55,770 nt of DNA, taken from NCBI RefSeq assembly GCF_000317285.1, contig NZ_AJLN01000109.1, positions 1 through 55,770 on the forward strand. Reading direction: 5' to 3'. The number at the start of each line of letters is the position of its first letter. The first letter of the stretch is position 1. The notes beneath the pieces are model-generated. The model saw nothing but the letters and a program-made list of their open reading frames with translations, was not told where the DNA came from and did not search any database. The DNA is from Chlorogloeopsis fritschii PCC 6912 (GTDB lineage Bacteria; Cyanobacteriota; Cyanobacteriia; Cyanobacteriales; Nostocaceae). A program made the position numbers and the translations under genes. Shown here piece by piece: positions 1 through 55,770 of the stretch.

Positions 1-131
1 GTTGGGTACGTCACTGTTTTTCTAAGCAAAGGATGTCGCCAACGTTCATGGCTACCTTTGCCGCGCTTGGGGAGATAAACAAACCCTTCACGCACAATCT
101 GAGCTTTCAACTCCCGAATTTTCCTGGGCAT
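1..131 (-). CDS. hicA: HicA-type mRNA interferase toxin, 3' end cut by window edge
   Basis: The first 43 codons read MPRKIRELKAQIV and then a G-K-G-S-H-E-R-W stretch around residues 24-31. The GKGSH..W pattern with its conserved His is the hallmark of HicA, a small double-stranded-RNA-binding-fold ribonuclease that cleaves mRNA when not bound by HicB. The ATG at 129-131 (reverse strand) is the only start in frame. The 3' end lies outside the window, so length and a following hicB cannot be judged; no hicB is visible upstream. Confidence 0.7.
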   Translation of the reverse strand, partial: MPRKIRELKAQIVREGFVYLPKRGKGSHERWRHPLLRKTVTYP

Positions 132-286
132 GATTTTGTCTACTTCGTACCCTATCTTATCCTCTCAAACAGCTGTTAATACCACCAACCAGGGCGATCG
201 CTCTTTCGGATTAAGTGCGAACAACAAGCTAGTATCTAATTACTCAATCAGTCTTATATCCGCTCCAACGCATTCTTAGGTTGCTA

Positions 287-835
287 TTACCTACCTATTT
301 GCAATGCTCGCCATTGTGCTGCTTTTATATCCATCTCTTTGATAAACCCATCTTTTCCATCCATGTAGCTCTCAATATTATCAGGATATTTCTTTGCAAG
401 TTCGCGTTTGAGTTCGCTGTATTTCTGCGCGTCTTCGGGATGGGCAATCATGTAATCTCGAAAGGCTAAGTGACGCTCTATCTGCTGTGAACCAACTTCA
501 AACGTGTGAATGTGGTGTGTTCTTATACCTGCTTGATTATGCTTGCGGAAATAACGACGTCCTGATATACCATACTCACCCATTGCTTCATAACCTAATG
601 CCTCTATGGCGGAACTCTGTTCATCAACTTTTGTAATATCTTTAACCTCAACCAAAATATCGATAATCGGTTTGGCATGAATTTGGGGAATGGCTGTGCT
701 GCCAATGTGATGTACCGCAACCAGATTTTCGCTCAATGCAAGTGCAATCTGCTTCGACTCAGTTGTAAATACTTCTCGCCAATTTGGATCGTGGGGAACA
801 ACTTCTACTCTGAAGAAGTTTATATTCATTGACAT
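287..835 (-). CDS. GrpB family protein (UPF0157, nucleotidyltransferase-like fold)
   Basis: A 182-residue protein, the usual size of the GrpB/UPF0157 family. Family signatures are visible: an N-terminal V-x-P-H-D-P-N-W block (residues 12-18), an H-H-I-G-S-T-A-I-P block (about 42-50) and the K-P-I-I-D-I-L-V-E-V strand (about 55-64), which resembles the G-S / D-x-D region of nucleotidyltransferase folds. The biochemical role of the family is not settled; members occur as stand-alone proteins or fused to dephospho-CoA kinase. The gene is isolated, divergent from nifJ, and shows nothing unusual. Function remains unknown; family assignment is firm. Confidence 0.85.
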   Translation of the reverse strand: MSMNINFFRVEVVPHDPNWREVFTTESKQIALALSENLVAVHHIGSTAIPQIHAKPIIDILVEVKDITKVDEQSSAIEALGYEAMGEYGISGRRYFRKHNQAGIRTHHIHTFEVGSQQIERHLAFRDYMIAHPEDAQKYSELKRELAKKYPDNIESYMDGKDGFIKEMDIKAAQWRALQIGR

Positions 836-936
836 GGCTAATAATCTCTACAGGCTGGATCAGAGGAAGATACACTTAATACTCGCTTGATTCCAGATAC
901 TTTGAAAGGGGTACTAAGATTTCTGACGCTCGTCTG

Positions 937-982
937 ATTCCTCACAACTTCCTCAAGTTTTGCTCTTAACCTTCAAAGTAGG
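937..982 (+). promoter_or_regulatory. Direct-repeat motif upstream of nifJ (copy A)
   Basis: Two TTCCTCA half-sites begin at 938 and 949, exactly 11 bp apart, followed by a T-rich stretch and CTTCAAAG. The same arrangement lies upstream of the usp gene, hoxF and the ComFB-like gene. Spacing of 11 bp is typical of tandem winged-helix (OmpR/PhoB-type) binding. Function is inferred from conservation and position only. Confidence 0.55.
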
Positions 983-1055
983 TTGGTACAAATAAAGTTG
1001 TCATTTGAAATATGCAATGTCAAAGCCACAAAAGTGATGAATCTGGCTTAGTTTA

Positions 1056-1146
1056 GAACTTACGCACGAGTCACGGAAGAATAAAACCACTCCAGGCACA
1101 GAGGACACGGAGGAATAAGAGTTAGAGAGGTATTTTGCGTAAGTTC
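1056..1146. repeat. MITE-like element with 11-bp terminal inverted repeats
   Basis: GAACTTACGCA at 1056-1066 is matched by its exact complement TGCGTAAGTTC at 1136-1146. The interior (CACAGAGGACACGG, then GAGTTAGAGAGG) corresponds in reverse orientation to the element at 21189-21343, so this is a dispersed family. It separates the direct-repeat motif from the nifJ start. Confidence 0.7.
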
Positions 1147-1199
1147 TGTTAGTTATTTTACTAAATCTTATTCTCGCCAGAGTCAAAAGGCTGAGGAAA

Positions 1200-4100
1200 A
1201 TGAAAACTAAAACTTTTGCAACTATAGATGGTAATGAAGCGGCTGCCCAAGTTGTGTACAAACTCAACGAAGTAATTGCAATTTATCCGATTACTCCCTC
1301 TTCACCTATGGCTGAGTGGGCAGATGCTTGGGCTTGTGAAGGCAAAGCCAATATTTGGGGAAATGTTCCGACGGTGGTGCAGATGCAAAGTGAAGGTGGT
1401 GTCGCAGGTGCGGTACATGGTGCCCTGCAAACAGGCTCGCTGACAACCACATTTACAGCATCGCAGGGATTGTTGCTGATGATCCCAAATATGTACAAAA
1501 TTGCCGGGGAACTAACACCTACGGTTTTTCATGTCGCCGCGCGATCGCTTGCAGCCCAAGCTCTCTCCATTTTTGGCGATCATAGCGATGTAATGGCAAC
1601 CCGCGCCACTGGCTTTGCCATGCTGTGTGCCACCTCACCACAGGAAGCCCATGATTTTGCTTTAATCTCTACACGGGCAACTTTAGAATCAAGAGTGCCT
1701 TTTGTACACTTTTTTGATGGCTTCCGCACTTCCCACGAAATTAACAAACTTGAACTGTTAACTGAAGAAGATTTACGCAGCTTTATTCCAGATGAGTTAG
1801 TACTGGCTCATCGGCAGCGCGCCCTCACTCCTGACAAACCCGTCTTACGCGGCACGGCACAAAACCCCGATGTTTACTTCCAAGCAAGAGAAACTGTTAA
1901 TCCTTACTATTTAGCTTGCCCAGACATTACTCAAAAAGTCATGGATGAATTTGCGGCTATGACTGGGCGGCAGTACAAACTCTTTGAATACTACGGTGAT
2001 GCTGCTGCAGAACGAGTAATTGCCATTATGGGTTCCGGTTGCGAGGCAGTGCATGAAACAGTAGATTACCTCAATGCCCAAGGTGAAAAAGTCGGTGTGG
2101 TGAAAGTGCGGTTGTATCGTCCGTTTGATAGTAAGCGCTTTGTCGCCGCTTTACCAGAAACAACAAAAGCGATCGCTGTTCTCGATCGCACTAAAGAACC
2201 AGGCGCAGCAGGTGAACCACTGTATTTGGATGTGGTAACTGCCCTCACAGAACACCCAATGTCTAAAGCCCAATGCCCAATGCCCAAAATCGTTGGTGGC
2301 CGTTACGGTTTATCATCTAAAGAATTCACTCCAGCGATGATTAAAGGTGTTTTCGACAATCTTGCTGCTAGTGAACCGAAAAATCATTTCACCATCGGCA
2401 TTAATGATGATGTCACCCACACAAGTTTAGATTACGATCCCAACTTCAACATCGAACCAGACAGCGTAGTTCGAGCTATTTTTTACGGCTTGGGTTCTGA
2501 TGGTACTGTGGGAGCTAACAAAAACTCAATTAAGATTATTGGGGAAGAAACAAACAATTACGCCCAAGGTTACTTTGTCTACGACTCGAAAAAATCGGGT
2601 TCTATTACAGTTTCTCACCTGCGCTTTGGCCCCCAACCGATTCGTTCTACCTACTTGGTGAATCAAGCTAACTTTGTTGCCACTCACCAGTGGGGATTTT
2701 TGGAACAGTTGGATATGCTCGCACACATTGTCCCCGGTGGTACTTTCTTGCTCAATAGCCCCTACCCAGCAGAGGAAGTATGGAACCGCTTGCCGCGATT
2801 GGTACAGGAGCAAATAATTCAAAAGCAACTGAAGTTTTACGTCATTAATGCCTACAAAGTCGCCCGCGAAGCAGGGATGGGTGGACGAATTAACACAGTT
2901 ATGCAAGTTTGTTTCTTTGCCGTATCTGGAGTATTGCCACGAGAGGAAGCGATCGCCCAAATTAAGAAATCCATCCGCAAAACCTACGGCAAGAAAGGCA
3001 ACGAAATTGTGCAAATGAACCTGAATGCTGTAGATCGAACACTAGACAATCTCTATGAGGTTCAAGGAGAGCGTCGCGTTGATAGCACGATTGAACAGCG
3101 CCCAGCAGTACCCGACACCGCACCCGCGTTTGTACGAGATGTCTTGGGTAAAATGATTGCTAAGTGTGGCGACGAACTACCAGTCAGTAGTTTGCCTGTA
3201 GATGGTACTTATCCCACTGGCACGGCGAAATGGGAAAAACGCAACATTACCCAAGAAATACCCGTTTGGGAACCAGATGTCTGCGTTCAGTGCGGTAAAT
3301 GTGTGATGGTATGTCCCCATAGCGTGATCCGCAGTAAGGTTTACGAACCGCAAATGTTAGAAAATGCACCATCTACCTTCAAGAGTAGCGATGCTAAAGA
3401 CCACGATTGGAAGGATTTGAAATTCACGATTCAAGTCGCAGCAGAAGATTGTACGGGATGTGGGATTTGCGTAGATGTTTGCCCAGCAAAGAATAAAGCA
3501 GAACCTCGCCGCAAAGCAATCAATATGGAACCGCAACTGCCATTACGGGCACAAGAGCGAGAAAATTGGGATTTCTTCTTGAATATTCCCAATCCCGATC
3601 GCCGCCAGCTGAAGCTAAACCATATTAACCAGCAGCAAATGCAAGAACCGCTATTTGAATTTTCTGGAGCTTGCGCTGGTTGTGGCGAGACACCGTACAT
3701 TAAGTTAGCTACGCAGTTATTTGGCGATCGCATGATTGTTGCCAACGCCACTGGCTGTTCTTCTATTTACGGCGGCAACTTGCCGACAACTCCCTGGACG
3801 CAAAATGCCGAAGGAAAAGGCCCGGCATGGTCAAATTCCCTATTTGAAGATAACGCCGAATTTGGCTTAGGATTCCGGATTTCGATTGACAAACAAGCAG
3901 AAATCGCTGCCCAATTACTCCAACAATTAGCAACCGAAATAGGTGAAGAACTGGCAAATAGTATCCTCAATGCCCAGCAAAAAGACGAAGCAGATATTTG
4001 GGAACAACGCGAGCGAGTAGAATTACTGAAGCGACGGATAGATGAACTGCTGGATATAAAGATAGGTATTGAACTCAAAACTCAAAAATCAAAACTCCAA

Positions 4101-4847
4101 AATCTCAAATCTCTTGCTGATTATCTAGTTAAAAAGAGTGTTTGGATGATTGGCGGAGACGGTTGGGCATATGATATCGGCTTCGGCGGGCTAGATCACG
4201 TCTTAGCCTCTGGACGCAACGTGAATATCCTCGTCCTTGATACAGAAGTATATTCCAACACTGGTGGACAGATGTCCAAAGCTACACCAAAAGCAGCCGT
4301 GGCGAAATTTGCTGCCGGTGGTAAACCTGCTGCTAAAAAAGACTTGGGTTTAATGGCAATGACCTATGGCAACGTCTATGTTGCCAGCGTCGCAATGGGC
4401 GCACGGGATGAACACACGCTCAAGGCATTTCTAGAAGCAGAAGCTTATGACGGCCCATCACTGATTATCGCTTACAGCCATTGTATAGCACACGGTATCA
4501 ACATGAGTACAGCAATGCAAAATCAAAAAGCTGCTGTAGACTCAGGTCGGTGGTTGTTGTATCGATTCAATCCCGATCGCATTAAGTTGGGCGAAAACCC
4601 ACTGCAACTCGACTCACGAACACCAAAAATTCCAGTCGAACAATCGATGTATCTAGAGAACCGCTTTAAGATGCTCACCAAGAGTAACCCAGAAGAGGCG
4701 AAGCGGCTACTCTTGGAAGCACAACATGATGTGAACGTTCGCTTTTCAATGTACCAATATTTGGCAGCGCGGCATATGGAAAAACTCAACGGACATAGCA
4801 GTGACACCAAAATTACAGGCGATCTCAAACAATTGGTATCCCAGTAA
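1200..4847 (+). CDS. nifJ: Pyruvate:ferredoxin (flavodoxin) oxidoreductase
   Basis: Cytoplasmic enzyme that oxidises pyruvate with CoA to acetyl-CoA and CO2 while reducing ferredoxin or flavodoxin. The 1215-residue chain has the full single-polypeptide PFOR order: N-terminal pyruvate-binding domain (YPITPSSPMAEWAD, about 29-42), CoA/transketolase-C region, two 4Fe-4S motifs (C695/698/701/705 and C751/754/757/761), the proximal-cluster cysteines C825 and C828, and the TPP site GGDGWAYDIG (985-994) with NTGG (1020-1023). GAGG precedes the ATG. Two low-complexity insertions look like intruded spacer repeats: residues about 352-364 and 958-971. The DHOD-like gene follows 59 bp downstream, probably in the same transcript. 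The product feeds both ferredoxin-linked hydrogen metabolism and the acetyl-CoA pathways encoded later. Confidence 0.97.
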   Translation: MKTKTFATIDGNEAAAQVVYKLNEVIAIYPITPSSPMAEWADAWACEGKANIWGNVPTVVQMQSEGGVAGAVHGALQTGSLTTTFTASQGLLLMIPNMYKIAGELTPTVFHVAARSLAAQALSIFGDHSDVMATRATGFAMLCATSPQEAHDFALISTRATLESRVPFVHFFDGFRTSHEINKLELLTEEDLRSFIPDELVLAHRQRALTPDKPVLRGTAQNPDVYFQARETVNPYYLACPDITQKVMDEFAAMTGRQYKLFEYYGDAAAERVIAIMGSGCEAVHETVDYLNAQGEKVGVVKVRLYRPFDSKRFVAALPETTKAIAVLDRTKEPGAAGEPLYLDVVTALTEHPMSKAQCPMPKIVGGRYGLSSKEFTPAMIKGVFDNLAASEPKNHFTIGINDDVTHTSLDYDPNFNIEPDSVVRAIFYGLGSDGTVGANKNSIKIIGEETNNYAQGYFVYDSKKSGSITVSHLRFGPQPIRSTYLVNQANFVATHQWGFLEQLDMLAHIVPGGTFLLNSPYPAEEVWNRLPRLVQEQIIQKQLKFYVINAYKVAREAGMGGRINTVMQVCFFAVSGVLPREEAIAQIKKSIRKTYGKKGNEIVQMNLNAVDRTLDNLYEVQGERRVDSTIEQRPAVPDTAPAFVRDVLGKMIAKCGDELPVSSLPVDGTYPTGTAKWEKRNITQEIPVWEPDVCVQCGKCVMVCPHSVIRSKVYEPQMLENAPSTFKSSDAKDHDWKDLKFTIQVAAEDCTGCGICVDVCPAKNKAEPRRKAINMEPQLPLRAQERENWDFFLNIPNPDRRQLKLNHINQQQMQEPLFEFSGACAGCGETPYIKLATQLFGDRMIVANATGCSSIYGGNLPTTPWTQNAEGKGPAWSNSLFEDNAEFGLGFRISIDKQAEIAAQLLQQLATEIGEELANSILNAQQKDEADIWEQRERVELLKRRIDELLDIKIGIELKTQKSKLQNLKSLADYLVKKSVWMIGGDGWAYDIGFGGLDHVLASGRNVNILVLDTEVYSNTGGQMSKATPKAAVAKFAAGGKPAAKKDLGLMAMTYGNVYVASVAMGARDEHTLKAFLEAEAYDGPSLIIAYSHCIAHGINMSTAMQNQKAAVDSGRWLLYRFNPDRIKLGENPLQLDSRTPKIPVEQSMYLENRFKMLTKSNPEEAKRLLLEAQHDVNVRFSMYQYLAARHMEKLNGHSSDTKITGDLKQLVSQ

Positions 4848-4906
4848 AGCTTGTTAGTTGCCATTAACCATTAGCTATTAGCCATTCACAGTTTTGGAAC
4901 AAGAAG

Positions 4907-5938
4907 ATGGACTTAACTACAACTTATATGGGGATGAAATTGCGATCGCCCCTTGTGCCTTCGGCATCTCCTTTATCAAAAGACATTGATAATATCAAAC
5001 GCATGGAAGATGAGGGTGCAGGGGCAGTAGTAATGCATTCGCTGTTTGAAGAACAGATTACCTTAGAACGCTACGAATTGCACCATCACCTCACCTATGG
5101 CACTGAAAGCTTCCCTGAAGCTCTGACATATTTTCCTGAACCAAACGGTTTTCAAATTGGCCCAGAAGAATATCTTAACCATATTCGTAAAGCAACCGAA
5201 CAAGTTCAAATTCCTGTGATTGCCAGCCTCAATGGTTCTTCAGTGGGTGGATGGATTGACTATGCCAGATTGATTCAACAAGCAGGAGCCTCGGCACTGG
5301 AATTGAATATTTACTATGTTCCTACTGATATGGAACTCACCAGTGAACAGATAGAGCAAAACTATATTCACATTCTCCAGGCAGTTAAAGCTGAAATAAC
5401 CATTCCTGTAGCAGTCAAACTCAGCCCTTATTTCACCAGTATGGCAAATATGGCCAAGCGTTTGGATAATGCGGGGGCTGATGCATTGGTGCTATTTAAC
5501 CGTTTCTACCAACCAGATATCAACCTCGAAACCCTGGATGTAGAACCCAATGTACTTTTAAGCACCGCACAAGCGATGCGTTTGCCCTTGCGTTGGATTG
5601 CCATTCTTTATGGTCGTATTAATGCCAGTCTAGCTGCTACTAGCGGCATTCACAATGCACGAGACGTGCTAAAAGTGCTGATGGCAGGAGCAAGTATTAC
5701 TATGCTTTGTTCCGTGTTGCTACGGGAGGGAATCACTCACATTCGGTGTATTGAGAAGGAAATGCGCGAATGGATGGAAAAACATGAATACGAATCTGTA
5801 CAGTTGCTTCAGGGAAGCATGAGCCAAAAAAATTGTCCCAATCCCAGTGCCTTTGAACGCGCTCAGTATATGCGAGCACTACAAACTTACAAACCAGAAT
5901 GGGGAAGAGTTTATGAGCGATCGCATTACCTGGGGTAG
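4907..5938 (+). CDS. Dihydroorotate dehydrogenase-like flavoprotein
   Basis: A 343-residue TIM-barrel protein of the dihydroorotate dehydrogenase superfamily: N-terminal MGMKLRSPLVPSASPLS (substrate/FMN entry strand), IPVIASLNGSS (about 103-113), the V-A-V-K-L-S-P strand (about 165-171) and a C-terminal GI...ARDVLKVLMAGAS phosphate-binding part. It lies directly behind nifJ on the same strand. That link, not pyrimidine genes, suggests a role other than the biosynthetic PyrD reaction, perhaps a flavin oxidoreductase coupled to ferredoxin metabolism; that is inference. The substrate cannot be read from the sequence. Confidence 0.85.
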   Translation: MDLTTTYMGMKLRSPLVPSASPLSKDIDNIKRMEDEGAGAVVMHSLFEEQITLERYELHHHLTYGTESFPEALTYFPEPNGFQIGPEEYLNHIRKATEQVQIPVIASLNGSSVGGWIDYARLIQQAGASALELNIYYVPTDMELTSEQIEQNYIHILQAVKAEITIPVAVKLSPYFTSMANMAKRLDNAGADALVLFNRFYQPDINLETLDVEPNVLLSTAQAMRLPLRWIAILYGRINASLAATSGIHNARDVLKVLMAGASITMLCSVLLREGITHIRCIEKEMREWMEKHEYESVQLLQGSMSQKNCPNPSAFERAQYMRALQTYKPEWGRVYERSHYLG

Positions 5939-5941
5939 TAC

Positions 5942-5990
5942 TGTTCCTCACAATTTCCTCAAATTATTGCCCTATAAATCTAATTGAAGG
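5942..5990 (+). promoter_or_regulatory. Direct-repeat motif upstream of usp gene (copy C)
   Basis: TTCCTCA half-sites begin at 5944 and 5955, again 11 bp apart, followed by AAATTATTGCCCTATAAAT. The copy starts just after the DHOD-like stop codon and about 80-90 bp before the next start codon. Confidence 0.5.
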
Positions 5991-6036
5991 ATAAAGAGTG
6001 CGTAAAGTTCGCTTCGCTTAAGTATGAGAGGTTTAT

Positions 6037-6573
6037 ATGTTTAAAAAGATTTTAGTTGCATTAGATCGCTCTGAAATGGGCAAACAAGTTTTTGCACAAG
6101 GATTAGCTTTAGCAAAGATGAGTGGAGCTAGCTTAATGTTGCTGCACGTTTTATCTGTAGAGGAAGAGGGCATTCCTTATGTACCAATCGCTTCTAGTTT
6201 TGACTACTATTCAGGAATGACAGAGCAAGCCTTCGAGTTTCAGCAACAGCAGTGGGAGAAGTGGAAAAATCAAGGTATTGAGATGTTGCAACACTTCAGC
6301 GCTCAAGCAAATACAGCAGGCGTAAATACTGAATTTACACAAAAACTTGGCAGCCCTGGGCGAGTTATCTGCGATCTAGCTAGTAGTTGGGGTGCTGATC
6401 TAATTGTCATCGGGCGTCGAGGACATTCTGGGATGGCGGAACTATTTCTTGGTAGCGTAAGTAACTACGTTCTCCACCATACTCCTTGTTCAGTTCATGT
6501 TGTGCATCTTGCCGTTAGTGCCAAAGAAGCTAAGGCGGTAGAAGAAACTACAAGCGCTTCTACCTCCAGCTAA
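6037..6573 (+). CDS. Universal stress protein (UspA family)
   Basis: A 178-residue single-domain Usp. The start MFKKILVALDRSEMG is the typical first strand, and the C-terminal ATP-binding signature G-x2-G-x9-G-S is present as GRRGHSGMAELFLGSVS (about 127-143). Usp proteins bind ATP and accumulate under stress or energy limitation; a specific partner is unknown. The gene lies between nifJ and hoxE and has its own copy of the direct-repeat motif, so it probably belongs to the same dark/anaerobic regulon (inference). A start with GAGAGG upstream is used. Confidence 0.9.
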   Translation: MFKKILVALDRSEMGKQVFAQGLALAKMSGASLMLLHVLSVEEEGIPYVPIASSFDYYSGMTEQAFEFQQQQWEKWKNQGIEMLQHFSAQANTAGVNTEFTQKLGSPGRVICDLASSWGADLIVIGRRGHSGMAELFLGSVSNYVLHHTPCSVHVVHLAVSAKEAKAVEETTSASTSS

Positions 6574-6685
6574 TACCAATTCTTTGTAACAATGCGCTTA
6601 ATATTCCGACACCCTAGAAGGGTGCGGCTATACAAACTAAGCCTGCCTACGCAGGCTAACTAAGCTAACTTTCATAAATTGGTAT
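6573..6685. repeat. MITE-like element with nested hairpins between usp and hoxE
   Basis: Ends are ATACCAATT (6573-6581) and AATTGGTAT (6677-6685). Inside are two perfect small hairpins, CACCC-TAGAA-GGGTG (6610-6624) and AGCCTGC-CTAC-GCAGGCT (6640-6657). Very similar hairpins recur at 52599-52647. The element overlaps the last base of the usp stop codon and lies 35 bp before the hoxE ATG. Confidence 0.65.
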
Positions 6686-6720
6686 AAGTACAGATTTGCG
6701 TAAATAGTAGCGTACAAAAA

Positions 6721-7242
6721 ATGAAATCATCTCGCCCTCTCCCACTCCCTCATCCCAGTGGTGATAAGCGCTTTAAGATGCTGGATGCAACAATGAAGCG
6801 CCATCAATATCAGCAAGATGCTCTGATTGAAATTCTCCATAAGGCACAAGAACTATTTGGCTACTTAGAGAACGATTTATTACTTTACATTGCTCAAAGT
6901 CTTAAACTACCACCCAGCCGGGTTTATGGTGTAGCTACCTTCTATCATTTGTTTTCACTTGCGCCAAAAGGCAAGCATACCTGTGTGGTGTGTACGGGTA
7001 CAGCTTGTTATGTCAAAGGTGCACCAGAAATTCTCGCAAATCTAGAAAAATCGGCTCGCATTCGCGCTGGAGAAACGACACCAGATGGACAAGTTTCACT
7101 TTTAACAGCACGGTGTTTGGGTGCTTGTAGTCTTGCACCTGCTGTGGTTTTTGATGGGGCGGTGTGTGGCTATCAAACTGCGGAATCGGTTCAAGAAAAG
7201 ATTCGAGAATGGTTAAAGGGGGCAGAAATATCTCATGCCTGA
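6721..7242 (+). CDS. hoxE: Bidirectional NiFe hydrogenase, HoxE subunit
   Basis: A 173-residue NuoE-like subunit with a thioredoxin-fold 2Fe-2S site: C91 and C96 in CVVCTGTAC and C132 and C136 in [11 protein letters not shown]. HoxE belongs to the diaphorase part of HoxEFUYH and links the enzyme to NAD(P)H and ferredoxin. The N-terminus [19 protein letters not shown] is the typical cyanobacterial HoxE start, which supports the ATG at 6721 even though no strong ribosome-binding site is seen. Unusually, hoxF does not follow directly; a 2-kb region with one minus-strand gene intervenes. Confidence 0.95.
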
Positions 7243-8248
7243 TCGGTAAAGGGGATTGGTTACTGGGAAGAATTTACGCTTTTCAACCTGTCGAACTTGC
7301 GTTTAGCAAGGGGGATATTCATCAGACGCCTTAATACTACGGGTAACTTGCCCGCATAGAGCGATTGGGTGGAGCAAGTCTTCTGGCGATCGCAGCAAAT
7401 AGCCACATAATTAAACCCAAGTTAGTCTTGACAAGAAGCATAATTGTAAATCTAAAATCTTGCACTATTCTCAATAACCTTAGAGTCGGCATTATCCATA
7501 ACCTAAAAATAAGGATTTGAGGAAAGTTAGGCAGTGCCACCCTACAAAAATTGCTAGAGGAGTAGAGCGATCGCCTCATTCTTAATATTTAATTTACTTT
7601 CTTTAGAAAACGCCAAAATGTAAAAAAGTGAGGTAATAAATGTAAATCAATAAGTAGTTGTGCAAAAAAAATTATACATTTTATGACAGAATTGGAAATC
7701 CTCTACTTCGCTTGAGACAAGGATGGTTAAAAATTATGTTGAAAGACGTAACAATTATCTCAAAAATTCTAGATAAAAAAATGAATCTATAAAGGTTTTA
7801 ATTTCAATACTAAATGAGAGTATTGAAAAAAGATAAGCAATAATTACTAGATATAGTAGTGCTTTGTCATTAAAGTCGATTTAAATACAACTATGAATTA
7901 TAGTAGGTTAAAAAATTTAAGATACTCGTTCTTGATTAAGTTGATCGGGTTTGTTTTACCCCTCGCAATTCATATAGTTTTATGCAATGAAAGAAAGCCA
8001 GTGGTGATATACCACTGGCGAATAGTATCTTGGAACAACACAGGATCGCGCCGAGATCCTGCATAATTAATGATTCCGGAAAAATAGCTGATTGTAAAGT
8101 TATATACAACTTTTGTGCAACGTTTGTACTGAATAATTGCAGAAATTCCGGTTGATTAAGTTAGCGATCGCTTTGGTGGCTTCGGCGAGGTAAAAAATCC
8201 AGAAGATTTTTTGTTGGCGATGGCATCACTACTATAGCTATATCGGTA
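7243..8248. other. First part of the hoxE-hoxF gap
   Basis: About 1 kb of A+T-rich DNA without a convincing gene. It contains the tandem hairpins at 7997-8061, HIP1 sites, and the first copy (8089-8122) of a loose repeat TGATTGTAAA...TATACAAC-TTTG/TTGCAA that recurs at 8731-8769 and 8921-8960. Confidence 0.6.
7997..8061. repeat. Two tandem perfect hairpins in the hoxE-hoxF gap
   Basis: GCCAGTGGT-GATAT-ACCACTGGC at 7997-8019 (9-bp stem) is followed 21 nt later by CAGGATC-GCGCCGA-GATCCTG at 8041-8061 (7-bp stem). Neither has a T-run on either side, so they are not ordinary terminators. They could belong to a small RNA or a mobile repeat. Confidence 0.55.
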
Positions 8249-8521
8249 TTAGCGATCGCAAATGTTGGAATTAGACTTCTTAATTAACATATCAATAGTT
8301 TTTTTGTGTTGTTTATTAAAATTTAATAGCTCCAAATAAGCAAAAGGAACTATTAGTGGCCACAGAATACTACCTATCACCAGAATTAAACCAGAAAAAG
8401 AACGCTGTACTGAATTCATTTCTTCATCTTCCATAAAGAAATCTAACCACACAGTAAAGAAACAGTAAGTCATTCCTAAGTAAAATATGATAGCTAAGTA
8501 ATAAATAATTGTTTGCAACAT
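8249..8521 (-). CDS. Small membrane protein of unknown function
   Basis: A 90-residue protein with two clear hydrophobic segments (about residues 3-26 and 42-64) separated by an acidic loop FFMEDEEMN, and a basic, Lys/Asn-rich C-terminus. The residue composition is that of a real small inner-membrane protein and not of a chance frame. I do not recognise the family. It sits alone, opposite to the hox genes, in the gap between hoxE and hoxF; nothing shows a link with the hydrogenase. Confidence 0.6.
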   Translation of the reverse strand: MLQTIIYYLAIIFYLGMTYCFFTVWLDFFMEDEEMNSVQRSFSGLILVIGSILWPLIVPFAYLELLNFNKQHKKTIDMLIKKSNSNICDR

Positions 8522-9161
8522 AATGGTAGTTGAACTCTAATTTTAAATTAATGTAAAGCTTGATTTCCCTGAAGAAGGCTGTAATTTATTTGTAGCATTT
8601 TTATCATTGAGAAGCAAAAATAACTACAACAGATGGAAAACTCTAGTTTTTGTGAAAAAATATGAAGTATAAAAAATAATCATAGAGAATTTATAAAGAT
8701 TTTCTGACATCAATAATTTCAGACAAAGATACGCTTGTCAACCTGTATACAACTTTGATGCAATATTAAATACTAATTGAGAATTATTTTGGCTTGTAAG
8801 TGCTATTTTATCAAATAGCTAATGGAAGTAAGGAAAAAACCACTAGCTAAAACACTCAAATTTATATATTAGTTACCTTAAAGAGTGATGCTCTGTAATT
8901 TAGTTTTTCAAAAAAATTTTTGATTGTAAATGTAGATGCAAACTTGATGCAATTTTTTACTTCAAAAGCTTCAACTCACTAGCCACAAAGGAAATTTAGT
9001 AAAAATCTTGAGTAAAGAGTATAAATCAAAATCACTTTTATATAAATAAATTTTAATGCTTATTCCGACTTATCTAATAAGTCGGGGATTTTATAGGACG
9101 TATATCGAAAAAATAACAAATTTGATAGATAGTTGTCGAAGCACTTTTGTGTATCAAATAC
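8522..9161. other. Second part of the hoxE-hoxF gap, hoxF upstream region
   Basis: A+T-rich spacer with two further copies (8731-8769, 8921-8960) of the loose repeat containing TATACAAC-TTTGATGCAA. No gene is supported; the short frame at 9056-9253 has no coding character and overlaps the regulatory region. Confidence 0.6.
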
Positions 9162-9206
9162 ATTTCCTCACAAGTTCCTCAAGATTTTCCCCTAACTTCA
9201 AAGATG
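9162..9206 (+). promoter_or_regulatory. Direct-repeat motif upstream of hoxF (copy B)
   Basis: TTCCTCA half-sites begin at 9164 and 9175, 11 bp apart. The match to the copy upstream of nifJ extends through the following AAG-TTTT-CCCCTAA and ends in CTTCAAAG, about 45 bp in all. It lies 60-80 bp before the hoxF start. Confidence 0.6.
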
Positions 9207-9243
9207 GAGCCAGAGCAGTTATGGCAGAGGAGGCAGGTGGAAG

Positions 9244-10878
9244 ATGGATTTGACTGAGCTACAGGAGATAGCAGAGCAAGAGCGCAAGTCTCAAAAACCA
9301 GTGCAGATTCGCTGTTGTGTTGCTGCTGGTTGTCTGTCTGCTAATTCCGAAGCAGTGAAAAAGCGGCTTGAGGAAGCAGTCAAAGCATCTGGTTTAGAGA
9401 ACCAGGTACAAGTTAGCGGTGTGGGTTGTATGCGCTTGTGTTGTCAGGGATCTTTAGTTCATGTTGCAACACAAAACGAACCAGAAAGCTTGGGCACACT
9501 CTACCAAAAAGTTACCCCAGAGGATGCACCTGCAATTATCGCTGCTCTCAATGGAGAACAGACAAAAGTTCAACAAGGAGATTTGACACATCCATTTTTT
9601 ACGAAACAATTGCCGATAGTCTTAGAAAACAGCGGCAAAGTCAATCCCGATCGCATCGAATCTTATATTGCTGCTGGAGGCTATCAAGCACTTTACCACG
9701 TGCTGCGGGAGATGACTCCGGCTGAGGTGGTGGATGCTATTACACGTAGTGGTTTGCGGGGGCGCGGCGGTGCTGGTTATCCCACTGGTGTGAAATGGGC
9801 GACTGTTGCGAAAGCGAAAGGAGAGCGCAAGTTTGTCATCTGCAACGCTGATGAGGGCGATCCGGGAGCATTTATGGATCGCAGTGTTTTAGAAAGCGAT
9901 CCTCATCGCGTACTAGAAGGAATGGCGATCGCTGCCTATGCGGTGGGTGCAACCCAAGGCTATATCTATGTCAGAGCAGAATACCCCATCGCCATTAGCC
10001 GCCTGCAAACTGCAATTCGTCAAGCGCAACGCCTGGGCTTATTGGGCAGTCAAATATTTGAGTCTCCCTTTGATTTTAAAATTGATATCCGCATTGGTGC
10101 GGGGGCTTATGTTTGTGGTGAAGAAACCGCTTTGATGGCATCAATTGAAGGCAAACGCGGTACACCTCACCCCCGCCCGCCCTATCCCGCCGAGTCTGGT
10201 TTGTGGGGATATCCCACCCTCATTAACAACGTTGAAACCTTCGCTAATATCTCACCAATTATTCGTAAGGGCGCTGAGTGGTTTGCCAGTATCGGCACAG
10301 AAAAAAGCAAGGGTACAAAAGTTTTTGCATTAGCGGGTAAAATATGCAACACAGGCTTGATAGAAGTACCGATGGGAACCCCACTGCGGCTGATTGTAGA
10401 AGAACTAGGTGGTGGTGTACCTGATGACGGAAAAGCCAAAGCAGTGCAAACTGGTGGCCCTTCAGGAGGATGTATTCCTGCCTCAGCTTTTGATACATCG
10501 GTAGACTACGAATCCTTGACTGCACTAGGTTCGATGATGGGTTCCGGCGGCATGATTGTCATGGATCAAAGTACCAATATGGTAGATGTTGCCAAGTTTT
10601 TCATGGAATTTTGCATGGATGAATCTTGTGGTAAGTGCATTCCTTGTCGAGTAGGTACAGTGCAACTATATCGGTTGTTAACCAAAATTCGGGAAGGTAA
10701 AGCATCACTCACCGATTTGGAACTTTTGGAAGAACTGTGTGACATGGTAAAAAACACCAGCTTGTGCGGTTTGGGGCAATCTGCACCAAATCCGGTGTTT
10801 AGCACTTTGCGTTATTTCCGAGATGAGTACTTGGCACTGATTAACACATCTCAAGCACAGGAGCAGCTCAACGTATGA
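9244..10878 (+). CDS. hoxF: Bidirectional NiFe hydrogenase, HoxF diaphorase subunit
   Basis: A 544-residue NuoF-type flavoprotein that exchanges electrons with NAD(P)H. The N-terminus has a thioredoxin-like 2Fe-2S domain (C24/25, C30, C62, C66/67), followed by the NADH/FMN site [10 protein letters not shown] (173-182), the second nucleotide region [19 protein letters not shown] (about 283-301) and a 4Fe-4S site C462-x2-C465-x2-C468 with C508. Length and order are normal for HoxF. GAGGAGG at 9227-9233 gives well-placed translation initiation. It overlaps the next gene by 4 bp (ATGA), so translational coupling is likely. A copy of the direct-repeat motif precedes it, so it may have its own promoter apart from hoxE. 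Confidence 0.97.
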
Positions 10879-11900
10879 GTTACAAGCGTATTTTGATTAC
10901 TCGTCATGGCGGCTCGGAAGTTTTACAATTGTTTGAAGATGAACTACCTGAACCTCAAACAGGTGAAGTTCGGGTGAGAATTCTCGCAAGTGGAGTAGCC
11001 TTTACAGATGTTCTGATTCGTGAAGGTTTATATCCGGGCATACCAAAGCCACCATTTTCACCAGGCTATGAAATCATTGGCATTGTAGACAAGCTGGGTT
11101 TAGGAGTATCCACTCTGGAATTAGGACAACGGGTTGTTGCTCTTACCATTGTCGGAGGCTACAGCGAGTATTTATGTTTGCCCGCAACGGAATTAATATC
11201 CGTACCCAAGGAAGTAGATGCGCTAGAAGCTGTGAGTTTGGTATTGCAGTATGTCACAGCCTACCAAATCTTGCATCGGATTGCGAAAGTTAAAAGTGGC
11301 GATCGCATTTTAATTCACGGTGCAGCCGGAGGAGTTGGCACGGCATTGCTGGAATTAGGCAAGCTAGCAGGCTTAGAGATATATGGAACAGCCTCTAAAT
11401 CTAAACACGAACTTGTTTCTAGTTTAGGAGCAATTCCAATTGATTACAAAAATGAAGATTTCGTCCAACGGATTTACAGCCTTACAGGTGATGGCGTGGA
11501 TATTGTCTGCGATGCGATCGGAGGCAGCCACTTACTCGATTCTTATAAAACACTGCGAAAACAAGGAATATTGATTAATTACGGTTTCTCTTCAGCTTTG
11601 AGTGGAAAGCGCAATCGAATATTTAAGCTAGGGGCAAGTTTTATCTTGTTGTTGCTGTTGCAATTACTGCCAGATGGTAAAAAAGCCTTGTTCTACAACA
11701 TTGCTGGATTCAAAAAACAGCATTCTGACTGGTTTCGTGAGGATTTGACAAAATTATTAGACTTACTAGTACACAAGCAAATTAAACCCATTATTGCCGA
11801 TCGCCTGCCACTAGCAGCAGCTGCTCGTGCCCACGAATTACTCGACTGTTCAGCCATCAGCGGGCAACTGGTACTTTTGTGCAGCAATGAGGGTGGCTGA
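10875..11900 (+). CDS. MDR-family NAD(P)H:quinone oxidoreductase-like protein
   Basis: A 341-residue medium-chain dehydrogenase/reductase. N-terminal GroES-like fold with [17 protein letters not shown] (about 38-54), Rossmann nucleotide site [15 protein letters not shown] (about 149-163) and a C-terminal catalytic-domain return. The zinc-binding Cys/His sets of alcohol dehydrogenases are absent, which places it with quinone oxidoreductases/VAT-1-like reductases. The start codon overlaps the hoxF stop by 4 bp, so it is co-translated with a hydrogenase subunit; it is not a standard hox gene. A redox partner role for the NADPH pool is possible but inferred. Confidence 0.85.
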
Positions 11901-11929
11901 GGAATAAAGAATTGGCTTCTCAGTATGCT

Positions 11930-12120
11930 CAATCAAAAATTGGGGCAACAGGTAACCTCTAGTTAATTTATCCAACGACTGAAAACATAAGACGCACGCA
12001 GAGGAGCCAGTGCGTTGGGGAGACAGTGCGTTGCGCGGGTTCCCCGCGTTGTAGCAACTGTCGTCGGCTCTGCCGACTTAAAGCAACTGGCGTTCGCAGA
12101 GGCGCAGAGAGTAGAAGTTG
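11930..12120. repeat. Cluster of short nested palindromic repeats
   Basis: The spacer after the MDR gene holds several interleaved palindromes, among them CGCGGG-TTC-CCCGCG and GTCGGC-TCT-GCCGAC, with repeated GTGCGTTG and GCAACTG words. These are the short interspersed repeats usual in filamentous cyanobacteria. Confidence 0.55.
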
Positions 12121-12188
12121 GGAATAGTTGATTTTTGCATTTCATATCCAAATTTAATAACGCCAAACGATAAAAGGGGGTGAGGGGA

Positions 12189-13016
12189 ATGTTTGCAAAA
12201 GTTTTTTTCAGTATTGGTTTATTGCTAGCGATCGCTTTACTCGTTTTAGTAGTTTTACGAGTCAAAAACGAACAAGAAGTTAACAGAATTTGGCGATCGC
12301 TCTCAACTGCACCAGCAGAAACTCGTTTCACCGAAGACATGGTTACAGAATTACCCCCTCCCGTCAGGCGTTACTTTCTCCATGCCATTGCCCCAGGCAC
12401 TCCTATTGCTACTTCTGTAAGCTTGGAAATGAGTGGCAGTTTTAGGATGGAACGGGATAAACCGTGGATACCGATGCGAGCTACAGAAATTATCTCAGCC
12501 AAAGGATTTGTTTGGAAAGCAGCGATCGGTCGTGGTTTATTTCAATTTATAGGAGCCGATTATTATGCCAACAAATCGGGACGAATGCAATTCTCCCTTG
12601 GAGGGTTGATTCCGTTAGTAAACGCCCACAATCCTGATGTTAAGCGCTCCAGCATTGGACGACTCGCTGGAGAATTACTCTGGCTGCCCTCTGCCTTATT
12701 GCCCCAGCAGGGCGTAAGTTGGCAGGCAATTGATGAGAGAACTATCCAAGCTAGTCTGAAAATTGATGGTGAACCTGTAACGCTCACACTAGTTATAGAT
12801 CCTGACGGCAAAGTCTTGAAGATTTCTTTTCTGCGTTGGGGGGAACACACCGATGATGGCAGTTTCGCTTACATCCCCTTTGGCGGAGAAGTACAACAAG
12901 AACAAACATTTGCAGGATTTACAATCCCTTCCCAGGTAAGCTTGGGTTGGTGGTTTGGCACAGACAATTACTTAGAATTTTTCCGTGGCAAGATTGAGCG
13001 GGCAGAGTTTTGTTGA
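12189..13016 (+). CDS. DUF6544-like protein with N-terminal membrane segment
   Basis: A roughly 275-residue protein: one hydrophobic N-terminal helix (about 5-25) and then a beta-rich domain beginning P-P-P-V-R-R-Y-F and containing [39 protein letters not shown] and [16 protein letters not shown]. This pattern resembles the DUF6544 (formerly DUF6920) family, whose function is unknown; I recall the family by eye and give it moderate weight. The ATG at 12189 follows GGGGGTGAGGGGA; a GTG nine bases upstream is an alternative. It ends just before hoxU and is not a usual part of hox clusters. Confidence 0.75.
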
Positions 13017-13036
13017 GTTTGAGTAGAACAACAGCA

Positions 13037-13753
13037 ATGACAGTAAAAACTTTAACAATTGATGACCAATTAATCAGCGCTCGTGAGGATGAAACTCTAC
13101 TTGAGGCAGCACGAGAAGCAGGAATTCATATTCCGACACTATGCTATTTAGAAGGAGTTTCAGAAGTTGGTGCTTGTCGCCTTTGCCTAGTCGAAATTGC
13201 TGGTAGCAATAAATTACAACCCGCTTGTGTCACAAAAGTTGCTGAAGGCATGGAAGTTAAGACTAAAAGCGATCGCCTGCAAAAATACCGTCGCACCATT
13301 GTAGAAATGCTGTTTGCAGAAGGCAATCACATTTGCTCGGTGTGCGTGGCAAATGGCAATTGCGAGTTGCAAGACTTGGCAATTGAGATGGGTATGGATC
13401 ATGTGCGCTTAGAATACCACTCCCCGGCTCGCAAAGTCGATGTTTCCCACGATCGCTTTGGCATTGACCACAACCGTTGTGTTCTTTGTACACGTTGCGT
13501 CCGTGTTTGTGACGAAATTGAAGGCGCTCACACTTGGGATATGGCAGGTAGAGGTACAAATTCTCACGTAATTACCGACTTAAATCAACCTTGGGGAACC
13601 TCGCAAACTTGTACTTCCTGCGGTAAATGCGTCAATGCTTGTCCTACGGGTGCAATTTTCTCTAAAGGTGCGAGTGTCGGCGAAATGAAACACGATCACG
13701 CCAAACTCGACTTTCTTGTTACCGCACGGGAAAAACAGCAATGGAATTTTTAA
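13037..13753 (+). CDS. hoxU: Bidirectional NiFe hydrogenase, HoxU subunit
   Basis: A 238-residue NuoG-N-like ferredoxin subunit that passes electrons between HoxEF and HoxYH. Residues C36, C47, C50 and C64 form the plant-type 2Fe-2S site; a C/H cluster follows at [12 protein letters not shown]; two 4Fe-4S motifs are [11 protein letters not shown] and [12 protein letters not shown]. The ATG at 13037 gives the standard start [11 protein letters not shown] and the usual length; the longer TTG-started frame overlapping the preceding gene is unlikely. 73 bp to hoxY, a spacer rich in heptamer-like (T/A)CCAAAAT words. Confidence 0.95.
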
Positions 13754-13784
13754 GTAAAGGCAGGAGGTATAAGGAAAGAAAGTT

Positions 13785-13825
13785 TTTTTTCAAATTCCTA
13801 ATCCAAAATCCAAAATCTAAAATCC
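13785..13825. repeat. Short ATCCAAAATC tandem repeats between hoxU and hoxY
   Basis: The spacer holds several near-identical copies of a (T)CCAAAAT heptamer running directly up to the hoxY ATG. The same word type recurs at 41870-41910 and, inside nifJ, at 4072-4113. Confidence 0.5.
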
Positions 13826-13826
13826 T

Positions 13827-14372
13827 ATGACTCGTTTGAAATTAGCAACAGTATGGCTCGGTGGTTGTTCTGGCTGTCATATGTCCTTTCTTGACTTAGA
13901 CGAATGGCTGTTTGATTTAGCAGCACAGGTAGATTTAGTTTACAGTCCTTTCATCGATATCAAAAAATACCCACAAGAAGTAGATGTGGTGTTAGTAGAG
14001 GGAGCGATCGCCAACGAAGAACATCTAGAAACAATTAAAACAGTGAGAGAGCGATCGCGCCTCCTTGTTTCCTTTGGCGATTGTGCTGTCACAGGTAATG
14101 TTACTGCTTTACGCAATCCCTTGGGCAGTGCCGAACCAGTTCTCCAGCGCTGTTACATCGAAACCGCAGATATCCACGGACAAATTCCCCAAGAGCCTGG
14201 TATTGTGCCGCAGTTACTAGATCGAGTCACACCAGTTCATGCAGTAGTACCAGTTGATATTTATTTACCAGGTTGCCCGCCTTCAGCTACTCGGATTAAA
14301 GCAGTATTAGAACCACTCTTACATGGAGAAATACCACAATTAGAAGGACGTGAATTCATCAAATTTGGCTAA
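13827..14372 (+). CDS. hoxY: Bidirectional NiFe hydrogenase, small subunit HoxY
   Basis: A 181-residue small hydrogenase subunit with the proximal 4Fe-4S ligands in GGCSGCH (C14, C17), a third Cys in SFGDCAVTGN and a fourth in LPGCPPSATRI, all as in HoxY. It lacks the Tat signal and extra clusters of uptake-type small subunits, consistent with a soluble bidirectional enzyme. It pairs with HoxH to hold the NiFe site. The following CBS-CP12 gene begins 25 bp downstream. Confidence 0.96.
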   Translation: MTRLKLATVWLGGCSGCHMSFLDLDEWLFDLAAQVDLVYSPFIDIKKYPQEVDVVLVEGAIANEEHLETIKTVRERSRLLVSFGDCAVTGNVTALRNPLGSAEPVLQRCYIETADIHGQIPQEPGIVPQLLDRVTPVHAVVPVDIYLPGCPPSATRIKAVLEPLLHGEIPQLEGREFIKFG

Positions 14373-14397
14373 ATTTAGAAAGTTCGGGAGATTGACT

Positions 14398-15018
14398 ATG
14401 CTTAAAGCCGCAGACATTATGACTAAAGATGTTGCTACAATTCGCAGTTCGGCAACAGTTGCTGAAGCTGTGAGACTAATGAGGGCTAGAAATTGGAAAG
14501 CACTAATTGTGGATCGTCGCCACGAACAAGATGCCTACGGCATTATTAGTGAGAGTGATATTGTCTACAAAGTAATTGCCTATGGCAAAGATCCAAATAG
14601 AGTGCGTGTTTACGAGGTAATGACCAAACCTTGTATCGTAGTTAACCCCGATTTAGGTTTAGAATATGTAGCGCGGTTATTTGCCGACCATCATATTCAG
14701 AGAGCACCTGTAATTCAAAACGAACTGCTAGGTATAATTTCATTAGCTGATATTCTGGCAAATAGTACTTTTCTTGAGCAACCCCGCACAATTCTGCTTG
14801 AGCAACAACTCCAAGACGAAATTAGAAAAGCTCGCGAAGTTTGTACTCAAAAAGGTATCCGTTCCGAAGAATGTGCTGCAGCTTGGGATGTAATCGAGGA
14901 ACTACAAGCCGAAATCGCTCATCAACGAGCAGAGACAATAGATAGAACAGCCTTTGAAGAATACTGCGATGAGTATCCAGAGGCAAAAGAAATCTATGAC
15001 TGTTGGTGCAGTGGGTAA
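14398..15018 (+). CDS. CBS-CP12 fusion protein
   Basis: A 206-residue protein with two CBS motifs (MLKAADIMTKDVATI and YEVMTKPCIVVN regions, about residues 1-58 and 70-125), which bind adenylates in other families, followed by a CP12 module (about 145-206). The CP12 part shows C-x8-C in CTQKGIRSEEC, then AAAWDVIEELQAEIAHQR and a C-terminal EEYCDEYPEAKEIYDCWC. CP12 scaffolds and inhibits phosphoribulokinase and GAPDH under dark/oxidising conditions, and CBS-CP12 fusions are known cyanobacterial variants thought to sense adenylates. The ATG at 14398 has GGGAG before it and starts the first CBS motif; an upstream in-frame start would overlap hoxY. Position between hoxY and hoxH links Calvin-cycle control to hydrogenase expression. 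Confidence 0.9.
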   Translation: MLKAADIMTKDVATIRSSATVAEAVRLMRARNWKALIVDRRHEQDAYGIISESDIVYKVIAYGKDPNRVRVYEVMTKPCIVVNPDLGLEYVARLFADHHIQRAPVIQNELLGIISLADILANSTFLEQPRTILLEQQLQDEIRKAREVCTQKGIRSEECAAAWDVIEELQAEIAHQRAETIDRTAFEEYCDEYPEAKEIYDCWCSG

Positions 15019-15105
15019 GCTCCTCAATAAATTACAGCGGTTTTCTGTAAGTTAAGCATTGCCCACCCTACCAGTAAGGAGCAATTGGAGGGGAAAGATA
15101 CAACT

Positions 15106-15474
15106 ATGACGAAAGATTTAAGAGATTCAAAAGAGCCGAGAATTTCATCTGAAACATTGACAAACTTCCAGTTAGTTGATGGGCAAATTGGCGAGATATC
15201 TTTAGTTAACGGAACACTATATGTTCATTTTCAAACTGATGATGAAAAAGATTTGATACTTGTGTTTACAGACGTAGCTGGAGTTGAGATGTTCAATATC
15301 CAGAATGCCGAACTGAGTAAATGTACAGTTCACTTAAACGATCCTTTCATCGAACGAGCTACTAAACTGTCAGAAAAACATACTGAAAAGCTCGTATGTT
15401 ATGCCTTTTGGTCACCTTGGCTAGAAGAACCACTGATGCGGATTTTAGCGAGGGATTTTGAGATTCAAACCTAA
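15106..15474 (+). CDS. Hypothetical protein in the hox operon
   Basis: A 122-residue, mostly beta-strand soluble protein without Cys-rich or membrane motifs. Notable strands are GEISLVNGTLYVHFQTDDEK and DLILVFTDVAGVEMFN; the C-terminal KLVCYAFWSPWLEEPLMRILA is aromatic. I do not recognise the family. The ATG at 15106 is preferred to a TTG 21 bp upstream because GGAGGGG lies about 14 bp before it. It sits between CBS-CP12 and hoxH, 41 bp before hoxH, so it is probably transcribed with them. Confidence 0.7.
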   Translation: MTKDLRDSKEPRISSETLTNFQLVDGQIGEISLVNGTLYVHFQTDDEKDLILVFTDVAGVEMFNIQNAELSKCTVHLNDPFIERATKLSEKHTEKLVCYAFWSPWLEEPLMRILARDFEIQT

Positions 15475-15515
15475 TATTACCTTGAAATCTATCTCAGCTA
15501 GGCGGCAAAATTTTT

Positions 15516-16964
15516 ATGAAAAAAGTAATCATAGATCCTGTTACCCGCATCGAAGGACACGCCAAAATCACCATTTACCTTGATGATACAGGACAAGTCA
15601 GCGATGCTCGTTTCCATGTGACTGAATTTCGAGGCTTTGAAAAGTTTTGTGAAGGGCGTCCTTTAGCAGAAATGCCCGGAATTACAGCACGCGTGTGTGG
15701 CATTTGTCCGGTGAGCCACTTATTAGCTTCTGCAAAAGCAGGCGATCGCATTCTTGCCGTTACCATTCCTCCCGCAGCAGTAAAACTACGCCGTTTGATG
15801 AACTTGGGGCAAATTATCCAATCCCATGCTCTCAGCTTTTTCCATTTAAGTGCGCCTGATTTTTTGCTGGGCATGGATAGCGATCCAAGTAAACGCAACG
15901 TCTTTGGCTTAATTGCAGCTGAACCTGAACTCGCTCGTGGGGGGATTCGGTTGCGCCAATTTGGGCAAGAAATTATTGAACTTCTGGGCGGGCGCAAAAT
16001 TCACCCATCCTGGGCTGTACCTGGAGGTGTGAGGGAACCCTTATCTGCCCAGGGAAGAACTCATATTCAAACTCGCATCCCCGAAGTAAGAACTACAATC
16101 CTAAATGCATTAGATCTGTTTAAGCGTTTGCTCCAAGATTACGAAAAAGAAGCGCAAACCTTTGGTAACTTCCCCAGCTTATTCATGGGGTTAGTCACTC
16201 CTGAAGGCTTGTGGGAAAATTACGATGGATACATCCGCTTTGTCGATAGTGTAGGCAACATCATTGCTGACAAACTCGATCCAACTCGCTATCAAGAATA
16301 TATCGGCGAAGCAGTTGAACCTTGGACTTACCTAAAATTTCCTTATTACCGTCCTTTAGGATATCCCGATCGAGAAGATCATTGTCGCTTAGATAGTGGT
16401 ATTTATCGAGTAGGGCCTTTAGCACGTCTCAATGTTTGCAGCCATATTGGCACAGCTCTAGCTGATCGCGAATTGCGGGAGTTTAGAGACGCAGGCAAAG
16501 GCACAGTTAGCTCCTCATTTTTCTATCACTACGCTCGGCTGATCGAAATTCTCGCATCGATTGAGCAGATTGAAATTTTGCTCGACGATCCAGATCTATT
16601 ATCCAATCGGCTCCGCGCCGATGCTGGTATTAATCAACTAGAAGCTGTTGGCGTCAGTGAAGCACCGCGCGGCACTTTGTTCCATCACTATCAAGTTGAT
16701 GAAAACGGCTTAATTCAAAAAGTAAATTTACTCATTGCCACAGGGCAAAACAACTTGGCAATGAATCGCACAGTTGCTCAAATTGCCCGGCACTTCGTTA
16801 ATGGTTCGGAAATTTCTGAAGGAATGTTGAATCGTGTAGAAGCTGGAATTCGAGCCTTCGATCCTTGTCTGAGTTGTTCCACCCATGCAGTCGGGCAAAT
16901 GCCTTTGCACGTTCAATTAGTGGGAGCAGACGGGAGTGTTGTCAATGAAGCGTGGCGGAATTAA
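15516..16964 (+). CDS. hoxH: Bidirectional NiFe hydrogenase, large subunit HoxH
   Basis: A 482-residue large subunit carrying the NiFe active site. Both ligand motifs are intact: [10 protein letters not shown] with C61, C64, H68 and DPCLSCSTH with C451, C454, H457. The 25-residue tail after H457 ([10 protein letters not shown]...) is the C-terminal extension removed by HoxW after nickel insertion, so the enzyme appears maturable. Length is normal. hoxW follows after 3 bp. Confidence 0.98.
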
Positions 16965-16967
16965 ATT

Positions 16968-17444
16968 ATGAGCAATAATGTCCTAGTAATTGGTTATGGC
17001 AATGACTTGCGTTGTGATGATGCGATCGGGCAAAGAGTAGCAGAAAAAATTGCCACTCAGGATTTAGCCAACGTCAAATCTATTGCTGTTCACCAATTGA
17101 CTCCCGAACTCGCGGCAAATTTGGCAAATGTTGATTTGGCAATTTTTGTCGATGCTTGTTTTAATTGTGAAAACTCTAAAGTACAAGTAAAATCACTCTT
17201 ACCTGCCACCAATAGTTATATAGCAGGACATTTGAGCAATCCCCAAACACTATTGGCTCTGACTCAAACTCTTTACAGTTATTATCCCCAAACTTGGTGG
17301 GTAATTGTTCCAGGAGAAAACTTTGAACTTGGCGATCGCCTATCACCTGTTGCTCAACGCGGAGTAGCGATCGCCCTAGAAAAAATTACCAGTCTGATTA
17401 ACCAAGCAAAAACTAATTCATCCAAACCAATGAGAAGGCGCTAA
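16968..17444 (+). CDS. hoxW: Hydrogenase maturation endopeptidase HoxW
   Basis: A 158-residue protease of the HybD/HupD family that cleaves the C-terminal extension of HoxH. The N-terminal VIGYGNDLRCDDAIG (7-21) is the G-N-x-L-R-x-D-D signature with the metal-binding acidic residue, and FVDACF (about 61-66) is the second acidic site. It starts 3 bp after the hoxH stop, so translational coupling is likely. The 3' end overlaps a convergent gene by 27 bp. Confidence 0.93.
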   Translation: MSNNVLVIGYGNDLRCDDAIGQRVAEKIATQDLANVKSIAVHQLTPELAANLANVDLAIFVDACFNCENSKVQVKSLLPATNSYIAGHLSNPQTLLALTQTLYSYYPQTWWVIVPGENFELGDRLSPVAQRGVAIALEKITSLINQAKTNSSKPMRRR

Positions 17445-17774
17445 ACCAGGATCTTCTGTTTCAGGAATTTGCAGACTCAGTTCTCGTTCTCTTTGATACA
17501 TTATTTTCTCTATACCCTGGTGAATCAAATCTTCAATGCAAGATCTATCCTTAAGAGAACAAGCTAAACTTCGGAAATTAATAGACTGTTGTTCACCTTC
17601 TTCTACAACTACGTAACAATTTGATACTCTGCTTAGAACGTGAGCAATTAATTCTTGACGTAAGTCTGGAATAGAAAAAGCCTGCTGATAGGGATGATCT
17701 GGATAAGTTTCAAGAATGTCCTCAATTATACTGGCTACAGTTGGCAGTGTGAGATTAAAAATGGTTTTAGTCAT
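17418..17774 (-). CDS. ComFB-like small protein
   Basis: A 118-residue protein with IIEDILETYPDHPYQQ and PDLRQELIAHVLSRVSNCYVVVEEG, an arrangement that resembles the late-competence ComFB family of cyanobacteria (C-terminal helix-Leu/Arg-rich part followed by Y-V-V). Some cyanobacterial ComFB-type proteins have been reported as c-di-GMP binders; whether this one binds it is not visible. It converges on hoxW with a 27-bp overlap. A copy of the direct-repeat motif lies upstream at 17869-17898, so it may be co-regulated with nifJ and hoxF although it is on the other strand. Family call is tentative. Confidence 0.75.
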   Translation of the reverse strand: MTKTIFNLTLPTVASIIEDILETYPDHPYQQAFSIPDLRQELIAHVLSRVSNCYVVVEEGEQQSINFRSLACSLKDRSCIEDLIHQGIEKIMYQRERELSLQIPETEDPGLAPSHWFG

Positions 17775-18175
17775 AATTTTTGCACCCTCAGCTTACTATT
17801 CTGTATGTATAAATAATTATCAGTAGAGCTAGATCTACTGGAAGTAGAAAGGCTCTAGTTTTAGCTTAGAAAATAAATTTGAGGATGTTGTGAGGAACTT
17901 TCCCCAAGTTTAAAAGTGATTTTTGAACCGCTACAATACTTCACGAAAATACTCTTGCTGGCAAGCAAAGAGTGAAAAATAATTACAATAGTTATAAATT
18001 GATTGACTAACTGACTGATATAGTCATAAATCCACTTCGTTTTTCAGGGCTACTGTTGGAAATAAGTCATGCACTAATGGATGAAATGCTTATAGGTTGT
18101 TCCTTTGGTGCCACCGTCAACCTAGTCAATCGATAAGATACAATATCCAAACGCATGAGATCAAAGTAAACAGAA
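17775..18175. other. Divergent spacer between ComFB-like and RHH genes
   Basis: 401 bp with the minus-strand direct-repeat motif at 17869-17898. The rest is A+T-rich and holds presumably both promoters; no gene seen. Confidence 0.6.
17869..17898 (-). promoter_or_regulatory. Direct-repeat motif upstream of ComFB-like gene (copy D)
   Basis: Read on the minus strand, TTCCTCA (17897-17891) is followed 11 bp on by ATCCTCA (17886-17880), one mismatch from the other copies, and then AAATTTATTTTC. It lies about 105 bp before the start of the minus-strand gene. Confidence 0.45.
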
Positions 18176-18586
18176 ATGGCAAATTCTCCTTTGGTATCTG
18201 TTCGCATTCCGCCTGAGATACTAGAGCGCATCGATCAACTGGCGCAGGAACTATACCCATCTCGTCGAGCAGGAAAAAATCCGAATCGCTCTCAAGTAAT
18301 TTTGGATGCGATCGCTCTATTTTTAGAGCAACACGAGTCTAGCTCTACAAACACTCTGGATATTAATGAGCAACTTGACGATCAACAAATCAGACAAGTA
18401 CTAAATGAACCCCTTGATAACGAGCCAATCAACATAGCGCTCCAAAAGTACTCCAGGTATATTGAACCCCCTATACAGTACCCTCAACCGATAGAACTTC
18501 CTACACGAGAGTACATAGATTGGTGGTTCAATTATTTTTCATATATGAAAAAGCTCACTGATATGTGGTTCGGTGTTAAATCATAG
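18176..18586 (+). CDS. Ribbon-helix-helix domain protein
   Basis: A 136-residue protein. Residues about 6-52 (VSVRIPPEILERIDQLAQEL then R-S-Q-V-I-L-D-A-I) match the ribbon-helix-helix DNA-binding fold of CopG/Arc-type regulators: a beta strand with alternating residues and two helices. The C-terminal half is acidic then aromatic (REYIDWWFNYFSYMKK) and unrecognised. No toxin partner is adjacent, so it may be a free-standing regulator. A good terminator follows. Confidence 0.75.
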   Translation: MANSPLVSVRIPPEILERIDQLAQELYPSRRAGKNPNRSQVILDAIALFLEQHESSSTNTLDINEQLDDQQIRQVLNEPLDNEPINIALQKYSRYIEPPIQYPQPIELPTREYIDWWFNYFSYMKKLTDMWFGVKS

Positions 18587-18693
18587 CTGCCTTTGAACAA
18601 GGCTAAATTAACTGCAAGAACAATTGATATTAACAAGAAAATTTAGGTAATAACAAGCTTATTCCTTTCCGCTTGCAAAATATCTATTGTTTA

Positions 18694-18733
18694 GGGTGTG
18701 TTAGTTAACCTAACTCACCCTTTTCTTTTTTTG
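18694..18733 (+). terminator. Rho-independent terminator after the RHH gene
   Basis: GGGTGTGTTAG and CTAACTCACCC form an 11-bp stem with one mismatch, directly followed by TTTTCTTTTTTT. Confidence 0.75.
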
Positions 18734-19507
18734 TCAATTTGAGACAGATCCTTACTCTATTTCTCGTTACCAGTTTGAACTTGGTAAATAGGATAAATCA
18801 GTAATTAAATTGATAATTATATTTTTTAGCTGTAAATTCTTGTAACTTGAATTTAATTGATGTATTAGAATCAAAGCAATAATTTTATGATATTGATGAC
18901 ACTGTATGACACTGTAGAATGCTTATGCAAAGCCATATTTTAGTGCTTTACACTGTCATACACTTATTTTTTACTTCCAGCACTATAAACAATAAAAGTT
19001 AGAAAGCATAGAATCTGCAACAACCGCTACCAACATGAATAGTTGAAAAGTAAAACCATTACCTTGAATTTCTACAAATTAAAAAATGTAAATTTTGCTA
19101 TTATCTTGTTTTACATATAATTTTTAATAAAATAATCTTATAGAATAAGAATTAGTGACAAAGAAATTGACTTGAAAATGTAATTACCTGCAAAACAAAG
19201 TCAACAGATATTGGAAAAGTCTTTTGTTATTCTGAGCAAAATACAAGAACTGCAAAGTGAACAAACAAGACTTAAAAAATTGCCTTTAATAAAGAAGTTC
19301 AGAGTGTTTTACTAAACTTTTTTCGGTTTAGGATTATATTTTGCAACTGTTAAAAGGCGCTCTTAAATGACTGGTTGAGTGAATAAAAAACTAATTTATT
19401 CAATAATTTCCCCATCATCTTTTCTGTTTAGTCTCTACTTAACCAAAAGTCATTTATTAACTAAAAGTTGAGTCAAACTGCCGCTGTAGTGGGGATGAGT
19501 AAGCAGA
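18734..19507. other. Long A+T-rich spacer upstream of malate synthase
   Basis: No convincing gene. TGTATGACACTGTA (18904-18917) and TACACTGTCATACA (18949-18962) form a near-perfect inverted repeat with a 31-nt loop. A 43-codon frame at 19184-19315 (…QSQQILEKSF…KIQELQSEQ) has protein-like composition but no start codon, and may be a gene remnant. Confidence 0.5.
18904..18962. repeat. Inverted repeat TGTATGACAcTGTA
   Basis: Arms of 14 bp with one mismatch, 31-nt loop; an additional direct copy ATGACACTGT begins at 18897. Could be an operator pair or part of a small RNA; no function can be assigned. Confidence 0.4.
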
Positions 19508-21187
19508 ATGAAAGGCTTTTCCTCTGTCTTCTACTTAGTACCCAAAAAAACGATAAATGATATGACTACCAGCTTCAATGTACAAACAAACAAATCGACC
19601 GCAAATGGAATAAAAATTCGCGGCAAACTTTGTGCAGAATACGCCGAAATTTTGACTCCACAGGCGCTAGAGTTTATTGCCATGCTACAACGCCGCTTTG
19701 GTGCTGAACGAGAGCGTCTGCTGAAATTGCGAGAAACGATCCAGCAACAACTGAATGCCGGATGGCAACCCGACTTTCCATCAGAAACAGAAGCGATACG
19801 CAATGGAGACTGGAAAGTTGCCCCAATCCCCCAAGATTTGCAAGATCGTCGCGTTGAAATTACTGGGCCGTGCGATCGCAAAATGGTCATCAATGCCCTA
19901 AACTCTGGGGCAAATGTATTTATGGCAGATTTTGAAGATGCCAACAGCCCCACCTGGGACAACATGGTATCCGGACAAATCAATCTGCGCGATGCTGTAA
20001 ATCGCACCATTGAATTTAGCGATTTTACAACTGGCAAAACCTACAAACTCAATGAAAAGACAGCCGTTTTGATTGCTCGCCCTCGTGGCTGGCATCTCCT
20101 CGAAGAGCATATCCTAGTAGACGATCGCCCCGTGTCAGGCTCGTTATTCGATTTTGGGCTGTATTTCTTCCATAACACCCGCAAGCTCCTAGAACAAGGC
20201 TCTGGCCCTTATTTCTATTTGCCCAAATTGGAAAACAGGCACGAAGCAGCTTTGTGGAATGAGGTATTTGTTGCAGCTCAAGAAGCGTTTGGCTTACCCA
20301 TTGGCACGATTAAGGTTACAGTCTTGCTCGAAACCATCCTTGCCGCTTTTGAGATGGATGAGATTCTCTACGCCTTGCGCGATCACATTGTGGCGTTAAA
20401 TTGCGGGCGTTGGGACTATATTTTTAGCTTTATTAAAAAATTCCGCGATCGCGCTGATTGCGTGTTACCCGATCGCCAGCAGGTAACCATGACGACTCAT
20501 TTTCTGCGTTCCTACAGCCTGCTGACAATCAAGACGTGTCACCGCCGCGGTGCCTTAGCAATGGGGGGAATGGCGGCTCAAATCCCGATTAAAACAGATC
20601 CCGTTGCTAATGAAACAGCCCTTGCCAAAGTAAAAGCTGACAAAGAGCGCGAAGCCGGAGATGGGCATGATGGCACCTGGGTTGCACACCCCGCCCTTGT
20701 TCCCATAGCCCGCCAAGTCTTTGACAGCAAAATGCCTGGTTCTAATCAGCTGTCTGTATTACGAGACGACATCACTATCACCGCAGCAGATTTGCTCAGT
20801 GTACCAACAGGAAGCATTACTGAAGCCGGGCTGCGGAATAATATTCGGGTTGGCATTTTGTACCTGAGTGCTTGGCTTAGTGGTTCTGGTTGCGTGCCTT
20901 TGTATAACTTGATGGAAGATGCAGCAACGGCGGAAATATGTCGTGCCCAGATTTGGCAATGGCTCCATCACAACGCCACCCTAGAAGACAGTCGTAGCGT
21001 CGATCGCCCCCTTTTCCAAGCCCTTCTTAACGAAGAAATCGCGGCATTACACCAAGAAATTGCCGATCGCAGTTCTTGGCAAAAAACTTTCGACACAGCG
21101 ATCGAACTGTTTACCCAGCTTGTCATTGCAGACAACTTCGAGGAGTTCCTGACACTGCCAGCCTATCGTCATCTTGTCAGTTTTTAA
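19508..21187 (+). CDS. aceB: Malate synthase (glyoxylate cycle)
   Basis: Condenses glyoxylate with acetyl-CoA to malate. The 559-residue product is malate synthase A-like: EITGPCDRKMVINALNSGA, the metal/substrate segment FMADFEDANSPTWDN (about 136-150), ARPRGWHLLEEH and the C-terminal catalytic-base region CVPLYNLMEDAATAEICRAQ. The family is usually about 530-545 residues, so the internal ATG at 19562 (MTTSFNVQ, 541 residues) is a serious alternative start. Isocitrate lyase follows 0.3 kb downstream, so both dedicated glyoxylate-cycle enzymes are present. This pathway is rare among cyanobacteria. Confidence 0.95.
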   Translation: MKGFSSVFYLVPKKTINDMTTSFNVQTNKSTANGIKIRGKLCAEYAEILTPQALEFIAMLQRRFGAERERLLKLRETIQQQLNAGWQPDFPSETEAIRNGDWKVAPIPQDLQDRRVEITGPCDRKMVINALNSGANVFMADFEDANSPTWDNMVSGQINLRDAVNRTIEFSDFTTGKTYKLNEKTAVLIARPRGWHLLEEHILVDDRPVSGSLFDFGLYFFHNTRKLLEQGSGPYFYLPKLENRHEAALWNEVFVAAQEAFGLPIGTIKVTVLLETILAAFEMDEILYALRDHIVALNCGRWDYIFSFIKKFRDRADCVLPDRQQVTMTTHFLRSYSLLTIKTCHRRGALAMGGMAAQIPIKTDPVANETALAKVKADKEREAGDGHDGTWVAHPALVPIARQVFDSKMPGSNQLSVLRDDITITAADLLSVPTGSITEAGLRNNIRVGILYLSAWLSGSGCVPLYNLMEDAATAEICRAQIWQWLHHNATLEDSRSVDRPLFQALLNEEIAALHQEIADRSSWQKTFDTAIELFTQLVIADNFEEFLTLPAYRHLVSF

Positions 21188-21188
21188 C

Positions 21189-21343
21189 AGGACTTATGCA
21201 AAAACCCTCTCAAACTCTTATTTCTACCTGCGGGAAGCAGCCTGCGAAGTATACGTGTCCTTTGTGTTCTTTGTGTTCTACCCTGCGGGAAGCCGCTGCC
21301 GCGTCTATGTGGTTCGTTTTTCCGTTACTGCTGCGTAAGTCCT
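21189..21343. repeat. MITE-like element between aceB and aceA
   Basis: Ends AGGACTTATGCA (21189-21200) and TGCGTAAGTCCT (21332-21343) are inverted repeats with one mismatch. The interior (CCTCT..AACTCTTATT, TTTGTGTTCTTTGTG) matches the element at 1056-1146 read in reverse, but is longer because it contains two copies of a nested word CTGCGGGAAGC. It begins 2 bp after the aceB stop codon. Confidence 0.7.
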
Positions 21344-21480
21344 ATTTAAGATGTTTTCCAGGCAAAAATTACACACTTATCAGTGCAAGTAAATTTCCAG
21401 AAATACCCACATAATCTACAACCAGAGATTTTTCCACTTAGTTTTGTCACTTTCTACATGAATTAAAGGAGACTATGAGT

Positions 21481-22905
21481 ATGAGTAAATCTACTTTTGA
21501 AACCTTAGTTCCAAATGCCCCGCAAGGTCGCTTTAATGGAATTCAACGTGCATATACTCCTGAAGATGTACTCAAACTGCGCGGTTCAATGCAAATCCGC
21601 TATACCCTTGCCGAAATGGGCGCTAACAGACTTTGGGAACTGCTGCACAACGAAAACTATATCAATGCCCTTGGTGCAGTCACAGGTAATCAAGCAATGC
21701 AGATGGTGCGTGCTGGGTTGAAGGCAATTTACCTATCTGGTTGGCAAGTTGCCGCCGATGCTAACCTGGCAGGAACAATGTATCCCGATCAAAGCCTTTA
21801 TCCATCTAATAGCGGCCCAGAATTATGCCGGCGCATTAACCGGACATTTCAGCGAGCCGATCAGATTCAGCATTTGGAAGGAAAAGACGATATCTACTGG
21901 TTTGCTCCTATTGTTGCCGATGCCGAAGCCGGGTTTGGTGGCCCTTTAAATAGCTTTGAAATTATGAAAGCCTACATTGAGGCAGGTGCGGCTGCAGTGC
22001 ATTACGAAGATCAATTAGCTTCAGAAAAGAAATGCGGCCATCTCGGTGGTAAAGTGCTAATTCCAACATCTGCCCACGTTCGCAATTTGAATGCAGCACG
22101 GCTAGCAGCTGATGTGATGGGTGTTCCAACACTAATTGTCGCCCGTACTGATGCAGAAAGTGCCAAATTAATTACCAGCGATGTTGATGAGCGAGACTTA
22201 CCATTTATTACCGGAGAGCGGACTGCTGAAGGATTCTATCGCTTAAGAGCAGGTACGGGACTTGCAAATTGCATTGCTCGTGGGTTAGCCTATGCACCTT
22301 ATGCAGACTTGCTGTGGTGGGAAACTTCCAAACCGAATCTTACAGAAGCTCGCCTATTCGCTGAAGCAATTCATCGGGAGTTTCCGGGTAAACTATTGGC
22401 TTATAATTGCTCTCCTTCTTTTAACTGGAAAGCCAATCTAGATGATGACACAATTGCCAATTTCCAGAAGGAACTAGGAGCAATGGGTTATAAATTCCAG
22501 TTTGTAACCTTGGCAGGATTCCACTGTCTGAATCATGGCATGTTTGAGCTAGCTCGCAGCTATTACCAGACTGGGATGAGCGCTTATGCCGAATTGCAGG
22601 AAACCGAATTTGCAAGTGAGTCCGATGGATATACCGCAGTACGCCATCAACGCGAAGTTGGCACCGGATATTTTGATGCCGTTTCAGTTGCAATTTCTGG
22701 CGGTAAATCATCGACAACGGCGCTAGCTACCTCTACCGAAACACAGCAGTTTCACTCTCCGAGTGAATATAAAGCTTCGTTTAACAATGGTGTTTACAGA
22801 GAAGGGGCACAAGCATTAGAGGAGTTTGCCAAAGAAGCTTATTACGCCCGCATGAAGGAGGCTTATAAAGAAATCGAAGAATTTACCCGCATGGATGATG
22901 AGTAG
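21481..22905 (+). CDS. aceA: Isocitrate lyase (glyoxylate cycle)
   Basis: Splits isocitrate to glyoxylate and succinate. A 474-residue protein with the catalytic loop K183-K-C185-G-H187, [36 protein letters not shown] for metal binding, and [16 protein letters not shown] at 21466-21471 lies 9 bp before the ATG at 21481 but only 3 bp before the ATG at 21475, so the second ATG is preferred. Together with the upstream malate synthase it bypasses the decarboxylating TCA steps and allows net growth on acetate, or recovery of carbon from PHB-derived acetyl-CoA. Confidence 0.96.
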
Positions 22906-23012
22906 GGGATAGGGGATAGGGGACAGGGGACAGGGGATAGGGAACAGGTGAAGAAGACACAGCGACAGGGGGACACAGGGACACGGAGAATCGTGATTCA
23001 CGTTCTTGCCCC
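22905..23012. repeat. GGGGATA heptamer run and palindromic repeat
   Basis: Tandem GGGGATA/GGGGACA heptamers begin right at the aceA stop codon and run to about 22949. At 22978-23012 lies a 35-nt palindromic block (GGGACACGG…GTGATTCACG…GCCCC) that recurs with two differences at 46811-46845. Confidence 0.6.
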
Positions 23013-23182
23013 TTGTCTCCCCCTCTCCCCCTCTCCTTGTCCTAATTACCTTCTGCCACGGCAGTTGCTACAACGCGCTTAACCCGCAAGGGCGCACTGC
23101 CTCCTCTGCCTCCTGCCCCCTGCCTTCTCCAAAGAATTATCACCTTTTTGCAATTCAAAATTAGAAGTGAGTAAAAATATTT

Positions 23183-24373
23183 ATGCGTGACGTGTACATT
23201 GTTTCAGCAGTACGAACACCTCTCGGTCGATTTGGAGGTGTTTTGGCAGATTTTTCACCGACTGATTTAGGTGCCCATGCGATGCGATCTGCTTTAGAAC
23301 GGGCAGGAATTACAGGAGAGGCATTAGACCTGTATATTATGGGCAATGTACTCAGGGCAGGACACGGGCAGTTACTACCCCGGCAAGCAGCTTTCAAGGC
23401 TGGGATTCCGGAGGCGGTAAATGGATACTCTGTTGATATGGTTTGTTCGTCGGGAATGATGAGTGTAATTAATGCTACCCTAGCAATTCGTGCTGGGGAA
23501 GCAGACATCGTTCTAGCTGGGGGAATGGAGTCGATGTCCCAAACAGGCTTTTTCCTCTCTCACAGAGCGAGGTGGGGTTACAAATTTCTCTTAGGTGCGC
23601 CAGAGCAGTTAACGGATTTATTACTCCGGGATGGGTTGATGGATGCAACCAGAGGAGAAGGCATGGGAGAGCAAACGGAGCGGATCGCAGAATATTATGG
23701 ATTTAGCCGCAAAGATTTAGATGAAATCGCTGTTGATTCCCACTGGCGAGCAGCCGCCGCCACGGAGCGAGGCAGTTTCAAAAATGAGATTGCCTCGATT
23801 GAAGTTACTACTAAAAAAGGTACGCAAATAATCGATACTGATGAGGGAATTCGTCCGGATACATCACTGGAAACTCTAACAAAACTACGTCCTGCTTTTA
23901 ACAAGAACGGTGTTTTGACAGCAGGAAATAGCAGCCAGATCAGCGATGGAGCAGCAGCGTTAATTTTAGCCAGCCAAGCAGCAGTGGACAAGTATGGATT
24001 GAAGCCTGTCGCTAAAGTGCTGGGCGGAAGTTGGGAAGGCGGCGAGAGTTGGCGTTTTGTAGAAATGCCAGTTGGGGCAGCTAAGAAGTTGTTGGATAAA
24101 CTCAATCGGAAAGTCTCGGATTTTGACCTATTCGAGAATAACGAAGCTTTCGCGCTTAACTCCTTGCTTTTTCACCGGATGCTAGGAGTACCTATTGATA
24201 AGTTGAATGTTAATGGCGGAGCGATCGCCCTCGGACATCCGATTGGTGCTTCTGGAGCCAGAATTATCGTCACGCTGATTAATGCTTTACAGGAGCGACA
24301 ACAATCCCTCGGCATGGCAGCACTTTGCCACGGTACTGGCGGCGGTACAGCGATCGCAATCGAACAAATCTAA
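23183..24373 (+). CDS. phaA: Acetyl-CoA acetyltransferase (beta-ketothiolase), copy 1
   Basis: Condenses two acetyl-CoA to acetoacetyl-CoA, the first step of PHB synthesis. The 396-residue thiolase has the nucleophile C88 in DMVCSSGM, H352 in [14 protein letters not shown] and C382 in LCHGTGGG, plus the start [13 protein letters not shown]. phaB follows after 22 bp with a strong ribosome-binding site, so the two form an operon. A second, closely similar thiolase is encoded at 39802-40995. Confidence 0.95.
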
Positions 24374-24395
24374 AGGATATAAAGGAGAATTGGTC

Positions 24396-25118
24396 ATGGT
24401 ATCTTTAGGACTAGAAGATAAAGTCATTGTTGTTACAGGCGGCGATCGAGGAATTGGCGCTGCGATTGTAGCCTTACTCCAAGAGTTAGGAGCAAAGGTT
24501 GCTTATACCGACATCAAAATCAGCGAAGGCAAAAGTGGAGCCTTTGCAGTCGAAGCAGACGTAACTAACTTGGCATCTATGGAAGCTGCGGCTGCCAAAA
24601 TAGAAGAGAAATTGGGGCCTGTTTATGGGGTGGTTGCTAATGCTGGGATTACCCGCGATAACTTTTTTACTAAATTGACTCCAGAAGACTGGGATGCAGT
24701 CATTAACGTCAACTTAAAAGGTGTGAATCATACCATTCAACCTTTTATTTCTGGGATGTACGAACGGGGACAAGGTTCGGTTGTCTGCATCAGTTCAATT
24801 TCAGGAGAAAGGGGCAATGTGGGACAAGTAAACTACGCTGCCACCAAAGCTGCTGTCATTGGTCTAGTGAAATCTCTTGCTAGAGAAACTGCCCGTTATA
24901 ATGTACGGGTAAATGCGGTAGCACCAGGATTTATTGATACAGAAATGACTAGGGCAATACCAGATAAAGTTAAAGAAAAAATCACCGCAGAGATTCCTTT
25001 CCGTCGCTTTGGCAAGCCGGAAGAAATTGCTTGGGCGGTAGCATTTCTTCTATCACCCATTGCCAGCAGCTATGTTACCGGTGAAGTGTTGCGAGTCAAT
25101 GGTGCTCATCACACTTAG
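24396..25118 (+). CDS. phaB: Acetoacetyl-CoA reductase, copy 1
   Basis: Reduces acetoacetyl-CoA to (R)-3-hydroxybutyryl-CoA with NADPH. The 240-residue short-chain dehydrogenase has TGGDRGIG (14-21), NAGITRDNFF (82-91, typical for PhaB) and the catalytic Y147-x3-K151. AAAGGAG at 24381-24387 fixes the ATG at 24396; a longer frame overlapping phaA is an artefact. Position 15 of the glycine loop region is D rather than the N of the second copy. The related reductase at 41096-41824 shares almost the whole C-terminal half. Confidence 0.95.
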   Translation: MVSLGLEDKVIVVTGGDRGIGAAIVALLQELGAKVAYTDIKISEGKSGAFAVEADVTNLASMEAAAAKIEEKLGPVYGVVANAGITRDNFFTKLTPEDWDAVINVNLKGVNHTIQPFISGMYERGQGSVVCISSISGERGNVGQVNYAATKAAVIGLVKSLARETARYNVRVNAVAPGFIDTEMTRAIPDKVKEKITAEIPFRRFGKPEEIAWAVAFLLSPIASSYVTGEVLRVNGAHHT

Positions 25119-25324
25119 TATCCTTAACAACCTAGCTTTCAAGATGTGTGTCAGTTGTTCGTTTACTTCTGCCATCCTACACTAGTGCAAAGGCAGGGAA
25201 TCATTTTGAGATTTTCCAGATTCCGTAAAAGTTAGGAATTTAGCTAGTGTATTGTTGGGGGATTATTTTCCCCAATTCCCTTATCAAGAATAGTCTCATC
25301 GAATTTTCAATCAAGGAATCACAA

Positions 25325-26347
25325 ATGCAAAAAGAAACGAATTCCTGGAGTGGAATGGCAGATCAAGTCATGAAAACTTGGACTGAGGTAGGCACTCAGG
25401 CTTGGAAAAGCTGGTTTGACATGATGGCATTAGCAGCTCGCAATCCGATCGCAGATACCAAACCAGGAGTAGAGTCTATTAATCAGCGATTTGCAGAAAA
25501 TCAGGAACTGCTGCTCCGCTTACTCAAATTATCATTTAATACTTGGCAAGATCTCTTTCCCAAAGTTGAATCTGGAGAGGACTGGCAACATTCCCTGAAG
25601 AACTACACAGAGCAACTGCGCGCTCAAGTTGAGGACTTTTCTCAGGGAACTCTCAAAGTCAATCAAAATGCAGCAGAGTTGTGGCAACTCTACCTTAAAG
25701 AGACGCAAAAATTTAGCCAACTTTGGGCGAATGCCCTGGGGGCGACTGTTGATCCGCTAAGTCAGGCAGCAACTACTGGCACCAGTCAACCCTGGATTGA
25801 GCTAAATAACCTCTACTGGAATCTGCTATACGAGCAAAGCTTTGGCAGTTTGATGCAAATTCCCTTGTTGGGGCCTAGTCGTGAAATTAATGGTAAATTA
25901 CTGCGATCGTTTGATGGCTGGACGACACTTTATCGAGCCAGTATTGACTATCAAATTTTACTAGCCGAGATCCAGGCACAATCCTTTGAAGAACTGATGC
26001 GAGAGTTGATCACCCTTGCAGAAAAGGGCGAAAAGGTTAAAGACTGGCGACAATTTCAGGAACTGTGGGGCAGAATTGCCGATGAAGTGTTTGAGAAGGC
26101 ATTTTGTTCCGAAGACAATCTCAAAGTTCGGGGTAGATTCTTAAATGCCCTCAATAACTACAGACTCGATCAGCAAGAGCTTTTGGAGGTGTGGATGAAA
26201 ATGATGAATCTGCCCCTACGCAGCGAAGTGGACGAGGTTCACAAAAGTATCTATGAGTTGCGCAAAGAGGTTAAGAACCTGAAAAAAGCCTTAGCTAAAT
26301 ATGAAGCTCAAGCGCAAACAACTCCGCCAAAAGATGAAGGACAGTAG
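25325..26347 (+). CDS. phaE: Class III PHA synthase subunit PhaE
   Basis: The 340-residue accessory subunit that activates PhaC in class III synthases. N-terminal WSGMADQVMKTWTEVGTQAWKSW is the amphipathic PhaE start; EKAFCSEDNLKVRGRFLNALNNYRLDQQELLEVWMKMMNLPLRSEVDEVHKSIYELR is the conserved C-terminal region, which ends in a coiled coil (about 305-332). AAGGA lies before the ATG at 25325. phaC follows on the same strand, but 341 bp away because a MITE-like element sits between them. Confidence 0.93.
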   Translation: MQKETNSWSGMADQVMKTWTEVGTQAWKSWFDMMALAARNPIADTKPGVESINQRFAENQELLLRLLKLSFNTWQDLFPKVESGEDWQHSLKNYTEQLRAQVEDFSQGTLKVNQNAAELWQLYLKETQKFSQLWANALGATVDPLSQAATTGTSQPWIELNNLYWNLLYEQSFGSLMQIPLLGPSREINGKLLRSFDGWTTLYRASIDYQILLAEIQAQSFEELMRELITLAEKGEKVKDWRQFQELWGRIADEVFEKAFCSEDNLKVRGRFLNALNNYRLDQQELLEVWMKMMNLPLRSEVDEVHKSIYELRKEVKNLKKALAKYEAQAQTTPPKDEGQ

Positions 26348-26361
26348 TTATTAGGTAATAC

Positions 26362-26571
26362 TAATTCACGTCTGATGTAACTTAAAATGGCAAGCAAAAA
26401 TCATATTTTAGAAATCGACCACGGATGGACACAGATAAACCACGAGATAAATCATCTGTGTGCATCTGTGTTTATCTGTGTTCGTTATCATCTAAAAATG
26501 GGATTTTGCAATCAATCTATGATTCAGTACAACTCAAGGTGAGTTCGGCTAATTTACATTAGACGTAATTC
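26362..26571. repeat. MITE-like element between phaE and phaC
   Basis: A 210-bp segment with imperfect inverted ends: AATTCACGTCTGATGTAA at the left and, at the right, the complement of AATTACGTCTAATGTAAA. The centre contains CACAGATAAAC and ATCTGTGTTTATCTGTG in opposed orientation, which can fold into a long hairpin. No coding capacity. Confidence 0.6.
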
Positions 26572-26688
26572 TCAAAAAAGAAGTTAGAGGACTCACCAGA
26601 TTAGGAAGACATAAAGATTGATGTAGCGCCAGATTTGAGAGAAACGGTATAAGTTGATTCAACATTTGCAAGGAGTAAACACAAAGCC

Positions 26689-27786
26689 ATGCTGCCATTT
26701 TTGATGCAAATGCGTCTTGATGATGCAACTGAAGAGTATACCGAACTCACCAAAAAGGTAATCAAAGGCATTGAAAATTTGAGTCGCCTGCGAGAAGAAG
26801 ATATTGAAATTGGAGTAACCCCAAAGGAAGTAGTCTATCGCGAGGACAAGTTAGTTCTCTACCACTTTCAACCAATGGTAGAAGAGCGACTGAACATTCC
26901 TGTTCTGATTGTCTATGCCTTAGTGAACCGTCCTTTTATGGTTGATTTACAAGAAGACAGATCGCTTGTTGCGAACTTGCTCAAGTTGGGTTTGGATATT
27001 TATTTAATTGATTGGGGTTATCCTACACGAGCCGATCGCTGGCTCACCCTAGATGACTACATTAACGACTATATCAATAACTGTGTAGATTTCATTAGAA
27101 CAAAGCATAGTCTAGACAAGATTAATCTGCTAGGAATTTGTCAGGGCGGAACATTCAGCCTCTGCTACAGTTCTATCTATCCAGAAAAGGTTAAAAACCT
27201 GATCGTGATGGTTACACCGGTGGATTTTCAAATCCCGGATGCGCTCTTGTATATGCGCGGCGGCTGTACCGTGGGAGCGGAGGCTTTAGATATTGACCTG
27301 ATGGTAAATTCTTTAGGCAATATTCCCGGTGATTTTCTCAATTTCGAGTTTTTGATGTTGAAGCCTCGGCAGTTGGGAATTCAAAAATATCTAGACTTCC
27401 CAGAGATCATGCACAGCGAAGACAAGCTGTTGAACTTTCTACGTATGGAAAAGTGGATCTTTGATAGCCCAGATCAGGCAGGCGAAGCCTACCGACAGTT
27501 CCTCAAGGATTTCTATCAGGCAAATAAACTCATTAAGGGCGAACTGATGATTGGAGACAAGCCAGTCAATCTAAGTAATCTTTCCATGCCCGTACTGAAT
27601 CTATATGCTGAAAAGGATCACTTGGTACCGCCTACATCTTCTATCGCCTTAGAAAGGTATGTTGGTACAAATGATTACACAGTAAGGTCTTTCCCTGTCG
27701 GACATATCGGGATGTATGTCAGCGGTAAAGTGCAGCGAGATTTGCCACCCGCGATCGCCGATTGGTTGAAGGTACGCGCTGATTAA
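26689..27786 (+). CDS. phaC: Class III PHA synthase catalytic subunit PhaC
   Basis: Polymerises (R)-3-hydroxybutyryl-CoA to PHB at the granule surface. The 365-residue size is that of class III enzymes and close to the Synechocystis protein. The lipase-like box GICQGG holds the nucleophile C151; the remaining triad members are D310 in YAEKDHLVPP and H339 in FPVGHIGMY. The segment LVANLLKLGLDIYLIDWGYP is strongly conserved. AAGGAG lies about 15 bp before the ATG. A phased heptamer array follows the gene. Confidence 0.97.
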   Translation: MLPFLMQMRLDDATEEYTELTKKVIKGIENLSRLREEDIEIGVTPKEVVYREDKLVLYHFQPMVEERLNIPVLIVYALVNRPFMVDLQEDRSLVANLLKLGLDIYLIDWGYPTRADRWLTLDDYINDYINNCVDFIRTKHSLDKINLLGICQGGTFSLCYSSIYPEKVKNLIVMVTPVDFQIPDALLYMRGGCTVGAEALDIDLMVNSLGNIPGDFLNFEFLMLKPRQLGIQKYLDFPEIMHSEDKLLNFLRMEKWIFDSPDQAGEAYRQFLKDFYQANKLIKGELMIGDKPVNLSNLSMPVLNLYAEKDHLVPPTSSIALERYVGTNDYTVRSFPVGHIGMYVSGKVQRDLPPAIADWLKVRAD

Positions 27787-28190
27787 GGCAGAGGGAAGAT
27801 GGGGAAGAATTTACTTCCATCACTCCCTCATCTCCTTGTCCCCCCATCCTCTTTCCCCTCATCCTCTTTCCCCCTGTCCCCTGTTCCCTGTCCCCTATCC
27901 CCTGTTCCCTGTCCCCTATCCCCTGTCCCCTATCCCCTGTTCCCTGTCCCCTGTTCCCTGTCCCCTGTTCCCTATCCCCTGTTCCCTGTCCCCTGTTCCC
28001 TGTCCCCTATCCCCTATCCCCTATTTAGGGGTATTTTTTTGTAGGTATTCATCAACCTATCCCTCTGGTGGGAGGTTTGGGAACACAGTAGCAGGTATTT
28101 TGCTAAGAAGGCAGCGAAACCTCTAATTAACGGCTCTCTCGAAGGTAACGCTCGAATGCATGAAAACTTTAATTCGGATTGAGAGTGGAT
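27787..28190. other. Repeat-filled spacer after phaC
   Basis: Holds the heptamer array at 27871-28024 and, after it, 170 bp without recognisable signals apart from the upstream region of the SDR gene. Long open frames across the array are only translations of the repeat. Confidence 0.7.
27871..28024. repeat. Array of 22 phased heptamers (C/T)CCCT(G/A)T
   Basis: Every unit from CCCCTGT at 27871 to CCCCTAT at 28018-28024 is exactly 7 bp with no phase break (22 x 7 = 154 bp). Unit variants differ only at positions 1 and 6. This is the long tandemly repeated heptamer type known from heterocystous cyanobacteria, not a CRISPR array. Confidence 0.9.
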
Positions 28191-29276
28191 ATGACGCAGG
28201 AACTGAAGCCAATAGATCAGCAGGTGGTTGCAGTCGTTGGGGCTTCCAGCGGCATTGGGCGACAGGCAGCCCTCCAGTTTGCAAAGCGAGGGGCAAGGGT
28301 GGTTGTCTCTGCTCGCAGTGAACCGGGGCTGGCGTCCTTGGTAGATGAGATTAAACGCTTTGGTGGTGTGGCAACCGCAATCGTTGCCGATGTAACGGTA
28401 TTCGATCAAGTTAAAGCGATCGCAGACAAAGCGGTGGAGGAGTATGGGCGACTCGATACGTGGGTGCATACTCCCGCTGTCGGTCTTTTTGCCACTGTCG
28501 ATAATATCAAACCAGAAGAGTTTCAGCGCGTTATCGATATCAACCTACTTGGGCAAGTATACGGTGCAATGGCGGCTTTGCCCTATCTTAAGCGTGAGGG
28601 GCGGGGAGCGCTGATCCACATTTCTTCAATGTTGGGCAGGCGATCGCTTCCACTGCAAAGTCCCTACTGCACCGCCAAGCACGCTCTTGAAGGCTTTCTC
28701 GAATCCCTGCGTGTAGAACTGCAACACGAAAAAATACCCATCAGTGTCACAAATGTGATGCCTGCGTCGATTAACACACCCTTCTACAACAATGCTCTTA
28801 CAAAGCTAGGCGTCAAACCCTCAGCGCCACCACCCTACTACGAACCCAGCTTGGTGGCTGACGCCATCCTCTACGTAGCTTCTCATCCCACCCGTGACTT
28901 TATCGTTGGGGATGCAGCTAGGGCAATAGATTTACTCCAGCGGATCTCGCCGTCACTCGTAGATTACTTGTTGCTGCTCGTTAGCTTCCAACTCCAGCGA
29001 ACCAATGAGCCAAAGTCCGAAGATGCGCCAAACAATCTTTATGAGCCGATCCCAGCCCACGACAAAGTTAAGGGAGATTTTAGCAACCTGGTAATACCGA
29101 GCTTTTTTGATTGGTTGGATATGAATCCGCTCTTCAAATGGAGTGCGATCGCAAGCTCAGTTTGGTTAGCATTAATAGCTTCACAAAGCTTATACTTCTG
29201 GAGTGATGTTGAAAGTGCGATCGCGCGATCAGTCGAGTTAATGCTGCTGGCAGCCCAAGGATTTCCAAACAAATAG
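28191..29276 (+). CDS. Short-chain dehydrogenase/reductase with C-terminal extension
   Basis: A 361-residue SDR. The Rossmann part has VVGASSGIGRQAA (about 15-27), NLLGQVYGAMAALP and the catalytic Y-C-T-A-K motif (about 157-161) with the upstream Ser in ISSMLGRRSLP. After the usual 250 residues there is an extension of about 100 residues that ends in a hydrophobic stretch (AIASSVWLALIASQSLYFW), perhaps a membrane or granule contact. The ATG at 28191 is chosen over TTG and GTG codons 6-12 bp upstream. Substrate unknown; location behind phaC is suggestive only. Confidence 0.88.
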   Translation: MTQELKPIDQQVVAVVGASSGIGRQAALQFAKRGARVVVSARSEPGLASLVDEIKRFGGVATAIVADVTVFDQVKAIADKAVEEYGRLDTWVHTPAVGLFATVDNIKPEEFQRVIDINLLGQVYGAMAALPYLKREGRGALIHISSMLGRRSLPLQSPYCTAKHALEGFLESLRVELQHEKIPISVTNVMPASINTPFYNNALTKLGVKPSAPPPYYEPSLVADAILYVASHPTRDFIVGDAARAIDLLQRISPSLVDYLLLLVSFQLQRTNEPKSEDAPNNLYEPIPAHDKVKGDFSNLVIPSFFDWLDMNPLFKWSAIASSVWLALIASQSLYFWSDVESAIARSVELMLLAAQGFPNK

Positions 29277-29327
29277 TGATTGTGTAAGTGATTTTTGAGA
29301 TTTTAAGCTGTGAATTTAGTGCAAGAG

Positions 29328-29474
29328 AGCCTCTGGCTCTAGTTCTAGTTACCAGGTCAAACCTGGTAACGAGGGTTTGGTGGCTCTGCCTAGTTTTGTA
29401 TAGTGTGTTGTCGCGTAGTGCAATGCACCATTCTAGATCTTCGGTGCGTTAGAACTACCGTCCATAACGCACCC
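29328..29474. repeat. Chain of short palindromes between SDR and hydrolase genes
   Basis: Contains the perfect hairpin GTTACCAGG-TCAAA-CCTGGTAAC (29348-29370) and GGTGCGTTA / TAACGCACC (29443-29451, 29465-29473), both common dispersed cyanobacterial repeats. Confidence 0.6.
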
Positions 29475-29541
29475 TACGAAGGCTTTTACTTGATGTGAAT
29501 ATGCAAACTTGAGATCACACAGCGTTAATTGCACTTTATAA

Positions 29542-30429
29542 ATGCGAGTGGAGCAAAGCGTGAAAACAACTGTTGAAAAGCGGCAAATAAATGTAGGGGA
29601 TCTAAATATCTGCTACCTTACAGCAGGTAATGGTAATGATGACGATCCACCTTTAGTACTGCTGCATGGAGATGGCGAAAGCACTCTTGATTGGTCTTGG
29701 GTACTTCCCATACTGGGAGCTACCCATCGTGTTTATGCACCAGACTTTCCAGGTGCCGGTGATAGCTCTAAACCCGATGTTGTCTATTCGCCAGAGTTTT
29801 ACACGCAGTTTGCGGGCGATTTTCTCAATGCACTTGGGCTTAGGCGGGCTGTGTTAGTTGGCAACTCGCTAGGTGGACAAGTTGCCCTGCGCTTTGCACT
29901 GTCATATCCTGAAGCAGTGGCGGCACTCGTTTTGGTAAGTAGCTCCGGATTGGGTCAGTTGGTTAACCCGTTTCTGTCCCAGTTAACGCTGCTTTGGTAC
30001 GGAGAGGCTGCTATTGCCTGGAGCAAAACGCCCTTAGGCGCAAAGCAACGGGCTTGGTCGCGAGCAGTGCTACTTTTCGCTCACCTCAACAGGGTTCCTG
30101 CGGTATGGCTGGCAGAGCAGGAACGGATGGCAAAGATGCCCGGTTTTCTTGAGGCTACCCTATCCTCGCTGCGTACTCAGCTGAATGTATTGGGACAGTA
30201 TAAGATTTTGCTCGACTCTCTACCACAGTTGCAGATGCCAACTCTTGTCATGTGGGGTGATCGCGATCGGGTTTTACCAAAAGAACAGGCTGAAAATGCC
30301 GTCAAACGCCTACAGCATGGACAACTAGCCTTAATACCCGACTGCGGTCACTTACCCCAAGTCGAGCGCCCCGAACTCTTTGTCGCCGCATTGGCCGAGT
30401 TCCTTGGTAAAGTTGTTTATCAAAACTGA
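29542..30429 (+). CDS. Alpha/beta-hydrolase fold protein
   Basis: A 295-residue hydrolase with LLHGDGESTLDW (oxyanion region, 40-51), nucleophile S109 in VGNSLGGQ, acid D242 in WGDRDRVLP and H270 in CGHLPQVERP: a complete catalytic triad. The family covers esterases, lipases and C-C hydrolases; the substrate cannot be read. Placement after PHB genes makes an oligomer or thioester hydrolase possible (inference). Confidence 0.88.
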   Translation: MRVEQSVKTTVEKRQINVGDLNICYLTAGNGNDDDPPLVLLHGDGESTLDWSWVLPILGATHRVYAPDFPGAGDSSKPDVVYSPEFYTQFAGDFLNALGLRRAVLVGNSLGGQVALRFALSYPEAVAALVLVSSSGLGQLVNPFLSQLTLLWYGEAAIAWSKTPLGAKQRAWSRAVLLFAHLNRVPAVWLAEQERMAKMPGFLEATLSSLRTQLNVLGQYKILLDSLPQLQMPTLVMWGDRDRVLPKEQAENAVKRLQHGQLALIPDCGHLPQVERPELFVAALAEFLGKVVYQN

Positions 30430-30483
30430 CGACAAGCTACCTCAAACAAAGCCACCTTCAGCTAGCTACTTGCATCCAAGCTC

Positions 30484-30543
30484 TTTGTTAATTTCTGATT
30501 GCAGACTTCAGAAGCGATCGCTTCTGAAGTCTATTGTTCAAGC
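30484..30543. repeat. 60-bp repeat with perfect 30-bp palindrome centred on HIP1 (copy 1)
   Basis: 30503-30532 reads AGACTTCAGAAGCGA followed by its exact complement, so the centre is GCGATCGC. The surrounding 60 bp (TTTGTT…GATTGC…TTCAAGC) recurs at 34375-34434. It follows the hydrolase gene by 74 bp and could stop transcription, though no strong T-run follows. Confidence 0.7.
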
Positions 30544-30705
30544 ACAAAACCTTATTTAGTACTTATGAAATTCTTATTTCTTTGTTGTACTATCGATTTC
30601 GCTGATTAGGAAAAATCAATAGAGCCAATTGTTTCTGTGCATCTCACCTTCGGCGGAATGTAGCAGCATGAAACGCACACATCCCCAGTCCCATATTTAA
30701 TTTCT

Positions 30706-32484
30706 ATGGCGATCGCACCTATATTTAAGCGTCAAGGCTGGAAAAGAAGTGATCTGCTACGTCAATTAGTCATCTACAGCATCACGATACTGATTGTGAT
30801 GATGAGTCCCGCCATAGACCAATCGCTCGTCTTGGGACAATTGCCATCCTTAACAACTCCTAGTAATACACACTCACCACCTGTCGGCGTAGAACGACGA
30901 GGCACTCTTGAATCTACTTGGGTACATCTTGATGGTCAAGAACTCTTCAGGATTGCATCTCCAGCTATACTCAATCGCAGCGAACCCAGTGAGCAGATAC
31001 CAGTTGAAATTCGTGCCAAACAAATAGAAGCGAATCTTGCGTTAGTTGTTGCCAGTGGTGGCTTGTCGGGCGAGGAAGTGCTAGATCCCAAAACATTGCA
31101 GGTTTTGATTGAAACTGTGAACGAACAGCCAGTTTTATTTGTTAAAGATAAAAACCTGGCTGAAGCCAAGGTCTTGCTAACGGTGACAGATGCAGATGCC
31201 CAATATGCTTCGGTTAGCAAAGAACGATTGGCAAATAAATGGAAAAAGATTTTAGAGCAGGAACTTCGACAGGCACTCGAACTACGCCAACCCGAAGCAT
31301 TGCGGCAACAAATTTCCACAGTAATCAAAGCCCTGGTTACAACCGCGCTATTGACTTTGATGTTAGGGATAGCCTGGGCGTTTTTTGGACGAAGAAAACA
31401 ACAGCTTGAGCAACGGCAAGCAGCAGAATCTGCATTTATTCATACCCAAGAGCTTGCGACTCTAGAACCATTGGATGCAGAGTCAGGGGTGCAGCTTTTT
31501 CAAAGACTGCAATATCATTTTGGGCTACAAGAACGATTTCAGATTGTCCGGTTTGTGCGATGGTTGCTGTTTTGGGCAATTGCCTTTATTTGGGTGATTG
31601 GAATTGCCTACAGTCTCAATGCCTTTCCCCAAACGCGTCATTTTGCGCAGAAAGTCGTCATAGTTCCAATTGTGGTTTTGATTGCCTGGTTTTTCATGGG
31701 GTTAATCAATCAGTTATCCGATTTTGGCATTGATCGCTTTATCTGGCGTTGGGAGCAAGAGCAATTATTGACTGGAGTCAATCTCCAACGGATTGCCACA
31801 ATCGCCAATGCGTTTAAAGGGCTAAAAAAGGTTCTAATTTATACAGTCGGTATCTTCTGGGTTCTCCAGTGGCTTGATGTAGTGCCAGTATCTATCTTGG
31901 CGTTGGGAGCATTATTTGCCCTGACGGTTTCGTTTGTAGCACAAAGCCTGCTCAAAGATTTGGTGAATGGATTTTTGATTTTACTAGAAGACCAGTTTCG
32001 GATTGGTGATTACATTAGAGTTGGTGATGTTTCTGGAAAGGTGGAAAACCTCAACTTGCGGATTACTCAAATCCGCAGCGATGCAGGGAATTTAATTACC
32101 TTGCCAAATAGCTTGATTGCTCAAGTGGAAAATATGTCACGGATTTGGGCACGAGCAGATTTTCGGATTGAAGTTGCTTATCATACCAATGTTGACCGTG
32201 CCTTGGCAGTGGTTCGAGAAACTGTTGACCAAATGGCACAAGAGCCAGAATGGCAATCTACGATCCTGGATACTCACGAGCTGTTTGGAGTAGATCAAAT
32301 TTCCTACACCGGCATCACGATCCGGATTTGGATTAAAACGGCCCCACTCAAACAATGGAGAATCGCGCAAGAATTGCGCCGTCGGCTCAAAATAGCTTTT
32401 GATCGCCACAACATTCAAATTGGCATCCCCCTGCAAGTTATTCTGGAAAACGGTTATAGCAAGCCCAACAGCATTGAGAATTGA
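30706..32484 (+). CDS. MscS-family mechanosensitive channel-like protein
   Basis: A 592-residue membrane protein. An N-terminal hydrophobic segment (about 18-40) precedes a soluble, probably periplasmic, domain of about 170 residues; several transmembrane segments follow (about 205-225, 285-305, 315-340, 375-390). The MscS pore-lining helix and beta domain are at about 393-470: PVSILALGALFALTVSFVAQ, then LEDQFRIGDYIRVGDVSGKVE and ITLPNSLI. It probably relieves osmotic stress; its place amid PHB genes may be accidental. It ends 5 bp from the convergent patatin gene. Confidence 0.9.
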   Translation: MAIAPIFKRQGWKRSDLLRQLVIYSITILIVMMSPAIDQSLVLGQLPSLTTPSNTHSPPVGVERRGTLESTWVHLDGQELFRIASPAILNRSEPSEQIPVEIRAKQIEANLALVVASGGLSGEEVLDPKTLQVLIETVNEQPVLFVKDKNLAEAKVLLTVTDADAQYASVSKERLANKWKKILEQELRQALELRQPEALRQQISTVIKALVTTALLTLMLGIAWAFFGRRKQQLEQRQAAESAFIHTQELATLEPLDAESGVQLFQRLQYHFGLQERFQIVRFVRWLLFWAIAFIWVIGIAYSLNAFPQTRHFAQKVVIVPIVVLIAWFFMGLINQLSDFGIDRFIWRWEQEQLLTGVNLQRIATIANAFKGLKKVLIYTVGIFWVLQWLDVVPVSILALGALFALTVSFVAQSLLKDLVNGFLILLEDQFRIGDYIRVGDVSGKVENLNLRITQIRSDAGNLITLPNSLIAQVENMSRIWARADFRIEVAYHTNVDRALAVVRETVDQMAQEPEWQSTILDTHELFGVDQISYTGITIRIWIKTAPLKQWRIAQELRRRLKIAFDRHNIQIGIPLQVILENGYSKPNSIEN

Positions 32485-32489
32485 GTAAA

Positions 32490-33554
32490 TTACGTTGGTT
32501 TGCAAACAAGAGCAGGTTTCTCTTCAAGAAGTTCCAAAAATCTATCCGTTTGGTCTTTTCCATGCTCCATTAGTTTTGTAATGAACTCTTGAGAGCGATC
32601 TAGCTTGGATGCATAGTCAATACTGTTAGCAAATTGGTTATCCATGCTAATCCAGCGGATATTAATGATCTTATACAACCCTGCGTATTCGGGATTTAAA
32701 TATCCTTTTTCAATCAATGTGTTGATGGTGTTTACAAACTTGACTTCTTGAAAGAGCGAGAGGTTACCTGTCAATTCATTGCGGCGATCGACAATACCTT
32801 GGGCTGTTGATGGTTCTTCGTCACAGGTTTTTGGATTAATCTGAATAATCCAGATCTCATCAGGTCGCTTTTCAACTCTAGTTTGTTTAACAAAGGCGCT
32901 AATGGGAGGATTCTGCGAAAATAAGCCATCCCAATAAACTCCATCGCCAATTTTGATGGCTTGGAAGATAGTAGGAATGCCCGCAGAAGCCATGATAGCT
33001 TCTACTGTTATTTCTCCTTTGTAGGAGTCGAAGGCTTTGAATTCTCCAGAGAGAACCTCAACTGCCCCTAGTAATAACCGAGGACTTAAAGGGAAAACCA
33101 GTTGCTCAAACTCCTGAAAGTTAATGTGGTTTTCTAGGATCATTCTTAAGTCTAGATATTCCTTGCGAGGAGAAAGCGCTTCCAACCAGCTAATAAACCA
33201 TTGTGTTGAATAAGGATCTGTCGCTACAGCAGGTAGAACGCCCTTGTTTTGTAAGCGAGCTGTCCAAACAGTCAGAAAGTTAAGATACTGTTCCCAGGGA
33301 AGTATGGCAGAATTATCCTCCCAAAAGTTGACTAGCCAATGGTAAGGTTCTTCGGTAGCTCCTTGGGCTTTTTTTAACAAGCCATACCAAACAGCGGTGG
33401 CACAAATTGCTCCACCAGAGGTGCCGCTTAATCCGACAACGTTGTAACGCTCGTGTATGCCTCGTTCGAGCAGTCTTTTGAGAACTCCAGCAGTGAAAGC
33501 AGTATGACTGCCGCCTCCTTGGCAAGCGATCGCTATCTTTTTCCGTTCGTCCAT
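32490..33554 (-). CDS. Patatin-like phospholipase family protein
   Basis: A 354-residue protein with the glycine-rich oxyanion loop CQGGGSHTAFTAGVL (about 10-24), the nucleophile elbow G-T-S-G-G (about 44-48) and the catalytic aspartate in YWDGLFSQNPP. These make a Ser-Asp dyad acyl hydrolase. The start at 33554 leaves 5 bp after the methyltransferase stop; a longer frame would overlap that gene. Third gene of a minus-strand run phasin-like, methyltransferase, patatin. Some patatins act on polyester or lipid at storage granules; that role here is inference. Confidence 0.9.
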   Translation of the reverse strand: MDERKKIAIACQGGGSHTAFTAGVLKRLLERGIHERYNVVGLSGTSGGAICATAVWYGLLKKAQGATEEPYHWLVNFWEDNSAILPWEQYLNFLTVWTARLQNKGVLPAVATDPYSTQWFISWLEALSPRKEYLDLRMILENHINFQEFEQLVFPLSPRLLLGAVEVLSGEFKAFDSYKGEITVEAIMASAGIPTIFQAIKIGDGVYWDGLFSQNPPISAFVKQTRVEKRPDEIWIIQINPKTCDEEPSTAQGIVDRRNELTGNLSLFQEVKFVNTINTLIEKGYLNPEYAGLYKIINIRWISMDNQFANSIDYASKLDRSQEFITKLMEHGKDQTDRFLELLEEKPALVCKPT

Positions 33555-33559
33555 AATAA

Positions 33560-34375
33560 TTAATTCACAGGATTTAATTTTGTCTCTAAAATCAAGCAAA
33601 AATTACGCAGAGGCGATCGCCAAAATATTAGCCACCAGCCGATCCAGGGAACCAAACCCCAGCGTTCTGGATAGCAGTCCAACAAAGGAAAAACCTTCTC
33701 CACAGATAATCCTAATGCTGCTACATCCCGTTCGTCCTCAACAAACCACTTCATTGGTGCTCCCAGACGAGCAGCTTTGTTGGCGTTGAACTGTTTAAAA
33801 ACTATTCCCCCCACATCCAAAGCTAGTTTTGCATTTCCAAACCGCTCTCGCAGGCGCTCAACTAACTGCCTAACCTCTGACTCCTCAAAATAGTAAAACA
33901 ATCCCTCTGCAATAAATAAAATATTCTCATGCTTAATCGTTGGAATTTCATCCATCCAATCTCGATCCAGCACCGAAGCAGCCAAAAATCGATGCTCGCT
34001 TGTTGGGCTATCAACACTCAAGCGAACGTTAATAACTTGTGGTAAGTCTAGCTCAATCCACTGGGTCTTTCCTTCTCCGACGCGATAATAACGCGAAGAC
34101 AAACCCGCTCCCAATTCTACGACTAGGGAGTTGGGATGGACGGCAATGTGCTGTGCGGCAATATTATCCAATAGCTTTGTCCGCACACTAATGCAGACTT
34201 GGTACCTCCAGTCATACCAAGTTTCTAATTCAGCGTCCCACAGCAGAGATTGGAACCAATCCAGTGCTTGAGGATCTCGAAATAGGGCATTTATACGAGC
34301 GTGTTCCTCGGCTCTGGCTCGCAGAGGAATTAGTAATGTACGCGGCACTCCAGTCAGTAGATCGCTGCTTGCCAT
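33560..34375 (-). CDS. LCMT/TcmP-type class I SAM methyltransferase
   Basis: A 271-residue methyltransferase of the leucine-carboxyl-methyltransferase / polyketide O-methyltransferase type: VVELGAGLSSRYYRVG (SAM glycine loop, about 82-97), WIELDLPQVINVR with the acidic ribose contact, and FIAEGLFYYFEESEVRQLV. The ATG at 34375 is preferred; an in-frame start further upstream would put 22 residues inside a palindromic repeat and overlap nothing useful. Its substrate is unknown. Stop and start of the patatin gene are 5 bp apart, so these two are clearly co-transcribed. Confidence 0.87.
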   Translation of the reverse strand: MASSDLLTGVPRTLLIPLRARAEEHARINALFRDPQALDWFQSLLWDAELETWYDWRYQVCISVRTKLLDNIAAQHIAVHPNSLVVELGAGLSSRYYRVGEGKTQWIELDLPQVINVRLSVDSPTSEHRFLAASVLDRDWMDEIPTIKHENILFIAEGLFYYFEESEVRQLVERLRERFGNAKLALDVGGIVFKQFNANKAARLGAPMKWFVEDERDVAALGLSVEKVFPLLDCYPERWGLVPWIGWWLIFWRSPLRNFCLILETKLNPVN

Positions 34376-34434
34376 TTGTTCATTTGTGATTGCAGACTTC
34401 AGAAGCGATCGCTCCTGAAGTCTATTTTTCAAGC
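34375..34434. repeat. 60-bp repeat with HIP1-centred palindrome (copy 2)
   Basis: 34394-34423 is the same 30-bp palindrome as at 30503-30532 with one mismatch in one arm. The copy fills the space between the phasin-like stop (34435) and the methyltransferase start (34375). Both copies are in the same orientation and bracket mscS, patatin and the methyltransferase. Confidence 0.7.
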
Positions 34435-34791
34435 TTACCAACTAGCTGTTGTTGTGCTTGGTGTCTCCTGTGCTGTCTTCTGCGTCATTTGGAAATAGTT
34501 ATCCCAAAATTGCTTCTGGGTTTCCATTGCCAATTGCATTGCCACTTGTTGGGTATTGAGGGCAACATTCACAAACTCTCGTTGAAAATTGAGAGTTTTC
34601 TGGAAAGTATCAGATAGATTTACCTGAATCATTCCAGTGGGAAGGTTGTCAATCCATGTTTCAACAAGCTTTTTCTGCGATTCGCTCAACTGTTTTTGTG
34701 ACTCTTCCCAGACTTCAGCAAGCTTTTTTTGTGACTCACTAAACTGTCTCCGGGAATCTGTAAAAAAATTAGTATTAGTAGTAGTAGTCAT
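34435..34791 (-). CDS. Phasin-like granule protein 1
   Basis: A 118-residue, helix-rich protein without cysteines. After a Thr/Asn-rich start come two copies of an S/E-ESQKKL motif (about 19-24 and 33-41) and a module NLSDTFQKTLNFQREFVN…ETQKQFWDNYF with regular hydrophobic spacing. Small amphipathic helical proteins with F-Q and T-Q-K-Q-F motifs encoded near phaC are typical of phasins, which coat PHB granules. The ATG at 34791 gives MTTTTNTNFF; a longer upstream frame has no phasin character. Close copies of the module occur in the fusion gene at 35474-36934 and, more distantly, at 39328-39600. Confidence 0.8.
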   Translation of the reverse strand: MTTTTNTNFFTDSRRQFSESQKKLAEVWEESQKQLSESQKKLVETWIDNLPTGMIQVNLSDTFQKTLNFQREFVNVALNTQQVAMQLAMETQKQFWDNYFQMTQKTAQETPSTTTASW

Positions 34792-35473
34792 TAGAACTTT
34801 TACCGCTAGATTCCTCACCATGTTTGTTAGGTGAAGAGGAAGTGGGGCGGAGAGAATAACCACTTCCTTTTGAATCGAGGTATATTGTCGTCCCTTATTG
34901 TAATCTGAGGATCGATATTTAATCACACTTTTGTTATCAAAATCTTACCTGACTATTCGACATTTTTCTAAAAATTTTTCTACAAAATGTTAAGTCAACA
35001 ATAGTATCAAATCACTATGATTCACTAGATTCCACTTCACAAATGTCATTAGATTTACCTAAACATTATTAAAAAACCAGTGCCAGCAAAAAACAAATGC
35101 TCTGTTAATTGAATTTGCGGCATAAGTTTCTAAAAAAAAGAATGTATAAATTTCTACTATGAGTTTATGTTTTCTGGATTTGTGATGAATTATTTCCTTA
35201 TTCAAATTAAACAAAATTTAAATTTCTTTTTACCATTAATTAACAGTATTGTATATGTTTATTAATTAGATATTCAGTTTTAATGACTGAAATAATTTCA
35301 TGAGAAATACTAATGAATTATATACAGAAAGACAAATATTCTTATTGATGAATATTCATTTAATTGGTAATGAAAATCAATATAGCCTGACGACGATCCG
35401 ACAGCAAATTATCCTCAGGAGAGAAAACTCCTGAGGTTTTTAGACCTATTAACCAAACTTTTAAATTTGATAT
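34792..35473. other. A+T-rich spacer between phasin-like gene and fusion gene
   Basis: About 680 bp, strongly A+T-rich; carries a hairpin at 35413-35441 and otherwise no recognisable gene, RNA or repeat. The promoter for the phasin-methyltransferase-patatin run must lie near 34800-34950. Confidence 0.6.
35413..35441. terminator. Strong hairpin terminator after the fusion gene
   Basis: CCTCAGGAG-AGAAAA-CTCCTGAGG is a perfect 9-bp stem, with TTTTT on the plus strand. It lies 33-61 bp beyond the stop of the minus-strand fusion gene, so it probably ends that transcript; the better T-run faces the opposite direction, so it may be bidirectional. Confidence 0.6.
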
Positions 35474-36934
35474 CTACCGTGCTGTCTTCTGCATTAATTT
35501 GAAATAGTTATCCCAAAATTGTTTTTGGGTTTCCACTCCTAATTTGCTTGCTACCTCTTGAGCTTTGAAAGTTGTATTCACCAGTTCTCGTTGAAAATTG
35601 AGAGTTTTCTGGAAAGTATCAGATAAATTGACTCGGCTCTTTCCATTAGGAAGGCTATTAACCCAGGTGTAAATCAGCTTTTTTTGTGACTCGCTCAACT
35701 GCTTTTGGAATTCATCCCAGATATCAGTCAGTTTTTTCTGAGATTCTTGGTAAATTTCAGCCTTGAGTGGTTTATAGATGAACTCATGCCAGTATTGACC
35801 TGCCCGCGAATCGAAGTTCTTCTCTGGGCAACGCATAAATAAATGCAAGCACTTAGCAGATTTACCAGGTAATAACTGCCAGGAGAACCGCCTGTCATTC
35901 ACATCATGAGGATAGGTCACTGAGTCCACATGAACATCTGTTGCAAATCCGTATCCAGCATATGGTTCAAAAGAGGAACCCACGGCAAACCAATCAGGTA
36001 CATTAGGATTCTGATAAATTTGCGGCTGCTGGCTCATGTCCATGTAGGCATAGTAGCGAGCTGCAAATTCGAGGTTGATGGCATCTGTGGCAGCATGATT
36101 TCCATCCTGCTCTCCCTTGGGCTTTCCTTTGACGAACAGTTCTTCTATCAAATAGTCTGCATCGGCGTAGAGGCTAATGACACGATACAGTTGGCACGTT
36201 AGATGACGTTCCTTACCCGTATTGGGTTCTAAGTCATTATAATCGAATGGTTCTGAGGCAATGGTAATGCTGGCTCGCATTGGCCCGCTAGAGTGGGAGA
36301 CAAGTCGGTAGGAGCGATCATACAAACTAACCTGGTAGGAAGGCGATTCTGAATAAGGAAGTTCCATCAGCTGAATTTGATCTACCTGCATACAGCGCTT
36401 TTCCGGATCTTGGTTTAGCCATTCACCCATCGCTGCTTGGAACTGATCGAGGATTTCTTGGTGGTCAAGCTGGACGCTGGTGGCTGAACCAGCAAACCAA
36501 TTTCGACCGTCATTCTCTGGTGCAGGGACTAGATTAAACCAGATGATCAATCGGCTGTTCACTAATCTGACTCCACGCTCTTGCCCATCCGCTCCGTAGA
36601 CTACCTCCAGGGATGGCTTGCCCAATTCGTCGTGAGGAATGGGCTTACCACGGTCAACCTTAACAAAAGCTGAGGTAATCGAGTAATCTTCCGAGCCAGA
36701 TGGAATCGCTTCAGCAAGCGAAAACACTAGGGTATCGCGAGATGGATCTTCTGGATCAACCCGGTCAATCTGCGCCAATAAGGGTGTGCTTGCGGGATCG
36801 CTCAAATCGCTTAATACAAGTTCTTCTGGTGGGATCTGGAACTGCTGATATATCGGCTGCCAAGGCATAATGACATGACCGCCTCGCCAGTAATTTGAAG
36901 GGTTGAAAACAGCTAGTAGGTTAGAGGATGGCAT
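35474..36934 (-). CDS. Unknown domain fused to a C-terminal phasin-like module
   Basis: A 486-residue protein. Residues 1 to about 395 form a soluble, mixed beta-rich region that I cannot place in any family (features: FNPSNYWRGGHVIMPWQPIY near the start, RLIIWFNLVPAPENDGRNWF, RHLTCQLYRVISLYADADYL, LHLFMRCPEKNF). Residues 397-486 are a phasin-like module almost parallel to phasin-like protein 1: two ESQKKL motifs, NLSDTFQKTLNFQRE and ETQKQFWDNYF. A 40-bp DNA stretch is identical between the two genes (35586-35625 and 34577-34616), so the module was duplicated recently. GGAG lies 8 bp before the ATG at 36934. The obvious reading is an unknown activity anchored to PHB granules. Confidence 0.88.
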   Translation of the reverse strand: MPSSNLLAVFNPSNYWRGGHVIMPWQPIYQQFQIPPEELVLSDLSDPASTPLLAQIDRVDPEDPSRDTLVFSLAEAIPSGSEDYSITSAFVKVDRGKPIPHDELGKPSLEVVYGADGQERGVRLVNSRLIIWFNLVPAPENDGRNWFAGSATSVQLDHQEILDQFQAAMGEWLNQDPEKRCMQVDQIQLMELPYSESPSYQVSLYDRSYRLVSHSSGPMRASITIASEPFDYNDLEPNTGKERHLTCQLYRVISLYADADYLIEELFVKGKPKGEQDGNHAATDAINLEFAARYYAYMDMSQQPQIYQNPNVPDWFAVGSSFEPYAGYGFATDVHVDSVTYPHDVNDRRFSWQLLPGKSAKCLHLFMRCPEKNFDSRAGQYWHEFIYKPLKAEIYQESQKKLTDIWDEFQKQLSESQKKLIYTWVNSLPNGKSRVNLSDTFQKTLNFQRELVNTTFKAQEVASKLGVETQKQFWDNYFKLMQKTAR

Positions 36935-37125
36935 GAGATATCTCCAGAAATCCTCAAAGGTTTGCTATGACTTGGCTTGGGAAGATTTATTAGATTTGAT
37001 GATAGCTGTGATGCTTGAGTGCCTACAATCCAGTTATTAAGTTAATGGTTAACTGCTCCTAATCTAGTGATCCCCTAGAGTGATTTTCTCTGTCTTAAGG
37101 ATGAATGACACTAAGCGATCGCGCC

Positions 37126-38199
37126 CTAGCCATTACTTAACTTATCAACCATCTTCATGATGGCAGAAGCCTGAATACTATTCTTGAAAGCATATTCGCC
37201 GTTAGTGTAGCCCCACCAGTCCCAGCAACCTTTTGGATTCTTGAGTCTCATTCGGTGAGCTTGAGGATAAAGCACGACTATGTTGTTGCTATCAGCCCAT
37301 TGGTTATAACCAGTGTGAGCATAATATTCGTCACCAATATCCTCATAGGACTGTTCACAGCCATGCAGGGCAATATGCAGCCTGCAAGCCTCACCATTAG
37401 CGCAAGTTTGAGGGATGTAGACATAACCTTTTTGAGCCATGCCATGAGCGCGTGGATTTTGTACAAACTTATCTTGCTTAAACTCAATCAACTGCCCGCT
37501 AAGAGTCTTTGCCGGCGGGTTTAAGTTGCCGAGCAAGTGTCTAAGGATGTTTCCAGCCTGATCATAGTCGCAATCGTTGATAAATGGCGACTGGCTAAGG
37601 CTGCACTGCTTCCCCCAATCGGGAGTAATGAAGCCATGCCCAGCTGGAATATTCTTAATGTATTCGATGTTATGATTCCGAACGCCAAGTGCTTTATAGA
37701 ATTTCTGAGTAGCATCCATCACTGGGGTGTAGACAGTGAAATCCATCGCACCGCTGAAAAGATAGACGCTATCGTCACTTAGGTTAGATACGGGATCGGT
37801 TTTACCTTCATTGGAGAACTTCCGTGCCAAAGTTGCCAGTTCTCTTCCATTCGGCGGCTTGAGAGGGTTAGCGGCGATTGGGATCGGTTTCATGCAGGTG
37901 GTTAGCGCTTTTGTTAGGTTGCCCTGAGCGCAGTAAAATGGCCCGCCAGCAACTACACCAGCCCCTTGGATGCGGTTTGAGAAAGCTGTATGCATCTGTA
38001 CCGCCATAAATGCGCCCGACGATAAACCAGAAACGGTGATATTGTTTCCATCTATGTTGAGCGATCGCAACTCTTGTGCGTTGACAGGTTGCACAAGCAT
38101 TAATGCCCAGCCGAGTGCAGTCGTCAAGATAACTAACACAAGCGCACCCAATATAGCTTTTAGGCGTTGTAGAAAAGAAGTTCCGACTTCATTAAACAT
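37126..38199 (-). CDS. Exported PHB depolymerase-like esterase
   Basis: A 357-residue protein. The N-terminus has basic residues, a hydrophobic core (about 16-36) and a likely signal peptidase site V-N-A/Q-E near residue 41, so it is probably exported to periplasm or outside. The mature part has the lipase box G58-L-S60-S-G62, PFYCAQGN, the His region PAGHGFITPDWG and HIALHGCEQS, which resemble single-domain extracellular or periplasmic PHB depolymerases. No substrate-binding or fibronectin-type domain is present. It would release hydroxybutyrate from PHB outside the cytoplasm, which is odd next to intracellular PHB genes. Confidence 0.85.
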   Translation of the reverse strand: MFNEVGTSFLQRLKAILGALVLVILTTALGWALMLVQPVNAQELRSLNIDGNNITVSGLSSGAFMAVQMHTAFSNRIQGAGVVAGGPFYCAQGNLTKALTTCMKPIPIAANPLKPPNGRELATLARKFSNEGKTDPVSNLSDDSVYLFSGAMDFTVYTPVMDATQKFYKALGVRNHNIEYIKNIPAGHGFITPDWGKQCSLSQSPFINDCDYDQAGNILRHLLGNLNPPAKTLSGQLIEFKQDKFVQNPRAHGMAQKGYVYIPQTCANGEACRLHIALHGCEQSYEDIGDEYYAHTGYNQWADSNNIVVLYPQAHRMRLKNPKGCWDWWGYTNGEYAFKNSIQASAIMKMVDKLSNG

Positions 38200-39190
38200 T
38201 TTTATACTTTGTAGTTAGCAACAAAAATAATGAACCTACAGAGCTTAATTTCTAAATTATCTGAATTATTTGCTTTATTTTCTGAAAATCTGGGATTATT
38301 CAGCCACCTAAATTCATTACGAAGTGACTGTGATTCTTGGTCTACGCATCACCGCCTGGTTATACAACTTAATCAATAGCAAATCTTTTATTTACCAAGA
38401 TTTAATTTTAGCGATCGGGTTTAGCATCCAAATCAATTAAGCTTGTGCTCTAGTCCCTGAAACAACGACCTTTCATAGTGTATATTAACTTTAGTTTGTA
38501 CAGTACCTCACTCTAAATTATGTTCCAAGTTTATGGTTCGATAATATGGATGAGTTCAATTTATGTCCCTATTTAACTTAAATCACAGTTGAGTAATCAC
38601 TCAATTCCCTTTTTTTATAGGCATTTAGGTTAATATCCAAGGCTTTAATAATCTTGTTAACTTAGCTTTGTTGATAATCTTGAATGTATATTCTTCCTTA
38701 AGATAGAGGATAAAACCAATTGATTAGCTCAATATAATTCTTAAGATAGATAAACTTAAGACTAAGCTAAAAAAACAGCTAAATCGCTGTAATAACTGTA
38801 TACCCCAATACAGACTTAGTCTGAGACATCTATATGATATTGGAAAAGTTGCTCCGTATCCATTTTTATTTTAGTCCTTGACCTTTTTCAATTTAGGCTT
38901 CATGGGCAATTGCCCACAAAGTTAGTGATGAAAATATTGATTCTTCCGTTTTCTCAATTCTCTTGAGTGACTAATTTTTGGATAAGAGAATATGTGGATT
39001 TTGCTCTAATTAAGTAGGTGTTAATAATCATAATTAGTTTGTAGTAGCGCTTGAGCGCTCTAGACGCGTAGAGGCTTCTCGCAGAGTAGCGTCAATACAA
39101 GATAAATATAGAGATTTTGCTTTTCGTTACATAGCTTGTTTTTTCTCGCCAACTTACTTAATAATTATGAAGGTATTAAATGAAGGTATT
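38200..39190. other. 1-kb spacer without genes upstream of the depolymerase gene
   Basis: A+T-rich, no coding frame of substance. A short nested palindrome cluster at about 39046-39095 includes AGCGCTTGAGCGCT and a GACGC…GCGTC pair of the common cyanobacterial type. Promoter of the depolymerase gene presumably at 38200-38300. Confidence 0.6.
39046..39095. repeat. Short nested palindromic repeat
   Basis: AGCGCTTGAGCGCT followed by GACGCGTAGAGGCTTCTCGC and a closing GCGTC. The words GGCTTC and GCGTCTA recur in similar elements near 21210-21310, 48957-48995 and 51325-51360. Confidence 0.45.
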
Positions 39191-39226
39191 AAAAAGCCCC
39201 CAATAAAATAAATTTATTTAGGGGCT
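39191..39226 (-). terminator. Rho-independent terminator of phasin-like gene 3
   Basis: On the minus strand AGCCCC, an A+T-rich loop and GGGGGCT are followed by TTTTTAAT. It lies about 100 bp beyond the stop codon of the minus-strand gene. Confidence 0.7.
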
Positions 39227-39327
39227 GATGAAATTTAGAGTATCCTCAAAAGGAAGCGATTGCACAGTTTAATTTTTTCTCTCCTTGACAAGCATACTCT
39301 AGCAGAAAATCTACTGAGTTTATTCGT

Positions 39328-39600
39328 TTAATAGCTGTACCAGTTACGTAAAACGTTGAAATATCCCTGCAAGAATTGCTTCTGGGTATCTATATACATA
39401 CGGCTTAATTGAGCCTGTACTTCCAAAGAATTAGTCAGTAAAGATTCTTGAAAACTCAAAGCTTTGTTGAAATTATCACGATAACTTGACATACTAAAGC
39501 TTTGAGTTCCAGGAAACATAGATGACCAATTTTCAAAAGAAGCCCTTTGGAAATCATTCATTTGTCTCAAGAATTGTTCAGAGGTCGTATACCAATCCAT
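39328..39600 (-). CDS. Phasin-like granule protein 3
   Basis: A 90-residue helical protein. The pattern NFNKALSFQESLLTNSLEVQAQ…DTQKQFLQGYFNVLR aligns with the phasin-like modules of the two upstream genes (F-x-K-x-L-x-F-Q … T-Q-K-Q-F-x3-Y-F). Size and composition fit cyanobacterial phasins of the small Synechocystis type. It faces away from the second phaA gene and shares a 201-bp divergent spacer with it, so shared regulation is possible. Ends with its own terminator. Confidence 0.78.
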   Translation of the reverse strand: MDWYTTSEQFLRQMNDFQRASFENWSSMFPGTQSFSMSSYRDNFNKALSFQESLLTNSLEVQAQLSRMYIDTQKQFLQGYFNVLRNWYSY

Positions 39601-39801
39601 TTTTCAACTCCTTTGACTTAATAGTTACATACATAAAACAATTATGCTAAAGATTTATGTGAATAATCATTTAATTAAATAATGTAATAAATTAAAATTT
39701 ACACTATTTCTAATGCTTTTTCTAAGATTCTAATTGAATTTTTCATGTATAAAGGGAAGTGAACAAATGCAAATAGTTAACATAGAACTTTTCATAAAAG
39801 T

Positions 39802-40995
39802 ATGGAACAAGCCTATATAATTTCAGCAGTACGCACACCACTTGGTCGCTTCGGAGGAACTCTTGCAAATTTCTCCCCGATAGACTTAGGTGCCAAAGCT
39901 ATGCGTGCCGCCCTAGAAACAGCGGGAGTATCTGGGGAATTGGTAGACTTGTACGTATTTGGCAATGTACTCCGATCTGGTCACGGGCAGTTATTGCCCC
40001 GGCAAGCAGCTTTTAAGGCTGGAATTCCAGAAACAGCAAACGGATATGCAGTAGATATGGTGTGTTCGTCAGGAATGATCGGCGTGATGAATGCAACCTT
40101 AGCAATTCGCTCAGGTGAAGCAGACATCGTACTTGCTGGGGGAATGGAATCCATGTCTCAGGCAGGCTTTTCTCTCTCACATAGAGCTAGGTGGGGCTAT
40201 AAGTTTCTCTTAGGCGCACCAGAACAGTTAACAGATATCTTGCTCCGTGACGGCTTGAGTGATGGAACAACAGGCGAAGGTATGGGAGAGCAAACAGAGC
40301 GGATCGCACAAATTCATGGATTTGCCCGTAAAGATTTGGATGAGATTGCACTCAACTCCCATCAGCGTGCAGCAGCAGCAACCGAGAAAGGAATATTCAA
40401 AAAAGAGATTGTCCCGATTGAAGTAAGTACCAAAAAAGGTACACAAATAATAGATACTGATGAGGGAATTCGTGCAGATACATCACTAGAGGCTTTAGCC
40501 AAACTACGTCCTGCTTTTAACAAGGATGGTGTTCTGACTGCGGGAAATAGCAGTCAGATTAGCGATGGAGCGGCAGCGTTAATTTTAGCTAGCCAATCAG
40601 CAGTAGACAAATATGGATTGAAACCGATCGCCAAAGTGATTGGTAGCAGTTGGCAAGGTGGCGAAACTTGGCGGTTTGTGGAAATACCTGTCTTAGCGGT
40701 GAAAAAGCTACTAGACAAACTTAATCTCAAAATTTCTGATTTTGATTTGTTCGAGAATAACGAGGCTTTCGCGGTGAACTCGTTACTTTTCCATCATCTG
40801 TTGGGAATACCTCTGGAGAGGTTGAATGTTAACGGAGGAGCGATCGCCTTAGGACATCCCATTGGCGCTTCTGGAGCGCGAATTCTTGTGACATTGCTCA
40901 ATGCTTTGGAACAAGAAGATGGGCAACTAGGATTGGCAGCAATCTGTCATGGTACTGGTGGCGGTACTGCGATCGCGATCGAACGGTTGAAGTAA
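39802..40995 (+). CDS. phaA: Acetyl-CoA acetyltransferase, copy 2
   Basis: A 397-residue thiolase with the same catalytic residues as copy 1 (C88 in [37 protein letters not shown]). Protein and DNA are highly similar to 23183-24373 over the whole length, with differences spread evenly, which suggests an older duplication kept under selection. It precedes the second phaB by 100 bp. Why two sets exist is unknown; one may serve thiolysis of acetoacetyl-CoA and the other PHB synthesis, or they are expressed under different conditions. Confidence 0.94.
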   Translation: MEQAYIISAVRTPLGRFGGTLANFSPIDLGAKAMRAALETAGVSGELVDLYVFGNVLRSGHGQLLPRQAAFKAGIPETANGYAVDMVCSSGMIGVMNATLAIRSGEADIVLAGGMESMSQAGFSLSHRARWGYKFLLGAPEQLTDILLRDGLSDGTTGEGMGEQTERIAQIHGFARKDLDEIALNSHQRAAAATEKGIFKKEIVPIEVSTKKGTQIIDTDEGIRADTSLEALAKLRPAFNKDGVLTAGNSSQISDGAAALILASQSAVDKYGLKPIAKVIGSSWQGGETWRFVEIPVLAVKKLLDKLNLKISDFDLFENNEAFAVNSLLFHHLLGIPLERLNVNGGAIALGHPIGASGARILVTLLNALEQEDGQLGLAAICHGTGGGTAIAIERLK

Positions 40996-41095
40996 CAGAG
41001 CAGGCAGAAGTAGGAAATCTTGAAATCTTTCTTCATCTCCTACATATTTACCTGCTCTTGGTTTTGTAATACACATTCTCAATTCACTCTAGCAT

Positions 41096-41824
41096 ATGAA
41101 CTATCTCAGACTTGGACTAGAAGATAAAGTCGTCTTAGTGACTGGCGGCAATCGGGGAATTGGAGCAGCGATCGTCAATCTATTAGAAGAGATGGGATCT
41201 CAAGTAGCTTACACCTATCGTAGCGATCCCAATATTGAGAGTAGTGCCTTAGCAATTCCGGCTGATGTCACCGATCCCGCAGCTATGGTAGAAGTGGTAG
41301 ACAAAGTAGAACAAAAGCTTGGGCCGATTTACGGAGTTGTCGCCAACGCTGGAATAACCAGAGATAACTTTTTTCCCAAATTAGCGATCGATGATTGGGA
41401 CACAGTTATAGAAACTAACTTGAAGGGAATATACAACACGCTCAAGCCCATCGTTCCCAAAATGTACGAGCGACGAGAAGGTTCAGTTGTCTGTATCAGT
41501 TCGATTTCGGGTGAGCGGGGAAACATTGGTCAGGTTAACTACGCAGCATCAAAAGCAGGTGCGATTGGTTTGACTAAATCTCTGGCTTTAGAGGGGGCAC
41601 GTTATGGAGTGCGAGCCAATGCTGTAGCACCCGGATTTATCGAAACTGAAATGACTCAAGCAATCCCAGATAAAGTCAAAGAAAAAATCACCGCAGAGAT
41701 CCCCTTGCGTCGCTTTGGCAAGCCTGAGGAAATTGCTTGGGCAGTAGTATTTTTGCTGTCACCAATAGCTAGTAGCTATGTAAGTGGAACTGTTCTTAAA
41801 GTTAACGGCGCTCATCATACTTAA
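41096..41824 (+). CDS. phaB: Acetoacetyl-CoA reductase, copy 2
   Basis: A 242-residue SDR with TGGNRGIG (16-23), NAGITRDNFF, ISSISGERGNIGQVNYAASK with Y149 and K153, and the conserved C-terminus AIPDKVKEKITAEIPLRRFGKPEEIAWAV. It is the canonical PhaB form (N in the glycine loop). Very like the copy at 24396-25118. Transcribed after the second phaA. Confidence 0.94.
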   Translation: MNYLRLGLEDKVVLVTGGNRGIGAAIVNLLEEMGSQVAYTYRSDPNIESSALAIPADVTDPAAMVEVVDKVEQKLGPIYGVVANAGITRDNFFPKLAIDDWDTVIETNLKGIYNTLKPIVPKMYERREGSVVCISSISGERGNIGQVNYAASKAGAIGLTKSLALEGARYGVRANAVAPGFIETEMTQAIPDKVKEKITAEIPLRRFGKPEEIAWAVVFLLSPIASSYVSGTVLKVNGAHHT

Positions 41825-41829
41825 TGAAG

Positions 41830-41970
41830 GGACTGGGGACTAGAAATTTTTGATTTTTGATTTTAGATTAAGTTCCAATCCAAAATCGTTTTCTCCAAAA
41901 TCCAAAATTGAATTACCCAATCACCAATACCTAATCACCAGTACCCAATCCCCGATCCCCAATCTCTGAA
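41830..41970. repeat. Degenerate heptamer-type repeats after phaB copy 2
   Basis: Runs of TCCAAAAT-like and then CCCAATC/ACCAATA-like heptamers fill most of the spacer before the GDSL hydrolase gene. Confidence 0.55.
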
Positions 41971-41997
41971 AAATTGCAATAGCTCAGAGGAGAGAAG

Positions 41998-42669
41998 ATG
42001 AATACTTTAGCAGTTCCTCAACAAACTCGCCTTGGTCTGAAAGTGATTGCTCTTGGTGATAGCCTCATTTATGGCTTTGGCGATCCGATTGGTGGTGGTT
42101 GGATAGAGCAACTGCGACGCCGATGGATGAGTGCCGAGCATTCCAGTCATGCCCTTTATAATTTGGGCATTCGAGGAAATGGAGTGGCTCAGGTTCAAGC
42201 ACGATTAGAGCAAGAATTTCGCCGACGGGGTGAATTGCGAAATCGTTTTCCAGACTTGATCGTTCTTTCTGTGGGAGTTAATGACTCAGCTCGCTTAGGA
42301 CGTTCAGATGGACGTTCAGTTACTGAATTTATGCAGTTTCAAGCACAGCTAGCTAACTTATTAGATCAGGCACGGCAGTTGTGTAATGTTGTGTTTGTGG
42401 GCATGGTGCCGGTAGATGAAAGTAAGATGCCCTTTATGAACTGTTTTTATTACAATCATGCCGATCAGTACCACTATAAGGAAGCAACTAAGTTGGCTTG
42501 TGCAGCACGCCAGATTCCTTATCTAGATGTTTTTGACCTTTGGTTAGCAAGAGGTACAAACTGGGTGCGATCGCATCTTTGTTCTGATGGACTGCATCCT
42601 AATTTCCAGGGCTACCAAGCCTTATTACAAGATGTAATTAATTGGGAGCCGATCGCACAACTAGGGTAA
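41998..42669 (+). CDS. SGNH/GDSL hydrolase family protein
   Basis: A 223-residue esterase-fold protein with all four SGNH blocks: GDSLIYG (Ser22), the Gly block NLGIRGNG, the Asn block SVGVNDSARLG and the C-terminal D-G-L-H-P with D197 and H200. It acts on ester bonds (lipids, acetylated sugars or thioesters); no signal peptide, so cytoplasmic. Substrate unknown. AGAGGAGAGAAG before the ATG supports this start. It may be part of the downstream end of the PHB gene island. Confidence 0.88.
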   Translation: MNTLAVPQQTRLGLKVIALGDSLIYGFGDPIGGGWIEQLRRRWMSAEHSSHALYNLGIRGNGVAQVQARLEQEFRRRGELRNRFPDLIVLSVGVNDSARLGRSDGRSVTEFMQFQAQLANLLDQARQLCNVVFVGMVPVDESKMPFMNCFYYNHADQYHYKEATKLACAARQIPYLDVFDLWLARGTNWVRSHLCSDGLHPNFQGYQALLQDVINWEPIAQLG

Positions 42670-43251
42670 TGGTTCATTGACAATCATCTTTTCTAGGTTG
42701 CAAAAACTTTGGTAAGAAGAAGAATCCAGAATTCAGAATTCAGAATGAAGAATTGATTCTGGCTTCTGGCTTCTGGCTTCTATTTAGATTAAGTATTTTT
42801 CATTTGCTTGTAATACACTAGTTTAATTTTAAAATTAACTATAAGCTTCGTCTTAGTATATGCCTTAAGTTATAAATTTTAGTTGACTGTATTAGTTTCA
42901 ATTAAAATTTGAGTAAAATAATAATTGTCATATCTTTTCTTTATAAAATTTTAATATTTGCCGATCCCCAGTTTTTATATGCTTAGAAACAGGAATAAAT
43001 TACTGTTTTAGTAAAGTTTACTAATATCAAAAACATCAACAAACAAAGTTAACTTTTACAAACTAAACGTTTAGTTACTGTTAGTTTGCAAGTTTAGCTT
43101 CACTGAACTAATAGGCTAGCTTACCCAGGGTTAGTCTTACTTTGCTGTGTTAACCATTTGTTACCATCCTAATTAATAGCAATGAAAGACAATAGCAAAG
43201 GTAGCCCCCATAGACTCTACTTTCAAGTTGGGTAAAGAAGGGGGTTTCACC
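42670..43251. other. Spacer between GDSL hydrolase and response regulator
   Basis: Holds a short AGAATTC/TTCTGGC repeat cluster at 42716-42785 and the perfect 16-bp palindrome AACTAAACGTTTAGTT at 43061-43076. The rest is A+T-rich; no gene seen. Confidence 0.6.
43061..43076. promoter_or_regulatory. 16-bp perfect palindrome upstream of response regulator
   Basis: AACTAAACGTTTAGTT is fully self-complementary and lies about 176 bp before the regulator gene. It could be an operator for a dimeric repressor; no binding protein is known. Confidence 0.3.
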
Positions 43252-44004
43252 ATGAAGATTCTTCTGATTGAAGACGACCAAAATATTAGCGCATTGCTCT
43301 CAACTACTCTGTCTGCCCATTCTTATGTCGTCGATGCGATCGCAGATGGATTAGCAGGATTAGATCTAGCAACTCAATGGAGTTACGACCTAATCCTATT
43401 AGATGTTTTGCTGCCAACGTTAAATGGAATTGAAGTTTGTCGTCGCCTCCGCGCTCAAGACTGCCAAACTCCAATTTTGATGCTAACCGTGAAAGACTCA
43501 AACGAGGATGTCGTTGTTGGATTGGATGCTGGCGCTGATGATTATGTAGCCAAATCTTGCGACTTGTCCCAATTATTGGCACGCGTGCGAGCGCTGTTAC
43601 GGCGTAGACGCAGTGGAAGTATTTCTTTATCTCCAGTATTGACTTGGGGGCAACTTCGCCTCGATCCAGTTTCAGCTCAGGTCACTTATAATCAAAAAGC
43701 GATTCCTCTGCGTCCGAAAGAATATAATCTGCTAGAATTATTTCTCCGCAACCCCCAACGCCTTCTCAGCCGTACAGTAATTATTGATCGCCTATGGTCG
43801 ATCGAGCAAACTCCTGTTGAAGGTTCTGTCACCAATTTGATCAAAGACTTGCGACATCGGTTAAAGTCTGCTGGTATGGAACCTGACTTAATTGAAACAG
43901 TTTATGGATTGGGATATCGGTTAAAGGTAGCACCGGAACAGGATAGGGGAACACGACGGTGCAAAGAATTAGAGAATCGCTTCAAGCAGGCAATTTTAGT
44001 TTGA
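43252..44004 (+). CDS. OmpR/PhoB-family response regulator
   Basis: A 250-residue two-domain regulator. Receiver: acidic pair D9-D10, phosphoacceptor D51 in LILLDVLLP, T79 in MLTVKDS and K101, which is followed by Ser instead of the usual Pro. Winged helix: PLRPKEYNLLELFLRNPQ … SVTNLIKDLRHRLK … ETVYGLGYRLK. The ATG at 43252 after AGAAGGGGG is used. No histidine kinase is adjacent. The last about 20 residues appear to be out-of-frame translation of an Hpt linker: the Hpt module continues in another frame immediately after. Confidence 0.9.
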   Translation: MKILLIEDDQNISALLSTTLSAHSYVVDAIADGLAGLDLATQWSYDLILLDVLLPTLNGIEVCRRLRAQDCQTPILMLTVKDSNEDVVVGLDAGADDYVAKSCDLSQLLARVRALLRRRRSGSISLSPVLTWGQLRLDPVSAQVTYNQKAIPLRPKEYNLLELFLRNPQRLLSRTVIIDRLWSIEQTPVEGSVTNLIKDLRHRLKSAGMEPDLIETVYGLGYRLKVAPEQDRGTRRCKELENRFKQAILV

Positions 44005-44345
44005 AGCAACAGGAAACCGCACGTCAAGCAGCACACCATCTAGCAGGTAGATTAGGAATGTTTGGCTATGTCAAAGCTTCAAAGGTTGCAAAAGCCATTG
44101 AACGGTTATTGGAAAGCACGTTGAGCCAGGAAACACTATTAGCAAATCAGTTGGCGCAATTGCTCAAGGAGTTGGATCAAGAAATCGCTAAAATGTCAAC
44201 CAAAGTACCGATCGCGCAGAAGTTAATTTTACCATTTACCATCATTTCACTACCCACAATAACTTGGATATTCGACGCGATCGCATCTAAAGAAGAGCTG
44301 CGGTGGGAACGTCAAAGCAAAACTTGTATGAAGAGTATCGCTTGA
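43959..44345 (+). CDS. Hpt-domain fragment, probably frameshifted tail of the response regulator
   Basis: This frame overlaps the regulator by 46 bp and has only a GTG start. It encodes a histidine phosphotransfer domain with QQETARQAAHHLAGRLGMFGYVKAS, where the second His of A-H-H-L-A-G is the expected phospho-site. Cyanobacterial regulators with receiver, winged helix and Hpt in one chain exist, so the two frames probably were one gene. GAACAGGATAGGGGAACAC at 43935-43953, a heptamer-repeat-like word, marks the break. The tail after about residue 85 is unrecognised. It could still be translated separately. Confidence 0.55.
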   Translation: MQRIRESLQAGNFSLKQQETARQAAHHLAGRLGMFGYVKASKVAKAIERLLESTLSQETLLANQLAQLLKELDQEIAKMSTKVPIAQKLILPFTIISLPTITWIFDAIASKEELRWERQSKTCMKSIA

Positions 44346-44906
44346 GGTTGGAATTGATAAAAATATCTTTTCATATCAGTTTCATATTTTCTTGTTCTAA
44401 TCTAAAAGAGCAAATCATCTCAGTAACTTTTATATTCCGCCATATTCTGTAACGATTCATCCAAAATCAATCGTGTTGGGATGGCGATAAATTTTTTAAA
44501 GCAAGCCATATAAAAGCTACATGAGCATGATTATACTTCTGCACAGATCTACGTTAGCGATCGCCAAAGACGTGTTAGAAGAACCGTAACAAATAAGACT
44601 TAAAAGATTATTTTTAGGTCGAAATAATACTCAAGCAGCTGCTTAAAAACTCACTCAAATGAAAGAGGTTCCCTTCTTAATAACAAAGGGGGCATTATTC
44701 ATGTCTGCTAAATCAATTCTGTCAATTGAGCACAAAGCTAACCTGTCTGAGTAAGTTTGGCGGTTGGAAAGTCACTCTATTGAACTCAATTCCTCTGTTC
44801 TAACTACCTAAGCCTGTTGTCTGCTGGAGAGTTTCTAATCTGAGTAGCCGGATTCGCTAGTTAGAAAGCACCGAAAACGAAAATTAAATTACGAGGATTT
44901 TTAAAG
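44346..44906. other. Spacer before the DUF1269 gene
   Basis: 560 bp with only very short open frames (17-22 codons) of no clear character; nothing recognisable besides HIP1 sites. GAGGATTT before 44907 is the ribosome-binding site of the next gene. Confidence 0.55.
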
Positions 44907-45413
44907 ATGTCAACATTAACCGTTTGGAAATTCAATACCGCTGATGGCGCAGATCATGCATTGAATAAGCTAGAAGACTTGCAAAAACAGCAATTAATTC
45001 AAGTTCTGGATGCCGCAATTGTATCTTGGCCACGAGGACGGCAGCGTCCTAAAACCTATCAAGCAATGAATACTATGGGAGCAGGCGCACTGGGTGGTGC
45101 ATTCTGGGGACTATTGTTTGGTCTGATTTTTTTTGCCCCTTTGTTAGGGGTAATAGTGGGTGCTACAGCGGGCGCAATTTCAGGTCGATTAACTGACTAC
45201 GGCATTAATGACAGTTTCATCAAAGATCTGCAAAGCAAAGTAACAGAAGGAACATCTGCTCTATTTTTGTTAACAGGTCAAGTCACGCTCGACAAAGTGG
45301 AAGCGGCTTTCGCCCAAGAAGAAAAAGGCGAATTAATTCAATCAAACCTATCCACCGAGCAAGAGGCAAAGCTGCGGGAAGACTTTGGCGCAGAAGTAGG
45401 CGCGCAAGTATAA
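44907..45413 (+). CDS. DUF1269 family membrane-associated protein
   Basis: A 168-residue protein. The N-terminal half has VWKFNTADGADHALNKLEDLQKQQLIQVLDAA, the middle is a long glycine-rich hydrophobic segment (GAGALGGAFWGLLFGLIFFAPLL…GAISG, about 56-94), and the C-terminus is acidic. This is the DUF1269 layout, whose function is unknown; members are often stress-induced in bacteria. The next intact gene is on the other strand, and a broken gene follows. Confidence 0.9.
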   Translation: MSTLTVWKFNTADGADHALNKLEDLQKQQLIQVLDAAIVSWPRGRQRPKTYQAMNTMGAGALGGAFWGLLFGLIFFAPLLGVIVGATAGAISGRLTDYGINDSFIKDLQSKVTEGTSALFLLTGQVTLDKVEAAFAQEEKGELIQSNLSTEQEAKLREDFGAEVGAQV

Positions 45414-45600
45414 ATCAGCAAGTTCAGTAGATAGCAAATTGTTGAGGAAAGGAGCAAACTCAGGCTAAGGCTGAGATATCCTCTCCTCCTCCATCATCTG
45501 CAACTTCTGCCTTGACCTATGAAACCACTCTGGAAGCAGCCCTCAATTGCCTGGTGAAATTTGTAGAGTGAGAGATCTGCACACAGAGATGCTGTTGTGA

Positions 45601-45888
45601 GCTACCAGTTGTGGTAACAAGGTCGTCTTTGCAATCACTGAAGCCTGGCAATTGGCACAGGAAGGTCGGGGAAAATTGCTGTTGATTGAAAAGAACTATC
45701 ATGTGCCCGCGATCGTTACTGAAGACGGCAGGCTGGAGTTGGTGGATCACTCTGGTGGTATAGAGGTCATGGATGATACCGTGGATGAAATTATCGAAGT
45801 CGTGTTGGCTAAGGGAGGAAAAGTTGCAATTGTGGATGATGGAGCACTATCCGAGCATCAAAACATTGCATTAATTTTGCGGTACTAA
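45601..45888 (+). pseudogene. C-terminal remnant of a baeRF3-type (eRF1-like) protein
   Basis: From 45631 the frame reads AITEAWQLAQEGRGKLLLIE…DGRLELVD…DDTVDEIIEVVLAKGGKV…QNIALILRY, the characteristic end of baeRF3-domain proteins (bacterial archaeo-eukaryotic release-factor-like, some linked to ribosome hibernation). A stop codon stands at 45598-45600 and the first about 270 residues of a normal protein are missing; upstream bits are in other frames. It is a decayed gene. A TTG-start protein of 78 residues is formally possible but unlikely to be functional. Confidence 0.6.
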
Positions 45889-45951
45889 GATCCTTGCTTC
45901 GTTGGTTAAGTGGGTACCAATATTGGGATATTGTCACTGCCACAAAGGATC

Positions 45952-46086
45952 ATGGCTAATCTCAATCCAGCAAAGATGTCGGGCACAGCGATCGCCGTTG
46001 AAGGGATTTTTACTATCATCATGGCGTTTACTAACCGAGCAGGTCACAGAATGTCTTGGCTGGTAGCATTCACAAATGGGCAATAA
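45952..46086 (+). CDS. Doubtful 44-codon open frame
   Basis: ATG preceded by AAAGGAT, then a neutral 44-residue frame with the hydrophobic stretch AIAVEGIFTIIMAF and an ending SWLVAFTNGQ. No family recognised. It may be another remnant like the neighbouring baeRF3 fragment. Confidence 0.2.
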   Translation: MANLNPAKMSGTAIAVEGIFTIIMAFTNRAGHRMSWLVAFTNGQ

Positions 46087-46174
46087 TTGAGTAAAAATAA
46101 AGAAAAGGCTAACTACTAATGACTGTTCACCATTAATAATTAGCCAGAGCACCAGGAACGCTTACAAGAGGTAA

Positions 46175-46600
46175 TTAACAGTCATGGTCAACATCTATAC
46201 GGTCATACTGATATTTACCTCTAAATTTTTTATTGAAAAATCTACCAGCTGAACCAGTCTCCTGTAAATCTTGACACGTGTTTTTCTCTACTCCCGTGTA
46301 CTGAGATACCGTCTGACTGGGAAACTCAACTTGTAAAATTTTGTTACTGCCCTCATATCTAAGTGCATTCACCATCGGTGATTTCACCGGAAACACGGCA
46401 ATTGAATCTGCGAATGGGGGTTTAGCTTTTGCTTGAGCTACTATTTCATTCAAATATTGCAGTCCTTCAAAAGTCTCTACTGGCAAGGAAATCTCTAAAA
46501 ACTCTAGCTCTTTACCACCTAGATCTAGCAATAACTGTAAATTTCCTTGAGTATGAGCGATCGCTACTACATTGCTCAAGTCCAGCTTGGATAGTTTCAT
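46175..46600 (-). CDS. KTSC-domain protein
   Basis: A 141-residue protein. The C-terminal part ALRYEGSNKILQVEFPSQTVSQYTGV…QDLQETGSAGRFFNKKFRGKYQYDRID follows the KTSC pattern (beta strands, then L-x2-A/T-x-S-x-G-x-F/Y-F-N-x2-I/F). The domain was named after Lys-tRNA synthetase C-terminal linked proteins; function unknown, nucleic-acid contact suspected. The ATG at 46600 has GGAGAG 8 bp upstream. A LexA-type palindrome lies about 86 bp upstream (46686-46699). Confidence 0.78.
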   Translation of the reverse strand: MKLSKLDLSNVVAIAHTQGNLQLLLDLGGKELEFLEISLPVETFEGLQYLNEIVAQAKAKPPFADSIAVFPVKSPMVNALRYEGSNKILQVEFPSQTVSQYTGVEKNTCQDLQETGSAGRFFNKKFRGKYQYDRIDVDHDC

Positions 46601-46685
46601 CTGTTGCTCTCCTGTAGGCAAAAGAGGTGCTATTTACAAAATCGGGAGCGGTAATTTCTGGTGCCAAAGTCAATTTATTTATCAC

Positions 46686-46699
46686 AGTACATATGTACT
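46686..46699. promoter_or_regulatory. Candidate LexA box (AGTACATATGTACT)
   Basis: A perfect 14-bp palindrome that fits the cyanobacterial LexA/SOS consensus RGTACNNNDGTWCB at every position. It overlaps A+T-rich, -10-like sequence on the minus strand in front of the KTSC gene. Binding is inferred. Confidence 0.5.
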
Positions 46700-46739
46700 A
46701 TATAAGTAATCGGAAGTCAAGTGTTATGGAGAAAAAATT

Positions 46740-46875
46740 TAAATAATGTAAAAGGGGCTGGGTATCGGGGATTGGGGAGCGGGAAGAAGATGCGGGGACA
46801 AGGTGACGCGGGGACACGGGGAATCATGATTCACGTTCTTGCCCCCGTTCCCTGTCACCTGTCACCTGTTCCCTA
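46740..46875. repeat. Heptamer-like run and 35-nt palindromic repeat
   Basis: GGGGATTGGGGAGCGGG and similar words are followed by a 35-nt block at 46811-46845 that matches 22978-23012 with two differences, then CCCTGTCACCTG repeats that reach the YjbQ stop codon. Confidence 0.55.
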
Positions 46876-46879
46876 GTCC

Positions 46880-47296
46880 CTAATCCCCATATACAGTTAC
46901 TACGATTTGGCGTTGACGGGGTTTGATGTCGCATTCTAAGTGAAAAATTTGCTGCCAAGTACCCGAAATTAACCTGCTATCACGAATAGGAACCGTAATT
47001 TCTGGCCCTAACCAGGTAGCTTGCAAGTGAGAATGTCCGTTACCGTCGTGCCAAGTTTGCTCGTGTCCGTATTCCCGGCTGGGAGGAATCAACTTGTTGA
47101 GGAGTTGTGGCAAGTCTTTTTGTAATCCCGGTTCAAATTCAATTGTGCCAATTGCTGCTGTACTACCAACATTAAATACATTCACCATACCAGCCTTGAT
47201 ACCAGATTTTTTGATGATTTGACTGACTTTATCAGTCAGATCGTGCATATCACCATGGCCTTTAGTAGAAATCGTAATTTGCTCTTGATAAACCAT
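46880..47296 (-). CDS. YjbQ/UPF0047 family protein
   Basis: A 138-residue protein of the YjbQ family: VNVFNVGSTAAIGTIEFEPGL, the H-x-H segment DGNGHSHLQATWLGPEITVPI and the end GTWQQIFHLECD. The family is annotated as secondary thiamine-phosphate synthase because some members rescue thiE mutants; the true role is uncertain. Length and motifs are normal. Confidence 0.93.
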   Translation of the reverse strand: MVYQEQITISTKGHGDMHDLTDKVSQIIKKSGIKAGMVNVFNVGSTAAIGTIEFEPGLQKDLPQLLNKLIPPSREYGHEQTWHDGNGHSHLQATWLGPEITVPIRDSRLISGTWQQIFHLECDIKPRQRQIVVTVYGD

Positions 47297-47389
47297 ATTG
47301 TCTAGCGATTATTGATTTACGTTGCTACCAAAATAGTGCCATTTGCTGACTTTAGTGCGAAGACAACTGGTGTGTTGAGTGCGATCGCA

Positions 47390-48406
47390 TCAAGCTGGAA
47401 TCATATGATGACGATTTGTTAGCTCAGATTTGTTAACTTCACCAATTAATGAGGGGTGATAACTCAACCAGTAAGCAGACTTAAAGTAACCTGGTTCCAT
47501 TTGCATCAGAGGAAGATTATGCTTTTGCAACACGCCTTGAATTCGCTCAAATGCTTCTGGAAGTCGGTTAAAGGGAATATTCGGAAAAGCATGGTGAACG
47601 GCATGATAGTTCAAACCACCCATCAACCATCCAGCTAAGGAACTAGTCTTGAGATTGCGACAAGCATAGAGCTGCGTCAGTTGATGACTTGTAAACTTGC
47701 CCCAAAGAGCATAGTGTTCCAAGTGATCGCGTGTCTGTCCTATTGCTCCCATGACGCGTTCTAAAATTAACCAAAATAACAAGTAGCGTAGCAATTCTCC
47801 TTGAGAAATAACTATAGTCAGCAGAACACCGTTGATCAGAAGCATACCTGTGACATCAATCAGCAGTTGTCGGCGTATACGAGGCACTAACTTCTGGAAG
47901 TGTAGAGCTTGAATAAATGTTTTAAAAATCATCCCAAATCCGCCCAGTAAAAAAATATCGCAGATCCATTGATGTTGCACATACCATTGCAACAGAGGAT
48001 GAGCTTGCTGGTACTCTTGCCAAGTCCACTGAACTCGTTCTGGATCTCTTAGATCAATTCCATTCCAGCCATGATGCAAGCGGTGTATTTCTGAATAGAG
48101 ACTGTAAGGCCAAAACATTGGCCAGGTTATCAACCGAGGTATTACAGAATCAAACCACGTCCATCCTGTCAAGGTTCGATGAATCGTATCATGGGTACAG
48201 ATGAACCAGAAAGCATAGAAAACTCCAGCCAATGCTGTTAGACTCACAAACAAAATTGTGTTCGATACTGACCAAGCTAATGTCACTAAACTGAGGAATA
48301 TCAAACCAATTACACTGAAGCGTAGTAGCCCTGCCCAAGCATTCACCCGGTGTAAATCTGCGGTGACTTGCTGTAACTCTTGGGAGAGACTAATCGTCGA
48401 AGTCAT
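47390..48406 (-). CDS. Membrane fatty-acid-desaturase-family protein
   Basis: A 338-residue integral membrane di-iron protein with three histidine boxes: H72-D-T-I-H76, H108-R-L-H-H112 and Y-H-A-V-H-H near residue 275, and hydrophobic pairs at about 28-68 and 185-220. The fold introduces double bonds or hydroxyl groups into acyl chains or carotenoids; which one cannot be said. The ATG at 48406 (MTSTISLSQE) is preferred to starts 15-27 bp upstream. Two possible small RNA elements lie upstream. Confidence 0.9.
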   Translation of the reverse strand: MTSTISLSQELQQVTADLHRVNAWAGLLRFSVIGLIFLSLVTLAWSVSNTILFVSLTALAGVFYAFWFICTHDTIHRTLTGWTWFDSVIPRLITWPMFWPYSLYSEIHRLHHGWNGIDLRDPERVQWTWQEYQQAHPLLQWYVQHQWICDIFLLGGFGMIFKTFIQALHFQKLVPRIRRQLLIDVTGMLLINGVLLTIVISQGELLRYLLFWLILERVMGAIGQTRDHLEHYALWGKFTSHQLTQLYACRNLKTSSLAGWLMGGLNYHAVHHAFPNIPFNRLPEAFERIQGVLQKHNLPLMQMEPGYFKSAYWLSYHPSLIGEVNKSELTNRHHMIPA

Positions 48407-48661
48407 GGTGCGATCGCCCATAACCCACCCCACCTAAAATTGTAACCTAAGTTACTTTTAGCTTAACTCTTGAAATAAATATTGCTATGTTGCGATTCTA
48501 AAATAATTTATAAACAAAATTAGTAGCTAATTGCTAATAAGTAATTACCCTTCTGACTATTAGCAATTAGCTATTAGCAATTTTTCCCAATCGTATTTTG
48601 TCTCTATTACTGAGAATAAGTACAAATTCCCATAAAAATTGGGAATGACAATGAATAAATT

Positions 48662-48752
48662 AATCCGGATACAGTGCTTAGAATCAAGGATAAAGAAATG
48701 GTAGATACACCCGAATTTGTAGCCTTCAGCCTCTGGCTGGGGGCTTTATTAT
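48662..48752 (+). ncRNA. Candidate small RNA, tandem copy 1
   Basis: Shares with the next element GGATA…AAATGGTAGATNCACCC and a terminal hairpin (AGCC..CAGCC-TCT-GGCTG..GGCT) followed by T-rich sequence, 158 bp before the equivalent position of copy 2. No open frame. The hairpin plus T-run suggests a short transcript end. Transcription is not proven. Confidence 0.4.
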
Positions 48753-48820
48753 AACATATTAAAAATTTTAATACTCTCTATCTTTGTAGAGATGAAAATT
48801 TTTGATTCATAATTAAATTT

Positions 48821-48907
48821 TTCCGGATGCTGAAATCAGCATTGCGGATACATAAATGGTAGATGCACCCTAATTGCTGCCCTCAGTCTTTAGCTGGGGG
48901 TTTTTTC
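48821..48907 (+). ncRNA. Candidate small RNA, tandem copy 2
   Basis: Begins with the perfect hairpin ATGCTGA-AA-TCAGCAT, then GCGGATACATAAATGGTAGATG-CACCC split over the shared core, and ends with a CCCTCAG / CTGGGGG hairpin followed by six T residues. Same order and same strand as copy 1. Tandem arrays of short RNAs are known in heterocystous cyanobacteria (NsiR1 near hetF), but identity with those cannot be claimed. Confidence 0.42.
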
Positions 48908-49105
48908 TATACGTTTTCAAATTACTAAGTAAAAATTTTATCAAACAGAATACCCTCCGGGAAGCCGTACCTACTTCTATCCGCTTCGCGTCTACAGGAG
49001 CCAGGAGTCAGAAGCCACAATAAATTCTTCATTTTAAATTAAGCATTATATTGCTTGTATTCCAGGCTGTAAGCTAAGACTAGCAAGAGTTATTTCACAC
49101 TGAAT

Positions 49106-49738
49106 TTATCGGAATATTGCTGGTAAAAAATTAGGAGCATACCACAATAAATAACCAATCAGTGTAAATACTAAGGTAGTTAATATTGTAAAGATGTAAC
49201 CAAAACACATTAGTAAACCATCTGATTCTATTGTTGCTACAGCTAACAGTAAAATACCGATGGTAGGGATGGGATTGGTAAGAGGAACTGGTGATATTAG
49301 CAACACTGCTAACCAAGAAATACAAAAGCCGTTGAAACGCCAAATAAAGCGATTATTAGCTATGCGCGTTAAACGTGGCCGAGTAATTTTTTCTAATATT
49401 TTGGTAACACGTTGCAGATTTTGCAGCAGAACTTGTGCAAAAGTACGAGGAAATTTATACCTAGAAATTTTTTTGGGTAGCCAAGGCGATCGCCTTCCTA
49501 ACATCATTTGCATTGATAGTAACAAGCAAGCGCCACCAAAAGGGCCTGTTAATCCTGGTGGCATAGGAAACAAAAAGGGTAAAACTAATAATGCAATCAC
49601 TAAGCTAAAGCCCCGCTCAGAGGTTTCTGCCAAAACATCTCCTATGCTCAACGGTTTATCGGCTAAACGTTGCAGCAGTAACTTGATATCTTGAGAAAAT
49701 CTCAGATGAATTTGGCGTGGTGGGATTTTAGTGGTCAC
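49106..49738 (-). CDS. ExoD family membrane protein
   Basis: A 210-residue polytopic protein with LSIGDVLAETSERGFSLVIALLVLPFLFPMPPG and GRRSPWLPKKI, the ExoD signature, and four to five hydrophobic segments. ExoD was first linked to exopolysaccharide synthesis and alkali tolerance in rhizobia; the mechanism is unknown. Nothing unusual in length or context. Confidence 0.9.
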   Translation of the reverse strand: MTTKIPPRQIHLRFSQDIKLLLQRLADKPLSIGDVLAETSERGFSLVIALLVLPFLFPMPPGLTGPFGGACLLLSMQMMLGRRSPWLPKKISRYKFPRTFAQVLLQNLQRVTKILEKITRPRLTRIANNRFIWRFNGFCISWLAVLLISPVPLTNPIPTIGILLLAVATIESDGLLMCFGYIFTILTTLVFTLIGYLLWYAPNFLPAIFR

Positions 49739-49827
49739 AATATCCTGTGTTAATAACTAAAATAAGTTCAATTTGATTATTAAAATATCAGATTGCGATT
49801 TATTCCAAGCTAAGTTTTAGTGAATAT

Positions 49828-50760
49828 TCAAAAATAATCACCAGAAATCCCTGGGTTTCCATCTTTTTTGACTGTTGTTGATTTGATGGGGACAAATACA
49901 GCTAAAGCTTGAGGAATAACGCGGAAATGGGCAGGCGTGTAAGTTGTAATTTCACCATCGGTATTAATAGGACGTGGCTTACGGGTGTAAACTTCAATTT
50001 CTTGACCGTGGAGGGCGCGGACATTAGATTGATGAATGTGTCGCCCTTGTCGCATTGCAGGTAACAAAAGAATAATTTCCCACCAATGCTTAATCTCTAA
50101 ACTGTATAAATCCAGTCTTTGGTCATCGATAGTAGCATCGGGAGCTACTGCCATACCACCACCATAATAGCGACCGTTTCCAACAGCAATTTGCACTGTT
50201 TTCACGCGTATCGATTTGTTATTCAGACGAATCTCTGCACTAAAAGGTCGAGATTCAAAAATTACTTGTAGAGCAGTAAAAGCATAAGCAAATACTCCCC
50301 AACGACGCTTAACTTCTTTAGTAAGTCGCTGAGTTATTTTTACACTCAGTCCCAAACTAGCAACATTGAAAAAGTGCTTGCCGTTTACCCATCCCAAGTC
50401 GATGTGTCGTAACTCACCCTGAGCTATCACTTTGCTAGCTTCAGGTAAGGAGTTTGGTATTCCTAAAGTTCTTGCCAAATCATTGGCAGTTCCTAAAGGT
50501 AAGATTCCCAACGGTAAATTAGTCTCTATCAATGTGTCTACTGCCGCATTGAGGCTACCATCCCCACCACCAATAATTACCAAATCAACTTGATGTTGGT
50601 ATCTGCGAATCACTTCTGAAAAATCTTCAGGTTTTTTTGTGGATGCTGCAATGATCTCGAAACCTTGCTGCACAAGACAACTTATCACTTCTGGTAGACG
50701 CTTTTGCCCTTGACGAGATTGAGAATTTACTAATAGCAGTGCACGCTGACTCATGGGCAT
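49828..50760 (-). CDS. Diacylglycerol/lipid kinase family protein (YegS-like)
   Basis: A 310-residue protein with the kinase loop IIGGGDGSLNAAVD (about 62-75) and LPLGTANDLARTLGIP, plus GNGRYYGGGMAVAPDA and the terminal INTDGE catalytic block. It phosphorylates a lipid hydroxyl with ATP; the exact lipid is unknown. ATG at 50760 or 50754 are equally possible. Confidence 0.92.
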   Translation of the reverse strand: MPMSQRALLLVNSQSRQGQKRLPEVISCLVQQGFEIIAASTKKPEDFSEVIRRYQHQVDLVIIGGGDGSLNAAVDTLIETNLPLGILPLGTANDLARTLGIPNSLPEASKVIAQGELRHIDLGWVNGKHFFNVASLGLSVKITQRLTKEVKRRWGVFAYAFTALQVIFESRPFSAEIRLNNKSIRVKTVQIAVGNGRYYGGGMAVAPDATIDDQRLDLYSLEIKHWWEIILLLPAMRQGRHIHQSNVRALHGQEIEVYTRKPRPINTDGEITTYTPAHFRVIPQALAVFVPIKSTTVKKDGNPGISGDYF

Positions 50761-51482
50761 TACTCTATTATCATTTATACATGAAATTATTTAGATAATA
50801 CTTACACTTAATTCAAAAATTTTCTATACTGTGCATATTTGGTAAAAAGCTTATTATTAATTTATTTTCTCTAAGATGATTATATCGGTTTCTAATTAAT
50901 TTTTAGATTGTGCTTGATGTAGCTTTATATTGCTAGCTAAGAGTAAGTTTTACATAGAAAATGATTGCATTACTTAAGATATGATTGTGAATATAAAACC
51001 TGTATTTAAAATACAGACATTTATTTTAATATTATAATACAAATTCAAAGTGATATTTTTAATTACTAGAAACATATATAAAATATATACTATCTAAAAT
51101 TTCAATTGTTTGAGTTTTGAATAGAGAACCAAGATTTTTATATGTCAACTATTTATAGTTAGATATTAAATTGTTTATTACTCTAAAAGCACTATGATTG
51201 TGATTAGTGAACGCAGTCGGTTTGAAAAAGACTGATAGGAATACTTACTTTTGGGGCGTTTTGTTTGAAAATAGAGTGAGAGCAAGAGGTATGATGCAGT
51301 GGCTTCTTTACACCAGAGGTTTTCCCGGAGGGTAAGTAGCCGAAGCAGCGCGTCTAAGCTCCCTTTCCCAATCCTCAATAGCCAAGTGCGATCGCATAGT
51401 TTCGTCATCTGCCTGAAAAAGGGCAAAGCTGGAATGATAAGCTAAACAATGAAATAAAAAAGAGTTTAGGATGAATTGTTAA
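50761..51482. other. Spacer upstream of hemE
   Basis: About 720 bp; the first 400 bp are very A+T-rich, the rest carries a short palindromic repeat (CCCGGAGGG…GCGCGTCTAAGC, about 51325-51360). The 82-codon minus-strand frame here does not look coding. Confidence 0.55.
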
Positions 51483-52538
51483 ATGGGTATTTCCTCAAAC
51501 GATCCCCTACTCCTGAGGGCAGCTCGTGGTGAAGTTGTAGATCGTCCGCCTGTATGGATGATGCGGCAAGCGGGACGATATATGAAAGCTTATCGAGATT
51601 TACGGGAGAAATACCCTTCTTTTCGCGAACGCTCAGAAATACCGGAAGTCGCGATTGAAGTTTCCTTGCAGCCGTGGAGAGCTTTTCAACCAGACGGTGT
51701 GATTTTATTTTCTGACATCGTTACGCCACTGCCTGGTTTGGGCATTGACATGGATATTGCTGAAGGCAAGGGGCCGATAATTTATTCTCCCATCCGCACG
51801 CAGGAACAAATTGAGAATCTGCGTACCTTTGAACCAGAAGAGTCTTTGCCGTTTATCAAAACCATTTTGCAGGCGTTGCGCCAAGAAGTGGGCAACAAAT
51901 CAACGGTATTGGGATTTGTTGGTGCGCCGTGGACTTTAGCCGCTTATGCCGTAGAAGGAAAAGGTTCCAAAACCTATTCTGTAATTAAAAATATGGCGTT
52001 TTCGCAGCCAGCGATACTGGATCAACTGTTAACCAAACTAGCAGACGCGATCGCTACCTACGTCCGCTACCAAATTGACTGTGGCGCTCAAGTTGTACAA
52101 ATGTTTGATTCTTGGGCGGGGCAGTTGAGTCCTCAAGATTATGAGATTTTTGCTTTACCTTATCAAAAGCGGGTGTTTGAGCAAGTCAAAGCAACTCATC
52201 CCGATACACCCCTAATTTTATTAGTTAGCGGTAGCGCGGGCTTGCTAGAAAGAATGGCACAATCCGGTGCAGATGTGCTTACTATAGACTGGACAGTCGA
52301 TATGGCAGATGCACGGGCAAGATTGGGCAAACACGTCAAAGTGCAAGGAAATCTCGATCCTGGTGTACTATTCGGCTCCAAAGAATTTATTCGCGATCGC
52401 ATTCTGGATACAGTTCGCAAAGCTGGTAACAGAGGACACATTCTCAACCTCGGACATGGTGTTCTCCCAGAAACTCCAGAAGAAAATGTGGCTTTCTTTT
52501 TTGAAACTGCTAAAGGGCTGAATGCCGCAGTTGTTTGA
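51483..52538 (+). CDS. hemE: Uroporphyrinogen decarboxylase
   Basis: Converts uroporphyrinogen III to coproporphyrinogen III in haem and chlorophyll synthesis. 351 residues with the two family signatures [13 protein letters not shown] (22-34) and [20 protein letters not shown] (about 142-161), and the catalytic Asp in FSDIVTPL. Length normal; likely essential, single gene with its own promoter. Confidence 0.97.
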
Positions 52539-52598
52539 TGAGTTATAAGTTGTTGGTTGTTGGAAGACGGCAGCTATGCTGGAGGCAGCCAAAATCCA

Positions 52599-52711
52599 AC
52601 ACCCTAGAAGGGTGTCGCTATACTAACAAAGGCTGCCTCCGCAGCCTGTAAAGATTTCAGCCCACGCAGGTGGGCTTTGTTTGTTTAGCCCCAGGCTTCC
52701 AGCCTGTGGGC
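52599..52711. repeat. Four consecutive small hairpins after hemE
   Basis: ACACCC-TAGAA-GGGTGT (52599-52615), AGGCTGC-CTCC-GCAGCCT (52630-52647), AGCCCAC-GCAG-GTGGGCT (52659-52676) and GCCCCAGGCT-TCC-AGCCTGTGGGC (52688-52711). The first two recur at 6610-6657, so this is a dispersed repeat; it may also stop hemE transcription. Confidence 0.65.
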
Positions 52712-52742
52712 GTTTCTACCAACCACTAACCACTAACTACCT

Positions 52743-53702
52743 ATGAGCCAAAAACGCATTTTAGTCACTGGTGCCAGTGGCTGTATCGGGCACTACATCA
52801 GTGAAGCTTTGATTCAAGAAACGAATCACGAGTTATATTTACTGGTTAGAAATCCTCAAAAATTACAAGTTGACACTCAAGTACGTCCTGGTATTACTGT
52901 CTTGCAAGGTGATATGCAGGAAATTGGGCAGCTTGCCGACTTGTTGAAAACAATAGATACTGCTGTGCTAACGGCAACTGCCTGGGGTGGTGCAGCTACA
53001 TTTGATATTAATGTCACTAAAACATTAGAGTTACTCAGTTATCTAGATCCGGATCGGTGCGAACAAGTTATTTATTTTTCCACCGCTAGCGTTTTAGACT
53101 ACAACAGTCAACCACTCAAAGAAGCAGGGGAAATCGGAACAGATTACATTAGTTCCAAGTATGAGTGTTTGATGCGGTTATCAAAATTAGCGATCGCACC
53201 TAAAGTTACTGAAGTTTTCCCTACTTTAGTTTTGGGTGGCGACAGTAATAAACCCTATTCGCACTCCACTTCAGGCATTCCCGAAATCGCAAAATATATA
53301 AATATAATTCGCTTTTTGCAAGCAGACGGTAGTTTTCACTTTATTCACGGCAGAGATATTGCTACTGTAGTGCGATATTTAATTGAAAATCCATTCCAAG
53401 AAAATGCACCACGCAAATTGGTTTTAGGACAAGCACAATTAACAGTGAACCAAGCTGTGGAAGAAGTTTGTGCTTATCTAGGCAAAAGAATTTACTTTCG
53501 CATCCCCCTGTCTTTATCATTAGCAAATTTAATAATTGCCGTATTTAATATCCGCATGGCAGCTTGGGATAGATTTTGCATGAACTATCGGCATTTTACA
53601 TATCAAAGTGTCATCAATCCCGCTAGCTTTGGATTACCTAATTACTGTGCCACTATTAGTGATGTTTTGAAGATTAGTGGTGTTAAAGGTGCTACTAATT
53701 GA
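52743..53702 (+). CDS. NAD(P)-dependent epimerase/dehydratase-like extended SDR
   Basis: A 319-residue extended SDR with ILVTGASGCIGHYISEALIQ (6-25), acidic D in TVLQGDM, FSTASVLDYN and Y-I-S-S-K (about 139-143) as the Tyr-Lys pair. Family members act on nucleotide sugars or carry out other reductions; the substrate is unknown. Gene debris starts directly at its stop codon. Confidence 0.9.
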   Translation: MSQKRILVTGASGCIGHYISEALIQETNHELYLLVRNPQKLQVDTQVRPGITVLQGDMQEIGQLADLLKTIDTAVLTATAWGGAATFDINVTKTLELLSYLDPDRCEQVIYFSTASVLDYNSQPLKEAGEIGTDYISSKYECLMRLSKLAIAPKVTEVFPTLVLGGDSNKPYSHSTSGIPEIAKYINIIRFLQADGSFHFIHGRDIATVVRYLIENPFQENAPRKLVLGQAQLTVNQAVEEVCAYLGKRIYFRIPLSLSLANLIIAVFNIRMAAWDRFCMNYRHFTYQSVINPASFGLPNYCATISDVLKISGVKGATN

Positions 53703-53799
53703 TACTTGGGGCTGGCTTAGACTCCACGATCAAAGTGAACGCTATCATCAACAAGCTACAAAGGCTTACCAACAAGCGATCGCACTGCCAATTAATTAA
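53701..53799 (+). pseudogene. C-terminal scrap of a TPR-like protein
   Basis: Frame DTWGWLRLHDQSERYHQQ…AYQQAIALPIN followed by TAA resembles the last helix pair of a tetratricopeptide protein, with no start codon; it begins inside the stop region of the SDR gene. It merges with the duplicated 90-bp segment 53777-53866. Confidence 0.4.
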
Positions 53800-54032
53800 A
53801 TCTCCTCAGTTTGCCAATCAGCAATGAATCTGCCGTCAGGGAGAGTCAGCTTTCTGTATCCAGCAACAGTCATTTTTCGTCTCATAATTTATTTTTTGTA
53901 TAAACTAATACATTTAAAAATAACCCACTCAATCTCTAGCCTACATCCTGCACGAAATGGGAAACTTGCCAGGCTTCAGCTCTGGCTACAACGAAGTTGA
54001 CTAAAGTTAAGTAGACTTTCTGTATTCCCGAC
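53703..54032. other. Debris region between SDR and coiled-coil genes
   Basis: Contains the TPR-like scrap, the duplicated segment and about 160 bp without recognisable content before the coiled-coil gene. Confidence 0.55.
53777..53866. repeat. 90-bp duplicate of the pentapeptide-gene 3' end
   Basis: Matches 55248-55336 with a single-base indel, including the last about 22 codons (GYRKLTLPDGRFIADWQTEEI) on the minus strand. It is a truncated copy; the similarity stops abruptly at CAGCAA. Confidence 0.85.
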
Positions 54033-54230
54033 ATGAAACAAGAAACACTTATTGCCTTATTTCGGGCATATTCACAAATACAACAAATAGCAGCAGAGTT
54101 ATACGCAGCAGCAGATATAGCACTAGAAAACAATGATTTTGACGATGCAAGCTTACTTGCTAGCAGAGCCGATAAAATTTATGAAGAGCTAGAAAATCTA
54201 GACATCTTGATTTCGGAATTGGAAGAATGA
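54033..54230 (+). CDS. Small helical protein of unknown function
   Basis: A 65-residue, acidic, Ala-rich protein predicted to be two helices (IALFRAYSQIQQIAAELYAAADIALENN and LASRADKIYEELENLDILISELEE). Its stop codon overlaps the start of the next small gene by 4 bp (ATGA), which suggests a real two-gene operon. Not recognised. Confidence 0.6.
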   Translation: MKQETLIALFRAYSQIQQIAAELYAAADIALENNDFDDASLLASRADKIYEELENLDILISELEE

Positions 54231-54415
54231 AAACAATCGAAGACTTAAAAACTCGTATTAAAGAACTAGGCAGGCAAGCAGCCGAGTATAGCCAACAAGC
54301 GGCACAAGCAAGCAAAACCAACCGTGAAAAAAGTAGAAGCCTAATGCAGCAAGCCAGAGAAGCAAGCAAACGCTATCAAATTCTTATCCAAGAGTTGAAA
54401 AGACTGCAAGGTTAA
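54227..54415 (+). CDS. Small basic coiled-coil protein
   Basis: A 62-residue, Lys/Gln/Ala-rich protein, continuous coiled coil by composition (LKTRIKELGRQAAEYSQQAAQA and onward). Overlaps the preceding acidic gene by 4 bp; the opposite charges of the two products suggest they may associate (inference). Not recognised. Confidence 0.6.
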   Translation: MKTIEDLKTRIKELGRQAAEYSQQAAQASKTNREKSRSLMQQAREASKRYQILIQELKRLQG

Positions 54416-54551
54416 ACACTGTTGTTGAGTTATCCTCCACCGAAGTCGCTTTGTGTCTGCATTGCTCAACCCAGGCTAAAAGAGAGGGCGATCTATGGCA
54501 CGTTTCTAAGCGATAAATAGCAGCTTTTTCGTGCTATCGCCGAAAAATCTC

Positions 54552-54776
54552 TTATTTTGATTCTGTGAGAGCATCAAGTTTGGCCAGTATTTTTAAGCCT
54601 TCTTCTGGATTGCTAGTTGCAGCCATTGCTTTAAATCTGGTATATGCATCAAATTCTGCTAGAGCGATGGTAGAAAGTTCTTCAATGAGCTTATTAACAC
54701 TTATTCCTCTAGCTTGAGCAAGTTCTTTTAATCTAGTGTGTTTTTCATCTGGTAAACGAATAGTTAAAGTAGCCAT
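54552..54776 (-). CDS. RHH-type antitoxin (partner of PIN toxin)
   Basis: A 74-residue protein with the Arc/CopG-type ribbon-helix-helix start MATLTIRLPDEKHTRLKELA and SVNKLIEELS. It begins 6 bp after the PIN gene stop on the same strand. It should bind and neutralise the PIN nuclease and repress the operon. The order toxin first, antitoxin second is less common. Confidence 0.8.
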   Translation of the reverse strand: MATLTIRLPDEKHTRLKELAQARGISVNKLIEELSTIALAEFDAYTRFKAMAATSNPEEGLKILAKLDALTESK

Positions 54777-54782
54777 TCTTGT

Positions 54783-55205
54783 TTAACTCCTAATAATTTC
54801 TTCGGGTTTTAAGATTAATAATTTAGGAAATAGTAGTTCTGCATTTTGGAAATCTTTGACATTGTTAGTGGCAATAATTTGAGCATTACCAGCTACTGCC
54901 AATTCAATTAAGTGGTTGTCAGCTTCGTCTTTTAAATTAGGTCGCCATAAATAATAGATGGAAATCCATTGACTTACACTCATAAATGATGCAAGTAAAG
55001 TAGAAATTTCTGCACTAGGTAAAGGGCATTTGATGATAATTTCTTCTCGCTGAATAACTGATTCATACTCAGCAAATAAAGCGTTTCCCATCAAAGGCTG
55101 ATATTCGCCTTTCAAGCAACGTCGAATGAGTTCTCTACTCGGCCCCTTCGAGCCAATAAGCGCACTAATAAAAACGCCAGTATCAACCACAATTTTAATC
55201 GCCAT
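54783..55205 (-). CDS. PIN-domain toxin (putative ribonuclease)
   Basis: A 140-residue PIN protein of the COG1569 type: D8 in IVVDTGVFISAL, E in NALFAEYESVI, and KDEADNHLIELAVAG with N-V-K-D-F close to the end supply the acidic metal site. It would cleave RNA when free. Preceded by a short palindromic region (ATAGCATATATGCTGTCAT, 55216-55234) that may be the operator. Confidence 0.87.
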   Translation of the reverse strand: MAIKIVVDTGVFISALIGSKGPSRELIRRCLKGEYQPLMGNALFAEYESVIQREEIIIKCPLPSAEISTLLASFMSVSQWISIYYLWRPNLKDEADNHLIELAVAGNAQIIATNNVKDFQNAELLFPKLLILKPEEIIRS

Positions 55206-55215
55206 AATGTTATGA

Positions 55216-55234
55216 TAGCATATATGCTGTCATA
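55216..55234. promoter_or_regulatory. Palindrome upstream of the PIN/RHH pair
   Basis: ATAGCATATATGCTGTCAT contains AGCATATATGCT, a perfect 12-bp palindrome 10-20 bp before the PIN gene start, where an RHH antitoxin would be expected to bind. Inferred. Confidence 0.4.
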
Positions 55235-55265
55235 TAAGCAGAGCGACGATCGCACTGCCAATTAA

Positions 55266-55520
55266 TTAAATCTCCTCAGTTTGCCAATCAGCAATGAATC
55301 TGCCGTCAGGGAGAGTCAGCTTTCTGTATCCAGCAAAGACAATACTTGGACGAAATCCAACTGCCCCAGTCAGCTCGACATTAATCATAGAAATCTCTCC
55401 AGAACATCCTTCGAGATTAGCATTCCGCAAGTTGGTGTCACCGATGGTGCTATCACCCAAACCAGCATTTCTCAAACTAGCTCCTTCCATGTTGCAACCT
55501 TCGAGAATTCCTTCAATCAT
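55266..55520 (-). CDS. Pentapeptide-repeat protein fragment, 5' end frameshifted
   Basis: An 84-residue frame with A(N/S)L-type pentapeptides (EGASLRNAGLGDS, TNLRNANLEG) and the end TLPDGRFIADWQTEEI. Upstream in another frame GANLDDSA continues the repeat pattern and runs into TGA, so one base has been lost and a longer gene is broken. The last part of the gene is duplicated at 53797-53866. A remnant more likely than a functional gene. Confidence 0.6.
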   Translation of the reverse strand: MIEGILEGCNMEGASLRNAGLGDSTIGDTNLRNANLEGCSGEISMINVELTGAVGFRPSIVFAGYRKLTLPDGRFIADWQTEEI

Positions 55521-55770
55521 GCGGAATCATCCAAGTTCGCTCCTGTGTGACAAGGCTAAAGTGTTGCATTAGAACCACCTGATTCATCAGGTTCAAAAAC
55601 CGGATAAAGATGCTGAAGTTTTGCATTTAGTAAGCGTTTCTTGTGTAGCCCCAAGCTTTAGCTTGAGGGCGAAATAGTTGTGTGTACTTTGTCTTCTAAC
55701 TCTGTTCCTTAGCTCCTAGCTTCTAGCCTCTCTTTTCAAGTGAGATATCAGTCTACAGATTGATTTCGCG
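55521..55770. other. Window end without genes
   Basis: Contains the out-of-frame start of the pentapeptide gene (about 55521-55555, minus strand) and the small hairpin GCCCCAAGC-TTTA-GCTTGAGGGC (about 55650-55671). Otherwise nothing recognisable. Confidence 0.5.

Follow-up and report, generated by a model that had tools for sequence, protein, structure and literature searches.

The gene at 35474-36934 of the window (the whole 55,770-nucleotide stretch of DNA analysed here) encodes a real two-domain protein of phasin type, and we found no description of it in the papers searched. It stands in a PHB locus and joins a large N-terminal domain, mostly β in the predicted structure, to a C-terminal phasin-type tail. 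We give about an even chance to the reading in which it is a two-domain member of the PHB gene set, whose phasin tail brings a carbohydrate-linked β domain to the granule or to its assembly site. The earlier note had taken the protein to be previously undescribed. Among the papers listed by our searches of the phasin, GH38/mutarotase and HT-58-2 literature, no title or abstract start describes the fusion. Two-domain phasins as such are already known, PhaF being one. The gene, its two parts and the surrounding PHB locus are as follows.

35474..36934, minus strand: fusion gene, 486 aa, stop codon included (ORF list; same fusion in five genomes)
35750..36934, minus strand: N-domain, residues 1-395, predicted β-supersandwich, GH38/galactose-mutarotase-like (AlphaFold2, Foldseek, hhalign)
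35477..35749, minus strand: C-terminal phasin-type module, residues 396-486 (66% identity to the neighbouring phasin; AlphaFold2; amphipathicity)
34435..34791, minus strand: phasin 2, donor-type phasin-like gene, 118 aa (ORF list, alignment with the tail, tree)
39328..39600, minus strand: phasin 1, second phasin-like gene, 90 aa, distantly related to phasin 2 (E 9.3e-5; tree)
37126..38199, minus strand: extracellular-type (catalytic type 2) short-chain-length PHA depolymerase, adjoining the fusion (NF050059, 415 bits, cut-off 280)
33560..34441, minus strand: LCM-type methyltransferase (PF04072, 39.7 bits, cut-off 22.3)
32490..33599, minus strand: patatin-like protein (PF01734, 63 bits, cut-off 27.7)
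25247..26347, plus strand: phaE (TIGR01834, 228 bits, over cut-off)
26689..27786, plus strand: phaC, class III (TIGR01836, 535 bits, over cut-off)
39802..40995, plus strand: phaA (NF042967, over cut-off)
23183-24373: other phaA copy (NF042967, over cut-off)
41096..41824, plus strand: phaB (NF042966, over cut-off)
24282-25118: other phaB copy (NF042966, over cut-off)

The two phaA-phaB sets, at 23183-25118 and 39802-41824, flank the locus. The N-terminus of the depolymerase (37126-38199, minus strand) looks like a signal peptide by eye, which is odd for a cytoplasmic polymer. A third phasin-like gene lies away from the PHB locus in the same genome (L119, contig C87, 7767-8090), and in genome G616 the relative of this gene directly precedes phaA.

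The 486-residue reading frame of the fusion is intact and begins with ATG in the ORF list. We placed the end of the N-domain at residue 395, the point where its unfused relatives end, and the remaining ~91 residues repeat the adjacent phasin 2 in diverged form. The earlier note had described the last 90 residues as a duplicate of the phasin-like protein at 34435-34791, and the alignment bears this out, with 66% amino acid identity over 92 residues and 76% nucleotide identity. The repeat search likewise found a single ungapped direct repeat of 280 nt, 77% identical, between 34458-34737 and 35467-35746. When phasin 2 was used as the query in a search of its own genome, the fusion tail was retrieved with an E-value of 6.3e-38, and the likeness is therefore not due to chance. 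The 40-bp stretch said to be identical in both genes was also located: it is the longest identical run, at 34577-34616 in phasin 2 and 35586-35625 in the tail.

In the AlphaFold2 model of the full-length protein (pLDDT 76.9, pTM 0.73), the tail forms two helices, residues 397-427 and 437-485, with modest pLDDT. The mean hydrophobic moments of the five tails now known range from 0.36 to 0.40, and for each of them none of 500 shuffled sequences reached as high a value. Neither the fusion nor phasin 1 nor phasin 2 is recognised by a phasin model of Pfam or NCBIfam, and phasin 2 gives only a sub-threshold match to PHA_synth_III_E (E 0.26). Among 20 relatives retrieved from other genomes with the phasin 2 query, 13 have phaA and six have phaC within the ~3 kb that was read, the 13 phaA-adjacent ones being mostly phasin-1-like by eye. 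Genome G027 has a relative of the phasin 2 type, separated from phaA by 1.6 kb that include a patatin gene, and phaB, phaE and phaC are near; four other loci (in two single-copy genomes, and both copies of G023) have no pha gene in 12 kb. In G616, the only patatin-like frame noticed by eye is ~10 kb away. As far as sequence comparison goes, the identification of the tail as a captured phasin-type module is supported.

What does the N-domain resemble? The earlier note knew no family for it, and profile and sequence searches agree: residues 1-395 have no match in Pfam (E<=1) or NCBIfam, and searches of PDB sequences gave noise only, in which we include a Nudix-like match at E 0.06. Pfam searches with 32 family members yielded one hit in one member, at E 0.073. 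The AlphaFold2 model of the N-domain, built with 32 relatives, is mostly β (pLDDT 78.8, pTM 0.84); the loops 139-150 and 167-174, which lie inside a strongly conserved stretch, are modelled poorly, the second of them over 164-177 when the full-length model is taken into account as well. A Foldseek search of the PDB with this model gave 14 matches at E<=0.001, comprising nine α-mannosidase chains, four PL26 chains and one GalM. The mannosidase chains, the best being 5kbp, 3lvt and 2wyi, have E-values from 2.2e-8 to 1e-4; seven are titled GH38, and the two 5kbp chains are titled α-mannosidase only. The PL26 lyase was reached at E 7e-5 and the galactose mutarotase GalM at E 5e-4. TM-scores are 0.35-0.48 overall and 0.39-0.48 for the mannosidases, with rmsd values of 9-12 Å for the latter. 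Since the Foldseek output carries no aligned ranges, we infer that the match site is the C-terminal region of the GH38 proteins.

This region was also compared by hhalign, with a profile built on the C-terminal halves of 25 GH38 proteins from the same phylum. In local mode, residues 7-74 align weakly to the start of the GH38 β region (score 43.2, P 6.3e-5, probability 64%). With a different column rule, the score is 33.1 (P 0.0018, probability 15%), against 28.8 for the best of 300 column shuffles. Among 150 control proteins, 17 of the top 20 are members of the N-domain family itself, so that they do not count as independent controls, with a best score of 30.9, and the best of the other three scores 27.2. 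The global mode gave nothing against the GH38 profile (P 0.83), and a single GH38 sequence gave P 0.21. Thus the GH38 β region (PF07748 and neighbours) resembles the N-domain in the best Foldseek matches and in a weak profile match over residues 7-74, but the N-domain differs in having no Pfam match and no GH38 catalytic domain anywhere in the fusion (Pfam, E<=1), and the one PF07748 protein found in the genome is encoded by a separate gene. By Foldseek, the PL26 exo-rhamnogalacturonan lyase and GalM share the broad fold class predicted for the N-domain, whereas searches of Pfam and of PDB sequences link neither to the N-domain. On these models and profiles, the N-domain is probably a distant relative of the β region of carbohydrate-active enzymes, without the catalytic domain. 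No transmembrane-like stretch was found in it. The residues invariant across the 32 relatives include W132, E140, E160, D163, D176, K179, C181, R220, R251, E264, H364, W382 and E384, among others.

The fusion is carried by five genomes of three genera, each time within a PHB locus: all three genomes of the own genus, G616 and HT-58-2. All five loci contain phaA, phaB, phaC and phasins; for G586 and G616, all of these names except phaC come from reading the translations. Between phasin 1 and the fusion of PCC 7702, the ORF list has no entry of 80 aa or more. A pattern-based scan of all prokaryotes, with one genome per species and with distant relatives able to escape it, returned 29 N-domain loci, all titled cyanobacteria; within this one scan, the N-domain family was found only in cyanobacteria. 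The phasin tail is present in two of these loci, HT-58-2 and PCC 7702, and the other 27 have short, unrelated C-terminal ends. Further searches added G586 and G616 as tail carriers. Matches were found in five of 291 genomes of the order sample and five of 386 of the phylum sample, with the own genome counted in both and one of the five phylum matches being a weak 29-residue match with a stop; a plasmid search gave no match. Another contig of the own genome carries a 64% identical N-domain copy that ends soon after residue 395. An unfused copy is present in four of the five fusion genomes; in PCC 7702, none was found, and the fused one is kept. Both searches proposed by the earlier note, for the N-domain without the phasin module and for the same fusion in other PHB-forming cyanobacteria, thus had positive outcomes, and members of the family do not normally carry the helix bundle (27 of 29 loci lack it).

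How did the two parts come together? In a tree of 26 N-domain sequences, rooted only at the midpoint, the five fused sequences group together (100/100), 18 unfused ones make up a separate clade (100/100), and three further unfused rows fall outside both. The simplest reading of these sequences is a single origin of the fusion, and the fused gene is, by the same tree, an old paralogue of the unfused family. The phasin-type tree comprises 17 sequences, some of them trimmed N-terminally, with long branches for phasins 1 and 3 and for the tail of L008. In this small tree, the five tails and the five phasin 2 sequences lie on opposite sides of one branch (100/99), and together they are set apart from phasins 1 and 3. 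Because one branch separates all of the tails from the phasins, the split between tail and phasin 2 is older than the divergence of the carrier species. When the tree is rooted on phasins 1 and 3, the phasin 2 clade nests among the tails with support of 80-90. At this modest support, the phasin tree by itself does not tell which copy came from which; the free phasin is taken as the donor because the N-domain has relatives without the tail.

The same branch (100/99) led us to reject the 40-nt run as a sign of recent copying, and to reject gene conversion between the tail and the neighbouring phasin as the main story. The amino acids encoded by the run are also conserved when the phasins of the five genomes are compared as proteins. 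In the own genome, a brief local conversion may still have taken place.

Both parts of the protein are under purifying selection. The dN/dS ratios are 0.14-0.18 for the N-domain, 0.16-0.33 for the tail and 0.10-0.31 for the free phasin 2 (10 pairs each), and 0.10-0.12 for the unfused copies (three pairs), those from the four PCC 7702 N-domain pairs and from two of the three unfused pairs being rough, with dS above 1. By these ratios, the tail changes more quickly than the N-domain and about as quickly as the free phasin 2. With the divergent row L006 left out, 108 positions are invariant in the 28 unfused rows; of these, 84 are the same in each of the three fused rows of the alignment, and the other 24 are not. 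Because of this retention, the ancestral function of the N-domain has probably been kept.

That function appears to have had little to do with PHB. A PhaC match (E<=1e-10) was found in five of five fused genomes versus six of the 25 in which the unfused form alone was found, one of the six being partial. The other 19 of the 25 gave no PhaC match; 10 of the 25 are titled MAGs, and the 19 comprise eight MAGs and 11 others. The unfused loci and the three fused loci examined share no pha clusters, save for short-chain reductases grouped with phaB at one locus. We therefore rejected the N-domain as a PHB-specific family, and its original job looks PHB-independent, since most genomes with the unfused form alone gave no PhaC match and the unfused loci do not share the pha clusters of the fused ones. 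The neighbourhoods of the unfused copies (29 loci) hold mixed genes that indicate no single pathway. From this distribution, the N-domain looks to have been recruited to the PHB locus along with the phasin module. In 12 of the 29 loci (L009, L010, L012-L016, L018, L020, L022, L028 and L031), the unfused N-domain gene has a divergently oriented neighbour that reads like a pentapeptide-repeat protein.

We propose the following course of events. A paralogue of a cyanobacterial, apparently soluble β-domain family would have gained, once, a copy of a phasin resembling the product of the neighbouring gene. The helical tail would co-assemble with phasin 2, lie on the PHB surface, or both, and the N-domain would thereby be displayed at the granule or at a granule assembly focus. 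Less surely, the N-domain may keep its ancestral role, and this role might be the binding or modification of a carbohydrate or glycoconjugate, as known for the fold class in GH38, PL26 and mutarotase. The fusion would then add a carbohydrate-linked function to PHB storage, rather than one in making or breaking PHB. By its sequence, the fusion protein may be a natural granule-attached protein.

Granule attachment is the doubtful step, because Slr0058 of Synechocystis, a phasin-like protein whose operon also includes a patatin gene, was not observed on granules (excerpted text of PMC7203880). According to the same excerpt, the slr0058-slr0061 operon encodes Slr0058 together with the patatin-like Slr0060; GFP-Slr0058 forms foci during vegetative growth and is absent from granules, the protein forms dimers and trimers, and its loss more than doubles the granule number (PMC7203880). 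Phasin 2 is likewise near a patatin gene, here also with an LCM-type methyltransferase gene. The tail could, by analogy, be an oligomerisation part that joins phasin 2 in cytoplasmic assemblies setting the granule number, with the polymer left untouched and the N-domain serving as a bulky cap or a regulator rather than an enzyme. The continued similarity of the tail and phasin 2 after long divergence fits such an assembly; however, the kinship of phasin 2 and Slr0058 is drawn only from gene content, the amphipathic helices would equally suit granule binding, and we hold this account possible but tentative. A large extra domain, which the fusion has, is not mentioned for Slr0058 in the excerpt (PMC7203880).

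The earlier note had read the protein as a natural granule-targeted enzyme or binding protein. In the enzyme version of this, the N-domain could be a granule-tethered catalyst, for example a mutarotase, lyase or esterase type whose substrates are PHB monomers or the sugars that feed PHB synthesis, as the many charged and aromatic residues invariant across the 32 relatives, and the structural matches to the PL26 lyase and GalM, would allow. We consider this unlikely. The GxSxG lipase box occurs in none of the 32 N-domains, which argues against a classical serine hydrolase and led us to reject a serine esterase or PHB depolymerase; moreover, the GH38 catalytic domain is absent, and most genomes with the unfused family alone gave no PhaC match. 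Whole mannosidases are the best structural matches, and the C-terminal β part of α-mannosidases is mainly non-catalytic. Still less is to be said for the tail as a passive leftover of a local duplication, fused by accident and tolerated, on a protein that works elsewhere. Its dN/dS range, higher than that of the N-domain, would agree with this, but in all five genomes, spread over three genera, the tail is open, amphipathic and constrained, with a dN/dS range close to that of the free phasin 2, its gene still neighbours the phasin locus, and PCC 7702, where the unfused copy was not found, retains the fused one. We regard a leftover as very improbable.

A more specific form of the carbohydrate-linked reading, which we rate as quite unlikely, is a natural adaptor between two carbon stores, in which the phasin module would sit on the PHB granule and the supersandwich would bind glycogen or another glucan. 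The idea arises because PHB in Synechocystis is formed mainly from glycogen under nitrogen starvation, as stated in the excerpt of PMC7203880. If true, it would place the sugar reserve that feeds PHB beside the granule.

Among known systems, PhaF of Pseudomonas putida, a phasin with a histone-like DNA-binding domain, is comparable in architecture (review PMC5658603, as excerpted). Like PhaF (PMC5658603), the fusion would combine a phasin part with another domain through which the granule makes a new contact. The second part of PhaF is a positively charged, DNA-binding C-terminal moiety, thought to be mostly disordered unless bound (PMC5658603), whereas that of the fusion is a large β domain, folded by prediction and N-terminal; the two are likened by architecture alone. 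In the excerpted review, phasins are small proteins that coat the granule and have no catalytic role, and the fusion of cargo to them is presented as an engineering tool (PMC5658603). A conserved natural phasin fusion with a large folded domain would mean that evolution has done the same as this engineering. The fusion would also offer a ready two-domain cyanobacterial module, and a handle on granule-surface roles beyond storage.

Two further elements were seen in the window. At 27871-28022, between phaC and an SDR gene, the heptamer CCCCTGT is repeated about 22 times in an array. About 7 kb past the second phaB, at 48857-48908 on the plus strand, there is a match to the Rfam family NsiR1 (nitrogen stress-induced RNA 1), with 44.7 bits against a gathering score of 39.
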